Assembly (NCBI RefSeq): GCF_023718305.1
Contig: NZ_QEYO01000021.1
Location: 1 to 64,000 of the forward strand
Length of the DNA stretch: 64,000 nt
DNA from: Gramella sp. AN32
Lineage (GTDB): Bacteria; Bacteroidota; Bacteroidia; Flavobacteriales; Flavobacteriaceae
Direction of reading: 5' to 3'
The notes below the pieces were generated by a model. The model was not told the DNA's origin. It ran no database searches and saw nothing but the letters and a program-made list of their open reading frames with translations. Position 1 is the first letter of the stretch. The number at the start of each line of letters is the position of its first letter. The translations under genes and the position numbers were made by a program. Shown here piece after piece: positions 1-64,000 of the stretch.

Positions 1-126
1 ATAACTGATAACTGATAACTGATAACTGATAACTGATAACTGATAACTGATAACTGATAACTGATAACTGATAACTGATAACTGATAACTGATAACTGAT
101 AACTGATAACTGATAACTGATAACTG
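1..126. repeat. Heptamer tandem repeat, at least 18 copies of ATAACTG
   Basis: Eighteen uninterrupted perfect copies of ATAACTG fill the first 126 bases and probably continue to the left of the window. The unit carries TAA and TGA and its length is not a multiple of three, so every plus-strand frame is closed and the tract is non-coding. It stops about 54 bases before fabI, so copy-number change could alter spacing around the fabI promoter. Confidence 0.97.
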
Positions 127-143
127 AATTCCCTCGGTTTTGC

Positions 144-151
144 TATCTTTA
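144..151 (+). promoter_or_regulatory. Possible -7 element of the fabI promoter
   Basis: TATCTTTA differs from the Bacteroidota -7 consensus TAnnTTTG only in the last base and lies 28 bases upstream of the fabI ATG. No convincing -33 TTG is seen at the usual distance; that position would fall at the end of the heptamer repeat. The call is tentative. Confidence 0.35.
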
Positions 152-179
152 CAAACTAACTAACATAAATTGAAATCAC

Positions 180-1001
180 ATGCCATATAACCTGTTAAAA
201 GGGAAAAGAGGAATTATTTTTGGCGCGTTAGATGAAAACTCGATCGCGTGGAAAACTGCTGAAACCGTTCATGCTGAAGGTGGGAAATTTGTTCTCACTA
301 ATGCCCCTATAGCCATGCGAATGGGGAGTATCAATAATCTTGCGGAGAAGACCGGTTCTAAAATTATTCCTGCTGATGCCACCAGCGTCGAAGATCTTGA
401 AAACCTTGTTGAAAAAGCGGTTGAAATTCTCGGGGGAAAGATCGATTTTGTTTTGCATTCTATAGGGATGTCTGTAAACGTGCGTAAAGGCAACCATTAT
501 ACTGATATGAACTATGATTTTACCACAAAAGGCTGGGATGTTTCCGCAGTTTCATTTCATAAAACCATGCAGGTGCTTTATAAAAAAGATGCCATGGCGG
601 AGTGGGGAAGTATTATTGCCCTGAGTTATATGGCTGCCCAACGTGTATTCCCAGATTATAATGACATGGCCGATAATAAAGCCTATCTGGAATCTATTGC
701 AAGAAGCTTTGGTTACTTCTTCGGAAAAGATAAAAAAGTACGGGTAAATACGATTTCCCAGTCACCAACTCCAACAACCGCGGGACAGGGAGTAAAAGGA
801 TTTGACGGATTCATTTCTTTTGCTGAAAAAATGTCGCCACTTGGAAATGCCACGGCTCAGGAATGTGCAAATTATACGGTTACTTTATTTTCAGACTTAA
901 CCAGAAAAGTAACCCTGCAAAATCTTTATCACGATGGGGGATTCTCCAACACCGGTGTAAGCCAGGAGGTAATGGAAGCCTTTATCAAACACGAAGAATA
1001 A
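180..1001 (+). CDS. fabI: Enoyl-[acyl-carrier-protein] reductase (NADH)
   Basis: Catalyses the last reduction of each fatty-acid elongation cycle, trans-2-enoyl-ACP to acyl-ACP, in the cytoplasm. The 273-residue protein is an atypical short-chain dehydrogenase. The nucleotide-binding segment GALDENSIAW (about residues 15-24) is FabI-like, and the FabI catalytic pattern is present as Tyr150, Tyr160 and Lys167 (Y-x6-K). Length fits the family. It is monocistronic: a heptamer repeat tract lies upstream and a strong hairpin terminator follows ten bases after the stop. FabI is the target of triclosan-type inhibitors in other bacteria; nothing here indicates resistance. Confidence 0.96.
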   Translation: MPYNLLKGKRGIIFGALDENSIAWKTAETVHAEGGKFVLTNAPIAMRMGSINNLAEKTGSKIIPADATSVEDLENLVEKAVEILGGKIDFVLHSIGMSVNVRKGNHYTDMNYDFTTKGWDVSAVSFHKTMQVLYKKDAMAEWGSIIALSYMAAQRVFPDYNDMADNKAYLESIARSFGYFFGKDKKVRVNTISQSPTPTTAGQGVKGFDGFISFAEKMSPLGNATAQECANYTVTLFSDLTRKVTLQNLYHDGGFSNTGVSQEVMEAFIKHEE

Positions 1002-1010
1002 AATAAAAAG

Positions 1011-1043
1011 CCGGTTAAACAACATTTAACCGGTTTCTTTTTT
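1011..1043 (+). terminator. Rho-independent terminator after fabI
   Basis: A 9-bp perfect stem, CCGGTTAAA at 1011-1019 pairing with TTTAACCGG at 1025-1033, has a 5-base loop and is followed by a T-rich run to 1043. It separates fabI from the glycosyltransferase gene starting at 1051. Confidence 0.9.
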
Positions 1044-1050
1044 CTCAAAT

Positions 1051-2055
1051 ATGCTCCCAGAATATTCATTTATCATTCCGGTTTTTAATCGCCCAGATGA
1101 GATTAGGGAATTGCTGAAAAGTATGCTGAAGGTTGACGCTCCGGTTCCTTTTGAAATTATTATCGTGGAAGATGGATCTACATTAAAATCTGATGCTGTT
1201 ATAAAGGAATTTTCAGATAAACTGGATATTCACTATTATTCTAAGTCTAATAGCGGTCCCGGGGATTCCCGAAATTTTGGAATGGGAAAAGCAACCTCTA
1301 ATTACTTTTTAATTCTGGATAGCGATGTTCTTTTACCAGCAAATTATTTAAGGGAAGTACATGCATTTTTAAATAACAATAATTGTGATTGTTTTGGTGG
1401 ACCAGATGCGGCACATCATTCTTTTAGTAAAGTTCAGAAAGCGATCGATTATAGCATGACTTCATTTTATACTACCGGCGGGATTCGGGGGAGTGAAAAA
1501 GCTGTAGATGAATTTCAACCCAGAAGTTTCAATATGGGGATGAGTAGAAAAGCTTTTCTGAATAGTAAAGGTTTTGGAAGTATACATCCGGGTGAAGATC
1601 CCGATCTAAGTTTGCGCTTGAAAAAGGAAGGCTTTAAAATTTGTTTGATTCCGGAAGCGAAAGTTTTTCATAAAAGGCGTATTGATTGGCGCAAATTTTA
1701 TATTCAGGTTAAAAAATTTGGATTGGTGAGGCCTATTTTGAATAAATGGCATCCGGGATCAGCTAAGATTACTTATTGGTTTCCAAGCTTTTTCACCCTG
1801 GGTTTTATAATATCCATAATCACGTTGCTATTAGGCTTTAAATGGCTGGTCATTTTTTACCTGATTTATTTTTTGATGATTGGCATAGATGCTGCAATAA
1901 AAACAGGAGACTTTTATATAGGCTTGTTGGCAATAAAAGCCACGATCATTCAGTTTTTAGGTTACGGTTTGGGATTTTTGGAATCCAGCTTTAGAGTGGG
2001 ATTGATGAATGGAAAGCCACAGGAAGTTTTTCCGAAGTTATTTTTTAAAACATAA
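1051..2055 (+). CDS. Glycosyltransferase family 2, membrane-anchored
   Basis: Predicted to transfer a sugar from a nucleotide-sugar to an acceptor at the inner membrane; the acceptor is unknown. The N-terminal GT-A domain shows the GT2 opening SFIIPVFNRP (about residues 6-15), IIVEDGS, and a DxD-like LDSDVLL near residue 92. GEDPDLSLRLKKEGF near residue 185 corresponds to the conserved ED region. Residues about 248-325 hold three or four hydrophobic helices. It starts just behind the fabI terminator and runs directly into the YbbR-like gene, so it heads a three-gene operon with coaE. Confidence 0.85.
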   Translation: MLPEYSFIIPVFNRPDEIRELLKSMLKVDAPVPFEIIIVEDGSTLKSDAVIKEFSDKLDIHYYSKSNSGPGDSRNFGMGKATSNYFLILDSDVLLPANYLREVHAFLNNNNCDCFGGPDAAHHSFSKVQKAIDYSMTSFYTTGGIRGSEKAVDEFQPRSFNMGMSRKAFLNSKGFGSIHPGEDPDLSLRLKKEGFKICLIPEAKVFHKRRIDWRKFYIQVKKFGLVRPILNKWHPGSAKITYWFPSFFTLGFIISIITLLLGFKWLVIFYLIYFLMIGIDAAIKTGDFYIGLLAIKATIIQFLGYGLGFLESSFRVGLMNGKPQEVFPKLFFKT

Positions 2056-2058
2056 TAA

Positions 2059-3003
2059 GTGAGTAAAAAGAAGAGAATATTTAAGCGATCAAGTCTTAAA
2101 ACCTTTGGGTTTTTTCTGGCCTTTTCTGCCATAGTATGGATCCTTGTGCAATTCTCAAAAACCTATACGCAGCTTATAGAAATCCCGGTTAATTTTATCA
2201 ATGTACCCTTAGATAAAAGCCTTGCGGAGAAACGGCCGGACCATGTGGATCTTCAACTTCAGGATAATGGTTTCAGCATTTATTATTATAAATTTTTTAA
2301 TACGGAACTTGATATAGACCTTTCTAAAGCTACTGAAAATGAAGATTTTCTGGTTTATAATATTCAGAACCACCTTACCGATCTGGAAGACCAGTTAAAA
2401 GTAGATCTGGGTAACAGCAGGATCGTTCAGGAAGAGATTCGAATTCCTTTTCAATTTAAAAAAGAAAAGGTGCTAAGTATAGAACCAAAATTTAACATCT
2501 CTTATGCAGTAGGATTTTCAGCAGATAATCCCGTGGAGCTTATTCCGGACACGGTGCGGGTTAGCGGGCCTCAAAATATTATAGATAGCCTCGAAAGCAT
2601 TAGTACGCTCCAGGTAAATTTAACCAATGTGAACAGCGATATTGCAGGAACTGTAAAGATTGATACTACTGGTTTTGGAATGCTTAGTTTCTATGAAAAT
2701 AGTATAGATTATTCCCAGAAAGTGGAAAAATTTACGGAAGGCAGTGTGGAAATTCCTGTAAAAGTTATTAATGTGCCGGCAAATTTAAACCTCGCTTTTT
2801 TCCCAAAATCTGTCATAGTGTATTATCAGGTTAATTTAAAGCGATTTGATAAAGTAAGCGCAGCAGATTTTGAAGTGGTTTGTGATTTTAAAGAATTGAA
2901 AGAAGGAGATGATTTTATGGTGGCTAAAATTGTAACGCAACCTAAATTCACGACCAATGTTCGGCTCAATGAACGAAAAATTCAATTTGTAATAAAACGA
3001 TGA
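2059..3003 (+). CDS. YbbR-like domain protein
   Basis: A 314-residue protein with one N-terminal transmembrane helix (about residues 14-32) and a long beta-rich extracytoplasmic part. The spaced segments (SAVGF-like ISYAVGFSADNP near residue 148, PDTVRVSGP near 164) are typical of YbbR repeats. In Firmicutes YbbR-type CdaR regulates diadenylate cyclase, but no such enzyme is adjacent here and the role in Bacteroidota is not established. The start is GTG at 2059, three bases after the upstream stop. Its stop overlaps the coaE start as ATGA, indicating translational coupling, an arrangement seen repeatedly in flavobacteria. Confidence 0.8.
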   Translation: MSKKKRIFKRSSLKTFGFFLAFSAIVWILVQFSKTYTQLIEIPVNFINVPLDKSLAEKRPDHVDLQLQDNGFSIYYYKFFNTELDIDLSKATENEDFLVYNIQNHLTDLEDQLKVDLGNSRIVQEEIRIPFQFKKEKVLSIEPKFNISYAVGFSADNPVELIPDTVRVSGPQNIIDSLESISTLQVNLTNVNSDIAGTVKIDTTGFGMLSFYENSIDYSQKVEKFTEGSVEIPVKVINVPANLNLAFFPKSVIVYYQVNLKRFDKVSAADFEVVCDFKELKEGDDFMVAKIVTQPKFTTNVRLNERKIQFVIKR

Positions 3004-3593
3004 TGATTGTTGGACTTACCGGGGGCATTGGAAGTGGTAAGACCACCGTGGCCGGGATGTTCAAAGATTTGGGAATTCCCGTTTATATCGCCGATGATGC
3101 CGGGAAGAGGCTCATGAGCACTTCTGAAGAAATTAAAAACTCTATTATTAAGATTTTTGGGGAAGAATCTTACCACAACAGCGATCCAAATCGGGCATTT
3201 ATTGCTTCAAAAGTCTTTAAGGATCAAAATTTACTTACTCGTTTAAACAATATTATACATCCTGCGGTTAATGCTGATTTTGCGGAATGGCTTAAACACC
3301 AGCATTCTGAATATGTGCTTTACGAGGCAGCAATATTATTTGAAATTGGCAGAAATTCGTCTTGTGATTTTTCTATTTTGGTCATTGCTTCAAAAAAGTT
3401 AAAAATAGAGCGTCTTCAAAAAAGGGATGGTAGCTCAATTTCCCAAATCGAAGACAGAATGGCAAATCAATGGAGTGATGAAAAAAAGATTCCAATGGCA
3501 GATTTTCTAATAAATAACGATGATTTAGAGTCAACATTCAAACGGGTTAAAGATATTCATAGTAAAATCTTAAAAGCAGGCAAAAATTCTTAG
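3000..3593 (+). CDS. coaE: Dephospho-CoA kinase
   Basis: Phosphorylates the 3'-hydroxyl of dephospho-CoA with ATP, the last step of coenzyme A synthesis, in the cytoplasm. The P-loop is at the N-terminus (GLTGGIGSGKTT, residues 5-16, Lys14). The family signature YIADDAGKRLM follows near residue 29, and the lid and C-terminal helices bring the length to 197 residues, normal for CoaE. The start overlaps the YbbR-like stop by four bases; a second ATG directly follows the first, so the exact start may shift by one codon. Confidence 0.95.
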   Translation: MMIVGLTGGIGSGKTTVAGMFKDLGIPVYIADDAGKRLMSTSEEIKNSIIKIFGEESYHNSDPNRAFIASKVFKDQNLLTRLNNIIHPAVNADFAEWLKHQHSEYVLYEAAILFEIGRNSSCDFSILVIASKKLKIERLQKRDGSSISQIEDRMANQWSDEKKIPMADFLINNDDLESTFKRVKDIHSKILKAGKNS

Positions 3594-3601
3594 AAGTTCT
3601 G

Positions 3602-3652
3602 TTAACATTTGGTTAAACACTTTAAGCTCTAAATGTTAAAATCTTACTTTTG
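3602..3652 (+). promoter_or_regulatory. Inverted repeat and -7 element upstream of the histidine kinase gene
   Basis: TTAACATTT (3602-3610) and AAATGTTAA (3631-3639) form a perfect 9-bp inverted repeat spaced by 20 bases. They are followed by TACTTTTG (3645-3652), an exact match to the Bacteroidota -7 element TAnnTTTG. The kinase ATG begins only five bases later, so a transcript starting at the usual distance would be nearly leaderless. The dyad is a plausible binding site for the cognate response regulator; that is inference. Confidence 0.5.
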
Positions 3653-3657
3653 AACCC

Positions 3658-5238
3658 ATGAATAAGAGGCTTTTTGTTCTTCTCGTAGTTCTTATGAGTT
3701 TGTCGCTTATAGGAATTATTTTCGTACAGGGATACTGGATTAAAAGCAGTATCGACGATAAAGAGGAGCAGTTTTCCTACAGAGCCAAGCAGGCCTTATT
3801 AGATGTTTCAGAAGAAATTCAAAATAGGGAATTTGAAAATTATTATTTTCAATTAAACAATCCTGATAGTACCAATAGTAAGTTGAGCAACGTGACGGTT
3901 ACGCAATATTTATTTGCCGGTATAGATAAAGATCAAAACGAAGTCTATTATAATTCTGAAACTATTTTAGAAGAAGATTATAAGGTTTCCTCAGGTTTCT
4001 TACAGTTTGCAAAAGACAGTATTCAGTTTACCAAAATGATCAATAAAAGGGTAAGCGATATTGTACGAAAAAACAGGCTGGATGCGGGGGATAATTTAAG
4101 TGCCAGGCAGCGAATTGAGCATATTGAACGCCTGTCCAGGATGGAAGAAGTTGAAAAGGAGATTTTACGTTCTGCTATTTCTGAATTCATGGTAAGGTTA
4201 CCGGTGAATAAAAGGACTTCAGAAGAAGAAATTGTTGAATTACTGGCGGAGGAATTAGATAAACAGAAGCTTGATCCTACCTTCGAATTCGGAGTTTATA
4301 ATAATGGCATCGCTACAAATTTGCATTCAGATAATTTTAGTTTAAGTCATCCTGCAACATATTCGGTCCCGCTTTTTAAGGACGTGGCGGGTAATAATGG
4401 ATATAGTTTGTTGATAAACCTTTCGAACAAAAAAGAAGAGGTATTATCATCTGTTGTTCTAATGGCCAGTTTGAGTATGGTCTTTACGCTGATTATTGTT
4501 GTAGCCTATTCCAGTGCGCTTTCGCAATTAATAAAACAGAGACAGATTAGTCAGATAAAAACTGATTTTATCAATAACATGACCCACGAGTTCAAAACTC
4601 CTATAGCGACTATAAACCTGGCTTTGGATGCGATTAAAAATCCGAAGATTATTTCAGATCAGGAAAAGGTGTCGCGGTATTTGCAAATGATAAGGGATGA
4701 GAATAAGCGGATGCACGGGCAGGTAGAAAATGTATTAAGGATTTCAAGACTGGAAAAAAATCAGCTTGATCTTAAAAAGGAAAGATATCATTTACACGAT
4801 CTAATTGAAGATGCTATTTCCCATGTGGAATTAATTGTTGAAGATCGTGGAGGCTATATACAAACTCATTTTGGAGCATTAAAATCTTCAATTTTGGCCA
4901 ATGAAGATCATTTTACCAATGTTTTGGTGAATATCATGGACAATGCGGTAAAGTATTCCGAAGAGACGCCTAAAATTGATATTTATACCTCAAACGTAAA
5001 AGATTATATCTTCTGCGAAATTCGGGATCAGGGAGTAGGAATGAACAAACAGGTTCAGAAAAAAATATTTGAAAAATTTTACCGGGAACATACCGGGGAT
5101 ATCCACAATGTTAAAGGTCATGGTTTAGGCTTAGCCTACGCACGCCAGATCATTGAAGACCATCACGGAGCAATTACCGTAACCAGTGAAAAAGGGAAAG
5201 GAAGTACTTTCACAATTAAACTACCACTAATATCTTAA
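3658..5238 (+). CDS. Sensor histidine kinase, RprX-like
   Basis: Membrane sensor of a two-component system. Residues about 4-26 form the first transmembrane helix and about 265-288 the second, bounding a roughly 235-residue periplasmic domain with many charged residues. The HisKA box NNMTHEFKTPIAT places the phosphoacceptor at His310. The ATPase domain follows, with the N-box near 425 (NIMDNAVKYS), DQGVGM near 457 and GHGLGLAYA near 487. The 526-residue length and direct coupling to an OmpR-type regulator match the RprX/RprY pair of Bacteroidota. The stimulus is not visible in the sequence. Confidence 0.9.
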   Translation: MNKRLFVLLVVLMSLSLIGIIFVQGYWIKSSIDDKEEQFSYRAKQALLDVSEEIQNREFENYYFQLNNPDSTNSKLSNVTVTQYLFAGIDKDQNEVYYNSETILEEDYKVSSGFLQFAKDSIQFTKMINKRVSDIVRKNRLDAGDNLSARQRIEHIERLSRMEEVEKEILRSAISEFMVRLPVNKRTSEEEIVELLAEELDKQKLDPTFEFGVYNNGIATNLHSDNFSLSHPATYSVPLFKDVAGNNGYSLLINLSNKKEEVLSSVVLMASLSMVFTLIIVVAYSSALSQLIKQRQISQIKTDFINNMTHEFKTPIATINLALDAIKNPKIISDQEKVSRYLQMIRDENKRMHGQVENVLRISRLEKNQLDLKKERYHLHDLIEDAISHVELIVEDRGGYIQTHFGALKSSILANEDHFTNVLVNIMDNAVKYSEETPKIDIYTSNVKDYIFCEIRDQGVGMNKQVQKKIFEKFYREHTGDIHNVKGHGLGLAYARQIIEDHHGAITVTSEKGKGSTFTIKLPLIS

Positions 5239-5242
5239 ATAT

Positions 5243-5965
5243 ATGGAAACTGAGAACAAGAAAATTTTACTAGTAGAAGATGACCCAAATTTTGGTACCG
5301 TCTTAAAAGATTACCTCGCCATGAATGAGTATGAAGTCACTCATGCAAAAAATGGAATGGAAGGATTCGAAAAGTTCAAAAAAGATGATTTCGATCTTTG
5401 TATCCTAGATGTGATGATGCCTTATAAGGACGGATTCACTCTGGCGAAAGAGATTCGCGAAAAAAATGAAGAAGTGCCAATTATTTTCTTAACTGCTAAA
5501 GCCATGAAAGAAGATGTATTGAAGGGCTATAAAGTAGGGGCAGATGATTACCTGAACAAGCCTTTTGATAGTGAGGTGCTTTTAATGAAAATAAAAGCTA
5601 TCATGCAACGAAAAGCGACAGACAGCGTTGCAGACAGCAAACAATTTGAATTTGAAATTGGTGGTTTTCACCTGAACTCAAAGTTGAGATTCCTAACTTT
5701 TAATGATGAGGAACCTCAAAAATTATCTCCAAAAGAAAATGAGTTGCTTAGATTACTGGCGCTACATGAAAATGATTTAATGCCCAGGGAATTAGCATTA
5801 ACTAAGATTTGGAGGGATGATAACTATTTTACTTCCAGAAGTATGGATGTGTACATTGCCAAATTAAGAAAATATCTTAAAAAGGATGTAAATGTGGAAA
5901 TCCTGAATATTCACGGAGAAGGTTTCCGGCTTGTGATTAAAAACAAGGAAGAAGGAGCCGCATAA
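5243..5965 (+). CDS. OmpR-family response regulator, RprY-like
   Basis: Receiver domain at residues 7-120 with acidic pocket Glu12/Asp13, phosphoacceptor Asp56 in LCILDVMMP, and the conserved Lys in NKPFD near 106. It is followed by a winged-helix DNA-binding domain (about 137-232). It starts four bases after the kinase stop, so the two are co-transcribed and very likely cognate. A 13-bp hairpin terminator follows. In Bacteroides the homologous pair is called RprX/RprY; here that assignment rests on recognition of the sequence pattern only. Confidence 0.92.
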   Translation: METENKKILLVEDDPNFGTVLKDYLAMNEYEVTHAKNGMEGFEKFKKDDFDLCILDVMMPYKDGFTLAKEIREKNEEVPIIFLTAKAMKEDVLKGYKVGADDYLNKPFDSEVLLMKIKAIMQRKATDSVADSKQFEFEIGGFHLNSKLRFLTFNDEEPQKLSPKENELLRLLALHENDLMPRELALTKIWRDDNYFTSRSMDVYIAKLRKYLKKDVNVEILNIHGEGFRLVIKNKEEGAA

Positions 5966-5984
5966 ATAGTAAATCAGTTTCCAG

Positions 5985-6023
5985 AAAATCCCGCATCAGG
6001 GGGATTACCAGATGCGGGATTTT
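5985..6023 (+). terminator. Hairpin terminator after the response regulator
   Basis: A 13-bp perfect stem AAAATCCCGCATC (5985-5997) pairs with GATGCGGGATTTT (6011-6023) around a 13-base loop. It ends the kinase/regulator operon. Confidence 0.85.
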
Positions 6024-6123
6024 ATTATTCCCCTAATGTTTTATAATTTGCAATCTTAGCAATTTATTAAGACATGTTTTCCCACAATACTTATCTTTAC
6101 GGCGAACTCAATTCAGCCCCGTT

Positions 6124-9100
6124 TTGATAAATGTAGTAAGAATATGTGATTTTAAGGGCTCTCCTTCCCGGGAAGCCATCTTACTTCTTTCCTTTTTATT
6201 TCTTTTTATTTTTAGTGGATTCACGCAGGTTCCAAGTTATGATTGGCAATCTAAAGTTGACTTAAAAAATGTTGGCATTACAAATCCAGAGGATATCAAT
6301 ATTGCCATAGCTTCCGGACCACAAAATTTCGTATATGTGCTAACTTTTGGCAGCGGCGTGCAAAAGAGGAATGCTGATGGAAGTTCCGTTTCAAACAATT
6401 TTATTACTGGTTTAGACAGTCCTCTGGATATTGCTGTTGATAGGGAAGGTCTAATTTATATTGCCGATTTTCAGGCTGGGGGAGATACTTTTGCAGATAA
6501 TGGTCAGATAAAAGTCTATAATAGTAATGGAGTTTACCAAAGGTCTATTCTTACTTCCTATTTTCGACCTATGGGAATAGATGTAGATGAGCAATATGTT
6601 TATATAGCTGAGTACAATGATGGGAAGCAGGGGCCAGAAAGAACTCCTTCAAGTAGGATTAGGATTGTAGATAAAATAACTGGTACTGAAGTTAAAGTAA
6701 ATAATAATGTCACTATTCCTTATCGCATTACGGTAAATTCCACTGGGAAGGTTTTTGTGAGTCAGGCGGGAAACTCTAATTCCAGTGTTCAAATCTATAA
6801 TGAGGACTTAGTGAATCAGGGTTCACTTGCCAATATCCAATCTCCTGGAAGTTTGGTTGTAGATGCTTTCGATTATTTACACGTCGTCGAATATGCCGGA
6901 CAGGTGAATTTTGAAGAATTTATTGCGCTTTCTACGAATTTTGATTTCGGGGATTTATTACAATTATCTCATGATATTTATGACGGGATTAAGGATAATG
7001 CCTTTAGTATTAAAGTATTCGATCCCAGTTTAAACTATAAATTTCAGATAAAGGATAAAATTGATTTTCCAATTGATCTGGCTTTCAATAATTGTGACAA
7101 ATTATATGTGGATAATTCAACCGTTTTCGGAACCCATATTGAAAATTTTATAGCACATACTTTTTTCCCTTCCAGATTGGAATTCGATCTCGAAATCTAC
7201 CAAAGAACCCCGGCCTTTGATACTGAAGCTCCTGTGGTTTCCTGTCCTGCAGATATTACGGCCACCGCGGAGGCAGGAAATAATTTTGCCATTGTAACTT
7301 TTCAGGACGCTACTGCAACCGATGCCAATAATTTCACCATTAAACAAACGGGTGGATTATCCAGTGGGAGCCAGTTTCCCGCTGGTGAAACGAGCATCGT
7401 AGAATTCACCGCAACGGATATTTGTGGAAATGAAAGTAGCTGTACATTTACAATTACAGTAAACCCTTCCGATGAAGAGGAAAATAATCCACCAGTTTTT
7501 ATAGACTGTCCCTCTTCAGGTATTATGGTAAATAACGATCCTGGTATATGTGGGGCTATGGTTAATTTTGCTACTCCCCAGGTTACTGATGACGGTGCTT
7601 CTTTTACCCCTGAAAGAACGGACAATTCCGGATTAAATTCTGGTGATCTTTTTCCAATTGGAGAAACAACAATTACCTATCAGGCAGATGATGGCGTTAA
7701 TGAGCCTGTAATTTGCAGTTTTAAGGTTATCGTAAATGATAGCGAAAAACCAAAAATAGAGTGTCCGGGTGATATAAACGAAAGCGTTGCCTTTGGAGAA
7801 TCTGGAAAAATCATTACCTATGGTATGCCCACATTCTCTGACAATTGCGGAAATGCCACCATAACTCAAATCGCAGGTTTGGCAAGTGGGAAAGAGTTTC
7901 CCGTGGGAACAACTACTAATACCTTCACCGTAGACGACGGAAATGGAAATAGCATCAGCTGTAGTTTTAAGGTGACCATCACAGAGGAGGAAAAACCTTT
8001 CAGTTTTGAATGTCCCGGTGATCAAACAAATTCTTTCGATCAAAATTGTCAATTCGAGTTACCAGATTTTACCGCCGCATTAAAAGAAGAATATCCAGAG
8101 GCAGAGTTTTCACAAACTCCTTCTCCAGGGGCGATAGTTTTTCAGAGTACAGATATTACAATTTCCGGAGTGCAAAACGAAGAGCAGTTTTCCTGTACTT
8201 TCTTTATACTTATAAGTGATACTTCAAAACCACAAATAAACTGTCCTGCAGATAAGATAGCAACTTTTGACCCTGACCAAGGATTTACAGTTCCCGATTA
8301 TAGTAATGAATTAGTGCTTTCTGATAATTGTGCCCCTACAGCAGAATTAAGCGATAATGTGAGCCAGTCACCTGCACCGGGTGAAGTTATATATGATAGT
8401 CAGCAGGTTTCTTTTATCGTAAATGATGATGCCGGGAATACCGCAAATTGTAGTTTTCAGCTAAGCTTGGAGGAAGAAGATCAGTCCCAGGAACCAGAAG
8501 CAAAATGTAATGATACCGAAATCAATTTAGATGCGGAAGGCGAAGCAGTCTTAGTGGCAACGCAGGTTTATCAGGGCAATCCTGAAGAAGACAATGTCAT
8601 GCTTAGCATAGACAAAGAAAATTTTGATTGTAGTGACCTTGGCAATGTAAATACGGTAACCTTAACAGTGACTGATAGGGATTCCGGTTTGTCCTCTACC
8701 TGTACTGCTTCGGTTAGGGTAGTAGATAATCAACCTCCCATAGTTGCATGTGGTGAAGATATTACTGAGTTTTATTTGGAAGATGGAACTTTAAAAATAG
8801 AAACATCAGATTTAAATTTCCAGGCTTCAGATAATTGTCAAATTGCTGAATCTTTTGTCGTTCCCAATACATTTACTTCCGCAGGAATCAAGACTATAGA
8901 AATATTCGTTCGGGACACAAGCGGGAATGAAAATAGCTGCGTGACCTCGATTGAGGTTTTGGATGAAGAAATTCCTTTTACCTGTAAAAATTCGCTTTCC
9001 CTTGCTTTAAATGAAAATAATGCATATACCCTGCAACCGGAACAATTAATCAATCAATCCGGAAACCTTTCTGGATATACTTTTTCACTGGATCGTGACC

Positions 9101-10992
9101 TTCTTAATTGCGAGGATGTAGGTGAATTGGTGCCCATCACTTTAAACTATACAAGCACCTCCAATTCAGGTTCCTGTGTGGTCATGATCGATGTTTTAGA
9201 TATCGTTTACCCGGAATTCACGCAATGCCCGGCAGAAATTATTGAAATCACGCTGGATGAAGGCGAAACAGGGATTGTATTTGAAATTCCGGAACTTATG
9301 GCCACTGATAATTGCGAGGTTTTTATTACCCAAACTATGGGCCCCCCAGCAGGAACCGAGCTGCCTATTGGCACAACCAATTACCAGTTTACGGCTAAAG
9401 ATAGAACGGCGAATACCGCTACCTGTGATTTTCAGGTAAAAGTAATAGGCGGGGAGGAACCGTCTGAATTTGCTCTAGATTGTCCGCAACGCGAATATGT
9501 AATTAAGGCTGATGAAAATTGCGGATATTATGTTCCTGATTTTTCTGAAATTCTCAATTATACTCCTTCTAACGTGAGCATAGAACAGTCTATCGCTAGT
9601 GGTTCTCAAATTACTGAAGAAGTCCAGATATTTATAACTGCGAGTTTTAATGGGGAGACTGATACCTGTAATTTTACGCTGGTGCCTATAGATAATACTC
9701 CACCAGAAAGCAATTGTCCTGAAGATAAAGTGGTTTTTGCGAATGAAGATGGAACATTTACTATTCCCGACTATCGAAACGAACTTAATGCGGCAGATAA
9801 TTGTGGCCTTGGAGAAATCATTCAGCAACCTGCCGTAAATACTGTGATTAATGAAGACACCGTCATTAGCTTTTTAGTTTTTGATGTAGCCGGGAATGCA
9901 AGCTCCTGTAATTTTAATCTAAGCCTGCAAATCGATGAGCCCGGGAATGACGCACCTATAGGAATTAATGATCAATATCAAACCCAGATAAACACAGCCT
10001 TAGAAATTTCCGCAGGAAATGGCGTATTGGCTAATGATTCAGATCCTGAAAATGATTATTTAACAGCCATCTTAATTACAGATGTGAACTTTGGAACACT
10101 CACTTTAAATAGCGATGGTTCTTTTAACTATCAGCCAAATGAAAATTTTCAGGGAGAGGATACTTTTACGTATGTGGCTAATGATGGAGTTGAGAATTCT
10201 GAACCCATCCTGGTGAGCATTCTTGTAGTGGAGAATAATACAGGAGATTTTGAATGTTATTCGGAAGTAAGTTTTAATCTTGATGAAAATGGTGAATTCA
10301 GGGCCTTCCCTGCAAGCTTTTATTCCGGGAATGGGGAAGCTTATGAATTTGAGGCCAGTAAATTGCTTTTTACCTGTGATGATATTGGTGTACAAACGAT
10401 TACTTTAAATTATAGCGGGCCTGAATCGGGTTCCTGTGATATTATTGTGAATGTGGGAGATAATTTTGATCCTACTCTCTTACTCCGGGATATCACGCTC
10501 ACGCTCGATGCTGGAGGGAGCGCGGTCTTAAATATTGAAGATATCGACCTTGGTTCTTATGATAACTGTAATGGTACAGTGAGGTTAAGCCTGGGAAAAG
10601 ACGAATTTAACTGTAAAGATATCGGGGAAAATAACGTTGAGGTCACGGGTGTGGATAGCAATGGAAATACGGCCACTCAAACTATTACGGTTACGGTAGT
10701 TGCTTCTGAATTTTCCTGCCAGACGGCCCCGCCAAATCCTTCAGGAATAGATTATGTATTTGTATACCCAAATCCTAATTCCGGAAGTTTTAGAGTGTAT
10801 GCGCCGGCTATAGTTAGCATCAAACAAATTGAAGTTTATGATCACCGCGGAAGATTTATCCGTTTGAAATCTTTTGAATCTACAGATCGGAATTATCAGA
10901 TGAATTTAGGACCATTGCAGGAAGCCGTGTATGTACTTAAAATTGTGACCGAAAAAGAAGAGATCATCAGAAGGATTATTATTAAGAATTAA
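6124..10992 (+). CDS. Giant secreted NHL/HYR-repeat protein with type IX sorting domain
   Basis: A 1622-residue exported protein. A hydrophobic signal sequence ends near FSGFTQ (about residue 36). Residues about 40-340 hold NHL/beta-propeller-like repeats (DREGLIYIADFQ, DEQYVYIAEY). From about 370 on there are roughly ten HYR/Ig-like modules, each opening with a pattern such as CPADI and containing DNC and a GTT(N/T) strand; many paired cysteines. About 1275-1367 is a cadherin/VCBS-like module (NGVLANDSDPENDY). The last 80 residues (YVFVYPNPNSGSF to the end) are a type A T9SS C-terminal domain. Start is TTG. The 3' end overlaps miaA by 11 bases. Likely a cell-surface adhesin or scaffold; the ligand is unknown. 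Confidence 0.88.
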   Translation: MINVVRICDFKGSPSREAILLLSFLFLFIFSGFTQVPSYDWQSKVDLKNVGITNPEDINIAIASGPQNFVYVLTFGSGVQKRNADGSSVSNNFITGLDSPLDIAVDREGLIYIADFQAGGDTFADNGQIKVYNSNGVYQRSILTSYFRPMGIDVDEQYVYIAEYNDGKQGPERTPSSRIRIVDKITGTEVKVNNNVTIPYRITVNSTGKVFVSQAGNSNSSVQIYNEDLVNQGSLANIQSPGSLVVDAFDYLHVVEYAGQVNFEEFIALSTNFDFGDLLQLSHDIYDGIKDNAFSIKVFDPSLNYKFQIKDKIDFPIDLAFNNCDKLYVDNSTVFGTHIENFIAHTFFPSRLEFDLEIYQRTPAFDTEAPVVSCPADITATAEAGNNFAIVTFQDATATDANNFTIKQTGGLSSGSQFPAGETSIVEFTATDICGNESSCTFTITVNPSDEEENNPPVFIDCPSSGIMVNNDPGICGAMVNFATPQVTDDGASFTPERTDNSGLNSGDLFPIGETTITYQADDGVNEPVICSFKVIVNDSEKPKIECPGDINESVAFGESGKIITYGMPTFSDNCGNATITQIAGLASGKEFPVGTTTNTFTVDDGNGNSISCSFKVTITEEEKPFSFECPGDQTNSFDQNCQFELPDFTAALKEEYPEAEFSQTPSPGAIVFQSTDITISGVQNEEQFSCTFFILISDTSKPQINCPADKIATFDPDQGFTVPDYSNELVLSDNCAPTAELSDNVSQSPAPGEVIYDSQQVSFIVNDDAGNTANCSFQLSLEEEDQSQEPEAKCNDTEINLDAEGEAVLVATQVYQGNPEEDNVMLSIDKENFDCSDLGNVNTVTLTVTDRDSGLSSTCTASVRVVDNQPPIVACGEDITEFYLEDGTLKIETSDLNFQASDNCQIAESFVVPNTFTSAGIKTIEIFVRDTSGNENSCVTSIEVLDEEIPFTCKNSLSLALNENNAYTLQPEQLINQSGNLSGYTFSLDRDLLNCEDVGELVPITLNYTSTSNSGSCVVMIDVLDIVYPEFTQCPAEIIEITLDEGETGIVFEIPELMATDNCEVFITQTMGPPAGTELPIGTTNYQFTAKDRTANTATCDFQVKVIGGEEPSEFALDCPQREYVIKADENCGYYVPDFSEILNYTPSNVSIEQSIASGSQITEEVQIFITASFNGETDTCNFTLVPIDNTPPESNCPEDKVVFANEDGTFTIPDYRNELNAADNCGLGEIIQQPAVNTVINEDTVISFLVFDVAGNASSCNFNLSLQIDEPGNDAPIGINDQYQTQINTALEISAGNGVLANDSDPENDYLTAILITDVNFGTLTLNSDGSFNYQPNENFQGEDTFTYVANDGVENSEPILVSILVVENNTGDFECYSEVSFNLDENGEFRAFPASFYSGNGEAYEFEASKLLFTCDDIGVQTITLNYSGPESGSCDIIVNVGDNFDPTLLLRDITLTLDAGGSAVLNIEDIDLGSYDNCNGTVRLSLGKDEFNCKDIGENNVEVTGVDSNGNTATQTITVTVVASEFSCQTAPPNPSGIDYVFVYPNPNSGSFRVYAPAIVSIKQIEVYDHRGRFIRLKSFESTDRNYQMNLGPLQEAVYVLKIVTEKEEIIRRIIIKN

Positions 10993-11890
10993 TTTTTTCT
11001 GAAATAAAGGTGAGGATGTTTTGGGGATTTTCATCAAAATTGAACCAGTTAATGGATTCATCTTTACGATACCAGGTAAGCTGCCTTTTGGCAAATCTTC
11101 GCGTGTTTTTTTTGATTTCTTCCACCGCGGTTGGGAGATCAATTGCTCCCGCCAAATGCTGAAATAATTCTTTGTAACCAACCGTATTTAAGGCATTATA
11201 ATGCCTTTTATCCTGCAATTTTTCTACCTCATGTAAAAGTCCGTTTTTCAGCATAAGATCCACCCGTTCATTAATTCTATTATAGATGAGTTCTCGAGGA
11301 GCGGTTAGACCAATGGAAATAGTTTTAAAATTCCTGTTCGCTTGTTTATTTTTCAGAAATGAGCTGAAAGTCTTTCCCGTCCCCATGCAAATTTCCAGGG
11401 CACGAATTAACCTATGAGGATTTTGAACGTCTGCAATTTTATAATAATTGGGATCCAGCATGTATAATTGCTTTTGAAGCCAGTCGATGCCGTCGTCTTC
11501 CAAATGCCGATTCAGTTTTTGCCTAATTTCAGGATCTACTTCCGGGAAATCATCCAGGCCTTCGATAACCGCTTTAGCATACAGTCCGCTGCCCCCCACC
11601 ATAACCACCGTATTATGAAAAGCAAACAGACTTTCAAGTCGCTGTAGGACGGCTTTTTCAAAATCACCCACATTAAAAGCTTCTTCTATGGAAATATGCT
11701 GAATAAAGTGATGTTTAACCGCCGCAAGTTCTTCGGGGTCTGGAACTGCTGTTCCAATCTTCATTTCTTTATAAAACTGCCGGGAATCTGAAGAAATAAT
11801 TTCAGTTCGAAAATGCTCCGCGATTTGGATAGCCAGTGAAGTTTTCCCAATCGCCGTAGGCCCCACAATATTGATCAAATACTTATTCAT
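10982..11890 (-). CDS. miaA: tRNA dimethylallyltransferase
   Basis: Adds a dimethylallyl group to N6 of A37 in tRNAs reading UNN codons. The 302-residue protein has the P-loop GPTAIGKTS (residues 10-18), the SSDSRQFYKEMKIGTA segment after it, and the RLIRALEI motif near residue 163, all diagnostic for MiaA. It converges on the giant NHL/HYR gene with an 11-base overlap of the coding 3' ends. Its start overlaps the end of the upstream ion-channel gene by eight bases, indicating a two-gene transcript. Confidence 0.95.
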   Translation of the reverse strand: MNKYLINIVGPTAIGKTSLAIQIAEHFRTEIISSDSRQFYKEMKIGTAVPDPEELAAVKHHFIQHISIEEAFNVGDFEKAVLQRLESLFAFHNTVVMVGGSGLYAKAVIEGLDDFPEVDPEIRQKLNRHLEDDGIDWLQKQLYMLDPNYYKIADVQNPHRLIRALEICMGTGKTFSSFLKNKQANRNFKTISIGLTAPRELIYNRINERVDLMLKNGLLHEVEKLQDKRHYNALNTVGYKELFQHLAGAIDLPTAVEEIKKNTRRFAKRQLTWYRKDESINWFNFDENPQNILTFISEKINS

Positions 11891-12713
11891 TCAATTTATG
11901 GCTGCAATTATGGCAATATTCGGCCCCATCGAGATGTTTTGTTTCATTGCAGTTGGGACACACCTGGGTATTTGTGGGGGTCTTGGTTTCATAACTTTTG
12001 CTATATTCTGCACTTACTATCCCGGTGGGGACAGCGATAATCCCGTATCCCATGATCATTATTAAAGAAGCGATAAGCCGACCCAGAGGAGTTATGGGCG
12101 CAATATCCCCAAACCCCACGGTGGTGAGGGTCACAATACACCAGTAAATACTAAGCGGGATATTATCAAAACCGCCATTGCCTCCTTCCACTAAATGCAT
12201 TAGTGTTCCTGCGATCACACAAATAATCAAAACAGCAAACAGGAAAACCAGAATTTTAGCCTTACTGTTTTTTAATGCTTTTATTAATTTTTGAGATTCT
12301 CCTATGTAGCGGGTTACTTTTAGTATTCTGAAAACGCGTAAAAGTCTTAAGGCGCGAATCGCGAAAAGTAAATTTGCCCCACCTACCAAAAGCCCTATGT
12401 AGCTAGGAAGGGTAGATAACAAATCCACAATTCCATAGAAACTTAAAACATAGGTTTTTGGCCTCTTAATACAAAGGATACGTAGAATATATTCCACCGT
12501 AAAAATGATGGTAATGATCCATTCTGCAACATAAAATTCATGGGCATACTCCATTATATAAGCAGTAACACTTTCCAGCATGACCAGGATCACACTTATA
12601 ACGATGACAAAAAGAATGGCTAGATCAAATAACTTCCCGGCAGGTGTATCTGCCTCATAAATTACTTCATGAAGTTTTTGTTGCCAGGGTTTAAGGTGTT
12701 TATCTTTTTTCAA
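11883..12713 (-). CDS. Voltage-gated potassium channel-type ion transporter
   Basis: A six-transmembrane K+ channel of 276 residues. The S4 voltage-sensor-like helix RALRLLRVFRILKVTRY carries regularly spaced arginines, and the pore has the selectivity filter TVGFGD between S5 and S6. The C-terminus holds a zinc-ribbon-like CPNC/CHNC pair, which is unusual for a minimal channel and may bind metal or support assembly. It overlaps miaA by eight bases. Family membership is clear; gating properties cannot be read from sequence. Confidence 0.88.
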   Translation of the reverse strand: MKKDKHLKPWQQKLHEVIYEADTPAGKLFDLAILFVIVISVILVMLESVTAYIMEYAHEFYVAEWIITIIFTVEYILRILCIKRPKTYVLSFYGIVDLLSTLPSYIGLLVGGANLLFAIRALRLLRVFRILKVTRYIGESQKLIKALKNSKAKILVFLFAVLIICVIAGTLMHLVEGGNGGFDNIPLSIYWCIVTLTTVGFGDIAPITPLGRLIASLIMIMGYGIIAVPTGIVSAEYSKSYETKTPTNTQVCPNCNETKHLDGAEYCHNCSHKLNE

Positions 12714-12872
12714 ATGAATTGGAAATATTTAAAGTTAAGCATTTTCCTTAATTACAATTAAAGACATGTTTAAACGTCTACGATACCAGAAAATCATCTC
12801 TACAAACAATTTTAGATGTGAAATTTCATGTTTTGTAAGGATGAAAAGATTGTATTGTACGGAAATAAAAAA

Positions 12873-14246
12873 TTATTCATGAACTGCGAGCTGAATGATT
12901 TTAAACTGGTGCTTCTTTCTTAAATAGCTTTGTATGATATGTTGCGCGTCGCGGTTATGGGACATGGGTGTAATGATCGAACGTATGATATCAAGATTGC
13001 TAATTTGAAAATTTAGATTGAAAAACCCCATGCCTTTAAACTCTCCTTCTTCAATTAAAAGGGCACATTTTTCATCAACTTCCCGGCCTCTGCCAATTAA
13101 GATCATGTTTTGTTTCTCGTATGAATATGTATTAATAAGCTCCCGAACCCGATCATTATATTCATCTGGGGTTTCCTCTTCAACACAGGCACCTTTACAA
13201 CTCCTGAGCCTGTAATTAAAACAATTACCCTTTCCGGTATCTACACCGGTCATTCGGTCACAAAGTTCAAATTTCTCAGTCCATACACTCAGGGTGTTTT
13301 TTGCAGAACTTAAGGAACTAAAAGTGCTTATCCCGTTTTTAGTTTTGGAAGCTTTCCCAATTTTTAAATTGATATAACCTTTATCATCTGTAAAATGATA
13401 AAGCGCATGAGTGAAAATATCCCTCTTCAGGGCGCGATTATATCTTGGTTTGAGTTTTTTAATCCCCTGATTTTCTTTCAGTAGGGCAATTAGCTCATTA
13501 CCCGTAGTTTCATAAGAGACTGAAGCTACTTTTTTCTGCATTTCACGGGATTTCACATTGTCATTGGTAAAATGCTGATTTACCTTTTTACGGATATTTC
13601 TTGATTTACCAACATAAATAATATCCCCTTTTACATTATGAAAATAATACACCCCTGTTTCTGAAGGTAGATCTTCAAGGATATAAACCAGTTTTTTGTC
13701 CATCAAGGCTTTAGGGTCTGAACGCACAAATTCTTTCAGAATAGATTTTTCCACGTCTTTCTCCAGCAACATTTTGAAGAGTTTTACTGTGGCCTGGGCA
13801 TCTCCGGCAGCACGATGACGGTCACTTAAGGGAATGCCTAATGCCCTCACCAGTTTACCAAGACTGTAGGATGCCATGTCGGGGATCAGTTTTTTAGAAA
13901 GTTCTACGGTGCAAAGGCTTTTACGTTCATATTCAAAACCCAGACGGCGAAACTCGGTAGTAAGGATTCGGTAATCAAATTTGGCATTATGGGCCACCAG
14001 GATACAGTCCTGTGTGATTTCTACAATTCGCTTGGCCACCTCATAAAACTTTGGGGCGTTGCGCAGCATTTCATTGTTGATCCCGGTAAGGTTGATTACA
14101 AATGGCTGGATGGGCTGTTCCGGATTAACCAGACTTATAAACTGGTCTACTACTTTATGGCCATCAAATTTATAGATGGCAATTTCGGTTACTCCCTCTT
14201 CATTGTATTTGCCACCCGTGGTTTCTATGTCTAATATTGCGTACAA
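12873..14246 (-). CDS. DnaQ-like 3'-5' exonuclease fused to a GIY-YIG (UvrC/Cho-type) domain
   Basis: Residues 1-165 are a DEDDh exonuclease with ILDIETTGG (motif I), HNAKFDYRIL (motif II) and HRAAGDAQAT (motif III). Residues about 190-275 are a GIY-YIG nuclease domain (GVYYFHNVKGDIIYVGKS), and the rest resembles the UvrC/Cho C-terminal part, including CNFYRLRSCKGAC-like cysteines. This exonuclease/Cho-like fusion is a known architecture in Bacteroidota and actinobacteria, probably for nucleotide excision repair or lesion processing. Start is TTG at 14246 with no better start upstream. It stands alone, followed by a 159-base spacer. Confidence 0.87.
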   Translation of the reverse strand: MYAILDIETTGGKYNEEGVTEIAIYKFDGHKVVDQFISLVNPEQPIQPFVINLTGINNEMLRNAPKFYEVAKRIVEITQDCILVAHNAKFDYRILTTEFRRLGFEYERKSLCTVELSKKLIPDMASYSLGKLVRALGIPLSDRHRAAGDAQATVKLFKMLLEKDVEKSILKEFVRSDPKALMDKKLVYILEDLPSETGVYYFHNVKGDIIYVGKSRNIRKKVNQHFTNDNVKSREMQKKVASVSYETTGNELIALLKENQGIKKLKPRYNRALKRDIFTHALYHFTDDKGYINLKIGKASKTKNGISTFSSLSSAKNTLSVWTEKFELCDRMTGVDTGKGNCFNYRLRSCKGACVEEETPDEYNDRVRELINTYSYEKQNMILIGRGREVDEKCALLIEEGEFKGMGFFNLNFQISNLDIIRSIITPMSHNRDAQHIIQSYLRKKHQFKIIQLAVHE

Positions 14247-14395
14247 ATATGTTTTTCTTTATTTTTTAGTCTGATCTCTGTCCTCTTATTGTTTGTCATT
14301 TGTTCTCTGTTAGCGGTTCAATGTTCGGATTTATTAGTTCGGATCGGAGTTCACTTCTGGTTTTAAGTTATTGCTCAAATTTTAAAATTATCACA

Positions 14396-14509
14396 TTTTC
14401 AAATTAACACATTGGTTCACTCAATTTTTTTAACCAATTATCCCGTTCATTGTTATCGGTTTGTGCTGATGATAATTTTCAAATTGGTATATTTTCAAAT
14501 TAACACATT
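14396..14509. repeat. Intergenic repeats of TTTTCAAATTRACACATT
   Basis: The 18-base word TTTTCAAATTAACACATT occurs at 14396-14413 and again at 14492-14509, with a half copy (TTTTCAAATT) at 14476. The same word with G in place of A recurs at 17603. The rest of this 266-base spacer between the exonuclease and YggS-family genes is AT-rich without a recognisable gene. Confidence 0.85.
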
Positions 14510-14512
14510 TCT

Positions 14513-15166
14513 TTAATTTCTTTCTCCAAATATACTACTCCCAATGCGCACCATGGTGGAACCACATTCTATGGCAATTTCATAATCCCCGCTCATTCCC
14601 ATAGAAAGTTCGGTGAGTTCTGGAAAATCGATCTTTAAGGTTTCAAAAACCGATTTTAAATATTGAAATTCATTGCGCACCTGTTTTTCATCATCAGTAA
14701 AGGTGGCCATTCCCATTAGGCCAATCACATCTACATTTTCCATTTTTTTATAAGCTTCAGATTTTAAGATTTCCTCAGCTTCTTCAGAAGATATTCCGAA
14801 TTTGGAATCTTCTTCCGCAATTTTTATTTGCAACAGGCAGGAAATGTTTCGTTCATTTTCTTTAGCCCTTTTATTGATCTCTTTCAGCAATTTTAAACTA
14901 TCCACGGCATGGATGAGTTTTACAAAAGGTGCCATGTATTTTACCTTATTGCGCTGTACGTGCCCAACCATATGCCATTCAATATCTTTGGGCAATGCTT
15001 CCCATTTATCGGTCATCTCCTGGACTTTGTTTTCTCCAAAAATTCGCTGGCCGGCATTATAGGCCTCCATGAGATCCTCATTGGGCTTGGTTTTGCTTAT
15101 GGCAACCAGCTTAACAGTTTCAGGTAATTCCTCACGGTATTTTTTAATTTTTTCTGCAATATCCAT
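14513..15166 (-). CDS. YggS/PROSC-family PLP homeostasis protein
   Basis: A 217-residue single-domain PLP-binding protein of the alanine-racemase N-terminal fold. The PLP lysine is Lys25 in AISKTKP. FGENKVQEM, WHMVGHVQRNK and the C-terminal ELSMGMSGDYEIAIECGSTMVRIG are all family signatures. Homologues keep free pyridoxal phosphate low and balance amino-acid metabolism; they are not enzymes in the classic sense. It is separated from the DUF1015 gene by 62 bases, on the same strand. Confidence 0.93.
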   Translation of the reverse strand: MDIAEKIKKYREELPETVKLVAISKTKPNEDLMEAYNAGQRIFGENKVQEMTDKWEALPKDIEWHMVGHVQRNKVKYMAPFVKLIHAVDSLKLLKEINKRAKENERNISCLLQIKIAEEDSKFGISSEEAEEILKSEAYKKMENVDVIGLMGMATFTDDEKQVRNEFQYLKSVFETLKIDFPELTELSMGMSGDYEIAIECGSTMVRIGSSIFGERN

Positions 15167-15228
15167 CCTAAGGTACCAGGTTTTAATTAGAAGTGATTAT
15201 AAGTAGGGTACAAATCACAGCGGAGAGT

Positions 15229-16464
15229 TTAGAACTCATAGATGGTTAGGCCGCTGCGTAATTTTGGTTCAATATAAGTACTTTTTGGTGGCATGATCAA
15301 ATTTTCATCGGCTATTTGTTTAATTTCCTCAATTTGAGTAGGCAGCATGCCAAAACCAACAGCAAATTCTCCACTATCCACTCGTGTTTTTATTTCAATG
15401 AGATCATTGCGGCCATGTATGTATTCAATACGCTTATCCTTCCGAAGATCTTTAATCCCAAGAATAGGTTTCAGCACTTTTTCGTATAAAATATGAGCAT
15501 CCAGCTCGCTAAGTGAATCGGTGACCTTAAAATGCGTTTTCCGAAGATATAAGGAATAAAATTCACCATCCAGGTACATATTGAACTGATTCTTCCTTTC
15601 CGGCAGATATACGTTCAAACCACGATTTTCTATACGAAAGCACTCATCCAACAGGATGAGGAATTCTTCTTTGGAGTGGCCGTTGAGATCTTTAATGAGT
15701 CGGCTATATTCATAAATCCTCAAATTAGATTCTGATATATAGTAACTCATAAAAAAATTATAGGGTTCCCTTCCCGTATGATCGGGATTGGAATCACGAC
15801 TTTCTTTTGCCAACAAATACGAAGAAGCACTGCGATGATGCCCATCTGCAATATAAAGCTTCTCCATTTTGGCAAATTCAGCCTGGATATTTTTGATCTT
15901 TTCAGGATCGCTAATTTTCCAGAGAGAATGAATTTCTTTTCGGTTAGTGCCGAACTCATATTCGGGACGTTGCATCATCGCATCTTTTAAAATTGCATCT
16001 ACCGTCTCATTATCCGGATAGGTGAGGAGTACCGGTTCTGTGTTAAAACCAACAACCTTTAGATATTCTTTAAAAAGCTCTTCTCTCTGTGCAATAGTAT
16101 CTTCATGCCTACGAATCACATTGTTCTCATAATCCTCCACACTGGCTGCGGCAATAATTCCACAACAGGTATGCTCGCGGGTGTTGATCTTGTAAATGTA
16201 TAAGTTGGAATTGGCGTCTTTTGAAAGGATATCCTCCTCCTTAAATTCCAGGTACCGATTTTTAACCATCCCAAACCGCTTCTCTCCGGCGATCTCATGC
16301 TGAAATTTGTAGCCGGGATTGATAATATGCAAAAAGGAATAGGGGTTAAAATCTAACTGGGCCCGAAGTTCAGCTTCAGAATAATCTTCATAGGGCCTTG
16401 AAGCGACTAATCCGGCAAACGCCCGGGCAGGTCTTACCGCCTGAAATGGAAATATTTTGCTCAA
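15229..16464 (-). CDS. DUF1015 family protein
   Basis: A 411-residue cytoplasmic protein recognised as DUF1015 by its opening FPFQAVRPARAF, the segment YDPYSFLHI-like NPYSFLHIINPG near residue 42, and the central YIADGHHRSASSYLL near residue 210. The biochemical role of the family is not established; some members lie near serine or redox metabolism genes. Start appears to be TTG at 16464; no in-frame ATG precedes it. Confidence 0.85.
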   Translation of the reverse strand: MSKIFPFQAVRPARAFAGLVASRPYEDYSEAELRAQLDFNPYSFLHIINPGYKFQHEIAGEKRFGMVKNRYLEFKEEDILSKDANSNLYIYKINTREHTCCGIIAAASVEDYENNVIRRHEDTIAQREELFKEYLKVVGFNTEPVLLTYPDNETVDAILKDAMMQRPEYEFGTNRKEIHSLWKISDPEKIKNIQAEFAKMEKLYIADGHHRSASSYLLAKESRDSNPDHTGREPYNFFMSYYISESNLRIYEYSRLIKDLNGHSKEEFLILLDECFRIENRGLNVYLPERKNQFNMYLDGEFYSLYLRKTHFKVTDSLSELDAHILYEKVLKPILGIKDLRKDKRIEYIHGRNDLIEIKTRVDSGEFAVGFGMLPTQIEEIKQIADENLIMPPKSTYIEPKLRSGLTIYEF

Positions 16465-16484
16465 ATTAATGATTTTGGTTTAAG

Positions 16485-16566
16485 GAGATTTCTCAGTCGC
16501 TTCGGTTCTTCGAAATGACCGGGAAATATTGTATAAGTTGTCATCCGAACTTATGTGAGAAATCTC
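16485..16566. repeat. MITE-like palindromic intergenic element
   Basis: GAGATTTCTCA (16485-16495) is a perfect inverted repeat of TGAGAAATCTC (16556-16566). Inside, TCGAAATGAC and GTCATCCGA pair imperfectly, so the 82 bases can fold into a long hairpin. The right half resembles the dispersed element at 19474-19510. It lies between the DUF1015 and 3-hydroxybutyryl-CoA dehydrogenase genes. Confidence 0.7.
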
Positions 16567-16577
16567 ACTACTCATTA

Positions 16578-17468
16578 CTATTTGTTAAACTGCGCTGAGA
16601 TTTTTTCAGCCTTTCTGCTTTCAGCATAATCATAAAAACCTTCTCCAGATTTTACCCCGGTTTTGCCCGCCCTTACCATATTGGTCAATAAAGGACAAGG
16701 GGCATATTTCGGGTTTTTGAAGCCGTTATACATAACTTCTAAAATGGAATGGCACACGTCCAAACCAATAAAATCTGCTAATTGCAGAGGTCCCATAGGA
16801 TGAGCCATGCCCAGTTTCATTACCGTATCGATCTCATAAACTCCCGCCACGCCGTTGTACAGCGTTTCAATCGCTTCGTTGATCATGGGCATTAAAATAC
16901 GGTTGGCCACGAATCCCGGATAATCATTCACTTCTACCGGAACTTTTTCAAGATCTTTAGAAAGCTCCATAATAGTTTTGGTGATTTTATCACTGGTATT
17001 ATACCCTCTAATGATTTCAACCAATCTCATCACCGGCACCGGATTCATAAAATGCATTCCAATGACACGTTCAGGATGGGAAACCACGGAAGCGATCTGG
17101 GTGATGGATATGGAAGAAGTATTGGAGGCCAAAATGGTATCTTCCGGGCAGGCTTTATCGAGTTCACGAAAAATTTTCAGCTTAAGTTCGGTATTTTCTG
17201 TGGCAGCTTCTACCACTACGCTTGCATTTTCCACTCCTTCAGCAATGCTGGTGAACGTAGTAATATTGTCCAGGGTTTCCTGTTTTTGTTCTTCTGTGAT
17301 CTTCTCCTTGGAAACCATGCGATCCAGGTTGGAGGCAATCGTTTCCATTCCTTTTTTTAAACCTTTTTCTGAAATATCGATCAGTTGAACTTTGTACCCA
17401 TATTGTGCGAAAGAATGGGCGATTCCGTTGCCCATTGTTCCTGCTCCAATGACTGCTATATTTTTCAT
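16578..17468 (-). CDS. 3-hydroxybutyryl-CoA dehydrogenase
   Basis: NAD-dependent oxidation of 3-hydroxyacyl-CoA, or the reverse reaction, in fatty-acid or butanoate metabolism. The 296-residue protein has an N-terminal Rossmann motif IAVIGAGTMGNGIA (residues 4-17), the catalytic His region HFMNPVPVM near residue 142, and the C-terminal HCDH domain with DFIGLDVC and a GKTGVKSGEGFYDY ending. Size and motifs match the short Hbd/PaaH type rather than the fused FadB type. No other beta-oxidation gene is adjacent. Confidence 0.93.
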   Translation of the reverse strand: MKNIAVIGAGTMGNGIAHSFAQYGYKVQLIDISEKGLKKGMETIASNLDRMVSKEKITEEQKQETLDNITTFTSIAEGVENASVVVEAATENTELKLKIFRELDKACPEDTILASNTSSISITQIASVVSHPERVIGMHFMNPVPVMRLVEIIRGYNTSDKITKTIMELSKDLEKVPVEVNDYPGFVANRILMPMINEAIETLYNGVAGVYEIDTVMKLGMAHPMGPLQLADFIGLDVCHSILEVMYNGFKNPKYAPCPLLTNMVRAGKTGVKSGEGFYDYAESRKAEKISAQFNK

Positions 17469-17476
17469 TTAATTAA

Positions 17477-17580
17477 GTTAAAAAGTTAAAAAGTTAAAAA
17501 GTTAAAAAGTTAAAAAGTTCAGAGTTCGTGGTCTTTAGCTTTAAGCTTTAAGTTCTAAGTTCTAAGTTCTAAGCTTTAAA
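17477..17580. repeat. Octamer and heptamer tandem repeats
   Basis: GTTAAAAA is repeated five times perfectly at 17477-17516. After a short gap the 17536-17580 stretch consists of TTCTAAG-type heptamers (three perfect copies at 17553-17573) interleaved with the variant TTTAAGC. Non-coding spacer upstream of the 3-hydroxybutyryl-CoA dehydrogenase gene. Confidence 0.85.
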
Positions 17581-17602
17581 TTTTAATTTTAGATTTACGT
17601 GA

Positions 17603-17640
17603 TTTTCAAATTGACACATTTTCAAATTGATCATTGGTAC
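17603..17640. repeat. Intergenic copies of TTTTCAAATTGACACATT
   Basis: TTTTCAAATTGACACATT at 17603-17620 overlaps a second TTTTCAAATTGA beginning at 17617-17619. The same word, with A in place of G, occurs at 14396 and 14492. It lies in the spacer after the Gfo/Idh/MocA gene. Confidence 0.8.
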
Positions 17641-17661
17641 ATTAAACAATAAATTTCCAAT

Positions 17662-18621
17662 TTAAAATTTGGCAATGACCTGGTTGGCTATTTTCAGCGC
17701 TTTTGCCGCCTGTTCCATAGTCACGATTGGAGTCGTATTATTATTGATCGCATCAGCAAAACTTTCCAGTTCCTGCAAAATCGCATTATTAGGTGCAACG
17801 GAAGGATTATCAAAATAAATTTGTTTTTTCACACCTTCAGCATTTTGAAGGATCATAGCAAAATCGTCGGGATGTTCCGGGGCATCTTTCATTTTTACCA
17901 CCTCACAAACCTTATCCAGAAAGTCAACAGAAATATAAGCATCGCGCTGAAAAAACCTCGATTTTCTCATGTTCTTCATCGAAATTCGGCTGGCGGTTAA
18001 ATTGGCCACACAACCATTTTCAAATTCGATACGTGCATTGGCAATATCTGGAGTATCACTGATTACCGAAACTCCTGAGGCATTGATCTTCTTTACTTCA
18101 GATTTTACCACACTTAAAATAGCATCAATATCATGGATCATCAGGTCGAGAACCACGGGAACATCGGTACCACGCGGATTAAATTCGGCTAAACGATGGG
18201 CTTCGATAAACATAGGATTTTCAATACGATCTGAAACTGCCTGAAATGCCGGGTTAAATCTTTCCACGTGTCCCACCTGGCCTTTTACACCTTTTTCCGC
18301 AGCCATTTTTATCAATTCCTGGGCTTCTTTAAAAGTATTGGTAATGGGTTTTTCTATAAAAAGATGTTTGCCTGCCGAAATTACTTTTTTGGCAACTTCA
18401 AAATGCGAAAGGGTAGGAGTGACCACATCTACCATATCTACCGCCGCGATAAGCTCATCTAAGGAATCAAATTTCTTATAACCAAATTCTTCTGCAATAA
18501 GTCTGGCATTTTCCTTGTTTTCATCAAAGAAACCAACCAGTTCATACTGATTCGATTCTTTTAAAAGTTTTAAGTGAATTTTCCCCAAATGGCCTGCACC
18601 CAGAACGCCAGCTTTCAGCAT
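17662..18621 (-). CDS. Gfo/Idh/MocA family oxidoreductase
   Basis: NAD(P)-dependent oxidoreductase of 319 residues. The N-terminal Rossmann fold shows GVLGAGHLGKIHLKLL (residues 5-20), and the family signature EKPITNTFKEAQELI is near residue 94. The C-terminal alpha/beta domain contains DLMIHDIDAILSV, where the His/Asp pair sits near the active site. The substrate is unknown; sugar or inositol derivatives are typical. No neighbouring carbohydrate gene points to one. Confidence 0.88.
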   Translation of the reverse strand: MLKAGVLGAGHLGKIHLKLLKESNQYELVGFFDENKENARLIAEEFGYKKFDSLDELIAAVDMVDVVTPTLSHFEVAKKVISAGKHLFIEKPITNTFKEAQELIKMAAEKGVKGQVGHVERFNPAFQAVSDRIENPMFIEAHRLAEFNPRGTDVPVVLDLMIHDIDAILSVVKSEVKKINASGVSVISDTPDIANARIEFENGCVANLTASRISMKNMRKSRFFQRDAYISVDFLDKVCEVVKMKDAPEHPDDFAMILQNAEGVKKQIYFDNPSVAPNNAILQELESFADAINNNTTPIVTMEQAAKALKIANQVIAKF

Positions 18622-18755
18622 ATTTTTGCATTTTCCACAAAAATAGCATTTTGATATTAAATACTTTATAAATTAGAAAGCAATCCCGGGTGATTTTACT
18701 TGGGTTTTTGCACGGCGAATCCCTATTTTTATGACTTCCTAAAAGAAAATTTAGA

Positions 18756-19397
18756 TTGAAAGACAACTATAGACATCAGGGTAAAAGACAATTACTGGTA
18801 AAAACCGTTGAGAAAAAGGGTATTAAAGACCAAAAAGTGCTGGATGCCATTTCCAGGATTCCCAGGCACTGGTTTATGGATAGTAGTTTTGAAGATCATG
18901 CCTACCAGGATAAGGCTTTTCCCATTGCGGCAGATCAAACCATCTCCCAACCCTATACGGTTGCCTTTCAAACTGAATTGCTGGAATTAAAAAAGGGAGA
19001 GCAGGTGCTGGAAATTGGCACTGGAAGTGGGTATCAAACCGCAGTTCTTTGTGAATTGGGCGCAAAAGTTTATACGATCGAGCGCCAGCGGGAATTATAT
19101 AAGAAGACGAAGGCCTTTCTGAATAAAATTGGCTACCGGCCAAAATACTTAAGTTTTGGGGATGGTTACAAGGGTTTGCCCGAGTATGCGCCATTTGATA
19201 AAATTATCGTGACTGCCGGCGCTCCTGAAGTTCCAAAAGACCTGTTGGGACAATTAAAAGTTGGGGGTCGCATGGTCATACCCGTAGGGATTGATGTACA
19301 GATCATGACTTTATTTATACGAACATCGCCCAAGCACTTTGATAAACGTGAATTTGGGAATTTTAGGTTTGTGCCATTGTTGGAAAATAAGAACTAA
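18756..19397 (+). CDS. pcm: Protein-L-isoaspartate O-methyltransferase
   Basis: Methylates isoaspartyl residues in damaged proteins using S-adenosylmethionine, starting their repair. The 213-residue protein has the Pcm segment IPRHWFM near residue 34, QTISQPYTVAFQTELL near 62 and the SAM-binding motif VLEIGTGSGYQTAVL near 84. PFDKIIVTAGAPEVPKDLL follows near 145. Start is TTG at 18756; the nearest ATG upstream is out of frame. Divergent from the Gfo/Idh/MocA gene across a 134-base spacer. Confidence 0.93.
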   Translation: MKDNYRHQGKRQLLVKTVEKKGIKDQKVLDAISRIPRHWFMDSSFEDHAYQDKAFPIAADQTISQPYTVAFQTELLELKKGEQVLEIGTGSGYQTAVLCELGAKVYTIERQRELYKKTKAFLNKIGYRPKYLSFGDGYKGLPEYAPFDKIIVTAGAPEVPKDLLGQLKVGGRMVIPVGIDVQIMTLFIRTSPKHFDKREFGNFRFVPLLENKN

Positions 19398-19483
19398 TGC
19401 AACAAGAGGTCTCTAAAAGCTTTAAAACAGAACGCTTGCTGATTCGACTGACCACGGAAGGGATGCAATTGTCGTCATGCTGA
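19397..19483 (+). pseudogene. 5' remnant of a GNAT acetyltransferase gene
   Basis: Directly overlapping the pcm stop (TAATG) an open frame of 28 codons reads MQQEVSKSFKTERLLIRLTT, the usual opening of a GNAT N-acetyltransferase (TERLLIR). The frame then runs into a dispersed palindromic repeat beginning near 19474 and closes. The rest of the gene is missing before the terminator at 19612. Short, so the family call is tentative. Confidence 0.45.
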
Positions 19484-19510
19484 ACTTGATTCAGTATCTC
19501 ATTAGAGATG
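19474..19510. repeat. Dispersed intergenic repeat, second copy
   Basis: GTCATGCTGAACTTGATTCA followed by GTATCTCA matches, with a few changes, the right half of the 82-base palindromic element at 16485-16566. It interrupts the GNAT-like remnant. Such GTCATGCTGAAC-type words are common dispersed intergenic repeats in flavobacteria (recalled pattern, not searched). Confidence 0.55.
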
Positions 19511-19611
19511 CTAAAAGAATACGTCAATTTCCTACGCCAGATAATTTTTTTTTCTCTTGCCTTAGGATAACGATTACCCTAAAGGTCATAGAGCGAATTT
19601 TGGGTATAAAA

Positions 19612-19643
19612 AAACACCTTTCCGCATAAACCGAAAGGTGTTT
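19612..19643 (-). terminator. Bidirectional hairpin terminator after the M28 peptidase gene
   Basis: An 11-bp perfect stem AAACACCTTTC (19612-19622) pairs with GAAAGGTGTTT (19633-19643) around a 10-base loop. An A-run on the plus side (T-run on the minus strand) precedes it. It sits 18 bases after the peptidase stop and also faces the pcm transcript. Confidence 0.85.
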
Positions 19644-19661
19644 ATATTATTTCAATAAACC

Positions 19662-20687
19662 TTATTTTGCTTCTGGAGCTTCAGCTTTATCAACAACCAA
19701 ACGGGCTTCGCGATTGGCGATTTCCCAGGCGGTCAGGAAAACCAGTTGCGCCCTTTTCGCCATTAGATCATATTCAATCTTATCAGGAGTATCTGTCATT
19801 TTATGATAATCGGCATGCGTACCGTTAAAATAGAAAATGATAGGAATGTTATTCTTTGCAAAGTTGTAATGGTCACTTCTATAATAAAAGCGGTTGGGAT
19901 CATTTTCGTCATTATATTTATAATCCAGATCGATATTCATGTATTTTTTGTTCACTTCCTCGCTTAGATTGTGCAGTTCTTTACTCAGCTTATCGCTACC
20001 AATAAGATAGATGTAAGGATCTTTACCTTCATGATCTGGATCTATACGGCCTATCATATCGATATTTAAGTCGGCAACCGTATTTTCCAGCGGAAAAATA
20101 GGGTTATCGGTATAATATTTAGAACCAACCAAACCTTTTTCTTCACCGGTAACATTCAGAAAGATAATAGATCGTTTTGGTGTATAACCATCTCTTTTAG
20201 CTTTGGCAAAAGCTTCTGCAATTTCCAAAACACCTACCGTCCCCGAGCCATCGTCATCGGCTCCATTATAAACATTCCCTTGATCATCGACCCCAACATG
20301 GTCATAATGTGAGGAGATCACCACATATTCTTCAGGTTTTTCTGAACCTTTCATAAACGCCACCACATTTTCCGTAGGTTTTACTTTTCCTTTTTTGAAA
20401 TAAGATGTTGGAACGTCCTGATAATAATTATCGTTTCCCTTTGCCGCAGGAATTTTCAAATCCTGATATTCTTTCTTTAAATACTCTGCAGCTTTCTTTT
20501 GTCCCGGTTCTCCGGTTTCCCGACCTTCAAATTCATCGCTGGCAAAAATATATAGGTGATCTTTAAGCTCCTGGGCCGTAATGGTTTTTGCATATTCCAT
20601 TGGATCGGCATTTTCAATTTTCTTATTTCCGGCACTACAAGCTATTAAGATTGCGGGAAGCGCGAAAACAATCATTTTTTTAATCAT
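19662..20687 (-). CDS. M28 family zinc aminopeptidase, lipoprotein
   Basis: A 341-residue exported metallopeptidase. The signal peptide ends in a lipobox LIAC with Cys17, so it is predicted to be a lipoprotein. The zinc-ligand pattern of M28 is visible: SSHYDHVGVD (His/Asp), NGADDDGSG (bridging Asp), NVTGEEKGLVGS (catalytic Glu and Glu ligand), NIDMIGR and a late His in GTHADYHKMTDTPDK. Likely removes N-terminal amino acids from peptides in the periplasm or at the surface. Single gene with its own terminator. Confidence 0.92.
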   Translation of the reverse strand: MIKKMIVFALPAILIACSAGNKKIENADPMEYAKTITAQELKDHLYIFASDEFEGRETGEPGQKKAAEYLKKEYQDLKIPAAKGNDNYYQDVPTSYFKKGKVKPTENVVAFMKGSEKPEEYVVISSHYDHVGVDDQGNVYNGADDDGSGTVGVLEIAEAFAKAKRDGYTPKRSIIFLNVTGEEKGLVGSKYYTDNPIFPLENTVADLNIDMIGRIDPDHEGKDPYIYLIGSDKLSKELHNLSEEVNKKYMNIDLDYKYNDENDPNRFYYRSDHYNFAKNNIPIIFYFNGTHADYHKMTDTPDKIEYDLMAKRAQLVFLTAWEIANREARLVVDKAEAPEAK

Positions 20688-20726
20688 GGTTTCAGTTTAA
20701 ATTAATGCGGGGCAAGATAGTTATTA

Positions 20727-20780
20727 AAGTTGAAAAGTTGAAAAGTCGAAAAGTTGAAAGTTAAAAGTTGAAAAATTAAA
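20727..20780. repeat. Tandem repeat of AAAAGTTG-type octamers
   Basis: Several near-perfect AAAGTTG/AAAAGTTG/AAAAGTCG units run head to tail in the spacer between the SGNH hydrolase and M28 peptidase genes. It resembles the GTTAAAAA tract at 17477 in composition and length. Confidence 0.75.
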
Positions 20781-20852
20781 AAGGGACTAAGAAATTTGTC
20801 TAGTATTAAATATTCAAAATTTGAAAAATTTAATCCTTGGCCATTTCAGGAT

Positions 20853-21563
20853 TTATTCATTTAGTACTTTTTCAATGGCTTCCAGCACCAAAGGTTCCAT
20901 AACCGCATAACCTAAAGCATTTGGATGTACCCCGTCGCCGGAAAATTCTGCTTTCAAACCAAGACGGTCATCTACCGTGCTATCAAAATAATTGAGATAG
21001 GTGTAATTATTTTTTTCGGCGAAATTTTTAATCCACTTATTTAATTCCACTACTTTCCCGGCAGGTTCCAATCCCGGTCTCCAGGGAAAGTCATAAGCCG
21101 GAAGTACGGAGGATAAAATAACTTTTATATTATTTTCTGAAGCCAGAGTAGCCATGGCTTTGATATTATCGGTGATCATTTTTTGGGAAGAATACCCATT
21201 ATTACCTGCAATATCATTGATGCCGGCGAGGATTACCACAACTTCCGGCTGAAGATCGATCACATCAGGCATAAAACGAATAAGCATTTGCGGAGTGGTT
21301 TGACCGCCAATTCCCCTTCCAATAAAATTATGTTCTGAAAAAAAATCGGGTCGCATATTTACCCAGCCTTCGGTAATAGAGTTTCCCATAAAGACCACTT
21401 TAGGATAGATTGAATCTGCATGGATCTTTTCATTCGCTTCGCGGTATTTCTTTAGATTAGGCCAGTCCTGTTCCATGAGTTCATTGTATTGTTCGGTTTG
21501 AGCGTTGAGGTTACCGCAGCAAACTGCGATCAAAATTAGGTAAACAAAATTCCTGAAGTGCAT
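20853..21563 (-). CDS. SGNH/GDSL-family hydrolase, exported
   Basis: Esterase/lipase-like hydrolase. The GDSL block is VVFMGNSITEGW with the nucleophile Ser, block II gives GIGGQTTPQM, block III VVILAGINDIAGN (Asn/Gly oxyanion) and block V DGVHPNALGY (catalytic Asp and His). I take the start at 21563 because MHFRNFVYLILIAVCCGNLNAQ then forms a compact signal peptide; an in-frame ATG ten codons upstream (21593) is possible. About 236 residues. The natural ester is unknown; family members often deacetylate sugars or lipids. Confidence 0.88.
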   Translation of the reverse strand: MHFRNFVYLILIAVCCGNLNAQTEQYNELMEQDWPNLKKYREANEKIHADSIYPKVVFMGNSITEGWVNMRPDFFSEHNFIGRGIGGQTTPQMLIRFMPDVIDLQPEVVVILAGINDIAGNNGYSSQKMITDNIKAMATLASENNIKVILSSVLPAYDFPWRPGLEPAGKVVELNKWIKNFAEKNNYTYLNYFDSTVDDRLGLKAEFSGDGVHPNALGYAVMEPLVLEAIEKVLNE

Positions 21564-21654
21564 GATATTGATATTTATAAGCGAAAGATACAAATTTGAA
21601 AAAAGTAGGAAAACAGGGAATTAAAATTTAATTGTAAAAAGTTTGAAATTATAT

Positions 21655-21685
21655 TGGGGGGAAACAGAAAAGCTTTCTATATTTG
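21655..21685 (+). promoter_or_regulatory. Bacteroidota-type promoter of tRNA-Ser
   Basis: A -33 TTG (21655-21657) and a perfect -7 element TATATTTG (21678-21685, consensus TAnnTTTG) are 20 bases apart. The -7 ends 11 bases before the tRNA 5' end. This is the clearest sigma-ABfr-type promoter in the window. Confidence 0.78.
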
Positions 21686-21696
21686 CATCCGCTAAA

Positions 21697-21781
21697 GGAG
21701 AAATGGCAGAGTGGTCGAATGCGGCAGTCTTGAAAACTGTTGAGGGTCACACCTCCGGGGGTTCGAATCCCTCTTTCTCCG
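21697..21781 (+). tRNA. tRNA-Ser (anticodon UGA)
   Basis: The acceptor stem GGAGAAA (21697-21703) pairs with TTTCTCC (21774-21780), with discriminator G at 21781. The anticodon loop CTTGAAA holds TGA, flanked by CAGT/ACTG; there is a long variable arm typical of class II serine tRNAs, and the T-arm is GGGGGTTCGAATCCC. CCA is not encoded. The 3' end of this gene is the probable attachment site of the adjacent integrase, which starts 239 bases downstream. Confidence 0.97.
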
Positions 21782-21810
21782 CTGATCACATATCAGATTA
21801 TACTAAAAAG

Positions 21811-21839
21811 CCCGAAAACACAGCGTTTTCGGGTTTTTT
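21811..21839 (+). terminator. Terminator after tRNA-Ser
   Basis: Stem CCCGAAAAC (21811-21819) pairs with GTTTTCGGG (21825-21833) around a 5-base loop, followed by six T residues. Confidence 0.92.
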
Positions 21840-22019
21840 AATTTTATTCCATATAAAAAAACATCATTCAATTGTAAGCTTGAGGGGCTAAATTCGGGGC
21901 TGCTTTTTATGTTGAAAAAATAGAGCCCCGAATTTCGTCTAAACCCTTAAAAATCGGTACCTTACAGAGGTATAATTTTCATGATATTTGATAATATCGA
22001 TGATAAATAGGTGCTTAAA

Positions 22020-23297
22020 ATGTATGAAACTTATTCCGTAATTTTTTTTCCAAAAAATAGCAATGTGGATAAAATGGGAAATGCCCCTATTTATCTAAGA
22101 ATTACAATTAATGGTAAGCGAAGCGAATTAAGTATAAAACGGAGAGTTAACTTAAAACAATGGAATACTAAAATGGGGTCCTACCGGGGAAAATCAGCCG
22201 AAGCTGGAAGTTTTAATAGGTATCTGAGCAGTATTCGTAATAGAGTGGATAGAATATATGATGATCTTACTAAGGAAAATGCTGAATTTACAGCAGAGAC
22301 TATCAAAGATATATATTTGGGAAAGAATAAGGATCGAAAAATGCTACTGGAGATTTTCCAGGAACACAATGACCAGGTTGAAAGTTTAATAGGTAAGGAT
22401 TTCGCATATGGCACCTTTGAAAGATATAGAACGGCTAAAAGACATGTAGAAGAATTTATTGCAAAAGAGTTTAGGTTAAAAGATATCCCTGTTAAAAATG
22501 TAGACCATGCTTTTATCACTGGCCTTGAATATTATTTAAAAACCAAAAGGACATGTAGTCACAATACCGCTGTGAAATACATTACTAATTTTAAAAAAAT
22601 CATTAGGATAGCTTTAGCTCATAACTGGATCACTAGAGATCCATTTCTACATTGGAAAGCCAAATTGAAAATTGTCGATCGGGAATTTTTAACAGAAAGT
22701 GAGATTCAAAAACTAATAGAAAAACGATTTTCAAACCAGCGACTAGACCTTGTAAAGGATATATTTCTATTTTCCTGTTTTACGGGGCTGGCGTATGCGG
22801 ATGTTAAGAAGCTATCAGCAAACAATGTAGTAATTGGAATTGACGGAAATAAATGGATAAAAGTCAATAGAACAAAAACGGATTCACGAACTAATATTCC
22901 ACTATTGCCAACTGCGCTTGAGATTTTAAAAAAATACTCCTATCGTCCTGATGCTTCTGAAAAGTTGCTGCCCATTCTTACCAACCAAAAGATGAACGCG
23001 TATTTAAAAGAAATAGGTGATTTGTGTCAATTTCAAAAAAACCTGACTTTTCACCTGGCCAGGCATACATTTGCCACAACGATAACCTTGTCGAATGGAG
23101 TACCCATAGAATCTGTAAGCAAAATGTTAGGACACAAAAATTTAAAGACAACTCAACATTATGCAAAGATTTTAGATCAGAAAGTCAGCCAGGATATGTT
23201 AGCTCTTAGAAAGCGTATGAAAATTTATGATTTGCCAGATAATTGCGAGGATAAGGACAAGCATTATCTAAAGAATAAAATAACATCGAATAATTGA
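22020..23297 (+). CDS. Tyrosine recombinase (site-specific integrase)
   Basis: Integrase of the Bacteroidota conjugative-transposon type, about 425 residues, beginning with an arm-type DNA-binding domain (NAPIYLRITINGKRSELSI), then a SAM-like core-binding domain (residues about 105-205) and the catalytic domain. Catalytic residues visible: Lys in VNRTKT, HxxR in FHLARHTFATT, His in LGHKNLKTTQHY and Tyr of HYAKI. The first Arg is replaced (TGLAYADV), as is common in Bacteroidota integrases. I use ATG at 22020; GTG at 22011 is an alternative. Its position next to tRNA-Ser marks the left end of an integrated island. Confidence 0.93.
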   Translation: MYETYSVIFFPKNSNVDKMGNAPIYLRITINGKRSELSIKRRVNLKQWNTKMGSYRGKSAEAGSFNRYLSSIRNRVDRIYDDLTKENAEFTAETIKDIYLGKNKDRKMLLEIFQEHNDQVESLIGKDFAYGTFERYRTAKRHVEEFIAKEFRLKDIPVKNVDHAFITGLEYYLKTKRTCSHNTAVKYITNFKKIIRIALAHNWITRDPFLHWKAKLKIVDREFLTESEIQKLIEKRFSNQRLDLVKDIFLFSCFTGLAYADVKKLSANNVVIGIDGNKWIKVNRTKTDSRTNIPLLPTALEILKKYSYRPDASEKLLPILTNQKMNAYLKEIGDLCQFQKNLTFHLARHTFATTITLSNGVPIESVSKMLGHKNLKTTQHYAKILDQKVSQDMLALRKRMKIYDLPDNCEDKDKHYLKNKITSNN

Positions 23298-23352
23298 TTA
23301 AAGGCTTAATGTTGCTCTAAGTGCTTTTCTATCTATAAAATTAGATATCTAA
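22887..23352. repeat. Left copy of a ~465-base duplicated integrase 3' end
   Basis: The last third of the integrase gene plus about 55 bases of downstream spacer recurs in direct orientation at 46234-46695, about 90 percent identical by eye. Similarity stops abruptly at both ends. Confidence 0.93.
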
Positions 23353-23664
23353 ATGCAGCAGTTAATATTTTTTAGGTCTCGAGCTGTAATAATTTATGAA
23401 TACGAGATGGTGGTGGTAGATGTTCAGGCTGGAATACTGTAATAGAAGAAACAACTGAAATTGAGGTATTTTATGAAAATTTAAATAAAAAATCTAAATG
23501 CATTTATGAAAACCTCAAAATTACCAGGACGGGAAAATACATATTCACACTTTAATACTAATTCATTAAAAATAAGTGCAACAGAACTGAAATCTACTTA
23601 TATAAGCTTAAAAAAAGTCCAGCATATATTTCAGTGCACAAGTATTTGAATATTCAAACAACAA
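23298..23664. other. Gene-free AT-rich spacer behind the integrase
   Basis: Apart from the first 55 bases, shared with the right integrase copy, these 367 bases contain no open frame with recognisable features. On the plus strand a 30-codon stretch before a stop near 23550 (reading EVFYENLNKKSK and so on) looks weakly coding and could be a worn-out gene fragment, but I cannot name it. Confidence 0.5.
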
Positions 23665-24495
23665 CTAAAACTTCAAAGTTTTTGATATATAATTTTGACT
23701 TATTTTCAGACTTTCGTATGGTTCAATATTGAAGTGTTCTTGTTCCAGAATAAAAGTCTCCCCTCCCGATAATTTTTTATATTCCAAAAGGTTTTCAAAG
23801 TCAATTTTTCCGTAACCAATTTCAGTTGTTAAATTGTGATCGTTTTTATCCATGTCTTTAATATGCCAAAGTTTAAACCTTCCTGGAAATTTTCTAAATA
23901 ATTCTTTGGGACAAATACCCATATTAATAACCCAATAAATATCAATCTCAAAACTGACCAAATCGGGCTCTGTGTTCTTCAACAAGAATTCATAGGGTGT
24001 TATGTTTAAATAATTTAGTTTTTCAAATTCAAAAGCATGATTGTGATAGGCTAATTTGAAATTTGATTTGTTACACAATTCTCCGGCTTTGTTCAGTATA
24101 TCAGCGATGGCTCTATAATCTTGATGTGATTTTCGCAAGTTAATAGGTATGCTTGGAACAACAATGTACTTATGGTTCAGAATTTTAGATACTTCAATAA
24201 TCTCATGTATTTCATCAATATCTCCATTTAACATTGATTCTAGCGCGTAATGACCACTTGAAGAAATTAGATTATATCTATTTATAATTTTCATTAATTC
24301 TTTTGGGTTAAGGTTCCAAAATTTTCCGTTGAGGTAACCGTATAGTTCGATTTCTTTAAATCCTAAGTGAAACAATTTTTTAAGGACCTCTTCAGGATTT
24401 TTTTTCATCAAATCCCTTAATGTATATAATTGCAGGCCGATCGGGTACATGTTGGACGAGTTTTCATTTTTAAGTAGTTTTTGACTAGATAGCAT
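23665..24495 (-). CDS. Sugar phosphate isomerase/epimerase family TIM-barrel protein
   Basis: A 276-residue xylose-isomerase-like TIM barrel. MYPIGLQLYTLRD near residue 16 is the classic family opening, followed by GFKEIELYGY, AYHNHAFEFEKL (metal-binding His/Glu region) and DIYWVINMG, WHIKDMD and LEQEH near the end, giving the usual Glu/Asp/His metal ligands. No export signal is evident from Met16; that Met (24450) may be the true start. It lies beside the AraC regulator, at the edge of the mannan locus, so a role in mannose or epimer interconversion is possible but unproven. Confidence 0.8.
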   Translation of the reverse strand: MLSSQKLLKNENSSNMYPIGLQLYTLRDLMKKNPEEVLKKLFHLGFKEIELYGYLNGKFWNLNPKELMKIINRYNLISSSGHYALESMLNGDIDEIHEIIEVSKILNHKYIVVPSIPINLRKSHQDYRAIADILNKAGELCNKSNFKLAYHNHAFEFEKLNYLNITPYEFLLKNTEPDLVSFEIDIYWVINMGICPKELFRKFPGRFKLWHIKDMDKNDHNLTTEIGYGKIDFENLLEYKKLSGGETFILEQEHFNIEPYESLKISQNYISKTLKF

Positions 24496-24549
24496 AGGGA
24501 AGAAATTGTTTAGAAACTTTTGCAGCGACGTAATTGGAAATAGAGGTTG

Positions 24550-25422
24550 TTAATGCTTAGTAATTAATTTTTGTTGAGCTCTAAATGAGCTGGGAGTAAA
24601 TCCAATTTTTCTTTTAAAGGATCTATTAAAATTAGAAATATTACTAAAGCCACTATCAAAACAAATCTCATTAATCGATTTTTCAGTTTCTATTAATTCC
24701 CTAGCGGCATGTCCTAAACGAAGATCTATAACATAATCAGAAAAGGAGCTATTTGTACTTTTTTTAAAAAAATGGCTGAATGCTGATTCAGACATATTTA
24801 TTAAAGATGCAACATCCTGAATGAGTATCTTCTGATGCAGATTTTTATGGATATATTCACTCACTTTTTGAATTCTTCTACTTTTGGAAACTTTATAATT
24901 ATCTATGTAAGTGATAGAGGCTAAAGTTTGAGTGTTTCTGGCTATTGCAAGATCGTATAGAATAGATAGAAAATTTAAAAATGAATCGAAATCTTGAGAA
25001 TGCGATAAGTTTACAATTTTAGATTTTAACTTTTCTATAGTTTCTTTTGAAAACGCAATTCCTCTTGGTGCCTTTTCCATTAATTCCTTTATAGGGAAAG
25101 CAAGCTTTTTATTCAAAGTGGATTGAGATAAAAAACTCGATTGAAACTGTATGGTGATTACATGAGCTTCTCTATCATCCATTCCTCCCACCCAATAATG
25201 TGGAGTATTGGGACCTATAATGACTAGGTCGCAATCATAATATTGTTCAATTGAATCACCTACTATTCTTTTCCCAGAGGTATTCAACACAAGATTAATT
25301 TCAAATTCTGGATGGTAATGCAATGGAAAATCAAATTTAGCATTATGATGATTTAATACTATAAAGAAATCATCTTCGGAAATTGGCACCAACTCCCTTA
25401 AAACTTTCTCTTTCTTATTCAT
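24550..25422 (-). CDS. AraC-family transcriptional regulator with cupin sensor domain
   Basis: Residues 1-120 form a cupin-like ligand-binding domain (HHNAKFDFPLHYHPEFEINLVL, which carries the His/Glu cluster). Residues about 190-285 are the two-HTH AraC DNA-binding domain, ending in the signature INEICFDSGFSNISNFNRSFKRKIGFTPSSFR region. It is transcribed divergently from the SusC operon across 258 bases and is the likely local regulator of mannan use. This differs from the hybrid two-component or ECF-sigma control seen in many Bacteroides PULs. Confidence 0.9.
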   Translation of the reverse strand: MNKKEKVLRELVPISEDDFFIVLNHHNAKFDFPLHYHPEFEINLVLNTSGKRIVGDSIEQYYDCDLVIIGPNTPHYWVGGMDDREAHVITIQFQSSFLSQSTLNKKLAFPIKELMEKAPRGIAFSKETIEKLKSKIVNLSHSQDFDSFLNFLSILYDLAIARNTQTLASITYIDNYKVSKSRRIQKVSEYIHKNLHQKILIQDVASLINMSESAFSHFFKKSTNSSFSDYVIDLRLGHAARELIETEKSINEICFDSGFSNISNFNRSFKRKIGFTPSSFRAQQKLITKH

Positions 25423-25680
25423 AATAATACTATATTTAGTTATTTATTAATAAATGTAATAATTACAATAATTTGAATATATGCTATAAATATTGCGAAA
25501 TAGTTATTATATAGCCGTAAAAATTGTAAGCTGAATGATTATTAATTATATAAATATATAATAATTCATTTAAGTATAGTTTAATATTCATTAAAGTATT
25601 AGAGTTTGACTTTATTTACAAAATTTTTCTTAATAACTTCTATTTAATTTGTTATATCGCAATAATTAATAGAATAATTG
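25423..25680. promoter_or_regulatory. Divergent control region between araC-type gene and susC
   Basis: A 258-base, very AT-rich spacer must contain the promoters of both the AraC-type gene (minus) and the mannan operon (plus). Several TTTG and TAATTTG words occur, but no TTG/TAnnTTTG pair with correct spacing stands out. Confidence 0.45.
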
Positions 25681-28600
25681 ATGGAAATGAATATTACACT
25701 TAAGAATTCTGTGATTTTAATAATATTTTTAATCACAAGTATTTATGCTAAAGCACAAGTTGGAATTTCCGGGACCGTTACTGATGAAGATGGTATACCA
25801 ATTCCAGGAGTTACGGTATTGGAAGAAGATACTTCTAATGGTACCGTAACCAATTTTGATGGCGAATTTAATCTAGAGGTGAATTCTCTTGATTCGCAAA
25901 TTGTATTTTCAAGTATTGGGTTTGAATCGAAAACGATTTCGATTCCGGAAAATGGTATAATAAATATATCCCTTCAGAATGATTTGCAGCAACTTTCTGA
26001 AGTTGTAGTTGTGGGATATGGTAATGTTCAGCGTCAAGATTTAACTGGATCAGTAAGTACTTTAAAAACCGAGAAGATTGAAGATATTCCTGCTAATTCT
26101 ATAGAACGCAACCTACAAGGAAGAATTGCAGGTTTGCAGGTCTCAACACCATCTCAGGATCCGGGAGCGGGCGCAACAGTACGAATTCGTGGTGGGAGTT
26201 CATTAAGAGGTTCTAATTCCCCGTTAATAGTTGTTGATGGTTTTCCTCTGGGTGATGCAGGTAATTTAAAACAAATAAACCCTGCGGATATTGAAAGTGT
26301 GGACGTTTTAAAAGATGCTTCTGCTTCAGCCATTTATGGCTCAAGGGGTGCTAATGGAGTAATAATCATCACTACAAATCGAGCGAAGGAAGGAAAAACT
26401 AATGTGAGAATTCAGCAACAATCTTCAGTGTCATATTTTAACTCAGAGGTTGACTTATGGAGAGATCCTGTTCTTTTAGCTCAAATTAATAATGAATCAA
26501 GAATTAATGGTGGGTTTCAGCCTCTGTATATAGGGGCTCAGAATGCAACAGGCGTTTATTACCCTTCAGTTTATGAACTGCAATCAGGTGAATGGCCCAA
26601 TTTCACAAGTTGGGACGATATCGTCTTTAGAGATGCGCCGATTTCAAATAATACTACTATTAGTTTAAACAGTGGTACGGAAAAAACCAGCTTTAATTTA
26701 AGTGCCAACTATTTCACTGATATGGGAGTTTATAAAGATGACGACTATAGTAAGATAGGTTATAACCTTAGAGTGGATCATGACCTCTTTGAAGACTTTA
26801 AAATTAGATTTTCGAATGTTCTTAGCAAAGGTAACCGTGATGCAAACTCAGGGCTGGCATACTGGCGAAATCCTATATTTCCAGTCTATGATGAAAATGG
26901 AGACTACTTTCTTGTTGGTACCAATGATTATTCTCACCCTGTTGCTATTTCCGAAAATAGACTGGATGAAACGAAAACAACAGATGTCATTACTTCATTA
27001 GCTTTGGAATATGACATCTTCGATGCTCTTAAACTAACTTCCCGAATTAATTATAAATACGGCGAGTATATTAATGACCAGTTTTTTCCCAGTACATATA
27101 CTGAGGCAGGAGATTTCAACAATGGAGCAGCATCTATTAATAATTGGCAGTCTCATAATTTTGTAACTGAAACTTTTGCCAATTATGATGAAACATTCGG
27201 TGATCATACGATTGGAGCAACGGGGGGATTTACTTACGAAAATTATTTGCAAAGAAATTCTTCTCTGGGAGCTTTTGATTTCGTAAATGAAACAATGCAA
27301 AATGAAAATATTGGAGCGGGTAATCCAGAATTGAATCGAGTCTCCAATGGTCATGTAGAAACAGAGCTTGTCTCTGGTATATTTAGACTAAATTATGGAT
27401 TTCTAAACCGCTATTTAGCGACATTCACTGGTCGGGTGGATGGTTCTTCCAAATTCGGAAAGAATAATAAATGGGCGTTTTTTCCATCTGGTGCTCTTAG
27501 CTGGAAATTGCATGAAGAAGACTTCCTAAAAGATGTCGAAACCATAGACCAATTAAAATTAAGGCTTAGTTACGGTATATCAGGTAACCAGGGAATTAGT
27601 CCTTATCAAACCTTAAGCCGATATGGGGTAAGTCAATATTATGACAATGGAAGTTGGGTAACTGCTATAGGACCAGGATTTGAAGTGGGAAGAGCAGGTC
27701 AAGGTGGGATCGAGGTGTTGTGGGGAGGAATTCCTAACCCAGATCTCAAATGGGAAACTACCTCTCAATATGATATTGGTTTAGATATGGCATTATTTAA
27801 TGAGAAGCTAAGCCTAACATTTGATTATTATAAAAAGCATACTCGGGATTTATTACGAGAGAGAATCCTTACTCCTTCATCAAGCTATGATCGTATTTGG
27901 ATAAATAACGGAGAAATTACAAATGAAGGTTTTGAGCTGAGCGTCAATGCAAATATGATTGATAAAGAAGACTTTAGTTTTAGTTCAACTTTAATATTCT
28001 TTACAAACGAAAACGAAGTACTTGATCTTGGTGGTGTAGCTGAATCGGGCTTACTTATAGATCCTAACACCGGAATGCAATTTGAATATTCCGGGAACAG
28101 TCTTGCACAATTTCGTCAGTATCCGAATATTCTTGCTGTAGGGGAGCCTGTCAATGTCTTCTATGGTTATAAAACTGATGGAATTATTCAGACTTTACAA
28201 GAAGGTATTGATGCCGGTTTGGACGGGGATTTAGCTCAACCTGGTGAATTTAAATATGTTGATGTTAACAGTGACGGAATTATTAATTTAGATGATAGGA
28301 CAATAATAGGGGATCCAAATCCGGATTTTAATTTAAGTCTTGGTTTTGACCTAAATTATAAAAACTTTGATTTTAGTATATTTTTTAATGGAAGTTTTGG
28401 TCAGGATGTGATTAATACGCAAAGGTTCAATCAACCAAGTAACCTTCCTTATCGCTGGACTTTAGACAATCCAACTAATGACTATCCAAGATTACGCGAT
28501 GGTAGGCAAACATACTTTTCAGACTGGTGGGTAGAGGATGGTTCCTTTGTAAGGGTACAGAATCTTACTTTGGGATATACGCTTCCTTTCGATGATTCAA

Positions 28601-28755
28601 TAATTTACAATGCTAGGATATATATAAATGGGAATAATCTATATACATTCTCCGATTTTGAAGGATATGACCCCGAAGTAGGTACCGATGGTATCTATTG
28701 GGGCGGGTATCCTAGACTTCGTCAGTTGACATTCGGATTAGATCTAACCTTTTAA
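25681..28755 (+). CDS. SusC/RagA-type TonB-linked outer membrane transporter
   Basis: Outer-membrane channel of the SusCD complex, importing oligosaccharides with TonB energy. A signal peptide ends near SIYAKAQ. Residues about 25-100 are the carboxypeptidase-regulatory-like domain (ISGTVTDEDGIPIPGVTV); the plug begins with VVVGYGNVQRQDLTGSVS and contains the SusC signature region around LKDASASAIYGSRGANGVII. The remaining ~780 residues are the beta-barrel ending in a terminal Phe strand (LTFGLDLTF). Length is normal at 1024. I use ATG at 25681. It is the first gene of the main mannan operon, 11 bases before susD. Confidence 0.95.
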   Translation: MEMNITLKNSVILIIFLITSIYAKAQVGISGTVTDEDGIPIPGVTVLEEDTSNGTVTNFDGEFNLEVNSLDSQIVFSSIGFESKTISIPENGIINISLQNDLQQLSEVVVVGYGNVQRQDLTGSVSTLKTEKIEDIPANSIERNLQGRIAGLQVSTPSQDPGAGATVRIRGGSSLRGSNSPLIVVDGFPLGDAGNLKQINPADIESVDVLKDASASAIYGSRGANGVIIITTNRAKEGKTNVRIQQQSSVSYFNSEVDLWRDPVLLAQINNESRINGGFQPLYIGAQNATGVYYPSVYELQSGEWPNFTSWDDIVFRDAPISNNTTISLNSGTEKTSFNLSANYFTDMGVYKDDDYSKIGYNLRVDHDLFEDFKIRFSNVLSKGNRDANSGLAYWRNPIFPVYDENGDYFLVGTNDYSHPVAISENRLDETKTTDVITSLALEYDIFDALKLTSRINYKYGEYINDQFFPSTYTEAGDFNNGAASINNWQSHNFVTETFANYDETFGDHTIGATGGFTYENYLQRNSSLGAFDFVNETMQNENIGAGNPELNRVSNGHVETELVSGIFRLNYGFLNRYLATFTGRVDGSSKFGKNNKWAFFPSGALSWKLHEEDFLKDVETIDQLKLRLSYGISGNQGISPYQTLSRYGVSQYYDNGSWVTAIGPGFEVGRAGQGGIEVLWGGIPNPDLKWETTSQYDIGLDMALFNEKLSLTFDYYKKHTRDLLRERILTPSSSYDRIWINNGEITNEGFELSVNANMIDKEDFSFSSTLIFFTNENEVLDLGGVAESGLLIDPNTGMQFEYSGNSLAQFRQYPNILAVGEPVNVFYGYKTDGIIQTLQEGIDAGLDGDLAQPGEFKYVDVNSDGIINLDDRTIIGDPNPDFNLSLGFDLNYKNFDFSIFFNGSFGQDVINTQRFNQPSNLPYRWTLDNPTNDYPRLRDGRQTYFSDWWVEDGSFVRVQNLTLGYTLPFDDSIIYNARIYINGNNLYTFSDFEGYDPEVGTDGIYWGGYPRLRQLTFGLDLTF

Positions 28756-28766
28756 AAAAAATTATT

Positions 28767-30260
28767 ATGAAATACTTATATAAATTAGGACTACTTTTTA
28801 CTTTTTTGGGAATTCTATCCTGCGATCTAGAAGAAGATCCATATGGATTTTATTCAGAAGAAAATTTTTATCAAACCGAAGCTGATGCCACTGCGGCTAT
28901 TAATTACGCCTATGATGCATTGACCTATCTGGAATATTCAAGAGCAATTTATTTTCTAGGCGATTTACCCACGGATGAAATTTTTCCAAAGAATGATGAG
29001 GGAATAGATGTACAAAATTTAAACAATTGGCAGGTTTCGACTTTTCAGAATAATAATATCCTTAATAATTTTTTTAAGTATGCCTATATAGCAATAAACA
29101 GGTCAAATGCTGTTCTCGAAAATGTGCCTGAAGCTAATTATGATGAACAATTTCAGAATCAAATTGTTGGTGAAGCATATTTTTTACGAGCTTGGAACTA
29201 TTTCAACCTCGTCAGAGCATTTGGTAACGTTCCTATTCATAAGAATGTAGTTCAAACTCTCAATCAAACTTCAGCACCACTTTCGGAAAATCTGGATGAG
29301 ATATATGACTTAATAATCTCAGATTGCGAAAAGTCTATTGAACTTTTAGGAATAAATCAAAGGCTTGGAAGAGCTGATAAAGTTGCAGCTCAAGCTTTAT
29401 TGGCAAAGGTTTATCTGCAAATTGCTTCTGCCAAGGAAAACGGAGTTTCCCAATATATGGAAATGAATAGAGAGGTAAATTCCATGTATAGTATGGCAGA
29501 GCAAACAGCTGCTCAAGTTTTAGAAGGACATTCTGTATACGGTTTCGAAGATAATTTATTGGATATTTATGATGTTGAAATGCCTTTAGGAAGCGAAAAT
29601 ATTTTTCTTCTTTCAATGGATAGAAGTGGAACTATTGAAGGAGATTACTCTAAGATTTCCAAATTATTTATTCCCTATATAGATGGAGCAACCATTTATT
29701 TACCAAATCCTAATGGGACCTATACACCCTCTCATGATGGTTGGAGCGTATTTAATACTCAAACCGAATTTTATAATAGCTACGATAATAGCGACAAGAG
29801 AAAAACAGAATTAATTGTGGATAGTGTTTATAATGCTCAAGCTGAACTTTCGGCAACTTATCCTGGAGCAATCGTCTACCCATTTTCCCGAAAGTATATT
29901 GATCCAAATTTCATAGGGGATAAAACAAGTACAAAACCATTTTTGTTAAGGTATTCGGATGTTGCACTTATCTATGCTGAAGCGGCAGGACCGACATCAC
30001 AGGCTTATGATTATGTGAATTATATAAGAAATAGAGCGGGGCTTAATGATTTAGAATCTGGATTGAGTATAGATGATTTTAGGGAAGCAGTGTTACGTGA
30101 AAGGAAATGGGAGCTTGCCTGGGAAGGCAATAGGCTTTACGATTTGAGAAGGTTTAATATAGTTACGGAGACTGTATCGGAAGCATCAGGATTATCTAAA
30201 GATGAGGCCAATTTTTATCCTCTTCCCCAAAGGGAAATTGATTTGAACCCTAGTTTATAA
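28767..30260 (+). CDS. SusD/RagB-type outer-membrane glycan-binding lipoprotein
   Basis: Lid and binding protein of the SusCD importer. The signal peptide ends in the lipobox ILSC (Cys near 19). The TPR-rich SusD fold is recognised by GEAYFLRAWNYFNLVRAFGNVPIH near residue 130, the ALLAKVYLQIASA helix and the C-terminal AVLRERKWELAWEGNRLYDLRRF. The 497-residue length is normal. It follows susC by 11 bases. The specificity, inferred from downstream mannanases, is beta-mannan oligosaccharides. Confidence 0.95.
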   Translation: MKYLYKLGLLFTFLGILSCDLEEDPYGFYSEENFYQTEADATAAINYAYDALTYLEYSRAIYFLGDLPTDEIFPKNDEGIDVQNLNNWQVSTFQNNNILNNFFKYAYIAINRSNAVLENVPEANYDEQFQNQIVGEAYFLRAWNYFNLVRAFGNVPIHKNVVQTLNQTSAPLSENLDEIYDLIISDCEKSIELLGINQRLGRADKVAAQALLAKVYLQIASAKENGVSQYMEMNREVNSMYSMAEQTAAQVLEGHSVYGFEDNLLDIYDVEMPLGSENIFLLSMDRSGTIEGDYSKISKLFIPYIDGATIYLPNPNGTYTPSHDGWSVFNTQTEFYNSYDNSDKRKTELIVDSVYNAQAELSATYPGAIVYPFSRKYIDPNFIGDKTSTKPFLLRYSDVALIYAEAAGPTSQAYDYVNYIRNRAGLNDLESGLSIDDFREAVLRERKWELAWEGNRLYDLRRFNIVTETVSEASGLSKDEANFYPLPQREIDLNPSL

Positions 30261-30276
30261 TTAAAATAAAAAAACA

Positions 30277-31218
30277 ATGAAAAAATTAAAATTTCTGATA
30301 CTGATATTAATCGGAATCATCTCATATAGCTGTCAGGATGATCCTTGGGAGGATATAGAATCTGGTGACTGGAATAACGAAAGAAGTATTATTTCAATTA
30401 AGTTTCAGAACCAGGTAGGACAACCAGTTATTGAGAGAATTAATGAAGAAACTGGACAAATTGAACTTTCTATTAATGGAGATGCTGTTGAGGATTTAAG
30501 TTCTATAAATTTAACAGAACTTGTATTATCATATGGAGCGACCTCAAATATTAAAGAAGGTGAAAGTCTTAATTTTGAAAATTCGGACAATACGGCAGTC
30601 CTAACAGTTACATCGCAAAATGGAAAAAAGCGGGATTATACCATTAAGGTTAATTCATTCAGTGAAACCATTTTAGGTAGATATGAAATCGATAAACTGG
30701 TATTGTATGGAGGGACAGGACCCGAATATGGAGGAGGAGCTGTGTTGGATTTAACATCTAAACCATGGATATGGCCTGAAACACAAGGGCCTCAGGCTGA
30801 ACTTGATAATTATCTTGTTTTTGAATTAGGAGGAATTACGGCGGAAGGAAATACATATGGTACGGTAACTAATTATGCCGGACCAGATGAAACATACGCT
30901 GATTTCCAGTTCGTTCTCGATCCTGTAACAGATGTAAACAATTTTTATAGAAAAATACCGAAAGGTGAAGCAGAGTGGATGAGAGACTATAATACAGGTA
31001 CTATTACTTTTACCTTCACCGATGGTCGTACTACCACAGGAACTATAGAATCAGCGGGTACAGTAGATCTCGGTAACGGATTGAGTAAAACTATAGAGAA
31101 TATGGCTTTTGTTTTCAATTTAAACGGAACTGACGACTGGGACAATATTTATTCTGATTTTGATAAGTTCGTCAAGCGTCCAAGAAGATATTGGATTGAA
31201 GTCACGAAAACAGAATAA
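30277..31218 (+). CDS. Surface glycan-binding lipoprotein (SusE/F position)
   Basis: A 313-residue predicted lipoprotein (lipobox around SYSC, Cys20). Residues about 35-125 resemble the DUF5018-like beta domain of Bacteroidota PUL proteins (ISIKFQNQVGQPVIERI to DYTIKVNSF); the remaining beta-rich part holds aromatic residues suitable for sugar binding (WIWPE, RRYWIEV). There is no enzymatic motif. Sixteen bases after susD and before the hydrolases, it occupies the place of a surface glycan-binding protein; ligand is inferred as beta-mannan. Confidence 0.72.
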   Translation: MKKLKFLILILIGIISYSCQDDPWEDIESGDWNNERSIISIKFQNQVGQPVIERINEETGQIELSINGDAVEDLSSINLTELVLSYGATSNIKEGESLNFENSDNTAVLTVTSQNGKKRDYTIKVNSFSETILGRYEIDKLVLYGGTGPEYGGGAVLDLTSKPWIWPETQGPQAELDNYLVFELGGITAEGNTYGTVTNYAGPDETYADFQFVLDPVTDVNNFYRKIPKGEAEWMRDYNTGTITFTFTDGRTTTGTIESAGTVDLGNGLSKTIENMAFVFNLNGTDDWDNIYSDFDKFVKRPRRYWIEVTKTE

Positions 31219-31224
31219 TTAGTA

Positions 31225-32703
31225 ATGAAATATTCCTGGTTGTCTTATATAACATTCAGTTTAAGTTTGATTTTAGCCTCCATTAGTAGCAGTTGTATGG
31301 CACAAGCTGATGCAACTGTTACTGTTGAAGGAAATATTATTACACTTGAAAATTATTTAGGGAATGGCGTTCAATGGGATCCGTATCAAGTGGATTATGG
31401 TGAGGTAGAGCTAGAAATTTCCAAAACCGATTGGGATAAATTATATAGTCGCCTTGACTTTATGAAACCTCAGGTTGTTAGAGTAATGGTAAATACTACT
31501 TCATCCATCACTAATGATACATTAAATCCTTATAAGAAATTCAAGGATTTAAAACCGATACTGGATTATTGTCAGTCTCGCTCGGTAACTGTAACCTTTG
31601 GTGATTGGGGTGGGGGAATGGTGGATAGTGAGGCCAATACCATCAATGAGAAAAATTTGAAACATGCTGCTAAATATCTGGAGTTTTTAGTTAATACTAA
31701 GAATTATAACTGTATTAAATATTACAATCTAATAAATGAGCCGAACGGTTTTTGGTCTTCTACTGATGGTAATTACAATTTGTGGAAGAATGCAACGCAG
31801 TTTTTTTATAATGAATTGGAAGACCTGGATTTAGCTCATAAAGTAAAAATTATGGCTCCTGATATAGCAATTTGGAAAACGGATAAAATTGATTGGGTGA
31901 CTAAAAGTGCTGATGATCTTGAGGATGCTGTAGGTTTATATGATATTCACACATATCCGTCAAAAGCTACTGTGAATTCTGGAAGATACGAGAATATTAT
32001 ACGCTCATATAGAGAAGCAGCACCCAGGGATGTTCCGATGATCATGGGTGAAATCGGATTTAAATTCGTCGAACCAGAAGATTCTATTTACCAAAAAGAA
32101 AATATTCGCCGGGCTAAGGCAAAACCTTATGCATCTATAGAAGATTCTCAAATGTTTGTGTATGATTATAGTTATGGAATTGATATGGCTGATGCGCTTT
32201 TTCAAACAGTTAATGCTGGTTATGCAGGGTGTGTAGTATGGATGTTGGATGATGCTATGCATTCAAAAGAATCTCCTGATAAACTTAAGGTTTGGGGATT
32301 CTGGAATATTCTCGGTGAAGAGTATTTTGGCGATTCGGAAGAAGAAGTAAGACCCTGGTATTATGCATGGTCTTTACTCAGTAAATATATGCCGCAAGGG
32401 AGTAAGATCCTAAAAGTAGAAACGGCTGGTGACCCAGCAATTAAGGCTATAGCTTTAAAATATAAAGGTGCTTACACAATTGCAATAATTAATATCTCTG
32501 GTGAAAATAAAAAATTAGACCTAATGCCTTTGAATTATGAAGGAAAGAGCCTTTTTAAAAAATTTGTTTATGCAAACGGTCATCTAAATAAAGTAGGGGG
32601 TCATAGTTTGAAACCCAATGATGAGATAAACCTAGTGTTTTCTTCAGAAAACCAATTAGACGTTTCTGCTGAATCGTTGACAGTTTTAACTACCATTAAA
32701 TAA
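31225..32703 (+). CDS. Clan GH-A glycoside hydrolase of unclear family, paralogue A
   Basis: Exported 492-residue TIM-barrel glycosidase. The putative acid/base is Glu172 (NLINEPNGFWSS) and nucleophile Glu276 (IMGEIGF), the spacing expected of clan GH-A. The C-terminal ~110 residues look like a beta-sandwich. It is a clear paralogue of the protein at 36629-38203: shared words include RLDFM-P, VRV, NEPNG-WSS, YDYxYGxDMAD, LDDAMH and WNILGEE. I do not recognise the exact GH family; GH5- or GH39-like are possibilities. Genomic context points to beta-mannan or attached sugars. Confidence 0.72.
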   Translation: MKYSWLSYITFSLSLILASISSSCMAQADATVTVEGNIITLENYLGNGVQWDPYQVDYGEVELEISKTDWDKLYSRLDFMKPQVVRVMVNTTSSITNDTLNPYKKFKDLKPILDYCQSRSVTVTFGDWGGGMVDSEANTINEKNLKHAAKYLEFLVNTKNYNCIKYYNLINEPNGFWSSTDGNYNLWKNATQFFYNELEDLDLAHKVKIMAPDIAIWKTDKIDWVTKSADDLEDAVGLYDIHTYPSKATVNSGRYENIIRSYREAAPRDVPMIMGEIGFKFVEPEDSIYQKENIRRAKAKPYASIEDSQMFVYDYSYGIDMADALFQTVNAGYAGCVVWMLDDAMHSKESPDKLKVWGFWNILGEEYFGDSEEEVRPWYYAWSLLSKYMPQGSKILKVETAGDPAIKAIALKYKGAYTIAIINISGENKKLDLMPLNYEGKSLFKKFVYANGHLNKVGGHSLKPNDEINLVFSSENQLDVSAESLTVLTTIK

Positions 32704-32709
32704 TATTCT

Positions 32710-33915
32710 ATGAAAATGAAAACGAGAATGAATTGGCTGATTTTATTACTATTTACTATTATTAGTTGTTCTGAAGAATCTCCCGAAGTAAATGAAACTG
32801 ATGGTGAGACAGGAGAAGAAATCGAAGATACTACTTTAAGCCTGGTCGATTCAAAAGCTACTGAAGATACAAAAGCATTGTACGCCAATTTATGGGAGGT
32901 TCAACAAAGCGGTACTATGTTTGGTCATCACGATGATTTAATATATGGACGTAACTGGTATACCGAAAATGGGCGGTCTGATATAAAAGATGTGGTCGGT
33001 GATTATCCAGCTGTCTTTAGTGTAGATGTTGCAGAAATCATGGACGACAGAAGCAATGGGTCAGACTTAAATGATGACAGAATTCGAACAATTAAAGAAG
33101 CACGTTCAAGGGGAGAGGTAATCATTGCAAATATGCATCTAAATAATCCTTTAACCGGGGGAGACTCTTGGGATAACTCCAGTAATATAGTCGCTAAGGA
33201 AATTTTGACTGATGGGAGCACTACCCAGGTTAAATATGTAGGTTGGCTCGATAAGTTAGCAGAGTTTGCTAATAATCTTAAAGATAGTAATGGAGAATTA
33301 ATTCCAATAATATTCAGACCATTTCATGAACATACCCAAACGTGGTCATGGTGGGGTAGAAGTGCCACAACGCAAACTGAATTCGTACAGCTTTGGAAGT
33401 TTACCATTGATTACTTAAAAGATTCTAAGGATGTACATAATTTTATTTATGCTATATCTCCTCAATTAGATCAGGCTGGTTCTAAGGATAGCTTTCTGTT
33501 TCGTTGGCCTGGAGATGACTATGTTGATTTTATAGGTATGGACAGCTATCATGGTACCAATACATCAGCCTTTAGCACCAACCTACGGAATTTGACATTA
33601 TTATCACAGGAAAAAATGATGCCTTGTGGTGTTACTGAAACAGGTGTTGAAGGAATTCGCTACGCAGATGGAACTCCTATCGATGATTACTGGACAAACG
33701 AAATTGGAATACCGCTAGCTGGAAAGGAAATATCGATGATTGTTCTATGGCGAAATAAATATGATCCCGACCAAAATGGACATCATTACTTTGCTCCGTT
33801 TGAAGGAGAAGCTACGACAGAAAACTTCGTTGATTTTTATGAGATGTCTCATATACTATTCAGTAACGACTTACCGAATATGTACGGAATGCCTAATAAT
33901 ATAAAAGTAGAATAA
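32710..33915 (+). CDS. GH26 beta-mannanase, lipoprotein
   Basis: Endo-cleavage of beta-1,4-mannan at the cell surface. The signal peptide ends in ISC with Cys near 20, followed by an acidic linker. GH26 motifs are complete: GHHDDLIYGRNWY, the acid/base Glu207 in FRPFHEHTQTWSWWG, and the nucleophile Glu310 in GVTETGVEG. YVDFIGMDSYHG is also typical. About 401 residues. It is six bases behind the GH-A paralogue and one base before GH5-RICIN, in the same operon. Confidence 0.93.
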   Translation: MKMKTRMNWLILLLFTIISCSEESPEVNETDGETGEEIEDTTLSLVDSKATEDTKALYANLWEVQQSGTMFGHHDDLIYGRNWYTENGRSDIKDVVGDYPAVFSVDVAEIMDDRSNGSDLNDDRIRTIKEARSRGEVIIANMHLNNPLTGGDSWDNSSNIVAKEILTDGSTTQVKYVGWLDKLAEFANNLKDSNGELIPIIFRPFHEHTQTWSWWGRSATTQTEFVQLWKFTIDYLKDSKDVHNFIYAISPQLDQAGSKDSFLFRWPGDDYVDFIGMDSYHGTNTSAFSTNLRNLTLLSQEKMMPCGVTETGVEGIRYADGTPIDDYWTNEIGIPLAGKEISMIVLWRNKYDPDQNGHHYFAPFEGEATTENFVDFYEMSHILFSNDLPNMYGMPNNIKVE

Positions 33916-33916
33916 G

Positions 33917-35575
33917 ATGATTTTCGCAAAAGTACTATTTAATCGAATAAAACTAACTATATCGGCACTGATACTGCTTTTATCACTCGGTTGTTATCAA
34001 GATGAAGTATTGGAGGAGCAGGAGGAGAACGTTCAGCCGCGCAACATAACCATTAGTCCTCAGCAGGTTCGTATTGGAGGCTCCAAGTTCTATGTCAATG
34101 GACAGGAAATATTTTTCAACGGAGTGAATACCGCATGGCAGCCTCAAAGCGATTATAGTTTGGATTTCCTTGGTAGAAATTTTGATTATAGCTGGTGGGA
34201 AGCAGAGTTTGAACGCTATCGACAGAATCATATTAATCTGGCCAGAGTGTGGATACACGGAGCGGGAAACTACAGCCCATCGCTAAATGGAGACGGTTTG
34301 GTTACTGGAGCGAGTTCTCAATTCTGGACCGATATGGATCAACTAGTTGAAATTGCCAAAAGTAAGGGGGTCTATCTCATGCCAACCTTCTGGTCTTTTG
34401 ATATGGTCAAAGATTCCAATAGTTCCAACTATAATCAGTACCGGCAAATCATCAATGATCAAAACAAAACACAATGGTATACCGAATATTTTCTTGAACC
34501 ATTTTTAGCCAGATATGAAAATGAGGCGATCATAATGGGATATGATATTTGCAATGAACCGGAACATATGTGGAGAGATGCCAATTGCGGGAACTTGCCT
34601 AAAGACAATGTTGTTCGTTTTGTTGCAATGATGGCCGCATCGATTAATGAGCACAGTCAGAAACCGGTTACAGTCGGATCGATGTGGATCATTTTTAATA
34701 GTAACCGTTATGCGGGATGGAATCAGTATGCGGGTAATAATTACAGTGATGCATCGCTTCAGGCACAATTTGCCAATAGCAATGCCTATCTGGATTTTTG
34801 GTCACCTCACTGGTATCAATGGCAGTCATCTGATGGCCCTTTTGATACCTCTATAGGATACTGGCTGGACAATGGGAACAAACCTGCCCTCATAGGAGAG
34901 ACTCCTGGATATGATATTGATGCGAATACGATGAATAATGCCAACAACTGGAATATTACCTTAACCAATTATTACAAGCAATCCTATTGGAATGGATACG
35001 CAGGTGTTTGTGCCTGGAAAAACCCACATGAAAATGATGGCTATGGATACTTCAATGAGATTGCTACCGCCACCAGTAACTTTTATGATGATTTTCCAAC
35101 CTTGGTGGATCCCAGTGCTAATAGTGGTCTGGTCTCCGGTGAAATATACCAGATAAAATCCGTTGGTACTGGGAAGGTTTTGGATGTGGAAGGAGGGGTG
35201 ACTGCGACTTCCAATGGAACCAACGTACAACAGTGGGAATACCTATCGCAAAGCAATCAGCAATGGCAGATTACGGCCGTTGGAAATGGGTTTTACAGCA
35301 TCATCGCGCAAAATAGTTATAAAGCTCTAGACGTCCTAGGATTTGATATAACCAATGGCGCAAATGTCGGGCAGTGGGATTATGAAGGTAAAACAAACCA
35401 ACAATGGCAAATAAACCAACTTCCTAACGGATCCTACCAGCTAATTAACAGAAATAGCGGGAAAGCATTAGATGTAGCCAACGGGGTGAACGTTAATGAT
35501 AATGGATTGAACATTCAGCAATGGGAAGTCAATGAGAAGAATAATCAACAATGGCAATTAATTCCAGTAAACTAG
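33917..35575 (+). CDS. GH5-type mannanase with C-terminal ricin-type lectin domain
   Basis: A lipoprotein (Cys26 in LSLGC) with a GH5-like TIM barrel at residues about 45-395: acid/base Glu214 (DICNEPEHMW) and nucleophile Glu328 (ALIGETPGY). A beta-trefoil lectin (CBM13-like) spans about 410-550, with three QQW-type repeats (NQQWQI, NQQWQI, NQQWQL). Its codon and base use is visibly richer in G+C than the neighbouring PUL genes, suggesting separate acquisition. Mannan is the likely substrate from context; cellulose or glucomannan activity cannot be excluded. Confidence 0.85.
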   Translation: MIFAKVLFNRIKLTISALILLLSLGCYQDEVLEEQEENVQPRNITISPQQVRIGGSKFYVNGQEIFFNGVNTAWQPQSDYSLDFLGRNFDYSWWEAEFERYRQNHINLARVWIHGAGNYSPSLNGDGLVTGASSQFWTDMDQLVEIAKSKGVYLMPTFWSFDMVKDSNSSNYNQYRQIINDQNKTQWYTEYFLEPFLARYENEAIIMGYDICNEPEHMWRDANCGNLPKDNVVRFVAMMAASINEHSQKPVTVGSMWIIFNSNRYAGWNQYAGNNYSDASLQAQFANSNAYLDFWSPHWYQWQSSDGPFDTSIGYWLDNGNKPALIGETPGYDIDANTMNNANNWNITLTNYYKQSYWNGYAGVCAWKNPHENDGYGYFNEIATATSNFYDDFPTLVDPSANSGLVSGEIYQIKSVGTGKVLDVEGGVTATSNGTNVQQWEYLSQSNQQWQITAVGNGFYSIIAQNSYKALDVLGFDITNGANVGQWDYEGKTNQQWQINQLPNGSYQLINRNSGKALDVANGVNVNDNGLNIQQWEVNEKNNQQWQLIPVN

Positions 35576-35583
35576 TAAATAGA

Positions 35584-36636
35584 ATGAATGAACGGAAAAA
35601 TCCTGCTTTAAAGAAAATTTCAATTACCCTTAAAAAGTATGAAGGTAATCCAGTATTAAGCCCAACCCCAGACAACGACTGGGAATCACTGGTAACCTGT
35701 AATCCGGGTGTTTGGTATGAAGATGGGAAATTTTACATGCTGTATCGGGCGGCAGGAAACGATCAGGAACATGTGATTCGTTTCGGATTGGCAACCAGTG
35801 ATAACGGAATGGATTTTAAAAGAGTTTCTGATAAACCAGTTTTAGAACCTAGTTTAGATGGTCCGGATATGGGTGCTATAGAAGATCCGAGAATTGTAAA
35901 ATTTGGGGAGGAGTATTATATCACATATGCTTATCGGCCTTATCCCCCCGGTCAATACTGGAATTTTGGTCATGATGAAATAAGGCTACCTGAAGTAGGT
36001 AAAGATGCGCCTTTGGTATTGAAAAAAAATATTGCAAATTCAGGATTAGTATTAACAAAAGACTTTCATACGTATCGTAGACTGGGGCGAATTACCAGTC
36101 CTCAACTTGATGATCGGGATGTGATATTATTCCCGGAAAAAATCAATGGTAAATATGCAATGCTTCACCGTCCCAAGGAATGGGTAGGCACAGAGTATGG
36201 GTGTCAACATCCGTCTATATGGATTAAATTTTCAAATGACCTTATGGTATGGGATGAGCCAAGTAAGTTATTGTTGAGCGGTATAAAAGGTACATGGGAA
36301 GAAAAAATAGGAGGAAGCACTCCCCCTTTGAAAACAAAAGATGGATGGTTAATTATCTACCATGGTGTGGAAAATGGCGGTCAAGGTTTTTATAGAGTAG
36401 GTGCAGTATTGCTCGATCTAGAAGATCCAACAATCGTGACACATAGACTTCCTTACTTTATTATGGAACCAGAGTATGATTATGAGCTCGAAGGATATTA
36501 TAAAGGATGTGTGTTTCCTACTGGTAACATGATTCTTGAAAATACTTTGTACGTTTATTACGGTGCAGCTGATAAATATGTCGGACTAGCCACCTGTAAT
36601 TTAGAAGAACTCTTAAATGCTTTGAAGAATGCTTAA
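35584..36636 (+). CDS. GH130 beta-mannoside phosphorylase
   Basis: Phosphorolysis of beta-1,4-linked mannosides to alpha-mannose-1-phosphate. The five-bladed propeller is recognised by YEGNPVLSPTPDNDWES, GVWYEDGKFYMLYRA, the catalytic-Asp region MGAIEDPRIV, HRPKEWVGTEYG and GGSTPPLKTKDGWLIIYHG. No signal peptide, so cytoplasmic. I choose ATG at 35584, eight bases after the GH5-RICIN stop; an ATG at 35551 inside that gene is also in frame. Whether it prefers mannobiose, mannosyl-glucose or longer chains is not readable. It overlaps the next gene by eight bases. Confidence 0.93.
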   Translation: MNERKNPALKKISITLKKYEGNPVLSPTPDNDWESLVTCNPGVWYEDGKFYMLYRAAGNDQEHVIRFGLATSDNGMDFKRVSDKPVLEPSLDGPDMGAIEDPRIVKFGEEYYITYAYRPYPPGQYWNFGHDEIRLPEVGKDAPLVLKKNIANSGLVLTKDFHTYRRLGRITSPQLDDRDVILFPEKINGKYAMLHRPKEWVGTEYGCQHPSIWIKFSNDLMVWDEPSKLLLSGIKGTWEEKIGGSTPPLKTKDGWLIIYHGVENGGQGFYRVGAVLLDLEDPTIVTHRLPYFIMEPEYDYELEGYYKGCVFPTGNMILENTLYVYYGAADKYVGLATCNLEELLNALKNA

Positions 36637-38203
36637 AAAAATTACTACTTCTTCTTACCTGATGGGCTTATTCGCATTATTAATGATTGGGTGCGATAAA
36701 AAATCATCTAATTCAACTTCGGAGCAAATAAGTTTGCTTCCGGATAATGTAATATCATCATCTTCAGATTTTATTGGAGGAGGCGTCGAATGGTCAGCTT
36801 ATCCTCACGCGGATGCTGAGGATGCTGAATGGGGTCTTTTAATGACAGAGGAAAAATGGAATACAGTTTTTGAACGGTTGGATTTTATGCAACCTAAAAT
36901 TGTTAGAGTGCTTGACCAGGCTAACTGGAGATATTTGGAAGGTATGGATAAAGAAGGGAATCCTGTTTTAGACTTTGAAAATGAGGAAATGCAAGCCCTC
37001 TACAAATTACTTGATTATTGTGAAAAGAATAATATTCAGGTAATTTTAGGAGAATGGGGACAACCTTATAAAGTACATGACACTAACCTGAATATGCAGA
37101 ATGTCTTTACCGGAGCAACAGACCCTAAATGGATTTCCATCATCGCTGATCACCTTCAATACCTCATTAAGGAAAAAGGGTATCAATGTATCCAATATTA
37201 TAATTTGGTCAATGAACCCAACGGATACTGGTCTTCTATTGATGGAAATTGGGAAGAATGGAAAGAGGCCGTTAAAATGTTAGATAGCGCTGTTGCTTCA
37301 AGAGATTTAGACAAGTTAAAACTAATGGGTCCTGATAGCACCCCTTATAATAACGAAAAATCAATTTATAAGGGAGTTGAATGGGCAAAACAGGCAGTTT
37401 TGCAATTAAATAATGTATTAGGAGCTTATGATGTCCATGACTATCCTACACAAGAAAAAGTTCGGTCAGGCGAATTTCAGGAGATGTATTCAGAAATGAT
37501 CGCTCTCGCCGACAGCGTTTCACATAAGCCGTTTGTGCTTGGGGAAGTGGGTTTTGAAAAATATATAGAACCAAATATTTCACGATATAATGCAGATCCC
37601 TATGCGAGTCCCGATAGTCAAATGCGGGTTTATGATTACGATTATGGGGTGGATATGGCTGATATAATGGCTCAGGCACTTAATGCAGGGTTTGATGGTG
37701 TGATTGCCTGGGGTTTAGATGATGCTATGCATACCAACGGTGATACGGGAGATAAAACTCAACTAAAGCGTTGGGGTATGTGGAATATTTTAGGGGAAGA
37801 ATTAACCGGGGATAAAAAAGATGAGGACATTCGCCCCTGGTTTTATACTTGGGCTTTGATGACTAAATATTTTAAAGGAGAAATGGACATCGTAGAAACC
37901 AGCGGGAAACTACCGGAAATGGTAAGATTCGTCGTTGGTAAATCTTCTGAAGGCGATATCACTTTTTCAGTAATAAACAATTCAGAAGAGGATATAGAAT
38001 TGGGTGTAGATGCTAATTCCTTTAATGCAAACGGTAAAAGATTTAATAAGTATCTATACTCTGAGAGTATACGTCCAGTAGATTCCATGGGCTTCCCTAT
38101 ACCTGAAAAGGAAAATATAACGCTTAAAGAGGGATTCGAACTAAAATTACCGTCGAAAAGCGTTGTTTTGTTTACCACCTATAATTCTCAAGTAAAATCA
38201 TGA
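36629..38203 (+). CDS. Clan GH-A glycoside hydrolase of unclear family, paralogue B
   Basis: A 524-residue lipoprotein (MIGC lipobox, Cys22) paralogous to the protein at 31225-32703. The putative acid/base is Glu196 (NLVNEPNGYWSS) and nucleophile Glu306 (VLGEVGF); the C-terminal region again looks like a beta-sandwich. The start overlaps GH130 by eight bases and the stop overlaps the symporter start by four, so it is firmly inside the operon. Two copies on one locus suggest different positions or linkage preferences. Family uncertain, as for paralogue A. Confidence 0.72.
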   Translation: MLKKITTSSYLMGLFALLMIGCDKKSSNSTSEQISLLPDNVISSSSDFIGGGVEWSAYPHADAEDAEWGLLMTEEKWNTVFERLDFMQPKIVRVLDQANWRYLEGMDKEGNPVLDFENEEMQALYKLLDYCEKNNIQVILGEWGQPYKVHDTNLNMQNVFTGATDPKWISIIADHLQYLIKEKGYQCIQYYNLVNEPNGYWSSIDGNWEEWKEAVKMLDSAVASRDLDKLKLMGPDSTPYNNEKSIYKGVEWAKQAVLQLNNVLGAYDVHDYPTQEKVRSGEFQEMYSEMIALADSVSHKPFVLGEVGFEKYIEPNISRYNADPYASPDSQMRVYDYDYGVDMADIMAQALNAGFDGVIAWGLDDAMHTNGDTGDKTQLKRWGMWNILGEELTGDKKDEDIRPWFYTWALMTKYFKGEMDIVETSGKLPEMVRFVVGKSSEGDITFSVINNSEEDIELGVDANSFNANGKRFNKYLYSESIRPVDSMGFPIPEKENITLKEGFELKLPSKSVVLFTTYNSQVKS

Positions 38204-39834
38204 GTCTAAGTATAATAGATTTTTTGGTCTTACTTGCCTATATAGTATTCATTATTTGGTGGGCATTAAAACATGGTAAAACAGAGAATTCAGATGATTA
38301 TTTTCTTGCAGGACGAAACCTGACCTGGCCAATGGTAGGTCTCTCTCTTTTTGCGGCAAGTGTTTCTAGTTCAACTTTGATGGGACACTCTGGAGAAGGC
38401 TTTATCAGTGGTATAGCAGTTTTTAATTACAATTGGATATCTGTACTTGTCCTCGCTTTTTTCGCTACTTTTTTTCTCCCTTTTTATATTAGATCAGGCA
38501 TTTTTACTATGCCGGAATTTCTAGAAAGAAGATTCGATGGAAGATCAAGGACTTATTTTTCTTTCATTACAATTATTGGGAATGTATTTCTAGATGCTGC
38601 CGCTACTTTATATACCGGGGCATTAATTATTAAAATGATCTTTCCTGAAGCTGAAATTGTATGGATAATTATTGGTATGGCTGCAGTAGCAGGAAGTTAC
38701 ACAATTATAGGTGGTCTTTCTTCTGCCATCAATGCTGATATGATACAGGCTGGTATCTTAATAATTGGTTCGGGATTGTTATTCTTTTTTGCACTTAACA
38801 ATATTGGAGGATGGGACACTTTTGTGGAAAGGTTCAATGACGGCTTCTGGCTTAAGCTGACGCGCCCCTTTGATGATCCCACTGTTCCATGGCTAGGCAT
38901 GTGGGTAGGGATTCCCATTCTAGGATTTTACTTTTGGGCAAATAACCAGGTTATGGTTCAAAGAGTACTCTCTGCCAAATCTGTAGACCATGGAAGGAAA
39001 GGTGTTTTATTAGTTGGATTTTTGTACTTATTAACCATTTTTATATTTATAATTCCAGGCTTGATAGCTAGAGGTATCAACCTTTTTGGAGTTGAAAATC
39101 TTCCTCATGAAATAATCAGTGGAAGTGTCCTAAAACAGGAATATGGAATTAATACAGACCAGGTATATCCCCGCCTAATTCTTGAACTCCTACCAGTTGG
39201 TCTTATTGGGATTATTCTTTCTGCTATGATATCAGCACTGACCTCCACCCTAAGTGCTACATTGAGTTCGGTCTCTACCCTCTTTACAATGGATTTTTAT
39301 AGTAAGATCGATAAAAGTGCAAGTGGAAAGAAAAAAGTTCGAGTGGGTCAGATAACAGCAATAATTACGTTAGTAATTGCGGTAATTTGGGCGCCATATA
39401 TCAGGGAGTTTGATTCTCTTATCGCTTATTATCAGGAGATAGTGTCATATTTGGCTCCCCCCATTGTTGGAACCTTTTTTTTAGGTTTATTCTGGAAAAG
39501 GGCCAATGGGACAGGTGCAATCATCGGCTTATTTTCAGGTCTTTTTGTGGCTGCCACAATAATGATTATGAAATATGTTTTAAATATTGAATTGGGACTT
39601 CACTTTTTGCTTCTGGCCCCAATTCTACTCATTATAAGTTTGACTATAACGGTAATAGTTAGCTTTTTTACTCAGCCACCTTCTGAAGAAAAGGTTAGGG
39701 ACAATACCTGGACTGTGCAGATATGGAGGGAGGAAACCAAGGAAATGAGAGGAGTGCTTTGGTATAAAAATTATAGGATTCAAGTAGTTGTTCTAATCTT
39801 GGCTTGTTTTGGAATGTATGCTGCTTTCTTCTAA
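38200..39834 (+). CDS. Sodium:solute symporter family transporter
   Basis: Inner-membrane Na+-coupled sugar transporter of 544 residues with about 13-14 hydrophobic helices. The SSS family signature is visible in NSDDYFLAGRNLTWPMVGLSLFAASVSSS, GGLSSAINADMIQ and the core helix LSAMISALTSTLSATLSSVSTLF. Nested directly behind the GH-A and GH130 genes, it most likely brings mannobiose or mannose into the cytoplasm for the phosphorylase. Last gene of the first operon; a 152-base spacer follows. Confidence 0.93.
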   Translation: MSLSIIDFLVLLAYIVFIIWWALKHGKTENSDDYFLAGRNLTWPMVGLSLFAASVSSSTLMGHSGEGFISGIAVFNYNWISVLVLAFFATFFLPFYIRSGIFTMPEFLERRFDGRSRTYFSFITIIGNVFLDAAATLYTGALIIKMIFPEAEIVWIIIGMAAVAGSYTIIGGLSSAINADMIQAGILIIGSGLLFFFALNNIGGWDTFVERFNDGFWLKLTRPFDDPTVPWLGMWVGIPILGFYFWANNQVMVQRVLSAKSVDHGRKGVLLVGFLYLLTIFIFIIPGLIARGINLFGVENLPHEIISGSVLKQEYGINTDQVYPRLILELLPVGLIGIILSAMISALTSTLSATLSSVSTLFTMDFYSKIDKSASGKKKVRVGQITAIITLVIAVIWAPYIREFDSLIAYYQEIVSYLAPPIVGTFFLGLFWKRANGTGAIIGLFSGLFVAATIMIMKYVLNIELGLHFLLLAPILLIISLTITVIVSFFTQPPSEEKVRDNTWTVQIWREETKEMRGVLWYKNYRIQVVVLILACFGMYAAFF

Positions 39835-39986
39835 AAATCACTTTAATGAAGGTTATTATAGAGAAACCTAAAAATATACTGATAGAAAATGCCATTTGAG
39901 AGTAAATATAAAAGTGGGATTTGAAGCATTACAACATTAATTACAACTGCATGATCACTATTTCTATTCATGCATGAAACCGAAAT

Positions 39987-41294
39987 ATGAATAAAGACTA
40001 TATAATTCTATTTACATGCTTCATAATGTTTTTAACAATAAATGCTCAAGATTTTGTTGAGGTTCAAAATGGCCAGTTCATAAGGAGCGGAAAAACTTAT
40101 CATTACCTAGGAACAAATTTTTGGTATGGTATGAACTTAGGTGGTAATAATAAGGATCGGCTGATTCGAGAATTAAATCAATTAGAAAAACTTGGCGTCA
40201 AAAATTTGAGAATTATGGCGTCTTCAGAGGGAGAGGCAGATGCTTCCTGGCGAATGCAACCTACCTTACAACCTGAGCCAGGAAAGTATGATGAGAAATT
40301 GTTAGTTGGTTTGGATTTTCTACTTGATGAAATGAAAAAAAGAGATATGCTTGCAGTAGTGTGTCTTAATAATTTCTGGCCTTGGTCTGGCGGGTTTTCT
40401 CAATATGTTTCTTGGGCAAATGGAGATGAAGATATTCCTTTTCCTCCTCCTGCAGAGGGAGGAGATTGGCGCACTTACCAGGAATACTCAGCAAGATTTT
40501 ATCAAAATGAAAAAGCACAAAAATGGTTTAGAGATTTAATTCGCACAATTATTAATAGAAAGAATTCAGTAAATAATTTAGAATACAGGCTTGACCCAAC
40601 TATTATGGCCTGGCAATTAGCCAATGAACCGGAAGGAATAGATAAACCGGAATTATATAGAAAGTGGATCTTTGAAACGGCAGATTTTATAAAAGAATTA
40701 GATACAAATCATTTAGTATCTATAGGAAGTGAAGGAAACACACCTTCACCAAACAATGGGACAGACTTTTTTAAGGACCACAATAACTCATCTATTGATT
40801 ATTGTACGTTTCATTTATGGGTTCAAAACTGGGGCTGGTATGATCCAAAAAAACCAGAAGAAACATACAGTAACGCAATACTTAAAGCTTCACAATATAT
40901 AAATGAACATCTGAAGGTCGCCCAAGACTTAAATAAACCGATAGTGCTCGAGGAATTCGGAATATCAAGGGATGATAATAATTACGAAGTAGCTTCAGGT
41001 GTAACATATAGAGATAAGTATTTCAGATTTATTTTTCAATCAACTTTAAATTATGCTCGAAACTTGAATCAAATGTCTGGCGTAAATTTTTGGGCATGGG
41101 GAGGAGAAGGAAGACCCAGTGAGCCTAAGGCAATATGGAAAACTGGAGATGATTTTATTGGAGATCCTCCACATGAATATCAAGGATGGTATTCAATATA
41201 TGATAAAGATATTTCTACTCTTATCATACTTCAGAATTTTGCTGAAGAATTTTCGTCCCTTAATGCGAAAATAGGAGATAGTTTAAAAAATTAG
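39987..41294 (+). CDS. GH5 subfamily 7-like endo-beta-1,4-mannanase
   Basis: Exported 435-residue enzyme with a signal peptide ending at TINAQ, without a lipobox, so periplasmic or secreted. The barrel shows GTNFWYGMNL, acid/base Glu214 in WQLANEPEG and nucleophile Glu323 in VLEEFGIS, together with FHLWVQNWGWY and GVNFWAWGGEG; these are the words typical of GH5_7 mannanases. It starts a second transcription unit and is followed after 8 bases by the sugar kinase. Confidence 0.9.
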   Translation: MNKDYIILFTCFIMFLTINAQDFVEVQNGQFIRSGKTYHYLGTNFWYGMNLGGNNKDRLIRELNQLEKLGVKNLRIMASSEGEADASWRMQPTLQPEPGKYDEKLLVGLDFLLDEMKKRDMLAVVCLNNFWPWSGGFSQYVSWANGDEDIPFPPPAEGGDWRTYQEYSARFYQNEKAQKWFRDLIRTIINRKNSVNNLEYRLDPTIMAWQLANEPEGIDKPELYRKWIFETADFIKELDTNHLVSIGSEGNTPSPNNGTDFFKDHNNSSIDYCTFHLWVQNWGWYDPKKPEETYSNAILKASQYINEHLKVAQDLNKPIVLEEFGISRDDNNYEVASGVTYRDKYFRFIFQSTLNYARNLNQMSGVNFWAWGGEGRPSEPKAIWKTGDDFIGDPPHEYQGWYSIYDKDISTLIILQNFAEEFSSLNAKIGDSLKN

Positions 41295-41302
41295 TGATTT
41301 AT

Positions 41303-42391
41303 ATGGAAAATCCAATTGTTTTAACTTTAGACGCTGGAGGGACAAATATGTCTTTTATGGCAATGCAAAATAAGAATTTTTTATGTCCCCCTGTACTTAA
41401 AGAAACAGTTTCCGATAACCTGGATAGGTGCTTAGATTTGATAGTTGAAGGATTTCAAGATTTAATTGATATGCTTGAAGGTCCTCCTGCCGCTATTAGC
41501 TTTGCTTTCCCAGGTCCAGCCGATTATTCTAGGGGGATTATTGGAGATCTTTTTAATATACCATGCTTTAAGGGAGGAGTAGCTCTTGGGCCATTTTTAG
41601 AAAATGAATTTAAGTTACCTGTATTTATTAATAACGACGGTGATCTTTTCACTTACGGTGAATTTATGGCGGGGTTTCTTTCAGATTTAAATGATGAAAT
41701 TGAAAAAAATAATAGCAGAAGTAATTATAAAAGTCTATTCGGAATAACGTTAGGGACAGGTTTTGGTGGAGGTTTAGTTATAAATGGTGAATTAATAACC
41801 GGCGAAAATTCAGCATCTAGTGAAATATGGTTAATGAGACATTTCCAAAACAATAAGTTATACGTTGAGGAAGGCGTTAGTATAAGGTCGATTCAAAATG
41901 ACTATTGTAGATATAGTGGGAACCAATCCGTTTTGTCACCCCAAGAAATTTATAATATTGCTATTGGTTCAAAGACTGGACATCAAAAAGCAGCTTACAA
42001 AGCATTTGAAAACATAGGAATTAACATTGGCGAAGCGTTAGCAAATGTGATCACTTTATTAGATTGTCCAATAGTTATTGGTGGGGGTATTTCAGGAGCT
42101 GCTGATATTATTATTCCATCAATAATTAAACATTTAAGCGGAAAAATTCAATCGTTTCAAGGCGAAAAAATTCCGCGTATAATCCCTTCAATATATAATT
42201 ATGATCAAGCTTCGGATCGGTGTAAATTTTTGGAAAAATCTTTTCAACGGGTCAAAATTCCTCGTTTAGAAACAGAAGTGATTTATGAAAACCATAAAAA
42301 AATACCTATTGGCGTTAGTAGGTTGGGAACAAATAAAGCAACAGCAATTGGAGCCTATTACTATGCATTAAAGGCATTAAAAAAGTCGTAA
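41303..42391 (+). CDS. ROK-family sugar kinase
   Basis: Cytoplasmic sugar kinase of about 362 residues. The ATP-binding motif LDAGGTNMS is at residues 8-16, the sugar-binding NNDGDLFTYGE near 112, GITLGTGFGGGLVING near 152 and the second nucleotide region PIVIGGGISGA near 253. The CXCGXXGCXE zinc motif of many ROK proteins is absent, with SSEIWLMRH in that region. Probably phosphorylates mannose or glucose released from mannan; substrate is inferred from context. ATG at 41303 preferred; GTG at 41294 overlaps the GH5 stop by one base. Confidence 0.85.
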   Translation: MENPIVLTLDAGGTNMSFMAMQNKNFLCPPVLKETVSDNLDRCLDLIVEGFQDLIDMLEGPPAAISFAFPGPADYSRGIIGDLFNIPCFKGGVALGPFLENEFKLPVFINNDGDLFTYGEFMAGFLSDLNDEIEKNNSRSNYKSLFGITLGTGFGGGLVINGELITGENSASSEIWLMRHFQNNKLYVEEGVSIRSIQNDYCRYSGNQSVLSPQEIYNIAIGSKTGHQKAAYKAFENIGINIGEALANVITLLDCPIVIGGGISGAADIIIPSIIKHLSGKIQSFQGEKIPRIIPSIYNYDQASDRCKFLEKSFQRVKIPRLETEVIYENHKKIPIGVSRLGTNKATAIGAYYYALKALKKS

Positions 42392-42423
42392 TAAATTTAT
42401 TGTAATACTAAAGAGAAGTCAAA

Positions 42424-43434
42424 ATGTCTGGAAAAGTGACAATGAAAGAATTGTCAAAATCACTTAATTTATCTGTTAGTACTATTTCAAAGGCTCTAAA
42501 TAATAGCCCGGAAATTAGCGAGGCAACGGTAAATAAAGTCAAAGAATTCGCTGCCCTAAATAACTATATCCCCAATATGGCAGCAAGAAATTTGAAGGTT
42601 GGTCAATGCAAAACTATTGGAGTAGTTCTTCCTACTATCTCAACTCCATTTTTTTCGAGTGTCTTGGAAGGAATTGAATCTTTAGCTGTAAGTAATGGTT
42701 ATAGAATAATATTGTGCTTATCAAATGAATTGTTGGAAAAAGAAAAAGCCAGTATTCAGAAACTTTTAGAAACTCAAATAGACGGACTTATAATCTCACC
42801 TTCCAGGGAAACAAAAAAATCAAATGACGTCGGGCATTTATCAAAATTAAAGGCTTTTAAAATTCCAGTGGTAACTTTTGATAGAAGAGTCGGGGATATT
42901 GACTGCGATACTATTACAACAGATGAAGAGTTGAAGGCTGAACTGGCAATTTTCAATTTAGAAAGGGCGGGTTGTAATAAAATAATTTTTCTGGCTGATA
43001 CATTAGACTTGGCTATTTATGATTCAAGGAAAATAGGCTATGAAAATGCCATGCTTTCATTAGGACTACATCCAATGATTATAGAATATCAGAATAGATT
43101 TCCAAATAAACATTTAAAAAGACTTCTCGAGTCAAAATCAATTGACGGTATACTTGCTTGTACTGAACAATCAGCAATTGAGGTAATGAGCTTCATATTG
43201 AAAAACGGTTTCTCCATACCCCACGATGTTTCGGTGATAGGTTTTAATAATAGTTCTCTTGGTAAAACGTTTTGGCCTTCTTTGAGTTCTATAGACCTTA
43301 AACCCAAGGAACAGGGAAACTTAGCTATTGAAACTTTAATGGATAGAATAAATGGTTTGCTTCCGGTAGGGAACATTAACTATCAGTTACATTCCGAAAT
43401 TATACAAAGGCAATCCACAAGAACATTCTTTTGA
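42424..43434 (+). CDS. LacI-family transcriptional regulator
   Basis: A 336-residue repressor-type regulator. The N-terminal HTH reads VTMKELSKSLNLSVSTISKALNNSPEISEATVNKV, followed by the hinge NYIPNMAARNLKVG. A periplasmic-binding-protein-like effector domain spans about residues 60-335 (GVVLPTISTPFFSSVLEGIE, DGLIISPS, VSVIGFNNS). It follows the ROK kinase by 32 bases, so it probably senses an intracellular sugar or sugar phosphate and controls part of the mannan locus. Confidence 0.93.
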   Translation: MSGKVTMKELSKSLNLSVSTISKALNNSPEISEATVNKVKEFAALNNYIPNMAARNLKVGQCKTIGVVLPTISTPFFSSVLEGIESLAVSNGYRIILCLSNELLEKEKASIQKLLETQIDGLIISPSRETKKSNDVGHLSKLKAFKIPVVTFDRRVGDIDCDTITTDEELKAELAIFNLERAGCNKIIFLADTLDLAIYDSRKIGYENAMLSLGLHPMIIEYQNRFPNKHLKRLLESKSIDGILACTEQSAIEVMSFILKNGFSIPHDVSVIGFNNSSLGKTFWPSLSSIDLKPKEQGNLAIETLMDRINGLLPVGNINYQLHSEIIQRQSTRTFF

Positions 43435-43563
43435 GAAGATGAATGTAAAAATTTCGCAAATATTCAAAGATGATTCTCATTTGTAAAATTTTGATTATTT
43501 CAGCTCAATAACACGAAAATTACTCCATAAAATATTAGCTATAACAATCCTGGACTCTAAATA

Positions 43564-46219
<2,656 letters not shown>

Positions 46220-46233
46220 AGATTAAAATGCGA

Positions 46234-46640
46234 CGAACTAATATTCCACTATTGCCAATTACGCTTGAGATTTAAAAAAAAACTCCTATCGTCCTGATGC
46301 TTCTGAAAAGTTGCTGCCCATTCTTACCAACCAAAGGATGAACGCATATTTAAAAGAGATAGGTGATTTGTGTCATTTCAAAAAAACCTGACCTTTCATG
46401 TTGCCTTACATACCTTTGCCACAACCATAACCTTGTCTAATTGTATACCAATAGTATCTGTAAGCAAAATTTTAGGACACAAAATCTTAAAGACAACTCA
46501 ACATTACGTAAAGATTTTAGATCGGAAAATCAGCCAGGATATATTAGCTCAGAAAACGTATAAAAATTTATGATGTGCCAAATAATTGCGAGGATAAGGA
46601 CAAGCATTATCTAAAGAATAAAATAACATCAAATAATTGA
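46234..46640 (+). pseudogene. Decayed 3' fragment of a tyrosine recombinase gene
   Basis: Nearly identical to the last third of the integrase at 22020-23297 but broken. A stop arises at GAGATTTAA near 46274, a base is lost in the poly-A-flanked TCATTTC stretch near 46374, and the catalytic HLAR has become HVAL, removing the essential Arg. The 5' two-thirds is absent: the similarity begins abruptly at 46234. The conserved downstream spacer continues to 46695. Confidence 0.92.
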
Positions 46641-46695
46641 TTAAAGGCTTAATGTTGCTCTAAGTGTTTTTCTATCTATAAAATTGGATATCTAT
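46234..46695. repeat. Right copy of the duplicated integrase 3' end
   Basis: Direct repeat of 22887-23352, about 23.3 kb away, including some 55 bases beyond the integrase stop. Together the two copies bracket the mannan locus. Confidence 0.93.
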
Positions 46696-46739
46696 AGGTA
46701 TTTTAACATTCGTGGTTTTATTTATGAAATAATAGATAG

Positions 46740-46835
46740 CTATTCTTTTTTTAGGGTAACAAATAGTTTTTTCTTTTCAGTTTCTATTGAATATCCTGTA
46801 ATTAAAGTTTTCAGAATTCCATCTATTTCTTTCAT
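46740..46835 (-). CDS. Possible 31-residue small ORF or gene tail
   Basis: An ATG overlapping the stop of the esterase gene (ATGA at 46832-46835) opens a 31-codon frame reading MKEIDGILKTLITGYSIETE and ending in Lys/Glu-rich residues. It could be a coupled small protein or the leftover C-terminus of a lost gene. I do not recognise the family. Confidence 0.25.
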   Translation of the reverse strand: MKEIDGILKTLITGYSIETEKKKLFVTLKKE

Positions 46836-47650
46836 CTGAAAATCTTCTCAAATGCATTATAAACGGCTAAATGCAATGCATCTCCGTGATCATAACCTGA
46901 GAGATATTCGAAATTAATTTCTGTATTCTCCAATTTTTCTGTTTCGAATATGGAATAAAGGTGCTTGGCAGTCTTTTCCATTACATTTCCTTCTTCTCCA
47001 ACACCTATATAAATAGACTTTCCGGATAATGGAGGATAATGTTTTAATTGTAGCAGGGATTCATTATCCCACCATAGACTTGGACTAACAATGATATAAT
47101 TATCGAAGGTTTCGGGATATTTGATTAAAATTTCTGAAGCTAGAAGTCCACCAAACGATTGACCGATTATTGTTCTGGTATTATTCGACTTATAATTACG
47201 ATCTATAAACGGCTGTAATTCGTTTTTAATAAACTGGATGAAGTTTTCTGATCCTCCTGCCGTTGGAAATTCTTCTATATCTTGCTTACTAAGACTGGGA
47301 AAGGTAAAATCTTTTTTTCTATCATTATTAGAAATACCTACAACAATTGATTCGGGAACCAGATTTACCCAAGGGAAAGAACCAAACTGCACTAAACCAA
47401 CAATATGGATAAAGTCTTCATTAACTGATCCATCCAGTAAATAAATAACAGGAAATTTTTTTGATGAAGTATCAGAGTACGTTTCCGGTAACCAGATATT
47501 TATAATTCTATATTCATTTAATGTACTTGAAAAAAGTTTAATTTGATCACCCAGAATTATAGATGTTTTTTCAACATCCCTGGTTTGTCCCATTACCCCA
47601 ATTGTATAGGTACAAAGAATTAATACTAAAATTCGTTTCAATAATATCAT
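46832..47650 (-). CDS. Exported alpha/beta-hydrolase esterase (esterase D-like)
   Basis: A 272-residue secreted or periplasmic hydrolase with a signal peptide (to about GVMGQ). The fold is that of the putative esterase family that includes S-formylglutathione hydrolase and siderophore esterases: FPVIYLLDGSVNEDF, nucleophile Ser in IIGQSFGGLLASEIL, ISPSLWWDN and a C-terminal His in GYDHGDALH. It follows the PaaI thioesterase by six bases, downstream of the thi cluster. Substrate unknown; the IroE/BesA comparison is only at the fold level. Confidence 0.85.
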   Translation of the reverse strand: MILLKRILVLILCTYTIGVMGQTRDVEKTSIILGDQIKLFSSTLNEYRIINIWLPETYSDTSSKKFPVIYLLDGSVNEDFIHIVGLVQFGSFPWVNLVPESIVVGISNNDRKKDFTFPSLSKQDIEEFPTAGGSENFIQFIKNELQPFIDRNYKSNNTRTIIGQSFGGLLASEILIKYPETFDNYIIVSPSLWWDNESLLQLKHYPPLSGKSIYIGVGEEGNVMEKTAKHLYSIFETEKLENTEINFEYLSGYDHGDALHLAVYNAFEKIFR

Positions 47651-47656
47651 AAATTT

Positions 47657-48130
47657 TTATCTCCCTTTTGCTCTATCCCCATTGAGCGTCATGACAAGAC
47701 TTACGGCAGAGGCCGCTAGTTTCCCGTCGCTCTTAAATATATCACATTTATAGGTCGTTATGGTTCTACCTTTATTAATGGGTTCAGCATAAGCTGTTAG
47801 CCTGTCGTTCCAAACTGGTCTAAAGAAGTTAATTTTGAAATCTATTGAAGTAAAAGATTCTCCCTCCATTACGATAGTCGAATGAGCAGTTCCAATGGCA
47901 GCATCTGCCAGCTCGCATAATAGACCGCCATGGATAGTACCCTGTTGATTACCATGCAGTTCAGTATTCGTATTGATCGCTAACTTTGCCTCACCAGGTT
48001 TGATTCCAATGATTTCGATCGAAAGCGTATTTGAGATAGGAGTAGGGTAATTGAAATAGGTTTTCTCTCCTTCCTGCAGATTCCCTGAAATCATTTTATC
48101 AATATACTCCAGAATAGGTATTTTTTTCAT
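47657..48130 (-). CDS. PaaI-family hotdog thioesterase
   Basis: A 157-residue hotdog-fold acyl-CoA thioesterase. The catalytic segment GNQQGTIHGGLLCELADAAIGTAHS (conserved HGG and Asp/Glu on the long helix) is diagnostic, and the following TSIDFKINFFRPV is typical of PaaI-like members. Probably hydrolyses aromatic or medium acyl-CoAs. It sits 21 bases after thiE on the same strand, but a link with thiamine synthesis is not evident. Confidence 0.9.
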   Translation of the reverse strand: MKKIPILEYIDKMISGNLQEGEKTYFNYPTPISNTLSIEIIGIKPGEAKLAINTNTELHGNQQGTIHGGLLCELADAAIGTAHSTIVMEGESFTSIDFKINFFRPVWNDRLTAYAEPINKGRTITTYKCDIFKSDGKLAASAVSLVMTLNGDRAKGR

Positions 48131-48151
48131 GTTAAAATTATTATCGGATTG

Positions 48152-48817
48152 CTATTTATTCAATATTCCTGATTCGCCGGATAGACCTAATGATCGCAAT
48201 TGAATAAAGGTTTTCTTTTTATCAGTACTATCATTTATTAAAGATGAAATTGCAATACCGTATAGACCGGTCCTGATCAATGGTTTTACATCTTCTTTTC
48301 TAATTCCACCAATAACTAGAAGTGGAATAGGGTTTTCATATTTTTCTCTCAATGAATCAATCAAAAATTTTATTGATGCCAATGAATGGAATTGTTTAAT
48401 TTCAGGTTTAGTAGCGCTTTTACGGTAATTGCCAAGACCGATGTAATCTACCAGTTTGTTTGAGTTATGAAAATTAAGTTCTTCCGAATTGTAGGCGGTA
48501 CCCCCAATTATTTTATCAGGACCTAGAATTTCCCTTGCTAATTCGTGGCTTGGGTCTTGGTTACCGAGATGAACACCGTCGGCATTTGTTTCCAATGCAA
48601 TATCTATGTAATCATTGATGATGAATGTGCTACCATGGTAATCACAAACATTTTTAATTTTTAAAGCGACATCAATTATCTTGGATTTACTTTCATTTTT
48701 AATCCTTAGCTGAACAAGTTCGGCACCAGCGCTACAGGCTTCTTGTGCCTGATCTAGGTGTGTTTTGTTCGGGTGCTCCTGAGTGATAAAGTGTATTTTC
48801 GGGATTCTTTTTATCAT
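48152..48817 (-). CDS. thiE: Thiamine phosphate synthase
   Basis: Joins hydroxymethylpyrimidine pyrophosphate and thiazole phosphate to thiamine monophosphate. The 221-residue TIM barrel shows AELVQLRIKNES near residue 34, FIINDYIDIALETNADGVHLG near 80 and GLGNYRKSATKP near 146, followed by PLLVIGGI near 186. The order thiC-thiD-thiE with short spacers (thiD to thiE 10 bases) fits an operon of the pyrimidine branch and coupling step; thiazole genes (thiS, thiG, thiH) are not in this window. Confidence 0.93.
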   Translation of the reverse strand: MIKRIPKIHFITQEHPNKTHLDQAQEACSAGAELVQLRIKNESKSKIIDVALKIKNVCDYHGSTFIINDYIDIALETNADGVHLGNQDPSHELAREILGPDKIIGGTAYNSEELNFHNSNKLVDYIGLGNYRKSATKPEIKQFHSLASIKFLIDSLREKYENPIPLLVIGGIRKEDVKPLIRTGLYGIAISSLINDSTDKKKTFIQLRSLGLSGESGILNK

Positions 48818-48827
48818 TTTCTGAAAA

Positions 48828-51424
<2,597 letters not shown>

Positions 51425-51523
51425 TCAATGATGTCCATATTTTACTATGAGTTAGCAGTTAACTAGCGTTATTTTGCTCCAACATTACGGATTTCGTATA
51501 TAGATATATTTAGATTTTAAGGT

Positions 51524-52309
51524 ATGTACCAGCTATTCGAACCATCCCAAAGCTTAAGACATGTAGTAAAATACTATTGGCTTCTGGATTTAAACGGGGC
51601 GAAAGGCAGTATGAAAGATCATTTGTTCGCTTATCCCTATGTAAATTGGGTCTTTACAATCGGTAACCCCTATGTGATAAAGAATAAGTTATTGGGTTCT
51701 ACAATAGTAAAGGATACCCGCATCATTGGACCCCGTACCACGATTAGTGAATATGTTCACCCGGCAGGGAGTTTAACATTCGGAATTACCTTCCATACTG
51801 GCTCCACAGTATCACTTTTCAATAAGAGCACTAATTTAATTACGGACAAAATAATTACTTATGATCAGCTTTTGCCAGGAATGCATTGGTTGAATTCTCT
51901 CTTCATGAAAACCAGTATTGAAAATTTCCTGGCAGAATTAAATTTACAGTTGGATGCTTTAATCAATACGAATGAAATAAAAGGATACATTCTATATAAG
52001 CAATTTAGTGCGTTACTAGAGGATGGAACACATTACAATACATCTACTAAAAATCTCGCCTCCAAAATTAATATAAGTCAGAGACAGCTACAGAGGATTA
52101 CACTTAAATACGTGGGGTTATCACCAAAACAGGTGCAAAGTATGATCCGCTGCAAATTAGCTCTTTGCAGTATCCAACAGTCCGGTCAAAGTTCTGATCT
52201 TTACCAGTATGGTTATTATGATCAAAACCATTTCATTAAGGATGTCAAAAAATGGACCGGAAAGACACCGGGCCAGGTTCTTAAAGTTGTTTCAAATATC
52301 AGTTTATAA
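51524..52309 (+). CDS. AraC-family transcriptional regulator
   Basis: A 261-residue regulator. The N-terminal domain (PSQSLRHVVKYYWLLD, PDGCV-like ANYNWVFTIGNP, HPAGSLTFGITFHTGS) is of the DUF6597 type common in flavobacteria. The C-terminal AraC HTH pair at about 165-255 includes LASKINISQRQLQRITLKYVG and a second helix ending DVKKWTGKTPGQV. It is divergent from thiC across 156 bases but could regulate unrelated genes. Confidence 0.88.
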   Translation: MYQLFEPSQSLRHVVKYYWLLDLNGAKGSMKDHLFAYPYVNWVFTIGNPYVIKNKLLGSTIVKDTRIIGPRTTISEYVHPAGSLTFGITFHTGSTVSLFNKSTNLITDKIITYDQLLPGMHWLNSLFMKTSIENFLAELNLQLDALINTNEIKGYILYKQFSALLEDGTHYNTSTKNLASKINISQRQLQRITLKYVGLSPKQVQSMIRCKLALCSIQQSGQSSDLYQYGYYDQNHFIKDVKKWTGKTPGQVLKVVSNISL

Positions 52310-52310
52310 T

Positions 52311-52358
52311 AAAAAGACAGGAATCAAGGTTAGGAGTTTATCTAATCTGTCCTTTTTC
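52311..52358. terminator. Probable bidirectional terminator between convergent genes
   Basis: AAAAAGACAG (52311-52320) pairs, with one bulged base, with CTGTCCTTTTT (52347-52357) around a longer loop. It lies between the AraC gene stop and the converging small hypothetical gene. The bulge and loop length lower the confidence. Confidence 0.5.
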
Positions 52359-52361
52359 TCT

Positions 52362-52697
52362 TTAAACTTCTTCAAGTACAGATTGGCCTTGTGTTTTATC
52401 TCCGGAAGTCCAAGTCCACTTTTCATAAAGTCTTATTTTCCCGTTAGATAAAATTTCAGGCTTAGAGTTGCAAACTCCTGTTTTCAATTTTCCATCTTGC
52501 CCAACCTGTTGATAAGACATATTGATTTCTCCATTTCTACTTACCACCCCAATAATTTGTCCGAATTTCACATTTTCGCTCATATATTCCGAAATTAGCA
52601 GATCGTCTTTTTGCTTATAAAGGAATATTGTATTTGAAGACAAGTCTGAATTCCCGCTGGAGCTTATTAATTTGAAGATTTTATTATTATAATCCAT
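52362..52697 (-). CDS. Small conserved flavobacterial protein (often mislabelled N-acetylglutamate synthase)
   Basis: A compact beta-rich protein of about 111 residues with no signal peptide or enzyme motif. The pattern YNNKIFKLISSSGN, QIIGVVSRNGEINMSYQQV and KIRLYEKWTWTSGDKT is that of a small family widespread in Bacteroidota which databases frequently name N-acetylglutamate synthase without evidence. I choose ATG at 52697; an ATG three codons upstream is possible. Function unknown. Confidence 0.75.
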   Translation of the reverse strand: MDYNNKIFKLISSSGNSDLSSNTIFLYKQKDDLLISEYMSENVKFGQIIGVVSRNGEINMSYQQVGQDGKLKTGVCNSKPEILSNGKIRLYEKWTWTSGDKTQGQSVLEEV

Positions 52698-52740
52698 AAG
52701 TATCATAAGTTTTTAGATATTATGATAATAAGTTTCATTT

Positions 52741-53508
52741 TTAAATATTAAAGTTTATCCAATCCCCATCCTCCGGGATAATACAACGGGAGAGTAAGCC
52801 GTTTTGATCCAGAATAGTTCTATTGTAATTTCTGTCTTCAGTACAGGGACTAACAGCTTCCAGGTGGGTTATGACGACCTTTTTTTCCGGAAAGTCTTTA
52901 CAAAGCCTAATAACCTGTTCTGCGGTCATTGTAACTTCATCTCCTATTTGAAATTTGGCAGAACCTGCTGCAACTATCAGAATGTCGGGATCATGAGCGA
53001 TGACAGTTTGCTTTATTTCATCGCTATAAATAGAATCTCCAATAAAATAAATACTATCCTCATTGGCAGAAACGATAAAGCCGTTGACTTCTCCCATTTT
53101 CTCCCCAATTTCTCCCGTACCATGCAAACCTGGAGTAATTTTTACATTGAATCCGCTTATATTTAATTCGTCGTTAATTGCCTTTATGTTGGTAAAACCA
53201 TATTTTCTTATTTCACCTTCAATTCTCTCATCGCAAATGATAGGTATTTGTTTTTCGAGCAATTCTACCGCGGTCTCATCCCAATGATCCGGGTGTAAAT
53301 GAGATACAAGAATAAAATCAACTTCAGCGAGTATGTTTTTCAGTTCCTTGTCTGTAAACGGCAGGTCTACTAGTGGATTGTCTCTTTTATCTTTTGACCA
53401 GGGAAAAGGGCCAAATGATCCCTTTTCACCTAACATGGGATCAATAAGTAATTTTTTACCTGCTATGCTTAAATGAACGGTTGCGTTACGCCAAAGTTGA
53501 ATTTTCAT
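52741..53508 (-). CDS. MBL-fold metal-dependent hydrolase (UlaG-like)
   Basis: A 255-residue beta-lactamase-fold hydrolase. The metal-binding HLHPDH is near residue 93 (HxHxDH), with further ligands in PGLHGTGE and FIGDSIYSDE (Asp), and a late His in KVVITHLEAV. N-terminal WRNATVHLSIAGKKLLIDPM is typical of the UlaG-like branch that includes N-acyl-PE hydrolase relatives. It is divergent from an HxlR regulator across 95 bases that contain a perfect dyad, so the regulator probably controls it. Confidence 0.9.
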   Translation of the reverse strand: MKIQLWRNATVHLSIAGKKLLIDPMLGEKGSFGPFPWSKDKRDNPLVDLPFTDKELKNILAEVDFILVSHLHPDHWDETAVELLEKQIPIICDERIEGEIRKYGFTNIKAINDELNISGFNVKITPGLHGTGEIGEKMGEVNGFIVSANEDSIYFIGDSIYSDEIKQTVIAHDPDILIVAAGSAKFQIGDEVTMTAEQVIRLCKDFPEKKVVITHLEAVSPCTEDRNYNRTILDQNGLLSRCIIPEDGDWINFNI

Positions 53509-53578
53509 AATTTTTAAATTAATTTTAAAATGATTTAATGCCCTAAATTAGATGGTATTGAAACCTTATAAAAGAAGT

Positions 53579-53592
53579 TTACCTGCTGGTAA
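53579..53592. promoter_or_regulatory. Operator-like dyad in the HxlR/MBL divergent spacer
   Basis: TTACC-TGCT-GGTAA is a perfect 5-bp inverted repeat centred 18 bases before the HxlR ATG, in the spacer shared with the MBL hydrolase gene. HxlR proteins bind such dyads as dimers (family knowledge); binding here is inferred. Confidence 0.5.
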
Positions 53593-53603
53593 CCCGAAAA
53601 AAT

Positions 53604-53918
53604 ATGACTTACAAGGATTTTGAAAATTGCGGCCTTAAAAAAAGTTTAGATTTGCTTTCAGGAAAATGGAAGCCACTTATATTACACCATTTGTTCCTGG
53701 AGGATAAAATCAGGTTTATAGAACTATGGCGCATGATGCCAAGAGTCTCGAAAAAGGTTTTGCTCGAGCAGTTAAAAAATATGGAGGAAGATCAATTGAT
53801 CAGGCGTATTGAAATCAAGTCTTTTCCCACGCAGGTATACTACAGTCTTCATGAGAATACCCGGGCTCTGGGCCCTGCATTGCAGATTATGGAAAGATGG
53901 GGTAGCAATAGGTGCTAA
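53604..53918 (+). CDS. HxlR-family winged-helix regulator
   Basis: A 104-residue MarR-superfamily regulator: CGLKKSLDLLSGKWKPLILHHL (the HxlR opening with conserved Cys9), then MMPRVSKKVLLEQLKNMEEDQLI and the wing RRIEIKSFPTQVYYSLHE. HxlR proteins respond to reactive electrophiles or redox changes through this Cys. It is divergent from the MBL hydrolase and near a quinone reductase-like gene, both plausible targets. Confidence 0.92.
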   Translation: MTYKDFENCGLKKSLDLLSGKWKPLILHHLFLEDKIRFIELWRMMPRVSKKVLLEQLKNMEEDQLIRRIEIKSFPTQVYYSLHENTRALGPALQIMERWGSNRC

Positions 53919-54064
53919 TTCGATTTGATAAATTGAAAAAAGGTGGGCAATACGTTCTTAGAGGAGTTGGATTTTTTCTATGATATTATTTAATTCTACT
54001 AAACTCTTTCTGTAAAATCACGGAATTTTCGAAATAAGGTAATTTTTCATAAGGCAATTTAAAA

Positions 54065-55027
54065 ATGAACTCTTTAGTATTCGAGCAAACAGGTAAAGCA
54101 GAGGAGGTCCTGAAATATAAAAATATAAAAACTCCAAAACCTGCCAAAGGCCATATCCTGATAAAAATGCTGGCAAGTCCTATAAATCCCAATGATTTTA
54201 TGTTCATTGAAAGAAGCTATAGAATAGTGCCGGAGTTTCCTGAAATTGCCGGTCTGGAAGGGACAGGTAGAATCTTTGAAAACGGAGGTGATAAGAATTA
54301 TCCTGTTGGGAGTCTGGTTGCATTTAGACAAAAGGGTACCTGGGCAGAGTATGTAACAGTCCCTAAGGAAAATATCTTAAAATTACCAGGCAATTTTCCT
54401 TTACACAAGGCGGCTCAAATTTCCTTAAATCCTCTTACAGCATGGGCGCTATTAGAACAAACCAATGCAAAATCCGGTGATTATATTATTCTTTCAGCGG
54501 GTAATTCATCTATTAGCCGGTTAATTTCTCAATTTTCGTTAAAGTTGGGAGTAAAAACAATTCATATCGTTAGAAATAAAGAACTTTTTAATAAATCTAC
54601 TGCTTTTGGTCCCTGTGAGGTCGTTGAAGAAAACAAGCTTAATGAATTTTTTGAAAAGTTTTCAAGGCATCATACTATATCGGCATTTCTAGATGCTGTA
54701 GGAGGGGAGCTGGCTAGTTCTGTATTTACATTTCTTTCTCCCGGAGCAAAAGTCATACATTATGGACTACTTGGCACTGAGAAGGTAAGTTATTATAATT
54801 CAGAAATAATTTTTAAAAATATTTCGGTACATGGTTTTGGAATTGATTTCTGGAAGCAACATAAATCTAATACAAAAATATCCATGATCTGGGATGAAAT
54901 CATTGAAATAGTAAGCTCAGAAGATTTTATCATGCCTGTGAAAGCTCAATTCCCATTAAGTGAATTTGAGACAGCCATACGTGTTTCAAAGAACAAAAAA
55001 CCGGGAAAAGTTTTATTTATATCCTAA
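54065..55027 (+). CDS. Medium-chain dehydrogenase/reductase, quinone- or enoyl-reductase type
   Basis: A 320-residue zinc-independent MDR. The N-terminal GroES-like domain shows GHILIKMLASPINPNDFMFIE, EIAGLEGTGRIFENGGD and GTWAEYVTVP. The Rossmann domain follows from about residue 130 (GDYIILSAGNSSISRLISQ). The zinc-ligand cysteines of alcohol dehydrogenases are missing. PNDFMFIERSYRIVPEFP resembles mitochondrial-type trans-2-enoyl-CoA reductases. NAD(P)H-dependent reduction of a quinone or enal is likely; the true substrate is unknown. Confidence 0.85.
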   Translation: MNSLVFEQTGKAEEVLKYKNIKTPKPAKGHILIKMLASPINPNDFMFIERSYRIVPEFPEIAGLEGTGRIFENGGDKNYPVGSLVAFRQKGTWAEYVTVPKENILKLPGNFPLHKAAQISLNPLTAWALLEQTNAKSGDYIILSAGNSSISRLISQFSLKLGVKTIHIVRNKELFNKSTAFGPCEVVEENKLNEFFEKFSRHHTISAFLDAVGGELASSVFTFLSPGAKVIHYGLLGTEKVSYYNSEIIFKNISVHGFGIDFWKQHKSNTKISMIWDEIIEIVSSEDFIMPVKAQFPLSEFETAIRVSKNKKPGKVLFIS

Positions 55028-55076
55028 AGGTTATTTTTTTTGTCTGGTTATAAGCAGCCCATAGTACCAATTATGT

Positions 55077-55646
55077 TTACAACGATAGATATTTTTCAGT
55101 TGTCATTACTGCGGAGTAATAATAATCCATCGCTGCCAGGAAAGATTTTTGAACTTCACTAGCTTCTACTTTCTCTCCAAATATTTCTAAATCTTTGGTG
55201 GCGCAGGCATCCCCAATAACTATACAGTCAAATCCAAGATCCTTGGCATGTCGAGTTGTAGCATCCACGCACATATGGGTCATCATTCCGCATATCACCA
55301 ATTTTTCGATATTCATTTTATGTAGGGTTTCCAATAATTCGGTTTCCCTGAAACTGTTTGGATAATTTTTAATTATAACGATCTCCCTTTCTATGGGTTT
55401 TACGTTTTTGTGAATCTCCATACCCCGCGTTCCGGGAATAAAAAATTTAGAGTCTGGCCGGGTTGACTTATGCTGGATATGAATTACAGGGCTTTTTTCT
55501 TTTCTGAATTCATCTAAAATTTTCTTGGCATTCAAGCTGGCTTTTTCTGGATTTGACAGTTCCATTTTTCCACCAGGAAAATAATCCTGCTGAATATCAA
55601 TTAGTATTAAAGCTGTTTTTAGATTTTCCCTTTCTGAAGATTGCAT
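55077..55646 (-). CDS. Isochorismatase-family cysteine hydrolase
   Basis: A 189-residue hydrolase of the nicotinamidase/isochorismatase fold. The catalytic Asp is in ALILIDIQQDYFPGG, and the nucleophile Cys in LVICGMMTHMCVDATTRHA. IVIIKNYPNSF carries the family Lys region. It could act on amides such as nicotinamide-like compounds; annotation beyond the family is not justified. Converges on the MDR gene with a 49-base spacer. Confidence 0.9.
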   Translation of the reverse strand: MQSSERENLKTALILIDIQQDYFPGGKMELSNPEKASLNAKKILDEFRKEKSPVIHIQHKSTRPDSKFFIPGTRGMEIHKNVKPIEREIVIIKNYPNSFRETELLETLHKMNIEKLVICGMMTHMCVDATTRHAKDLGFDCIVIGDACATKDLEIFGEKVEASEVQKSFLAAMDYYYSAVMTTEKYLSL

Positions 55647-55812
55647 TATTCTTATTTGAAGTATTATAATTCGCCTGGAGCGATTCGGTTAGATTACATA
55701 CTGCAGAGTTTTAAATCTGAAAAAAAAGTATAAACCCAATTGGCCTTGCTCTTAGCCTTAGTTCGACGGTCTAATTTATGGAATTTTATATGATAAATGT
55801 CGGCCGTTAGCC

Positions 55813-56442
55813 TCAGCCTTGTATATCCTGAATTTGTTTATAAACTTTCCTTTCAGATTTTTGAAAGATTTCACCTCCAAATTCTTCATTATCTAATGAG
55901 ATGATATTTATATCTTTTATACCCATTATGCCGAAAATAAATTTTAAATAAGTCGTTTGAAAATTCATTTGTTCGTTTTCTTCGTTTTCGCCGTAACCGG
56001 TATCACCACGAGTTGAAAGAACAAACATTTTTTTATTCTCTAAAAGTCCAACATAATCTCCGTCGGGCTTTCCGGATCGAAATTTCCATGTCTCATTTAT
56101 TCTCATAAGCTGATCTATGTAACATTTTAAACCACTTGGAATAGACCAGTTGTACATAGGTGTTCCAATCACGTAGATATCATGCTCTTTGAATTCTTTA
56201 ACCAGATTATTACTGAATTCAACACCGAGCTGATTTTCTTTATTTCTTTCTTCAGGGGGGATAAATGCACTTGCGATCCAGTTTTTATCAAGTGGAGGTA
56301 TGTGATTTAATCCAACTTCTCTGTAGGAAAATTGGTCCCCTGGGTTTTTCTCTTTCCAGTTTTTCTCGAATAAGCTTGTAAGTTTTCGACTTTCAGATCG
56401 TTCATCGCGTACGCTGGCATTAATAATAAGCACTTTATTCAT
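55813..56442 (-). CDS. FMN-dependent NAD(P)H oxidoreductase (AzoR/NQO-like)
   Basis: A 209-residue flavodoxin-fold enzyme. VLIINASVRDERSESRKL near residue 4 is the FMN-phosphate loop, and IYVIGTPMYNWSIPSGLKCYIDQLMR near residue 92 matches azoreductases; FVLSTRGDTGYGE lies in the second flavin loop. Probably reduces quinones or azo compounds with two electrons. Together with the HxlR regulator, MDR and isochorismatase genes it suggests a detoxification neighbourhood. Confidence 0.9.
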   Translation of the reverse strand: MNKVLIINASVRDERSESRKLTSLFEKNWKEKNPGDQFSYREVGLNHIPPLDKNWIASAFIPPEERNKENQLGVEFSNNLVKEFKEHDIYVIGTPMYNWSIPSGLKCYIDQLMRINETWKFRSGKPDGDYVGLLENKKMFVLSTRGDTGYGENEENEQMNFQTTYLKFIFGIMGIKDINIISLDNEEFGGEIFQKSERKVYKQIQDIQG

Positions 56443-56506
56443 TTAATTCATTTTTCAATTAGGAATCAAAATTCTAAAAATGAAAGATGAAAAAAATTGA
56501 TCTAGT

Positions 56507-57088
56507 TTAAGAAGAAAAAATTTTATTGCGAATTCTACTAAGAAATTCCGGGGTAATACCCAGATATGAAGCAATTAGGTAGTTTGGGACTCTTTTGGAA
56601 ATGTCAGGGTAGCTTTCTAAAAAATCCTTATAACGTTCTTCAGCTGTCATTATATGATTTCCAATCATACGTTTTTGAAGACTTCCTATATAATTTTCAA
56701 GAATGATCCGAAAAAAACGCTCTAACTTGGGTATTTCAAAAAGCATTTTCTGAAAGCTTTCGTAGTTTATCTGTAATAAATCGGTTCTTTCCAGTGCCTG
56801 AATATTAAAGAGTGATGGCTTTTGTTTTTGAAAGCTCTCTATGTCGGTTGCCCACCAGTTTTCTATTGCGAAATAAACAATCTCTTCTTTTCCTGTTTTG
56901 GGATTAATGTAAAAAGCTTTCAGAGTTCCTTTTATAATAAAATTATCGGTTTTACTTATTTCTCCATTGGTAAGAAGATAATCTTCCTGCTCAATTGTCT
57001 TTTCTTTCCAGAAGCTCTTTATGAAATTTTTCTCCTCGGGATTCAATTTAACGTGTTCAGAAATTTTATCGATTAATAGGTGTTTCAT
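56507..57088 (-). CDS. Crp/Fnr-family transcriptional regulator
   Basis: A 193-residue regulator with an N-terminal cyclic-nucleotide-binding-like beta-roll (residues about 25-115: EEDYLLTNGEISKTDNFIIKGTLKAFYIN) and a C-terminal HTH_Crp ending in PNYLIASYLGITPEFLSRIRNKI. Such short Crp-like proteins are very common in Bacteroidota and usually lack known effectors. Its target may be the adjacent oxidoreductase, 64 bases downstream. Confidence 0.9.
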   Translation of the reverse strand: MKHLLIDKISEHVKLNPEEKNFIKSFWKEKTIEQEDYLLTNGEISKTDNFIIKGTLKAFYINPKTGKEEIVYFAIENWWATDIESFQKQKPSLFNIQALERTDLLQINYESFQKMLFEIPKLERFFRIILENYIGSLQKRMIGNHIMTAEERYKDFLESYPDISKRVPNYLIASYLGITPEFLSRIRNKIFSS

Positions 57089-57170
57089 ATAAACCGTTAT
57101 AAAAACATTTTAGAGTAAGTGGATGGCGTATCAGGAAGCAGAAAGGAAGGATTAGCTATTTTCATGGATT

Positions 57171-57233
57171 CTAAAATGACATTTTCTCAACAATAACCGT
57201 AAGTTGAGATAAATCACCTTTAGCACCAGTATT
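57171..57233 (-). pseudogene. C-terminal remnant of an NTF2/SnoaL-like gene
   Basis: Directly after the PhzF stop, an open tail reads NTGAKGDLSQLTVIVEKMSF and ends in TAG. It matches the C-terminus of the NTF2-like protein at 58592-58969 (FKGAKGVTIKSITTYVIEI). There is no room for the rest of the gene, so it is a leftover end. Confidence 0.5.
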
Positions 57234-58051
57234 TATATTCTTAACTCTCCTTTCAATACTATTTGAGCTTCACTTTTTATCGTTAATTTTTTGTCACTAA
57301 TTAGTTCCACTTCCATAAATCCTGTTCTTTCAGAACATTGATATGAATTCATTTTCTTTTTATTCAGGCGCGTACTCCAATATTTAGATAAGAACGTATG
57401 AGTTCCTCCAGTTACTGGGTCTTCATTAGTTCCACTCCAAGGCCAGAAGTATCTTGATTCAAAGTCATAGCCATTTCTTTGCGAGATTGTGGTTACTAAT
57501 ACTCCGTTTATTGAATTATGAGATTGTTTTAATTTTTCAAAATCTGGCGACAGACTTTGTAATAGTTTATCACTCTCAATTTCTATAAGTAGAATGTTTG
57601 TTTCTTGGTTAAATTCACTGTTAACTATTTCTTTTATTCCGAGGGCTTTGAGTAATTCTTCGGGAGCATTTTGTGGAACTGTATCGAAAACTGGAAATTC
57701 CATTTCAATTGTTGCTCCAGACTTTTTAATTAGTAAATCTAATCCCTGAATATTTTCGAAATGAATTTTTTCCATTTCGGGAAAGATTTCAAATAACACT
57801 TTTGCCGCTGCCATTGTTGCATGTCCACAAAGAGGAATTTCCATTATCGGAGAAAAATATCTTATCGAGTATTTATTCTGCTCTTCAATTTTATTTATAA
57901 ATGCCGTTTCTGAAAGACCTAATTCTTTTGCGATCAATTGCATTTGTTCATTCAACAATGTATTATTTAAAATACAAACACCTGCTGGATTTCCTTTAAA
58001 AGGCTTATCTGTAAAAGAGTCAACTATATATGTTTCTATTCTTTCGGTCAT
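57233..58051 (-). CDS. PhzF-family epimerase/isomerase
   Basis: A 272-residue diaminopimelate-epimerase-fold protein of the PhzF type. IETYIVDSFTDKPFKGNPAGVCIL opens the protein (catalytic Glu usually near residue 45: LSETAFINK), with IPLCGHATMAAAKVLFE and SRYFWPWSGTNEDPVTGGTHTFLSKYW completing the family signature. Substrate unknown; phenazine genes are absent here. Confidence 0.9.
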   Translation of the reverse strand: MTERIETYIVDSFTDKPFKGNPAGVCILNNTLLNEQMQLIAKELGLSETAFINKIEEQNKYSIRYFSPIMEIPLCGHATMAAAKVLFEIFPEMEKIHFENIQGLDLLIKKSGATIEMEFPVFDTVPQNAPEELLKALGIKEIVNSEFNQETNILLIEIESDKLLQSLSPDFEKLKQSHNSINGVLVTTISQRNGYDFESRYFWPWSGTNEDPVTGGTHTFLSKYWSTRLNKKKMNSYQCSERTGFMEVELISDKKLTIKSEAQIVLKGELRI

Positions 58052-58137
58052 TTTTTATGGCGGTGCTAATGTCGTGCTTTTATCACAAGTTGCGGGAGTA
58101 GGGATGTATTTACCATTTACTTTACAGCTTTCTAAGA

Positions 58138-58193
58138 TTACAATTTTTCTACAATAACCTTGATTTTACATATACCGCTTTTGCACCTGTAAT
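58138..58193 (-). pseudogene. Second C-terminal remnant of an NTF2/SnoaL-like gene
   Basis: Immediately after the VOC gene stop, the sequence reads TGAKAVYVKS and, after a one-base shift, VIVEKL with a TAA stop. This again parallels the tail GAKGVTIKSITTYVIE of the intact NTF2-like gene and the remnant at 57171. It is worn and frameshifted. Confidence 0.45.
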
Positions 58194-58583
58194 TTATCCC
58201 TCATAATTATGAAAGTCAGTAATAGTCCAGTAATAACCATCAATATCTAGTAATGAAAATTCTTTCTTGGTAGAATTTGGATTAATGTGAAGATCTTCTT
58301 CAATTGGATATTTCATTTCTTTGATTGTTTGAAAAATTCTCTCCAGCTTGTGGGTTTTGTAATAAAGAATAAGTCCGTTTCCTGGAATAACATTCGAGTC
58401 TACCATAGTTGGATGTTCATGCTCTCCCCATTTATGAAGACAAATCAAGATTTCTCCACTTTCATCTTCAAGTACTGCAAATTCGTTTCCTCCGTGCTTT
58501 CTTTTACAACCGAAAACCATTTGAAACCATAGGGCGCTTTTACTAATATCCTTTACAGCTATTATCGGGTCAATTTTATTCAT
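58194..58583 (-). CDS. VOC-family (glyoxalase/bleomycin-resistance fold) protein
   Basis: A 129-residue vicinal-oxygen-chelate fold protein: DPIIAVKDISKSALWFQMVFGCKR at the start, GEILICLHKW, NGLILYYKT, and the C-terminal FSLLDIDGYYWTI typical of the family. No antibiotic specificity can be inferred. It is eight bases downstream of the NTF2-like gene. Confidence 0.88.
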   Translation of the reverse strand: MNKIDPIIAVKDISKSALWFQMVFGCKRKHGGNEFAVLEDESGEILICLHKWGEHEHPTMVDSNVIPGNGLILYYKTHKLERIFQTIKEMKYPIEEDLHINPNSTKKEFSLLDIDGYYWTITDFHNYEG

Positions 58584-58591
58584 TTTGCAAT

Positions 58592-58969
58592 CTAGATTTC
58601 AATCACGTAGGTTGTTATCGATTTTATTGTAACACCCTTTGCTCCTTTAAATTTGTAAAAATCTGAGAAAGCATATTTTTTCCCATTTTTCAATTCTATA
58701 ATTCCATTTACCGCGCCTTCTTTACCGTGCGATAATATTTGATCAATTATCAATTCTTTGGCTTGTTCGGATTTAAGTCTCTCCAATTCTTGTGAAAATT
58801 GTTCTTTACCTTCAATTCTTAGTTTTCCAATGATATTCCAAACAATTTCATCGGTGACGCTTTCGGATATAAATTTTAAGTCACCTTTTGCAAAAGCAAT
58901 ATTGAAATTTTTTAAAAATTCCATTTTTGGAGAGTTTCCACAACTAGGAGTTGAAACTATGTTGGTCAT
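58592..58969 (-). CDS. NTF2/SnoaL-like small protein
   Basis: A 125-residue alpha+beta cone-fold protein: MEFLKNFNIAFAKGDLKFISESVTDEIVWNIIG at the N-terminal half and YAFSDFYKFKGAKGVTIKSITTYVIEI at the end. These proteins can be small isomerases or ligand-binding domains. Two eroded copies of its C-terminal segment occur in the neighbouring spacers. Confidence 0.85.
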   Translation of the reverse strand: MTNIVSTPSCGNSPKMEFLKNFNIAFAKGDLKFISESVTDEIVWNIIGKLRIEGKEQFSQELERLKSEQAKELIIDQILSHGKEGAVNGIIELKNGKKYAFSDFYKFKGAKGVTIKSITTYVIEI

Positions 58970-58982
58970 TCTGCTTTTAAAT

Positions 58983-59054
58983 TTAATACCCTTTCTTTAC
59001 TAGTCTTTTTGAAATACACCAATAATTACCACTAGGATCAAATATTCTAAATGG
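58983..59054 (-). pseudogene. C-terminal remnant of a VOC-family gene
   Basis: A 23-codon open tail, PFRIFDPSGNYWCISKRLVK and three more residues to TAA, is the characteristic VOC ending (F-DP-GN-W). An in-frame TGA stands immediately before it and the rest of the gene is gone. It lies between the NTF2-like gene and the AIPR gene. Confidence 0.6.
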
Positions 59055-59087
59055 TCAATATTTGAGATGAATCGCTGGTATATGGAG

Positions 59088-60938
59088 CTATTTGACATTT
59101 CTTGCATATTTCGCTATCCTTTTATCTAAATCTGTTTTTCTTACAGCACTAGGAATAGATTCTTTCTTGTTACCTGCAAAACTTTTCATAACCTTTTCAA
59201 AATTATCTAATGCATTCTTGAAATGAATATCTAGATTATCCTCTAATTCCTTCTTAATATAACTTTCCTTTTTAATTAAACCCTTTTCGCTATAATCCTT
59301 TTTTACGACAGAGCTCAGAAGAAAACAACCTAAATGAAATTTACCCTAGGAAAGTAGTGTTTTCCTATAATTATCTATCTCATTTTCTGCTCTGAATTTT
59401 TTAATAGCTTTATTTAATGAAAGATCAATTAAAATAGGAATATAGTATAAAAGGTAATTCATTGACTTAACATTCGGAGCAGGAAATACGTCGTCATAGG
59501 TAGATACAAACATCATTTTTGGACGAGTTTTTACTTGTGAAGGCTTCATTAAGATTTGTGAAGTGAATAGTTGAAATAATTTCTGAATACTATAGATATT
59601 CTTCTTGCCTTTATTTCTTAATTCATTGATTCTTCTTTCGTAAGCAACGCCATAATCTTCTAAGAATTTTTCAATAAGTTTCTGAATATCATCGTTAGCT
59701 TTCAATGAAAACGCCTTGATAGGTGTTTGGGAATTGGTTGTTTCTGTAATTCGGTATATTAGATCCTCATTATTGGTTTCAATTATTTTTACTAATAGAC
59801 TAGTATCCTCATTAAATTGTAAAACCTCCTTTTTAGTCAATTCCTCCGTTTCTTTTTTGTTTAAGGATCCATTAGCTTTTTTTTCTAAAAGTTCTGTGAT
59901 TCTTTCTTTATTTTTTAATGAACTATATATTGCATTTGAAGTTTGACAGCCATTAACAATTTGTAAGTTGTGCAACTTATATTTATTATTAGGCAGTTCC
60001 TCAACCTTGCTACAGGTCATAGTTAATCCGTTATTATAGCTCCAAAAGTATTTAGCTTCTTCTTCACTAGAACTAGTTTCAATAATTTTAGAGTTTAAAT
60101 CACTTCGTTTGAAATAATCACGAATATTTGCTTCGAAAATAGATGATTGATGTTTCTTAACTAATTCAGCAATTTCTTTACCACTGATAATGCTTATATA
60201 GCCATTCAGCTTATTCTTTTTGTCTGTGTCAGTTATATATTTAAAGGTTTTTTCATATTCTATAATATCAATAATAAATTGATGTTTTGAAGGTCCTTTT
60301 ATCAATGATTCACAATCAGTTATTTTGCAAGCAGAGGTCGTATATCCATTATTTTTCAATATTTTCTCTATACCTTCAATTTCATCCGTTAGAATTTTTT
60401 CAGAGTGTATATTACTCTCGATTCCACCGAACACAATATGGCTTATTACATGAATATTTTCAGCGGGAAATTTACTAAAAAGTTTAGACTTTATTTCATT
60501 TAGCGCTAGCATTCGATTATAGAAGTACAAATTATCCTCATCAGATATATCTTCATCGATGAGAACTTTTTCAATTCCTTTTTTAAATTTTAATAGATCA
60601 GCTTGAGATATACCAGTTCCTCTTTTAAATTGAAAAATATGTATTTTAAATTTTGTATCCTCGTTGTAGTCGTCTAATTCTTCAGGTTGTTCAATGAAAT
60701 CATTGGAAGCAGTAATATATATTGCATCAATTCCAAAATCATATTTTGTTCCTCTATACGAACTATCTACTATTCCTTGCTCAATCTCTTCGATATCTTT
60801 ATCTCTAAAAATATTAGTTAGAGCGAATAACATAAATTCAGATCCTTTTAATATGTCTCCTTTTTTGTCAGATAGGTAGTCTGAAAAATTTTCGACACTT
60901 TTTTCAATGCTTTTTTCTAGTACTTTGAATATGCTCAT
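59088..60938 (-). pseudogene. AIPR-family abortive-infection protein, interrupted by in-frame TAG
   Basis: The uninterrupted part (59346-60938) encodes 530 residues. Residues about 50-107 look like a PD-(D/E)xK nuclease core (Asp71 in YDFGIDAIYI, then HIFQFKRG with Gln103 and Lys105). Residues about 240-500 carry the AIPR core (NNGLTMTCSKVE, LQIVNGCQTSNAIY, ETTNSQTPIKAF). The frame is closed by TAG at 59346-59348, but the same frame then stays open for 85 codons to a second TAG at 59088-59090, with Lys/Glu-rich coding-like sequence beginning GKFHLGCFLLSSVVKKDY. A full product would be about 616 residues, the usual AIPR length. Either a nonsense mutation or readthrough; the shorter protein may still be made. 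Last gene of the defence-like cluster. Confidence 0.75.
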
Positions 60939-60951
60939 AATTTAAATAATT

Positions 60952-60973
60952 GGATATAACTCGTTTTACCACC
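60952..60973. promoter_or_regulatory. Quasi-palindromic motif upstream of the AIPR gene
   Basis: GGATATAACTCGTTTTACC begins at 60952, 14 bases before the AIPR start. It is the same motif, in opposite orientation, as GGATATAACGAGTTACC upstream of the 234-residue gene (63251-63271). Could be a regulator site, an mRNA hairpin or a recombination scar. Confidence 0.45.
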
Positions 60974-60979
60974 AGGCGA

Positions 60980-62509
60980 CTATTTCTTATACTCATCTCG
61001 GAGGCCAATAAAATCTATCGGAACAATTGGTTTATTTATTTCTTTTTTTCGTTCTTCCAAATTAATTGCTATTGCTAGGTATATCATACTAGCTCTAACT
61101 AATTTAATTAAGTTTAATGTTTTCTTCTCAAATTCCTCTCGGTTTATAGCATAAGTAAGATTTTCATCTAATAATCCATTTTCTCCAAACTCTATAATTT
61201 TGAATGACTTATGTTCTATGAAGTTTCTAATTTTAGCTAATTCTTTGGCTTCAGGTTCAATGGTTGAAGAAAAGGTCGCATCTTTTTCAAAGAAGTCTCT
61301 ACTTAACCAATACAGACCTCTTAATGGCCAATTTTGAGTTTGATTAATTTTTGGGTTCATTTTAGAAGTCTTTATTTTTTTATCATAAACAGTCCAAATA
61401 CTTCTAAAGGATACTTTTTCGGGTTTAAATCCTAGATCTAAATAATCGTTTAATAAGTAACCGATTTTATCTAGGATAGAATAGCACATTCTAAAAGCAA
61501 TTTTTGTTTTTTCACTATTGTAGGAATAAATAGCAAAATCTAAGGTGTCCAGTTGTAAATTATCTTTATCCGCGTAATATGTTTCTTTTTGATTCAGGCC
61601 TTCAAATAGTAAATGTCTTGCAGACACAAATTCTTGCTTTATTTGATTAAAAATTGTCTGATAAATTGGAGTTTTATCAAATTTTAAAGTCATAGTCGGA
61701 AGTAAAAGACAATCGTGACCAGCTATATTTTCTGTAGTAATATCATTTAATGGATTTAAAAATAAGTGATTTTTTAAACACCATTTTCTGTATTTAATTT
61801 CTTCTTCACTTTCTCCCAGGGAAAAGTTTTTTAAATCTTGAATGTTATTTAGGTCTTCTTTGTCTATAAAGGACTCAATAATATTAATTATGTCCTGAAA
61901 TGCAGATTTCGCTTCCTCGTAAATATCAGTATCTAATGTTCTTATTAAGTATTTATGTGCGAATTGAAAAAATAAAAATTGATGACCACTATCGTAGAGA
62001 GTTTTAGCATAATGAAAAAGTCCAAATCCTATATTTCCAAAAGCCATTGGAAAAGATGAATCTATATTTAATACTTTCTTCCAATATAACTGAGCTTCTG
62101 AGAATCTCCCCAATTGACTAAACACGTTCCCTAAATTCGTAAGTATTTCACATGTTTTAATTATATTCTGGCTCTTATGAGAATATGAAAGGGCTAATCG
62201 TAGATTTATTATTTGTTGATCAAGTTCTTTTTGACTAAAAAGCCAAAATTGATCTGAATTTAATTCTTCTGTCAACCGTTGGAAATAGGACCATCCATTT
62301 GCAACATTATAATGGAAAACCATTTTGTCATCGTCCGAGAAGTTTTCTAGATTTTGATCTTCGGCAAATCTAAGTCCTTTTCGAATGATTTTGACATTTT
62401 CTGATTGCCTTCCTGTTTCAAAAAAAATAGCAAGAATATTTGGAATCTGGCTAGTTTCAAAATCATTAAGGTCTGTTAAGTTTAATATTTCTTCTAAAGT
62501 TAAATTCAC
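60980..62509 (-). CDS. TPR protein with C-terminal HEPN domain (LA2681-like)
   Basis: A 509-residue protein. Residues about 60-220 form helical TPR-like repeats (NIIKTCEILTNLGNVFSQLG, RFSEAQLYWKKVLNIDSSFP). The C-terminal half is helical and contains KIRNFIEHKSF, a HEPN Rx4H catalytic motif with Arg428 and His433; the surrounding AYRALRGLYWLSRDFF-like GLYWLSRDFF resembles the LA2681 HEPN type. HEPN proteins with this motif are commonly metal-independent RNases acting in phage defence or toxin systems. Start is GTG. It lies 41 bases upstream of AIPR and 30 bases downstream of the HEPN-like gene, in one operon. Confidence 0.8.
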   Translation of the reverse strand: MNLTLEEILNLTDLNDFETSQIPNILAIFFETGRQSENVKIIRKGLRFAEDQNLENFSDDDKMVFHYNVANGWSYFQRLTEELNSDQFWLFSQKELDQQIINLRLALSYSHKSQNIIKTCEILTNLGNVFSQLGRFSEAQLYWKKVLNIDSSFPMAFGNIGFGLFHYAKTLYDSGHQFLFFQFAHKYLIRTLDTDIYEEAKSAFQDIINIIESFIDKEDLNNIQDLKNFSLGESEEEIKYRKWCLKNHLFLNPLNDITTENIAGHDCLLLPTMTLKFDKTPIYQTIFNQIKQEFVSARHLLFEGLNQKETYYADKDNLQLDTLDFAIYSYNSEKTKIAFRMCYSILDKIGYLLNDYLDLGFKPEKVSFRSIWTVYDKKIKTSKMNPKINQTQNWPLRGLYWLSRDFFEKDATFSSTIEPEAKELAKIRNFIEHKSFKIIEFGENGLLDENLTYAINREEFEKKTLNLIKLVRASMIYLAIAINLEERKKEINKPIVPIDFIGLRDEYKK

Positions 62510-62539
62510 AATTTATCGGAGGTTGGTGGTATCTTTTAC

Positions 62540-63244
62540 CTACCGTTTTTGTTGCCAAACTAAATTTATTTTATCTAATAACTGATCAATCTTATCATAT
62601 GTGAGTAAGTTATCTCTTAAAATCCTTTCTGATATTCCCACATAATGTTCTTCGGTATTTGGGGGCTTTATTTTTAAAATCGGATCAAAATCTGGATATA
62701 GGAATGAAAGAATTCCGTGGGTATAGCTGTCTCTATCATTTATATAGCCATCAAATAATTTACTGAAATCATTCCTTTTTTCTCCATCTTCTAATTCTTC
62801 AAATTGCTCAAATTCTTTGTCTGTTTTTATTATACAGCTAAATACATTTCTTAATTCCCCAAATGTTAGATCTTTCTGAAAATTATACTTTTTTAAATCT
62901 TTACATTTTTTATTTCTTTCCAGAATTTCTTCAATCTTATTGTTTGCTAAATATAAGGCGATAGTCCTTTTAAGTTTATCATTTATTAATTCTGCTAATC
63001 TGTTTAGTTTTCCAATACTATAGGTTATTCGATTGAACTTTTCATAGATATTCTTATCCAACATCTTTTGATCAATTGGTAATATTGGTTTTTCTACATC
63101 ATTATTTGAATCTAACTTAATTAGAGTAGGAGCGATATAAATATCAACTAATTCGTCTTTATCATATAATTTTTTTGGAAGAAAAATTTCTGCTTTTAAA
63201 TCAGCTTTCTTTAAATCTATTTTGAATGGTCGCGAAATTTTCAT
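62540..63244 (-). CDS. Uncharacterised protein with a HEPN-like Rx4H motif
   Basis: A 234-residue, mostly helical acidic/basic protein. I do not recognise a named family. Near residue 171 it has NDRDSYTHGIL, matching the HEPN catalytic pattern R-D-x3-H (Arg171, His176), in a helical context. The N-terminal third is beta/coil-rich (FKIDLKKADLKAEIFLPKK). First large gene of the cluster, downstream of an XRE-like gene by 135 bases. It could be a second RNase or a modulator partner of the TPR-HEPN protein. Confidence 0.65.
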   Translation of the reverse strand: MKISRPFKIDLKKADLKAEIFLPKKLYDKDELVDIYIAPTLIKLDSNNDVEKPILPIDQKMLDKNIYEKFNRITYSIGKLNRLAELINDKLKRTIALYLANNKIEEILERNKKCKDLKKYNFQKDLTFGELRNVFSCIIKTDKEFEQFEELEDGEKRNDFSKLFDGYINDRDSYTHGILSFLYPDFDPILKIKPPNTEEHYVGISERILRDNLLTYDKIDQLLDKINLVWQQKR

Positions 63245-63250
63245 AAAAAT

Positions 63251-63290
63251 GGTAGGTAACTCGTTATATCCATAGCAATATAACTCTTTA
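63251..63290. promoter_or_regulatory. Inverted repeats upstream of the HEPN-like gene
   Basis: On the plus strand GGTAGGTAACTCGTTATATC is followed by CATAGCA and ATATAAC; GTTATAT (63263-63269) and ATATAAC (63278-63284) are perfect 7-base inverted arms with an 8-base spacer. The block is 7-40 bases upstream of the 63244 start, where promoter or operator elements would lie. Confidence 0.5.
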
Positions 63291-63379
63291 CTCTAAAATA
63301 AACTACGGACAAACGTAATTGGGATTGAAGCGATGATTAAAAAGTACGGTGAATTGGAGAGGTAGTAAAAGATAAGTTC

Positions 63380-63628
63380 TTATTTTTCGAACTTAACTTC
63401 AGGAAACATTTTATCAACCTCTTGGAAGAAATGAGATAAATTCATGCTTTCAGCTTCGCAAATATTTTCTATGGTTTCTAAGCTAGTCCTATAGCTTTTT
63501 CGATCTTTAATAAGCCGGACGGTTTTTTCATCTATATTATGGTTTTTTGCAAATTCACTGTTATTAGTGATTTTACTAATCCATTTTTCATATATAAACT
63601 CAACTATTTTACTATTCCGGTCAACCAT
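63380..63628 (-). CDS. Small XRE-like helix-turn-helix regulator
   Basis: An 82-residue protein with an HTH at about residues 22-67: SEFAKNHNIDEKTVRLIKDR as helices 2-3, then SLETIENICEAESMNLSHFF, the usual ending of short Bacteroidota XRE proteins. It is the first gene on the minus strand of the defence-like cluster, with a perfect 9-bp dyad 33 bases upstream of its ATG. It is probably autoregulatory and may repress the downstream toxins. Confidence 0.82.
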   Translation of the reverse strand: MVDRNSKIVEFIYEKWISKITNNSEFAKNHNIDEKTVRLIKDRKSYRTSLETIENICEAESMNLSHFFQEVDKMFPEVKFEK

Positions 63629-64000
63629 AAAAACAAATAAAAAGGATCAACAGCGAAATAATTCGGATTGAAATCCGAATAAAGAAATAATTTATTATAT
63701 TTGACTGATTAATAATATTTTTGCGAACTTCTTAGAATAAAATATTAGAAGCATTCGCTTTGATTCTCGCATCAAAAACTGGTAATTTTTAAGCGACGAG
63801 ATGATGAGTGTAAATGCTCACGACCCGGGGCGTGGGCTTACTTATTGTCGTGCGGTATACCAGTACCTTGATGCTTTAAGTAAAGTTCCATGCCCTTATT
63901 CATTGAACTTCTTTTCAAAGCTTTCTTCTCTTATCGTTTATAGAAACTCGCATTGCTATCTGCGGCCAATCCTCATTTGGATTAGACCCGGGTAGCCACT
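63629..64000. other. Gene-free right edge with dyads and a composition change
   Basis: No supportable gene. It contains the 63661-63680 dyad, a plus-strand TATATTTG at 63696-63703, a hairpin-capable GCGAACTTCT...AGAAGCATTCGC at 63723-63758, and from about 63780 a segment visibly richer in G+C with CCCGGG and GGTATACC palindromes. A plus-strand 64-codon frame (63801-63995) has unconvincing composition. Something may continue beyond the window. Confidence 0.6.
63661..63680. promoter_or_regulatory. Perfect dyad operator upstream of the XRE-like gene
   Basis: ATTCGGATT and AATCCGAAT are perfect 9-base inverted arms separated by GA, 33-52 bases before the XRE-like ATG. This is the size and place expected for an autoregulatory operator of a small HTH protein. 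A plus-strand TATATTTG lies 15 bases away, so it could also control a divergent transcript. Confidence 0.65.

Follow-up and report, generated by a model that had tools for sequence, protein, structure and literature searches.

Most likely, with a probability that we put at roughly three in four, a single nonsense substitution has broken an accessory AIPR/AbiU1 defense gene of Gramella sp. AN32, an ordinary loss of function. The gene lies in the 64,000-nt stretch of DNA analyzed here (hereafter, the window) and was probably acquired horizontally as an accessory gene. The interruption of its frame is real, and the features involved occupy exactly the positions given for the ORF and both stops in the initial annotation:

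59346–60938, minus strand: AIPR/AbiU-type ORF in its present form (530 aa), from the ATG at 60938 to the internal TAG
59346–59348, minus strand: internal TAG, where each of the five close relatives encodes tyrosine
59091–59345, minus strand: severed C-terminal tail of 85 codons, homologous to the C-termini of the relatives
59088–59090, minus strand: second TAG, at the position where five close relatives (617–618 aa) naturally end

The ORF body, the internal TAG, the 85 sense codons and the second TAG all share one frame. At the base composition of the window, 85 codons would stay open by chance with a probability of ~0.002, and the in-frame codon score of the tail (+0.19 bits per codon, vs +0.15 for the body) is positive, with negative scores in all five other frames of the same stretch. 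The description of these codons as coding-like is thus borne out by the codon scores together with the homology of the tail to the five relatives, and the joined length of about 616 residues expected at the outset was right, given the 617–618 residues of these proteins. An alignment with the five close relatives reveals no frameshift in the AIPR gene; the start Met is aligned in all six sequences, and their bodies differ in length only by one- or two-residue gaps. The gene therefore carries no damage other than the stop, as had been supposed: a single lesion in 616 codons of a frame whose body is well conserved. Re-initiation inside the tail was considered and rejected, the first in-frame start codon being found only at tail codon 53.

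The full-length relatives, five in number, were found by a scan of genome contigs and are 79% (L008), 73% (L009), 70% (L010), 64% (L011) and 46% (L012) identical to the window copy; all five have tyrosine at the position of the TAG and continue through it to their natural ends. Aligned to these full-length homologs, as initially proposed, the tail matches the C-termini of all five, with 64, 61, 55, 53 and 35% identity, respectively. A wider alignment comprised 24 sequences, namely, the five close relatives and 19 of the 44 loci recovered from viral contigs with the five-sequence alignment as the query; a viral-contig scan with the single protein had given 41 candidate stretches, with no relative confirmed among them. 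Searches of plasmid and phage proteins yielded relatives with less than 60% identity, those listed (30 of 65 plasmid records) having 23–30%, and these were left out of the analysis of the tail. All 24 aligned relatives continue for 78–161 residues past the TAG column. This column is a gap in 18 of the 19 distant viral-contig relatives, so that conservation of the tyrosine is confined to the close ones. The initial annotation had named homologs that naturally end at the position of residue 530 as the finding that would speak against its reading; a search for them turned up none, either among the five close relatives or in the wider alignment. Because the relatives continue past the TAG with similar C-termini, the tail is, judging from the sequence comparison, the genuine conserved C-terminus of the gene. 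Homology continuing beyond a stop, as it does here, is also one of the marks by which pseudogenes are recognized.

The 530-aa ORF matches the Pfam family AIPR (PF10592) over residues 268–519 with 122.9 bits (cut-off, 25) and the PADLOC profile AbiU (PDLC02357) over profile positions 17–465 of 537 with 253.5 bits; in a genome search that reads through stops, the AbiU profile was matched over positions 17–531, with one TAG inside. Family membership is indicated both by the AIPR domain, which scores above the curated cut-off, and by the match along most of the AbiU profile. Like members of the AIPR/AbiU1 family, the window gene has this domain and, read to the second TAG, has the same length as its five close relatives, but differs from the family in that a TAG ends it after residue 530, at a position where all 24 aligned relatives lack a stop. 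In VIA-align comparisons, where best Z scores of 7–8 are common, the N-terminal part resembles FokI (Z 8.4, rmsd 3.5, 141 residues), MspJI (Z 6.9) and HamA (Z 6.7). Asp71, Gln103 and Lys105 of this part are invariant in the six close sequences, as would be expected of a PD-(D/E)XK nuclease. Because best scores of this size are common with the tool, the likeness is only a lead, and the N-terminal part may be a PD-(D/E)XK-like nuclease. The central part gave ParB-like matches (Z 5.0–5.5) and the C-terminal helices alone reached Z 3.4, both too weak for naming a fold, and a single SspE alignment spans residues 240–617 with an rmsd of 18.4. With the model of an intact relative, Foldseek returned no match at E ≤ 0.001, and the best E value in a sequence search of the PDB was 0.12. 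Speaking against a nuclease-like N-terminal part, PMC3506569 describes AIPR proteins as carrying an N-terminal HEPN domain.

What the stop removes can be gauged from a structure model of the intact relative L008, built with the 24-sequence alignment (mean pLDDT 83.8; pTM 0.56, which makes the placement of the domains uncertain). In this model, six helices lie past the position of the stop, with pLDDT values of 88–96 by blocks, and extend a helical C-terminal region that starts near residue 497. Severed by the TAG, these C-terminal helices would be absent from the translated product of the window gene. Hence, the loss of six confidently predicted helices suggests that the truncated product would be inactive or weakened as a defense protein. 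Under the reading that we favor, one nonsense substitution would have hit the tyrosine codon conserved among close relatives of the AIPR/AbiU1 gene. Translation would end at residue 530. The product would retain the N-terminal part, which resembles a restriction endonuclease, and the central AIPR domain, but without the six helices of the C-terminal bundle it would most likely be unstable, inactive or weakened; the severed tail would then drift. Such a loss is plausible where defense is costly or no longer selected.

Acceleration of the tail is seen in the branch lengths, for which the tail branches were scaled to the body branches and each of the six branches was tested. Compared with the expectation from the body, the tail branch of the window copy is longer by a factor of 2.4 (2ΔlnL 8.2, nominal p 0.004; p ~0.025 after correction for six branches); the tail of L012 deviates in the opposite direction (nominal p 0.03), and the other four branches do not deviate. 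The body of the window copy is not accelerated, its branch (0.126, vs 0.299 for the tail) being shorter than any of the other five terminal body branches. Two other comparisons speak against a real mutation that arose some time ago. Of 15 tail columns without variation among the other five sequences, 2 differ in the window copy, a count like that of the intact relatives (1–3 of 14–16, apart from the distant L012 with 13 of 26), and pairwise tail/body dN ratios are only slightly higher with the window copy (1.4–1.6) than without it (1.15–1.4), synonymous sites being saturated for most of the pairs compared. Because the tail evolves faster than the body predicts, the branch lengths mildly favor a real nonsense mutation, some time ago, over a sequencing error. 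A base-calling or assembly error, in which case the AIPR gene would be intact in the organism, would fit the presence of one lesion in an otherwise well-conserved frame, and the assembly is a draft of 56 contigs. An intact gene, however, would not be expected to show excess divergence of the tail. The preserved frame marks the change as a substitution rather than a change in homopolymer length, and the estimated genome completeness is 100, with a contamination of 0.57; we consider an error unlikely. There is no second lesion, so either the mutation is recent or the base call is an error.

The same branch lengths bear on the possibility that the 530-residue protein still works, the body remaining under selection and the dispensable tail drifting. 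A body branch that is the shortest of the six next to an accelerated tail branch is in line with this possibility, as is the retention of the nuclease-like and central parts. Yet, every one of the 24 aligned relatives has the tail, which is confidently folded in the model of the intact one, and the body would be equally conserved if the mutation were recent, so that a working truncated protein appears doubtful. Loss of function is our preferred reading of the stop also in the light of the tests for readthrough.

Readthrough of the TAG, whether low-level or regulated, would produce a functional full-length protein, and a frame that is otherwise undamaged is compatible with it. According to Belinky et al. 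2021 (PMC7918605), bacteria tolerate many single in-frame stops in their genes by readthrough, and the window gene resembles the genes considered there in having one in-frame stop and no other damage; their focus, however, is on stops that two or more species have in common, whereas the window stop is seen in one genome, at a position where it is shared by none of the five close relatives. The RF1 gene (prfA) of this genome is intact (499 bits). None of its 41 tRNA matches (30 loci, nine more, the one in the window and one degenerate tRNA-Leu-like match, obtained with relaxed settings) has a CUA anticodon. The tRNA search scored 150 of 358 first-look candidates; hence, we added a direct pattern search for CUA tRNAs, which returned 8 places (vs 20 in a reversed control), none recognized as a CUA tRNA and two coinciding with tRNA genes of other anticodons. 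The possibility of an alternative genetic code was rejected because TAG is the terminal stop of 8 of the 48 window ORFs of at least 150 aa (with the AIPR ORF left out). Stimulatory RNA structure was not found after the TAG either, the 90 nt folding at −10.8 kcal/mol, vs a mean of −12.5 (sd 2.8) for 500 mononucleotide shuffles, and the tail is accelerated rather than extra-constrained. Programmed readthrough is unlikely because none of the 24 relatives share the stop, RF1 is intact, the searches revealed no CUA tRNA, TAG serves as an ordinary stop in the window and no RNA structure stands out; that readthrough of any kind supplies a functional protein seems very improbable. Readthrough at a low background level may occur, although no specific feature points to it. 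Thus, among the three causes initially offered for the interruption, a nonsense mutation agrees with the continuation of all 24 relatives past the stop, regulated readthrough found no support, and an error is mildly disfavored by the fast-evolving tail.

Other stop-interrupted genes of the family were sought, the count being limited to stops within the matched stretches, many of them partial. A search of 395 Bacteroidota genomes with the AbiU profile gave 54 matches, 5 of them flagged as containing a stop. The TAA flagged in G467 and G273 turned out to be the terminal stop of the ORF itself, and the flagged match in G288, a fragment at a contig edge, was set aside. True internal TAGs are present in the genome of the window (G000) and in G125, and this count of two is a lower bound, the matches often being partial. 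With the Pfam AIPR profile, 1 of 53 matches in 394 genomes holds a stop (G125); an order-level search of 395 genomes gave 20 matches, with only G467 and the window flagged, and a further search of 98 genomes gave 13, with only G125 flagged. The interrupted genes are too few for a comparison of TAG with TAA or TGA. With two internal stops among the AbiU matches, broken AIPR genes thus seem to turn up now and then, and the window case looks ordinary.

The AIPR gene of G125 (L026:1399–3081) is whole but for a TAG at 2314–2316, which sits at the Gln of an NGxQ motif, without variation across the 24-sequence alignment; the 43 tRNA matches of that genome include none for CUA. Such a second case in Bacteroidota also brings to mind a scenario in which the TAG is a gate, the defense gene being complete only where TAG is read as an amino acid: for instance, an infecting TAG-recoding phage would bring a suppressor tRNA, and its code change would arm the defense. 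The stops of the two genes, however, are at different places and are missing from near relatives, and two cases, one of them given beforehand, carry no statistical weight; we regard such a gate as extremely unlikely. With code-15 (TAG to Gln) phages, such as the crAss-like phages (PMC9523058), the window gene has in common the TAG codon and the phylum, Bacteroidota, but it is bacterial, contains one internal TAG and comes with no detected suppressor tRNA. Literature searches on stop-gated defense and on nonsense-inactivated defense genes turned up nothing on AIPR among the records listed.

For annotation, the implication of a nonsense mutation is that the tail belongs to the gene and that the 530-aa ORF should be marked as an interrupted AIPR/AbiU gene. 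A defense-system caller taking the locus as intact would overcount, because with PADLOC the truncated ORF scores much as the five intact relatives do (243–305 bits). The stop would have biological weight only if it proved to be conditionally read.

Two further ORFs precede the AIPR gene:

60980–62509, minus strand: LA2681-type HEPN gene with TPR-like repeats, 509 aa (HEPN_LA2681, 245.4 bits)
62540–63244, minus strand: 234-aa ORF upstream of the HEPN gene and co-directional with it, no Pfam family above cut-off

The HEPN gene is upstream of and co-directional with the AIPR gene, 41 bp before its start. Together with its neighbors (58592 to 63628), the AIPR gene has a GC content of 27–31% in a window of 36% GC. 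Among the 23 other genomes of the genus searched, there is no close copy of AIPR, only one distant AIPR (in G006), and no close copy of the HEPN neighbor, only one weak match (in G002). The low GC content and the lack of close copies in congeners fit an accessory gene. Beside the five relatives, for which few neighbors were scanned and two contigs are 3–4 kb, no HEPN partner was recognized by eye, and the neighboring ORFs look, mostly by eye, unrelated to those in the window; thus, AIPR looks like a stand-alone accessory defense gene. AIPR has been linked to DNA-modification systems, and the setting of the Fictibacillus relative (L012) agrees, its AIPR gene (5001–6851) adjoining DndA-like and DndD-like genes (6896–10393; 443 and 410 bits). 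In the Chryseobacterium MAG contig (L009), a TIR-domain ORF (6960–7661, plus strand, 64.5 bits) lies ~1.5 kb downstream of AIPR, suggesting another defense neighborhood. In the window, the ORFs at 62540, 60980 and 58592 and the AIPR gene (at both stops), all on the minus strand between 58592 and 63244, end in TAG, a run that is probably due to chance.

Elsewhere in the window, in-frame run-ons follow five ORFs, three of them long and two extending beyond the 900-base view; the stops concerned are four TAA and one TAG. Each of the five run-ons stops exactly where the following ORF in the list does, and that ORF has its own start codon, which speaks against split genes. In three cases, the flanking ORFs belong to different Pfam families; in the other two (30277–31218, 31225–32703 and 32710–33915), only the last ORF, of the latter two scanned, has a Pfam family, so that 30277–33915 could formally still contain a split gene. 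Past the window, contig C13 (64058–65951; L156:58–852 and 854–1951, both plus strand) encodes a sigma-70-like ORF, with sigma region 4 by Pfam, immediately followed by a Cas12f-like ORF of 365 aa (PADLOC Cas12f, 183 bits), a pair reminiscent of sigma-associated Cas12f-like RNA-guided transcription. Among the literature records listed for a sigma factor with Cas12f, none was clearly on this pairing. The ORFs that follow resemble, by eye, an RND efflux set, and, close to the end of the contig, a DUF5712 protein (368 bits) with a TraG/VirD4-type coupling protein behind it (L156:13050–15690, plus strand) suggests a mobilizable element. Finally, on contig C53 of the same genome (G000), a 41-bp portion of a tRNA-Arg(TCT) gene recurs without mismatch ~72 kb away from that gene (about 137254 and 209395–209468; L208 and L209), as an integrated element would leave behind.
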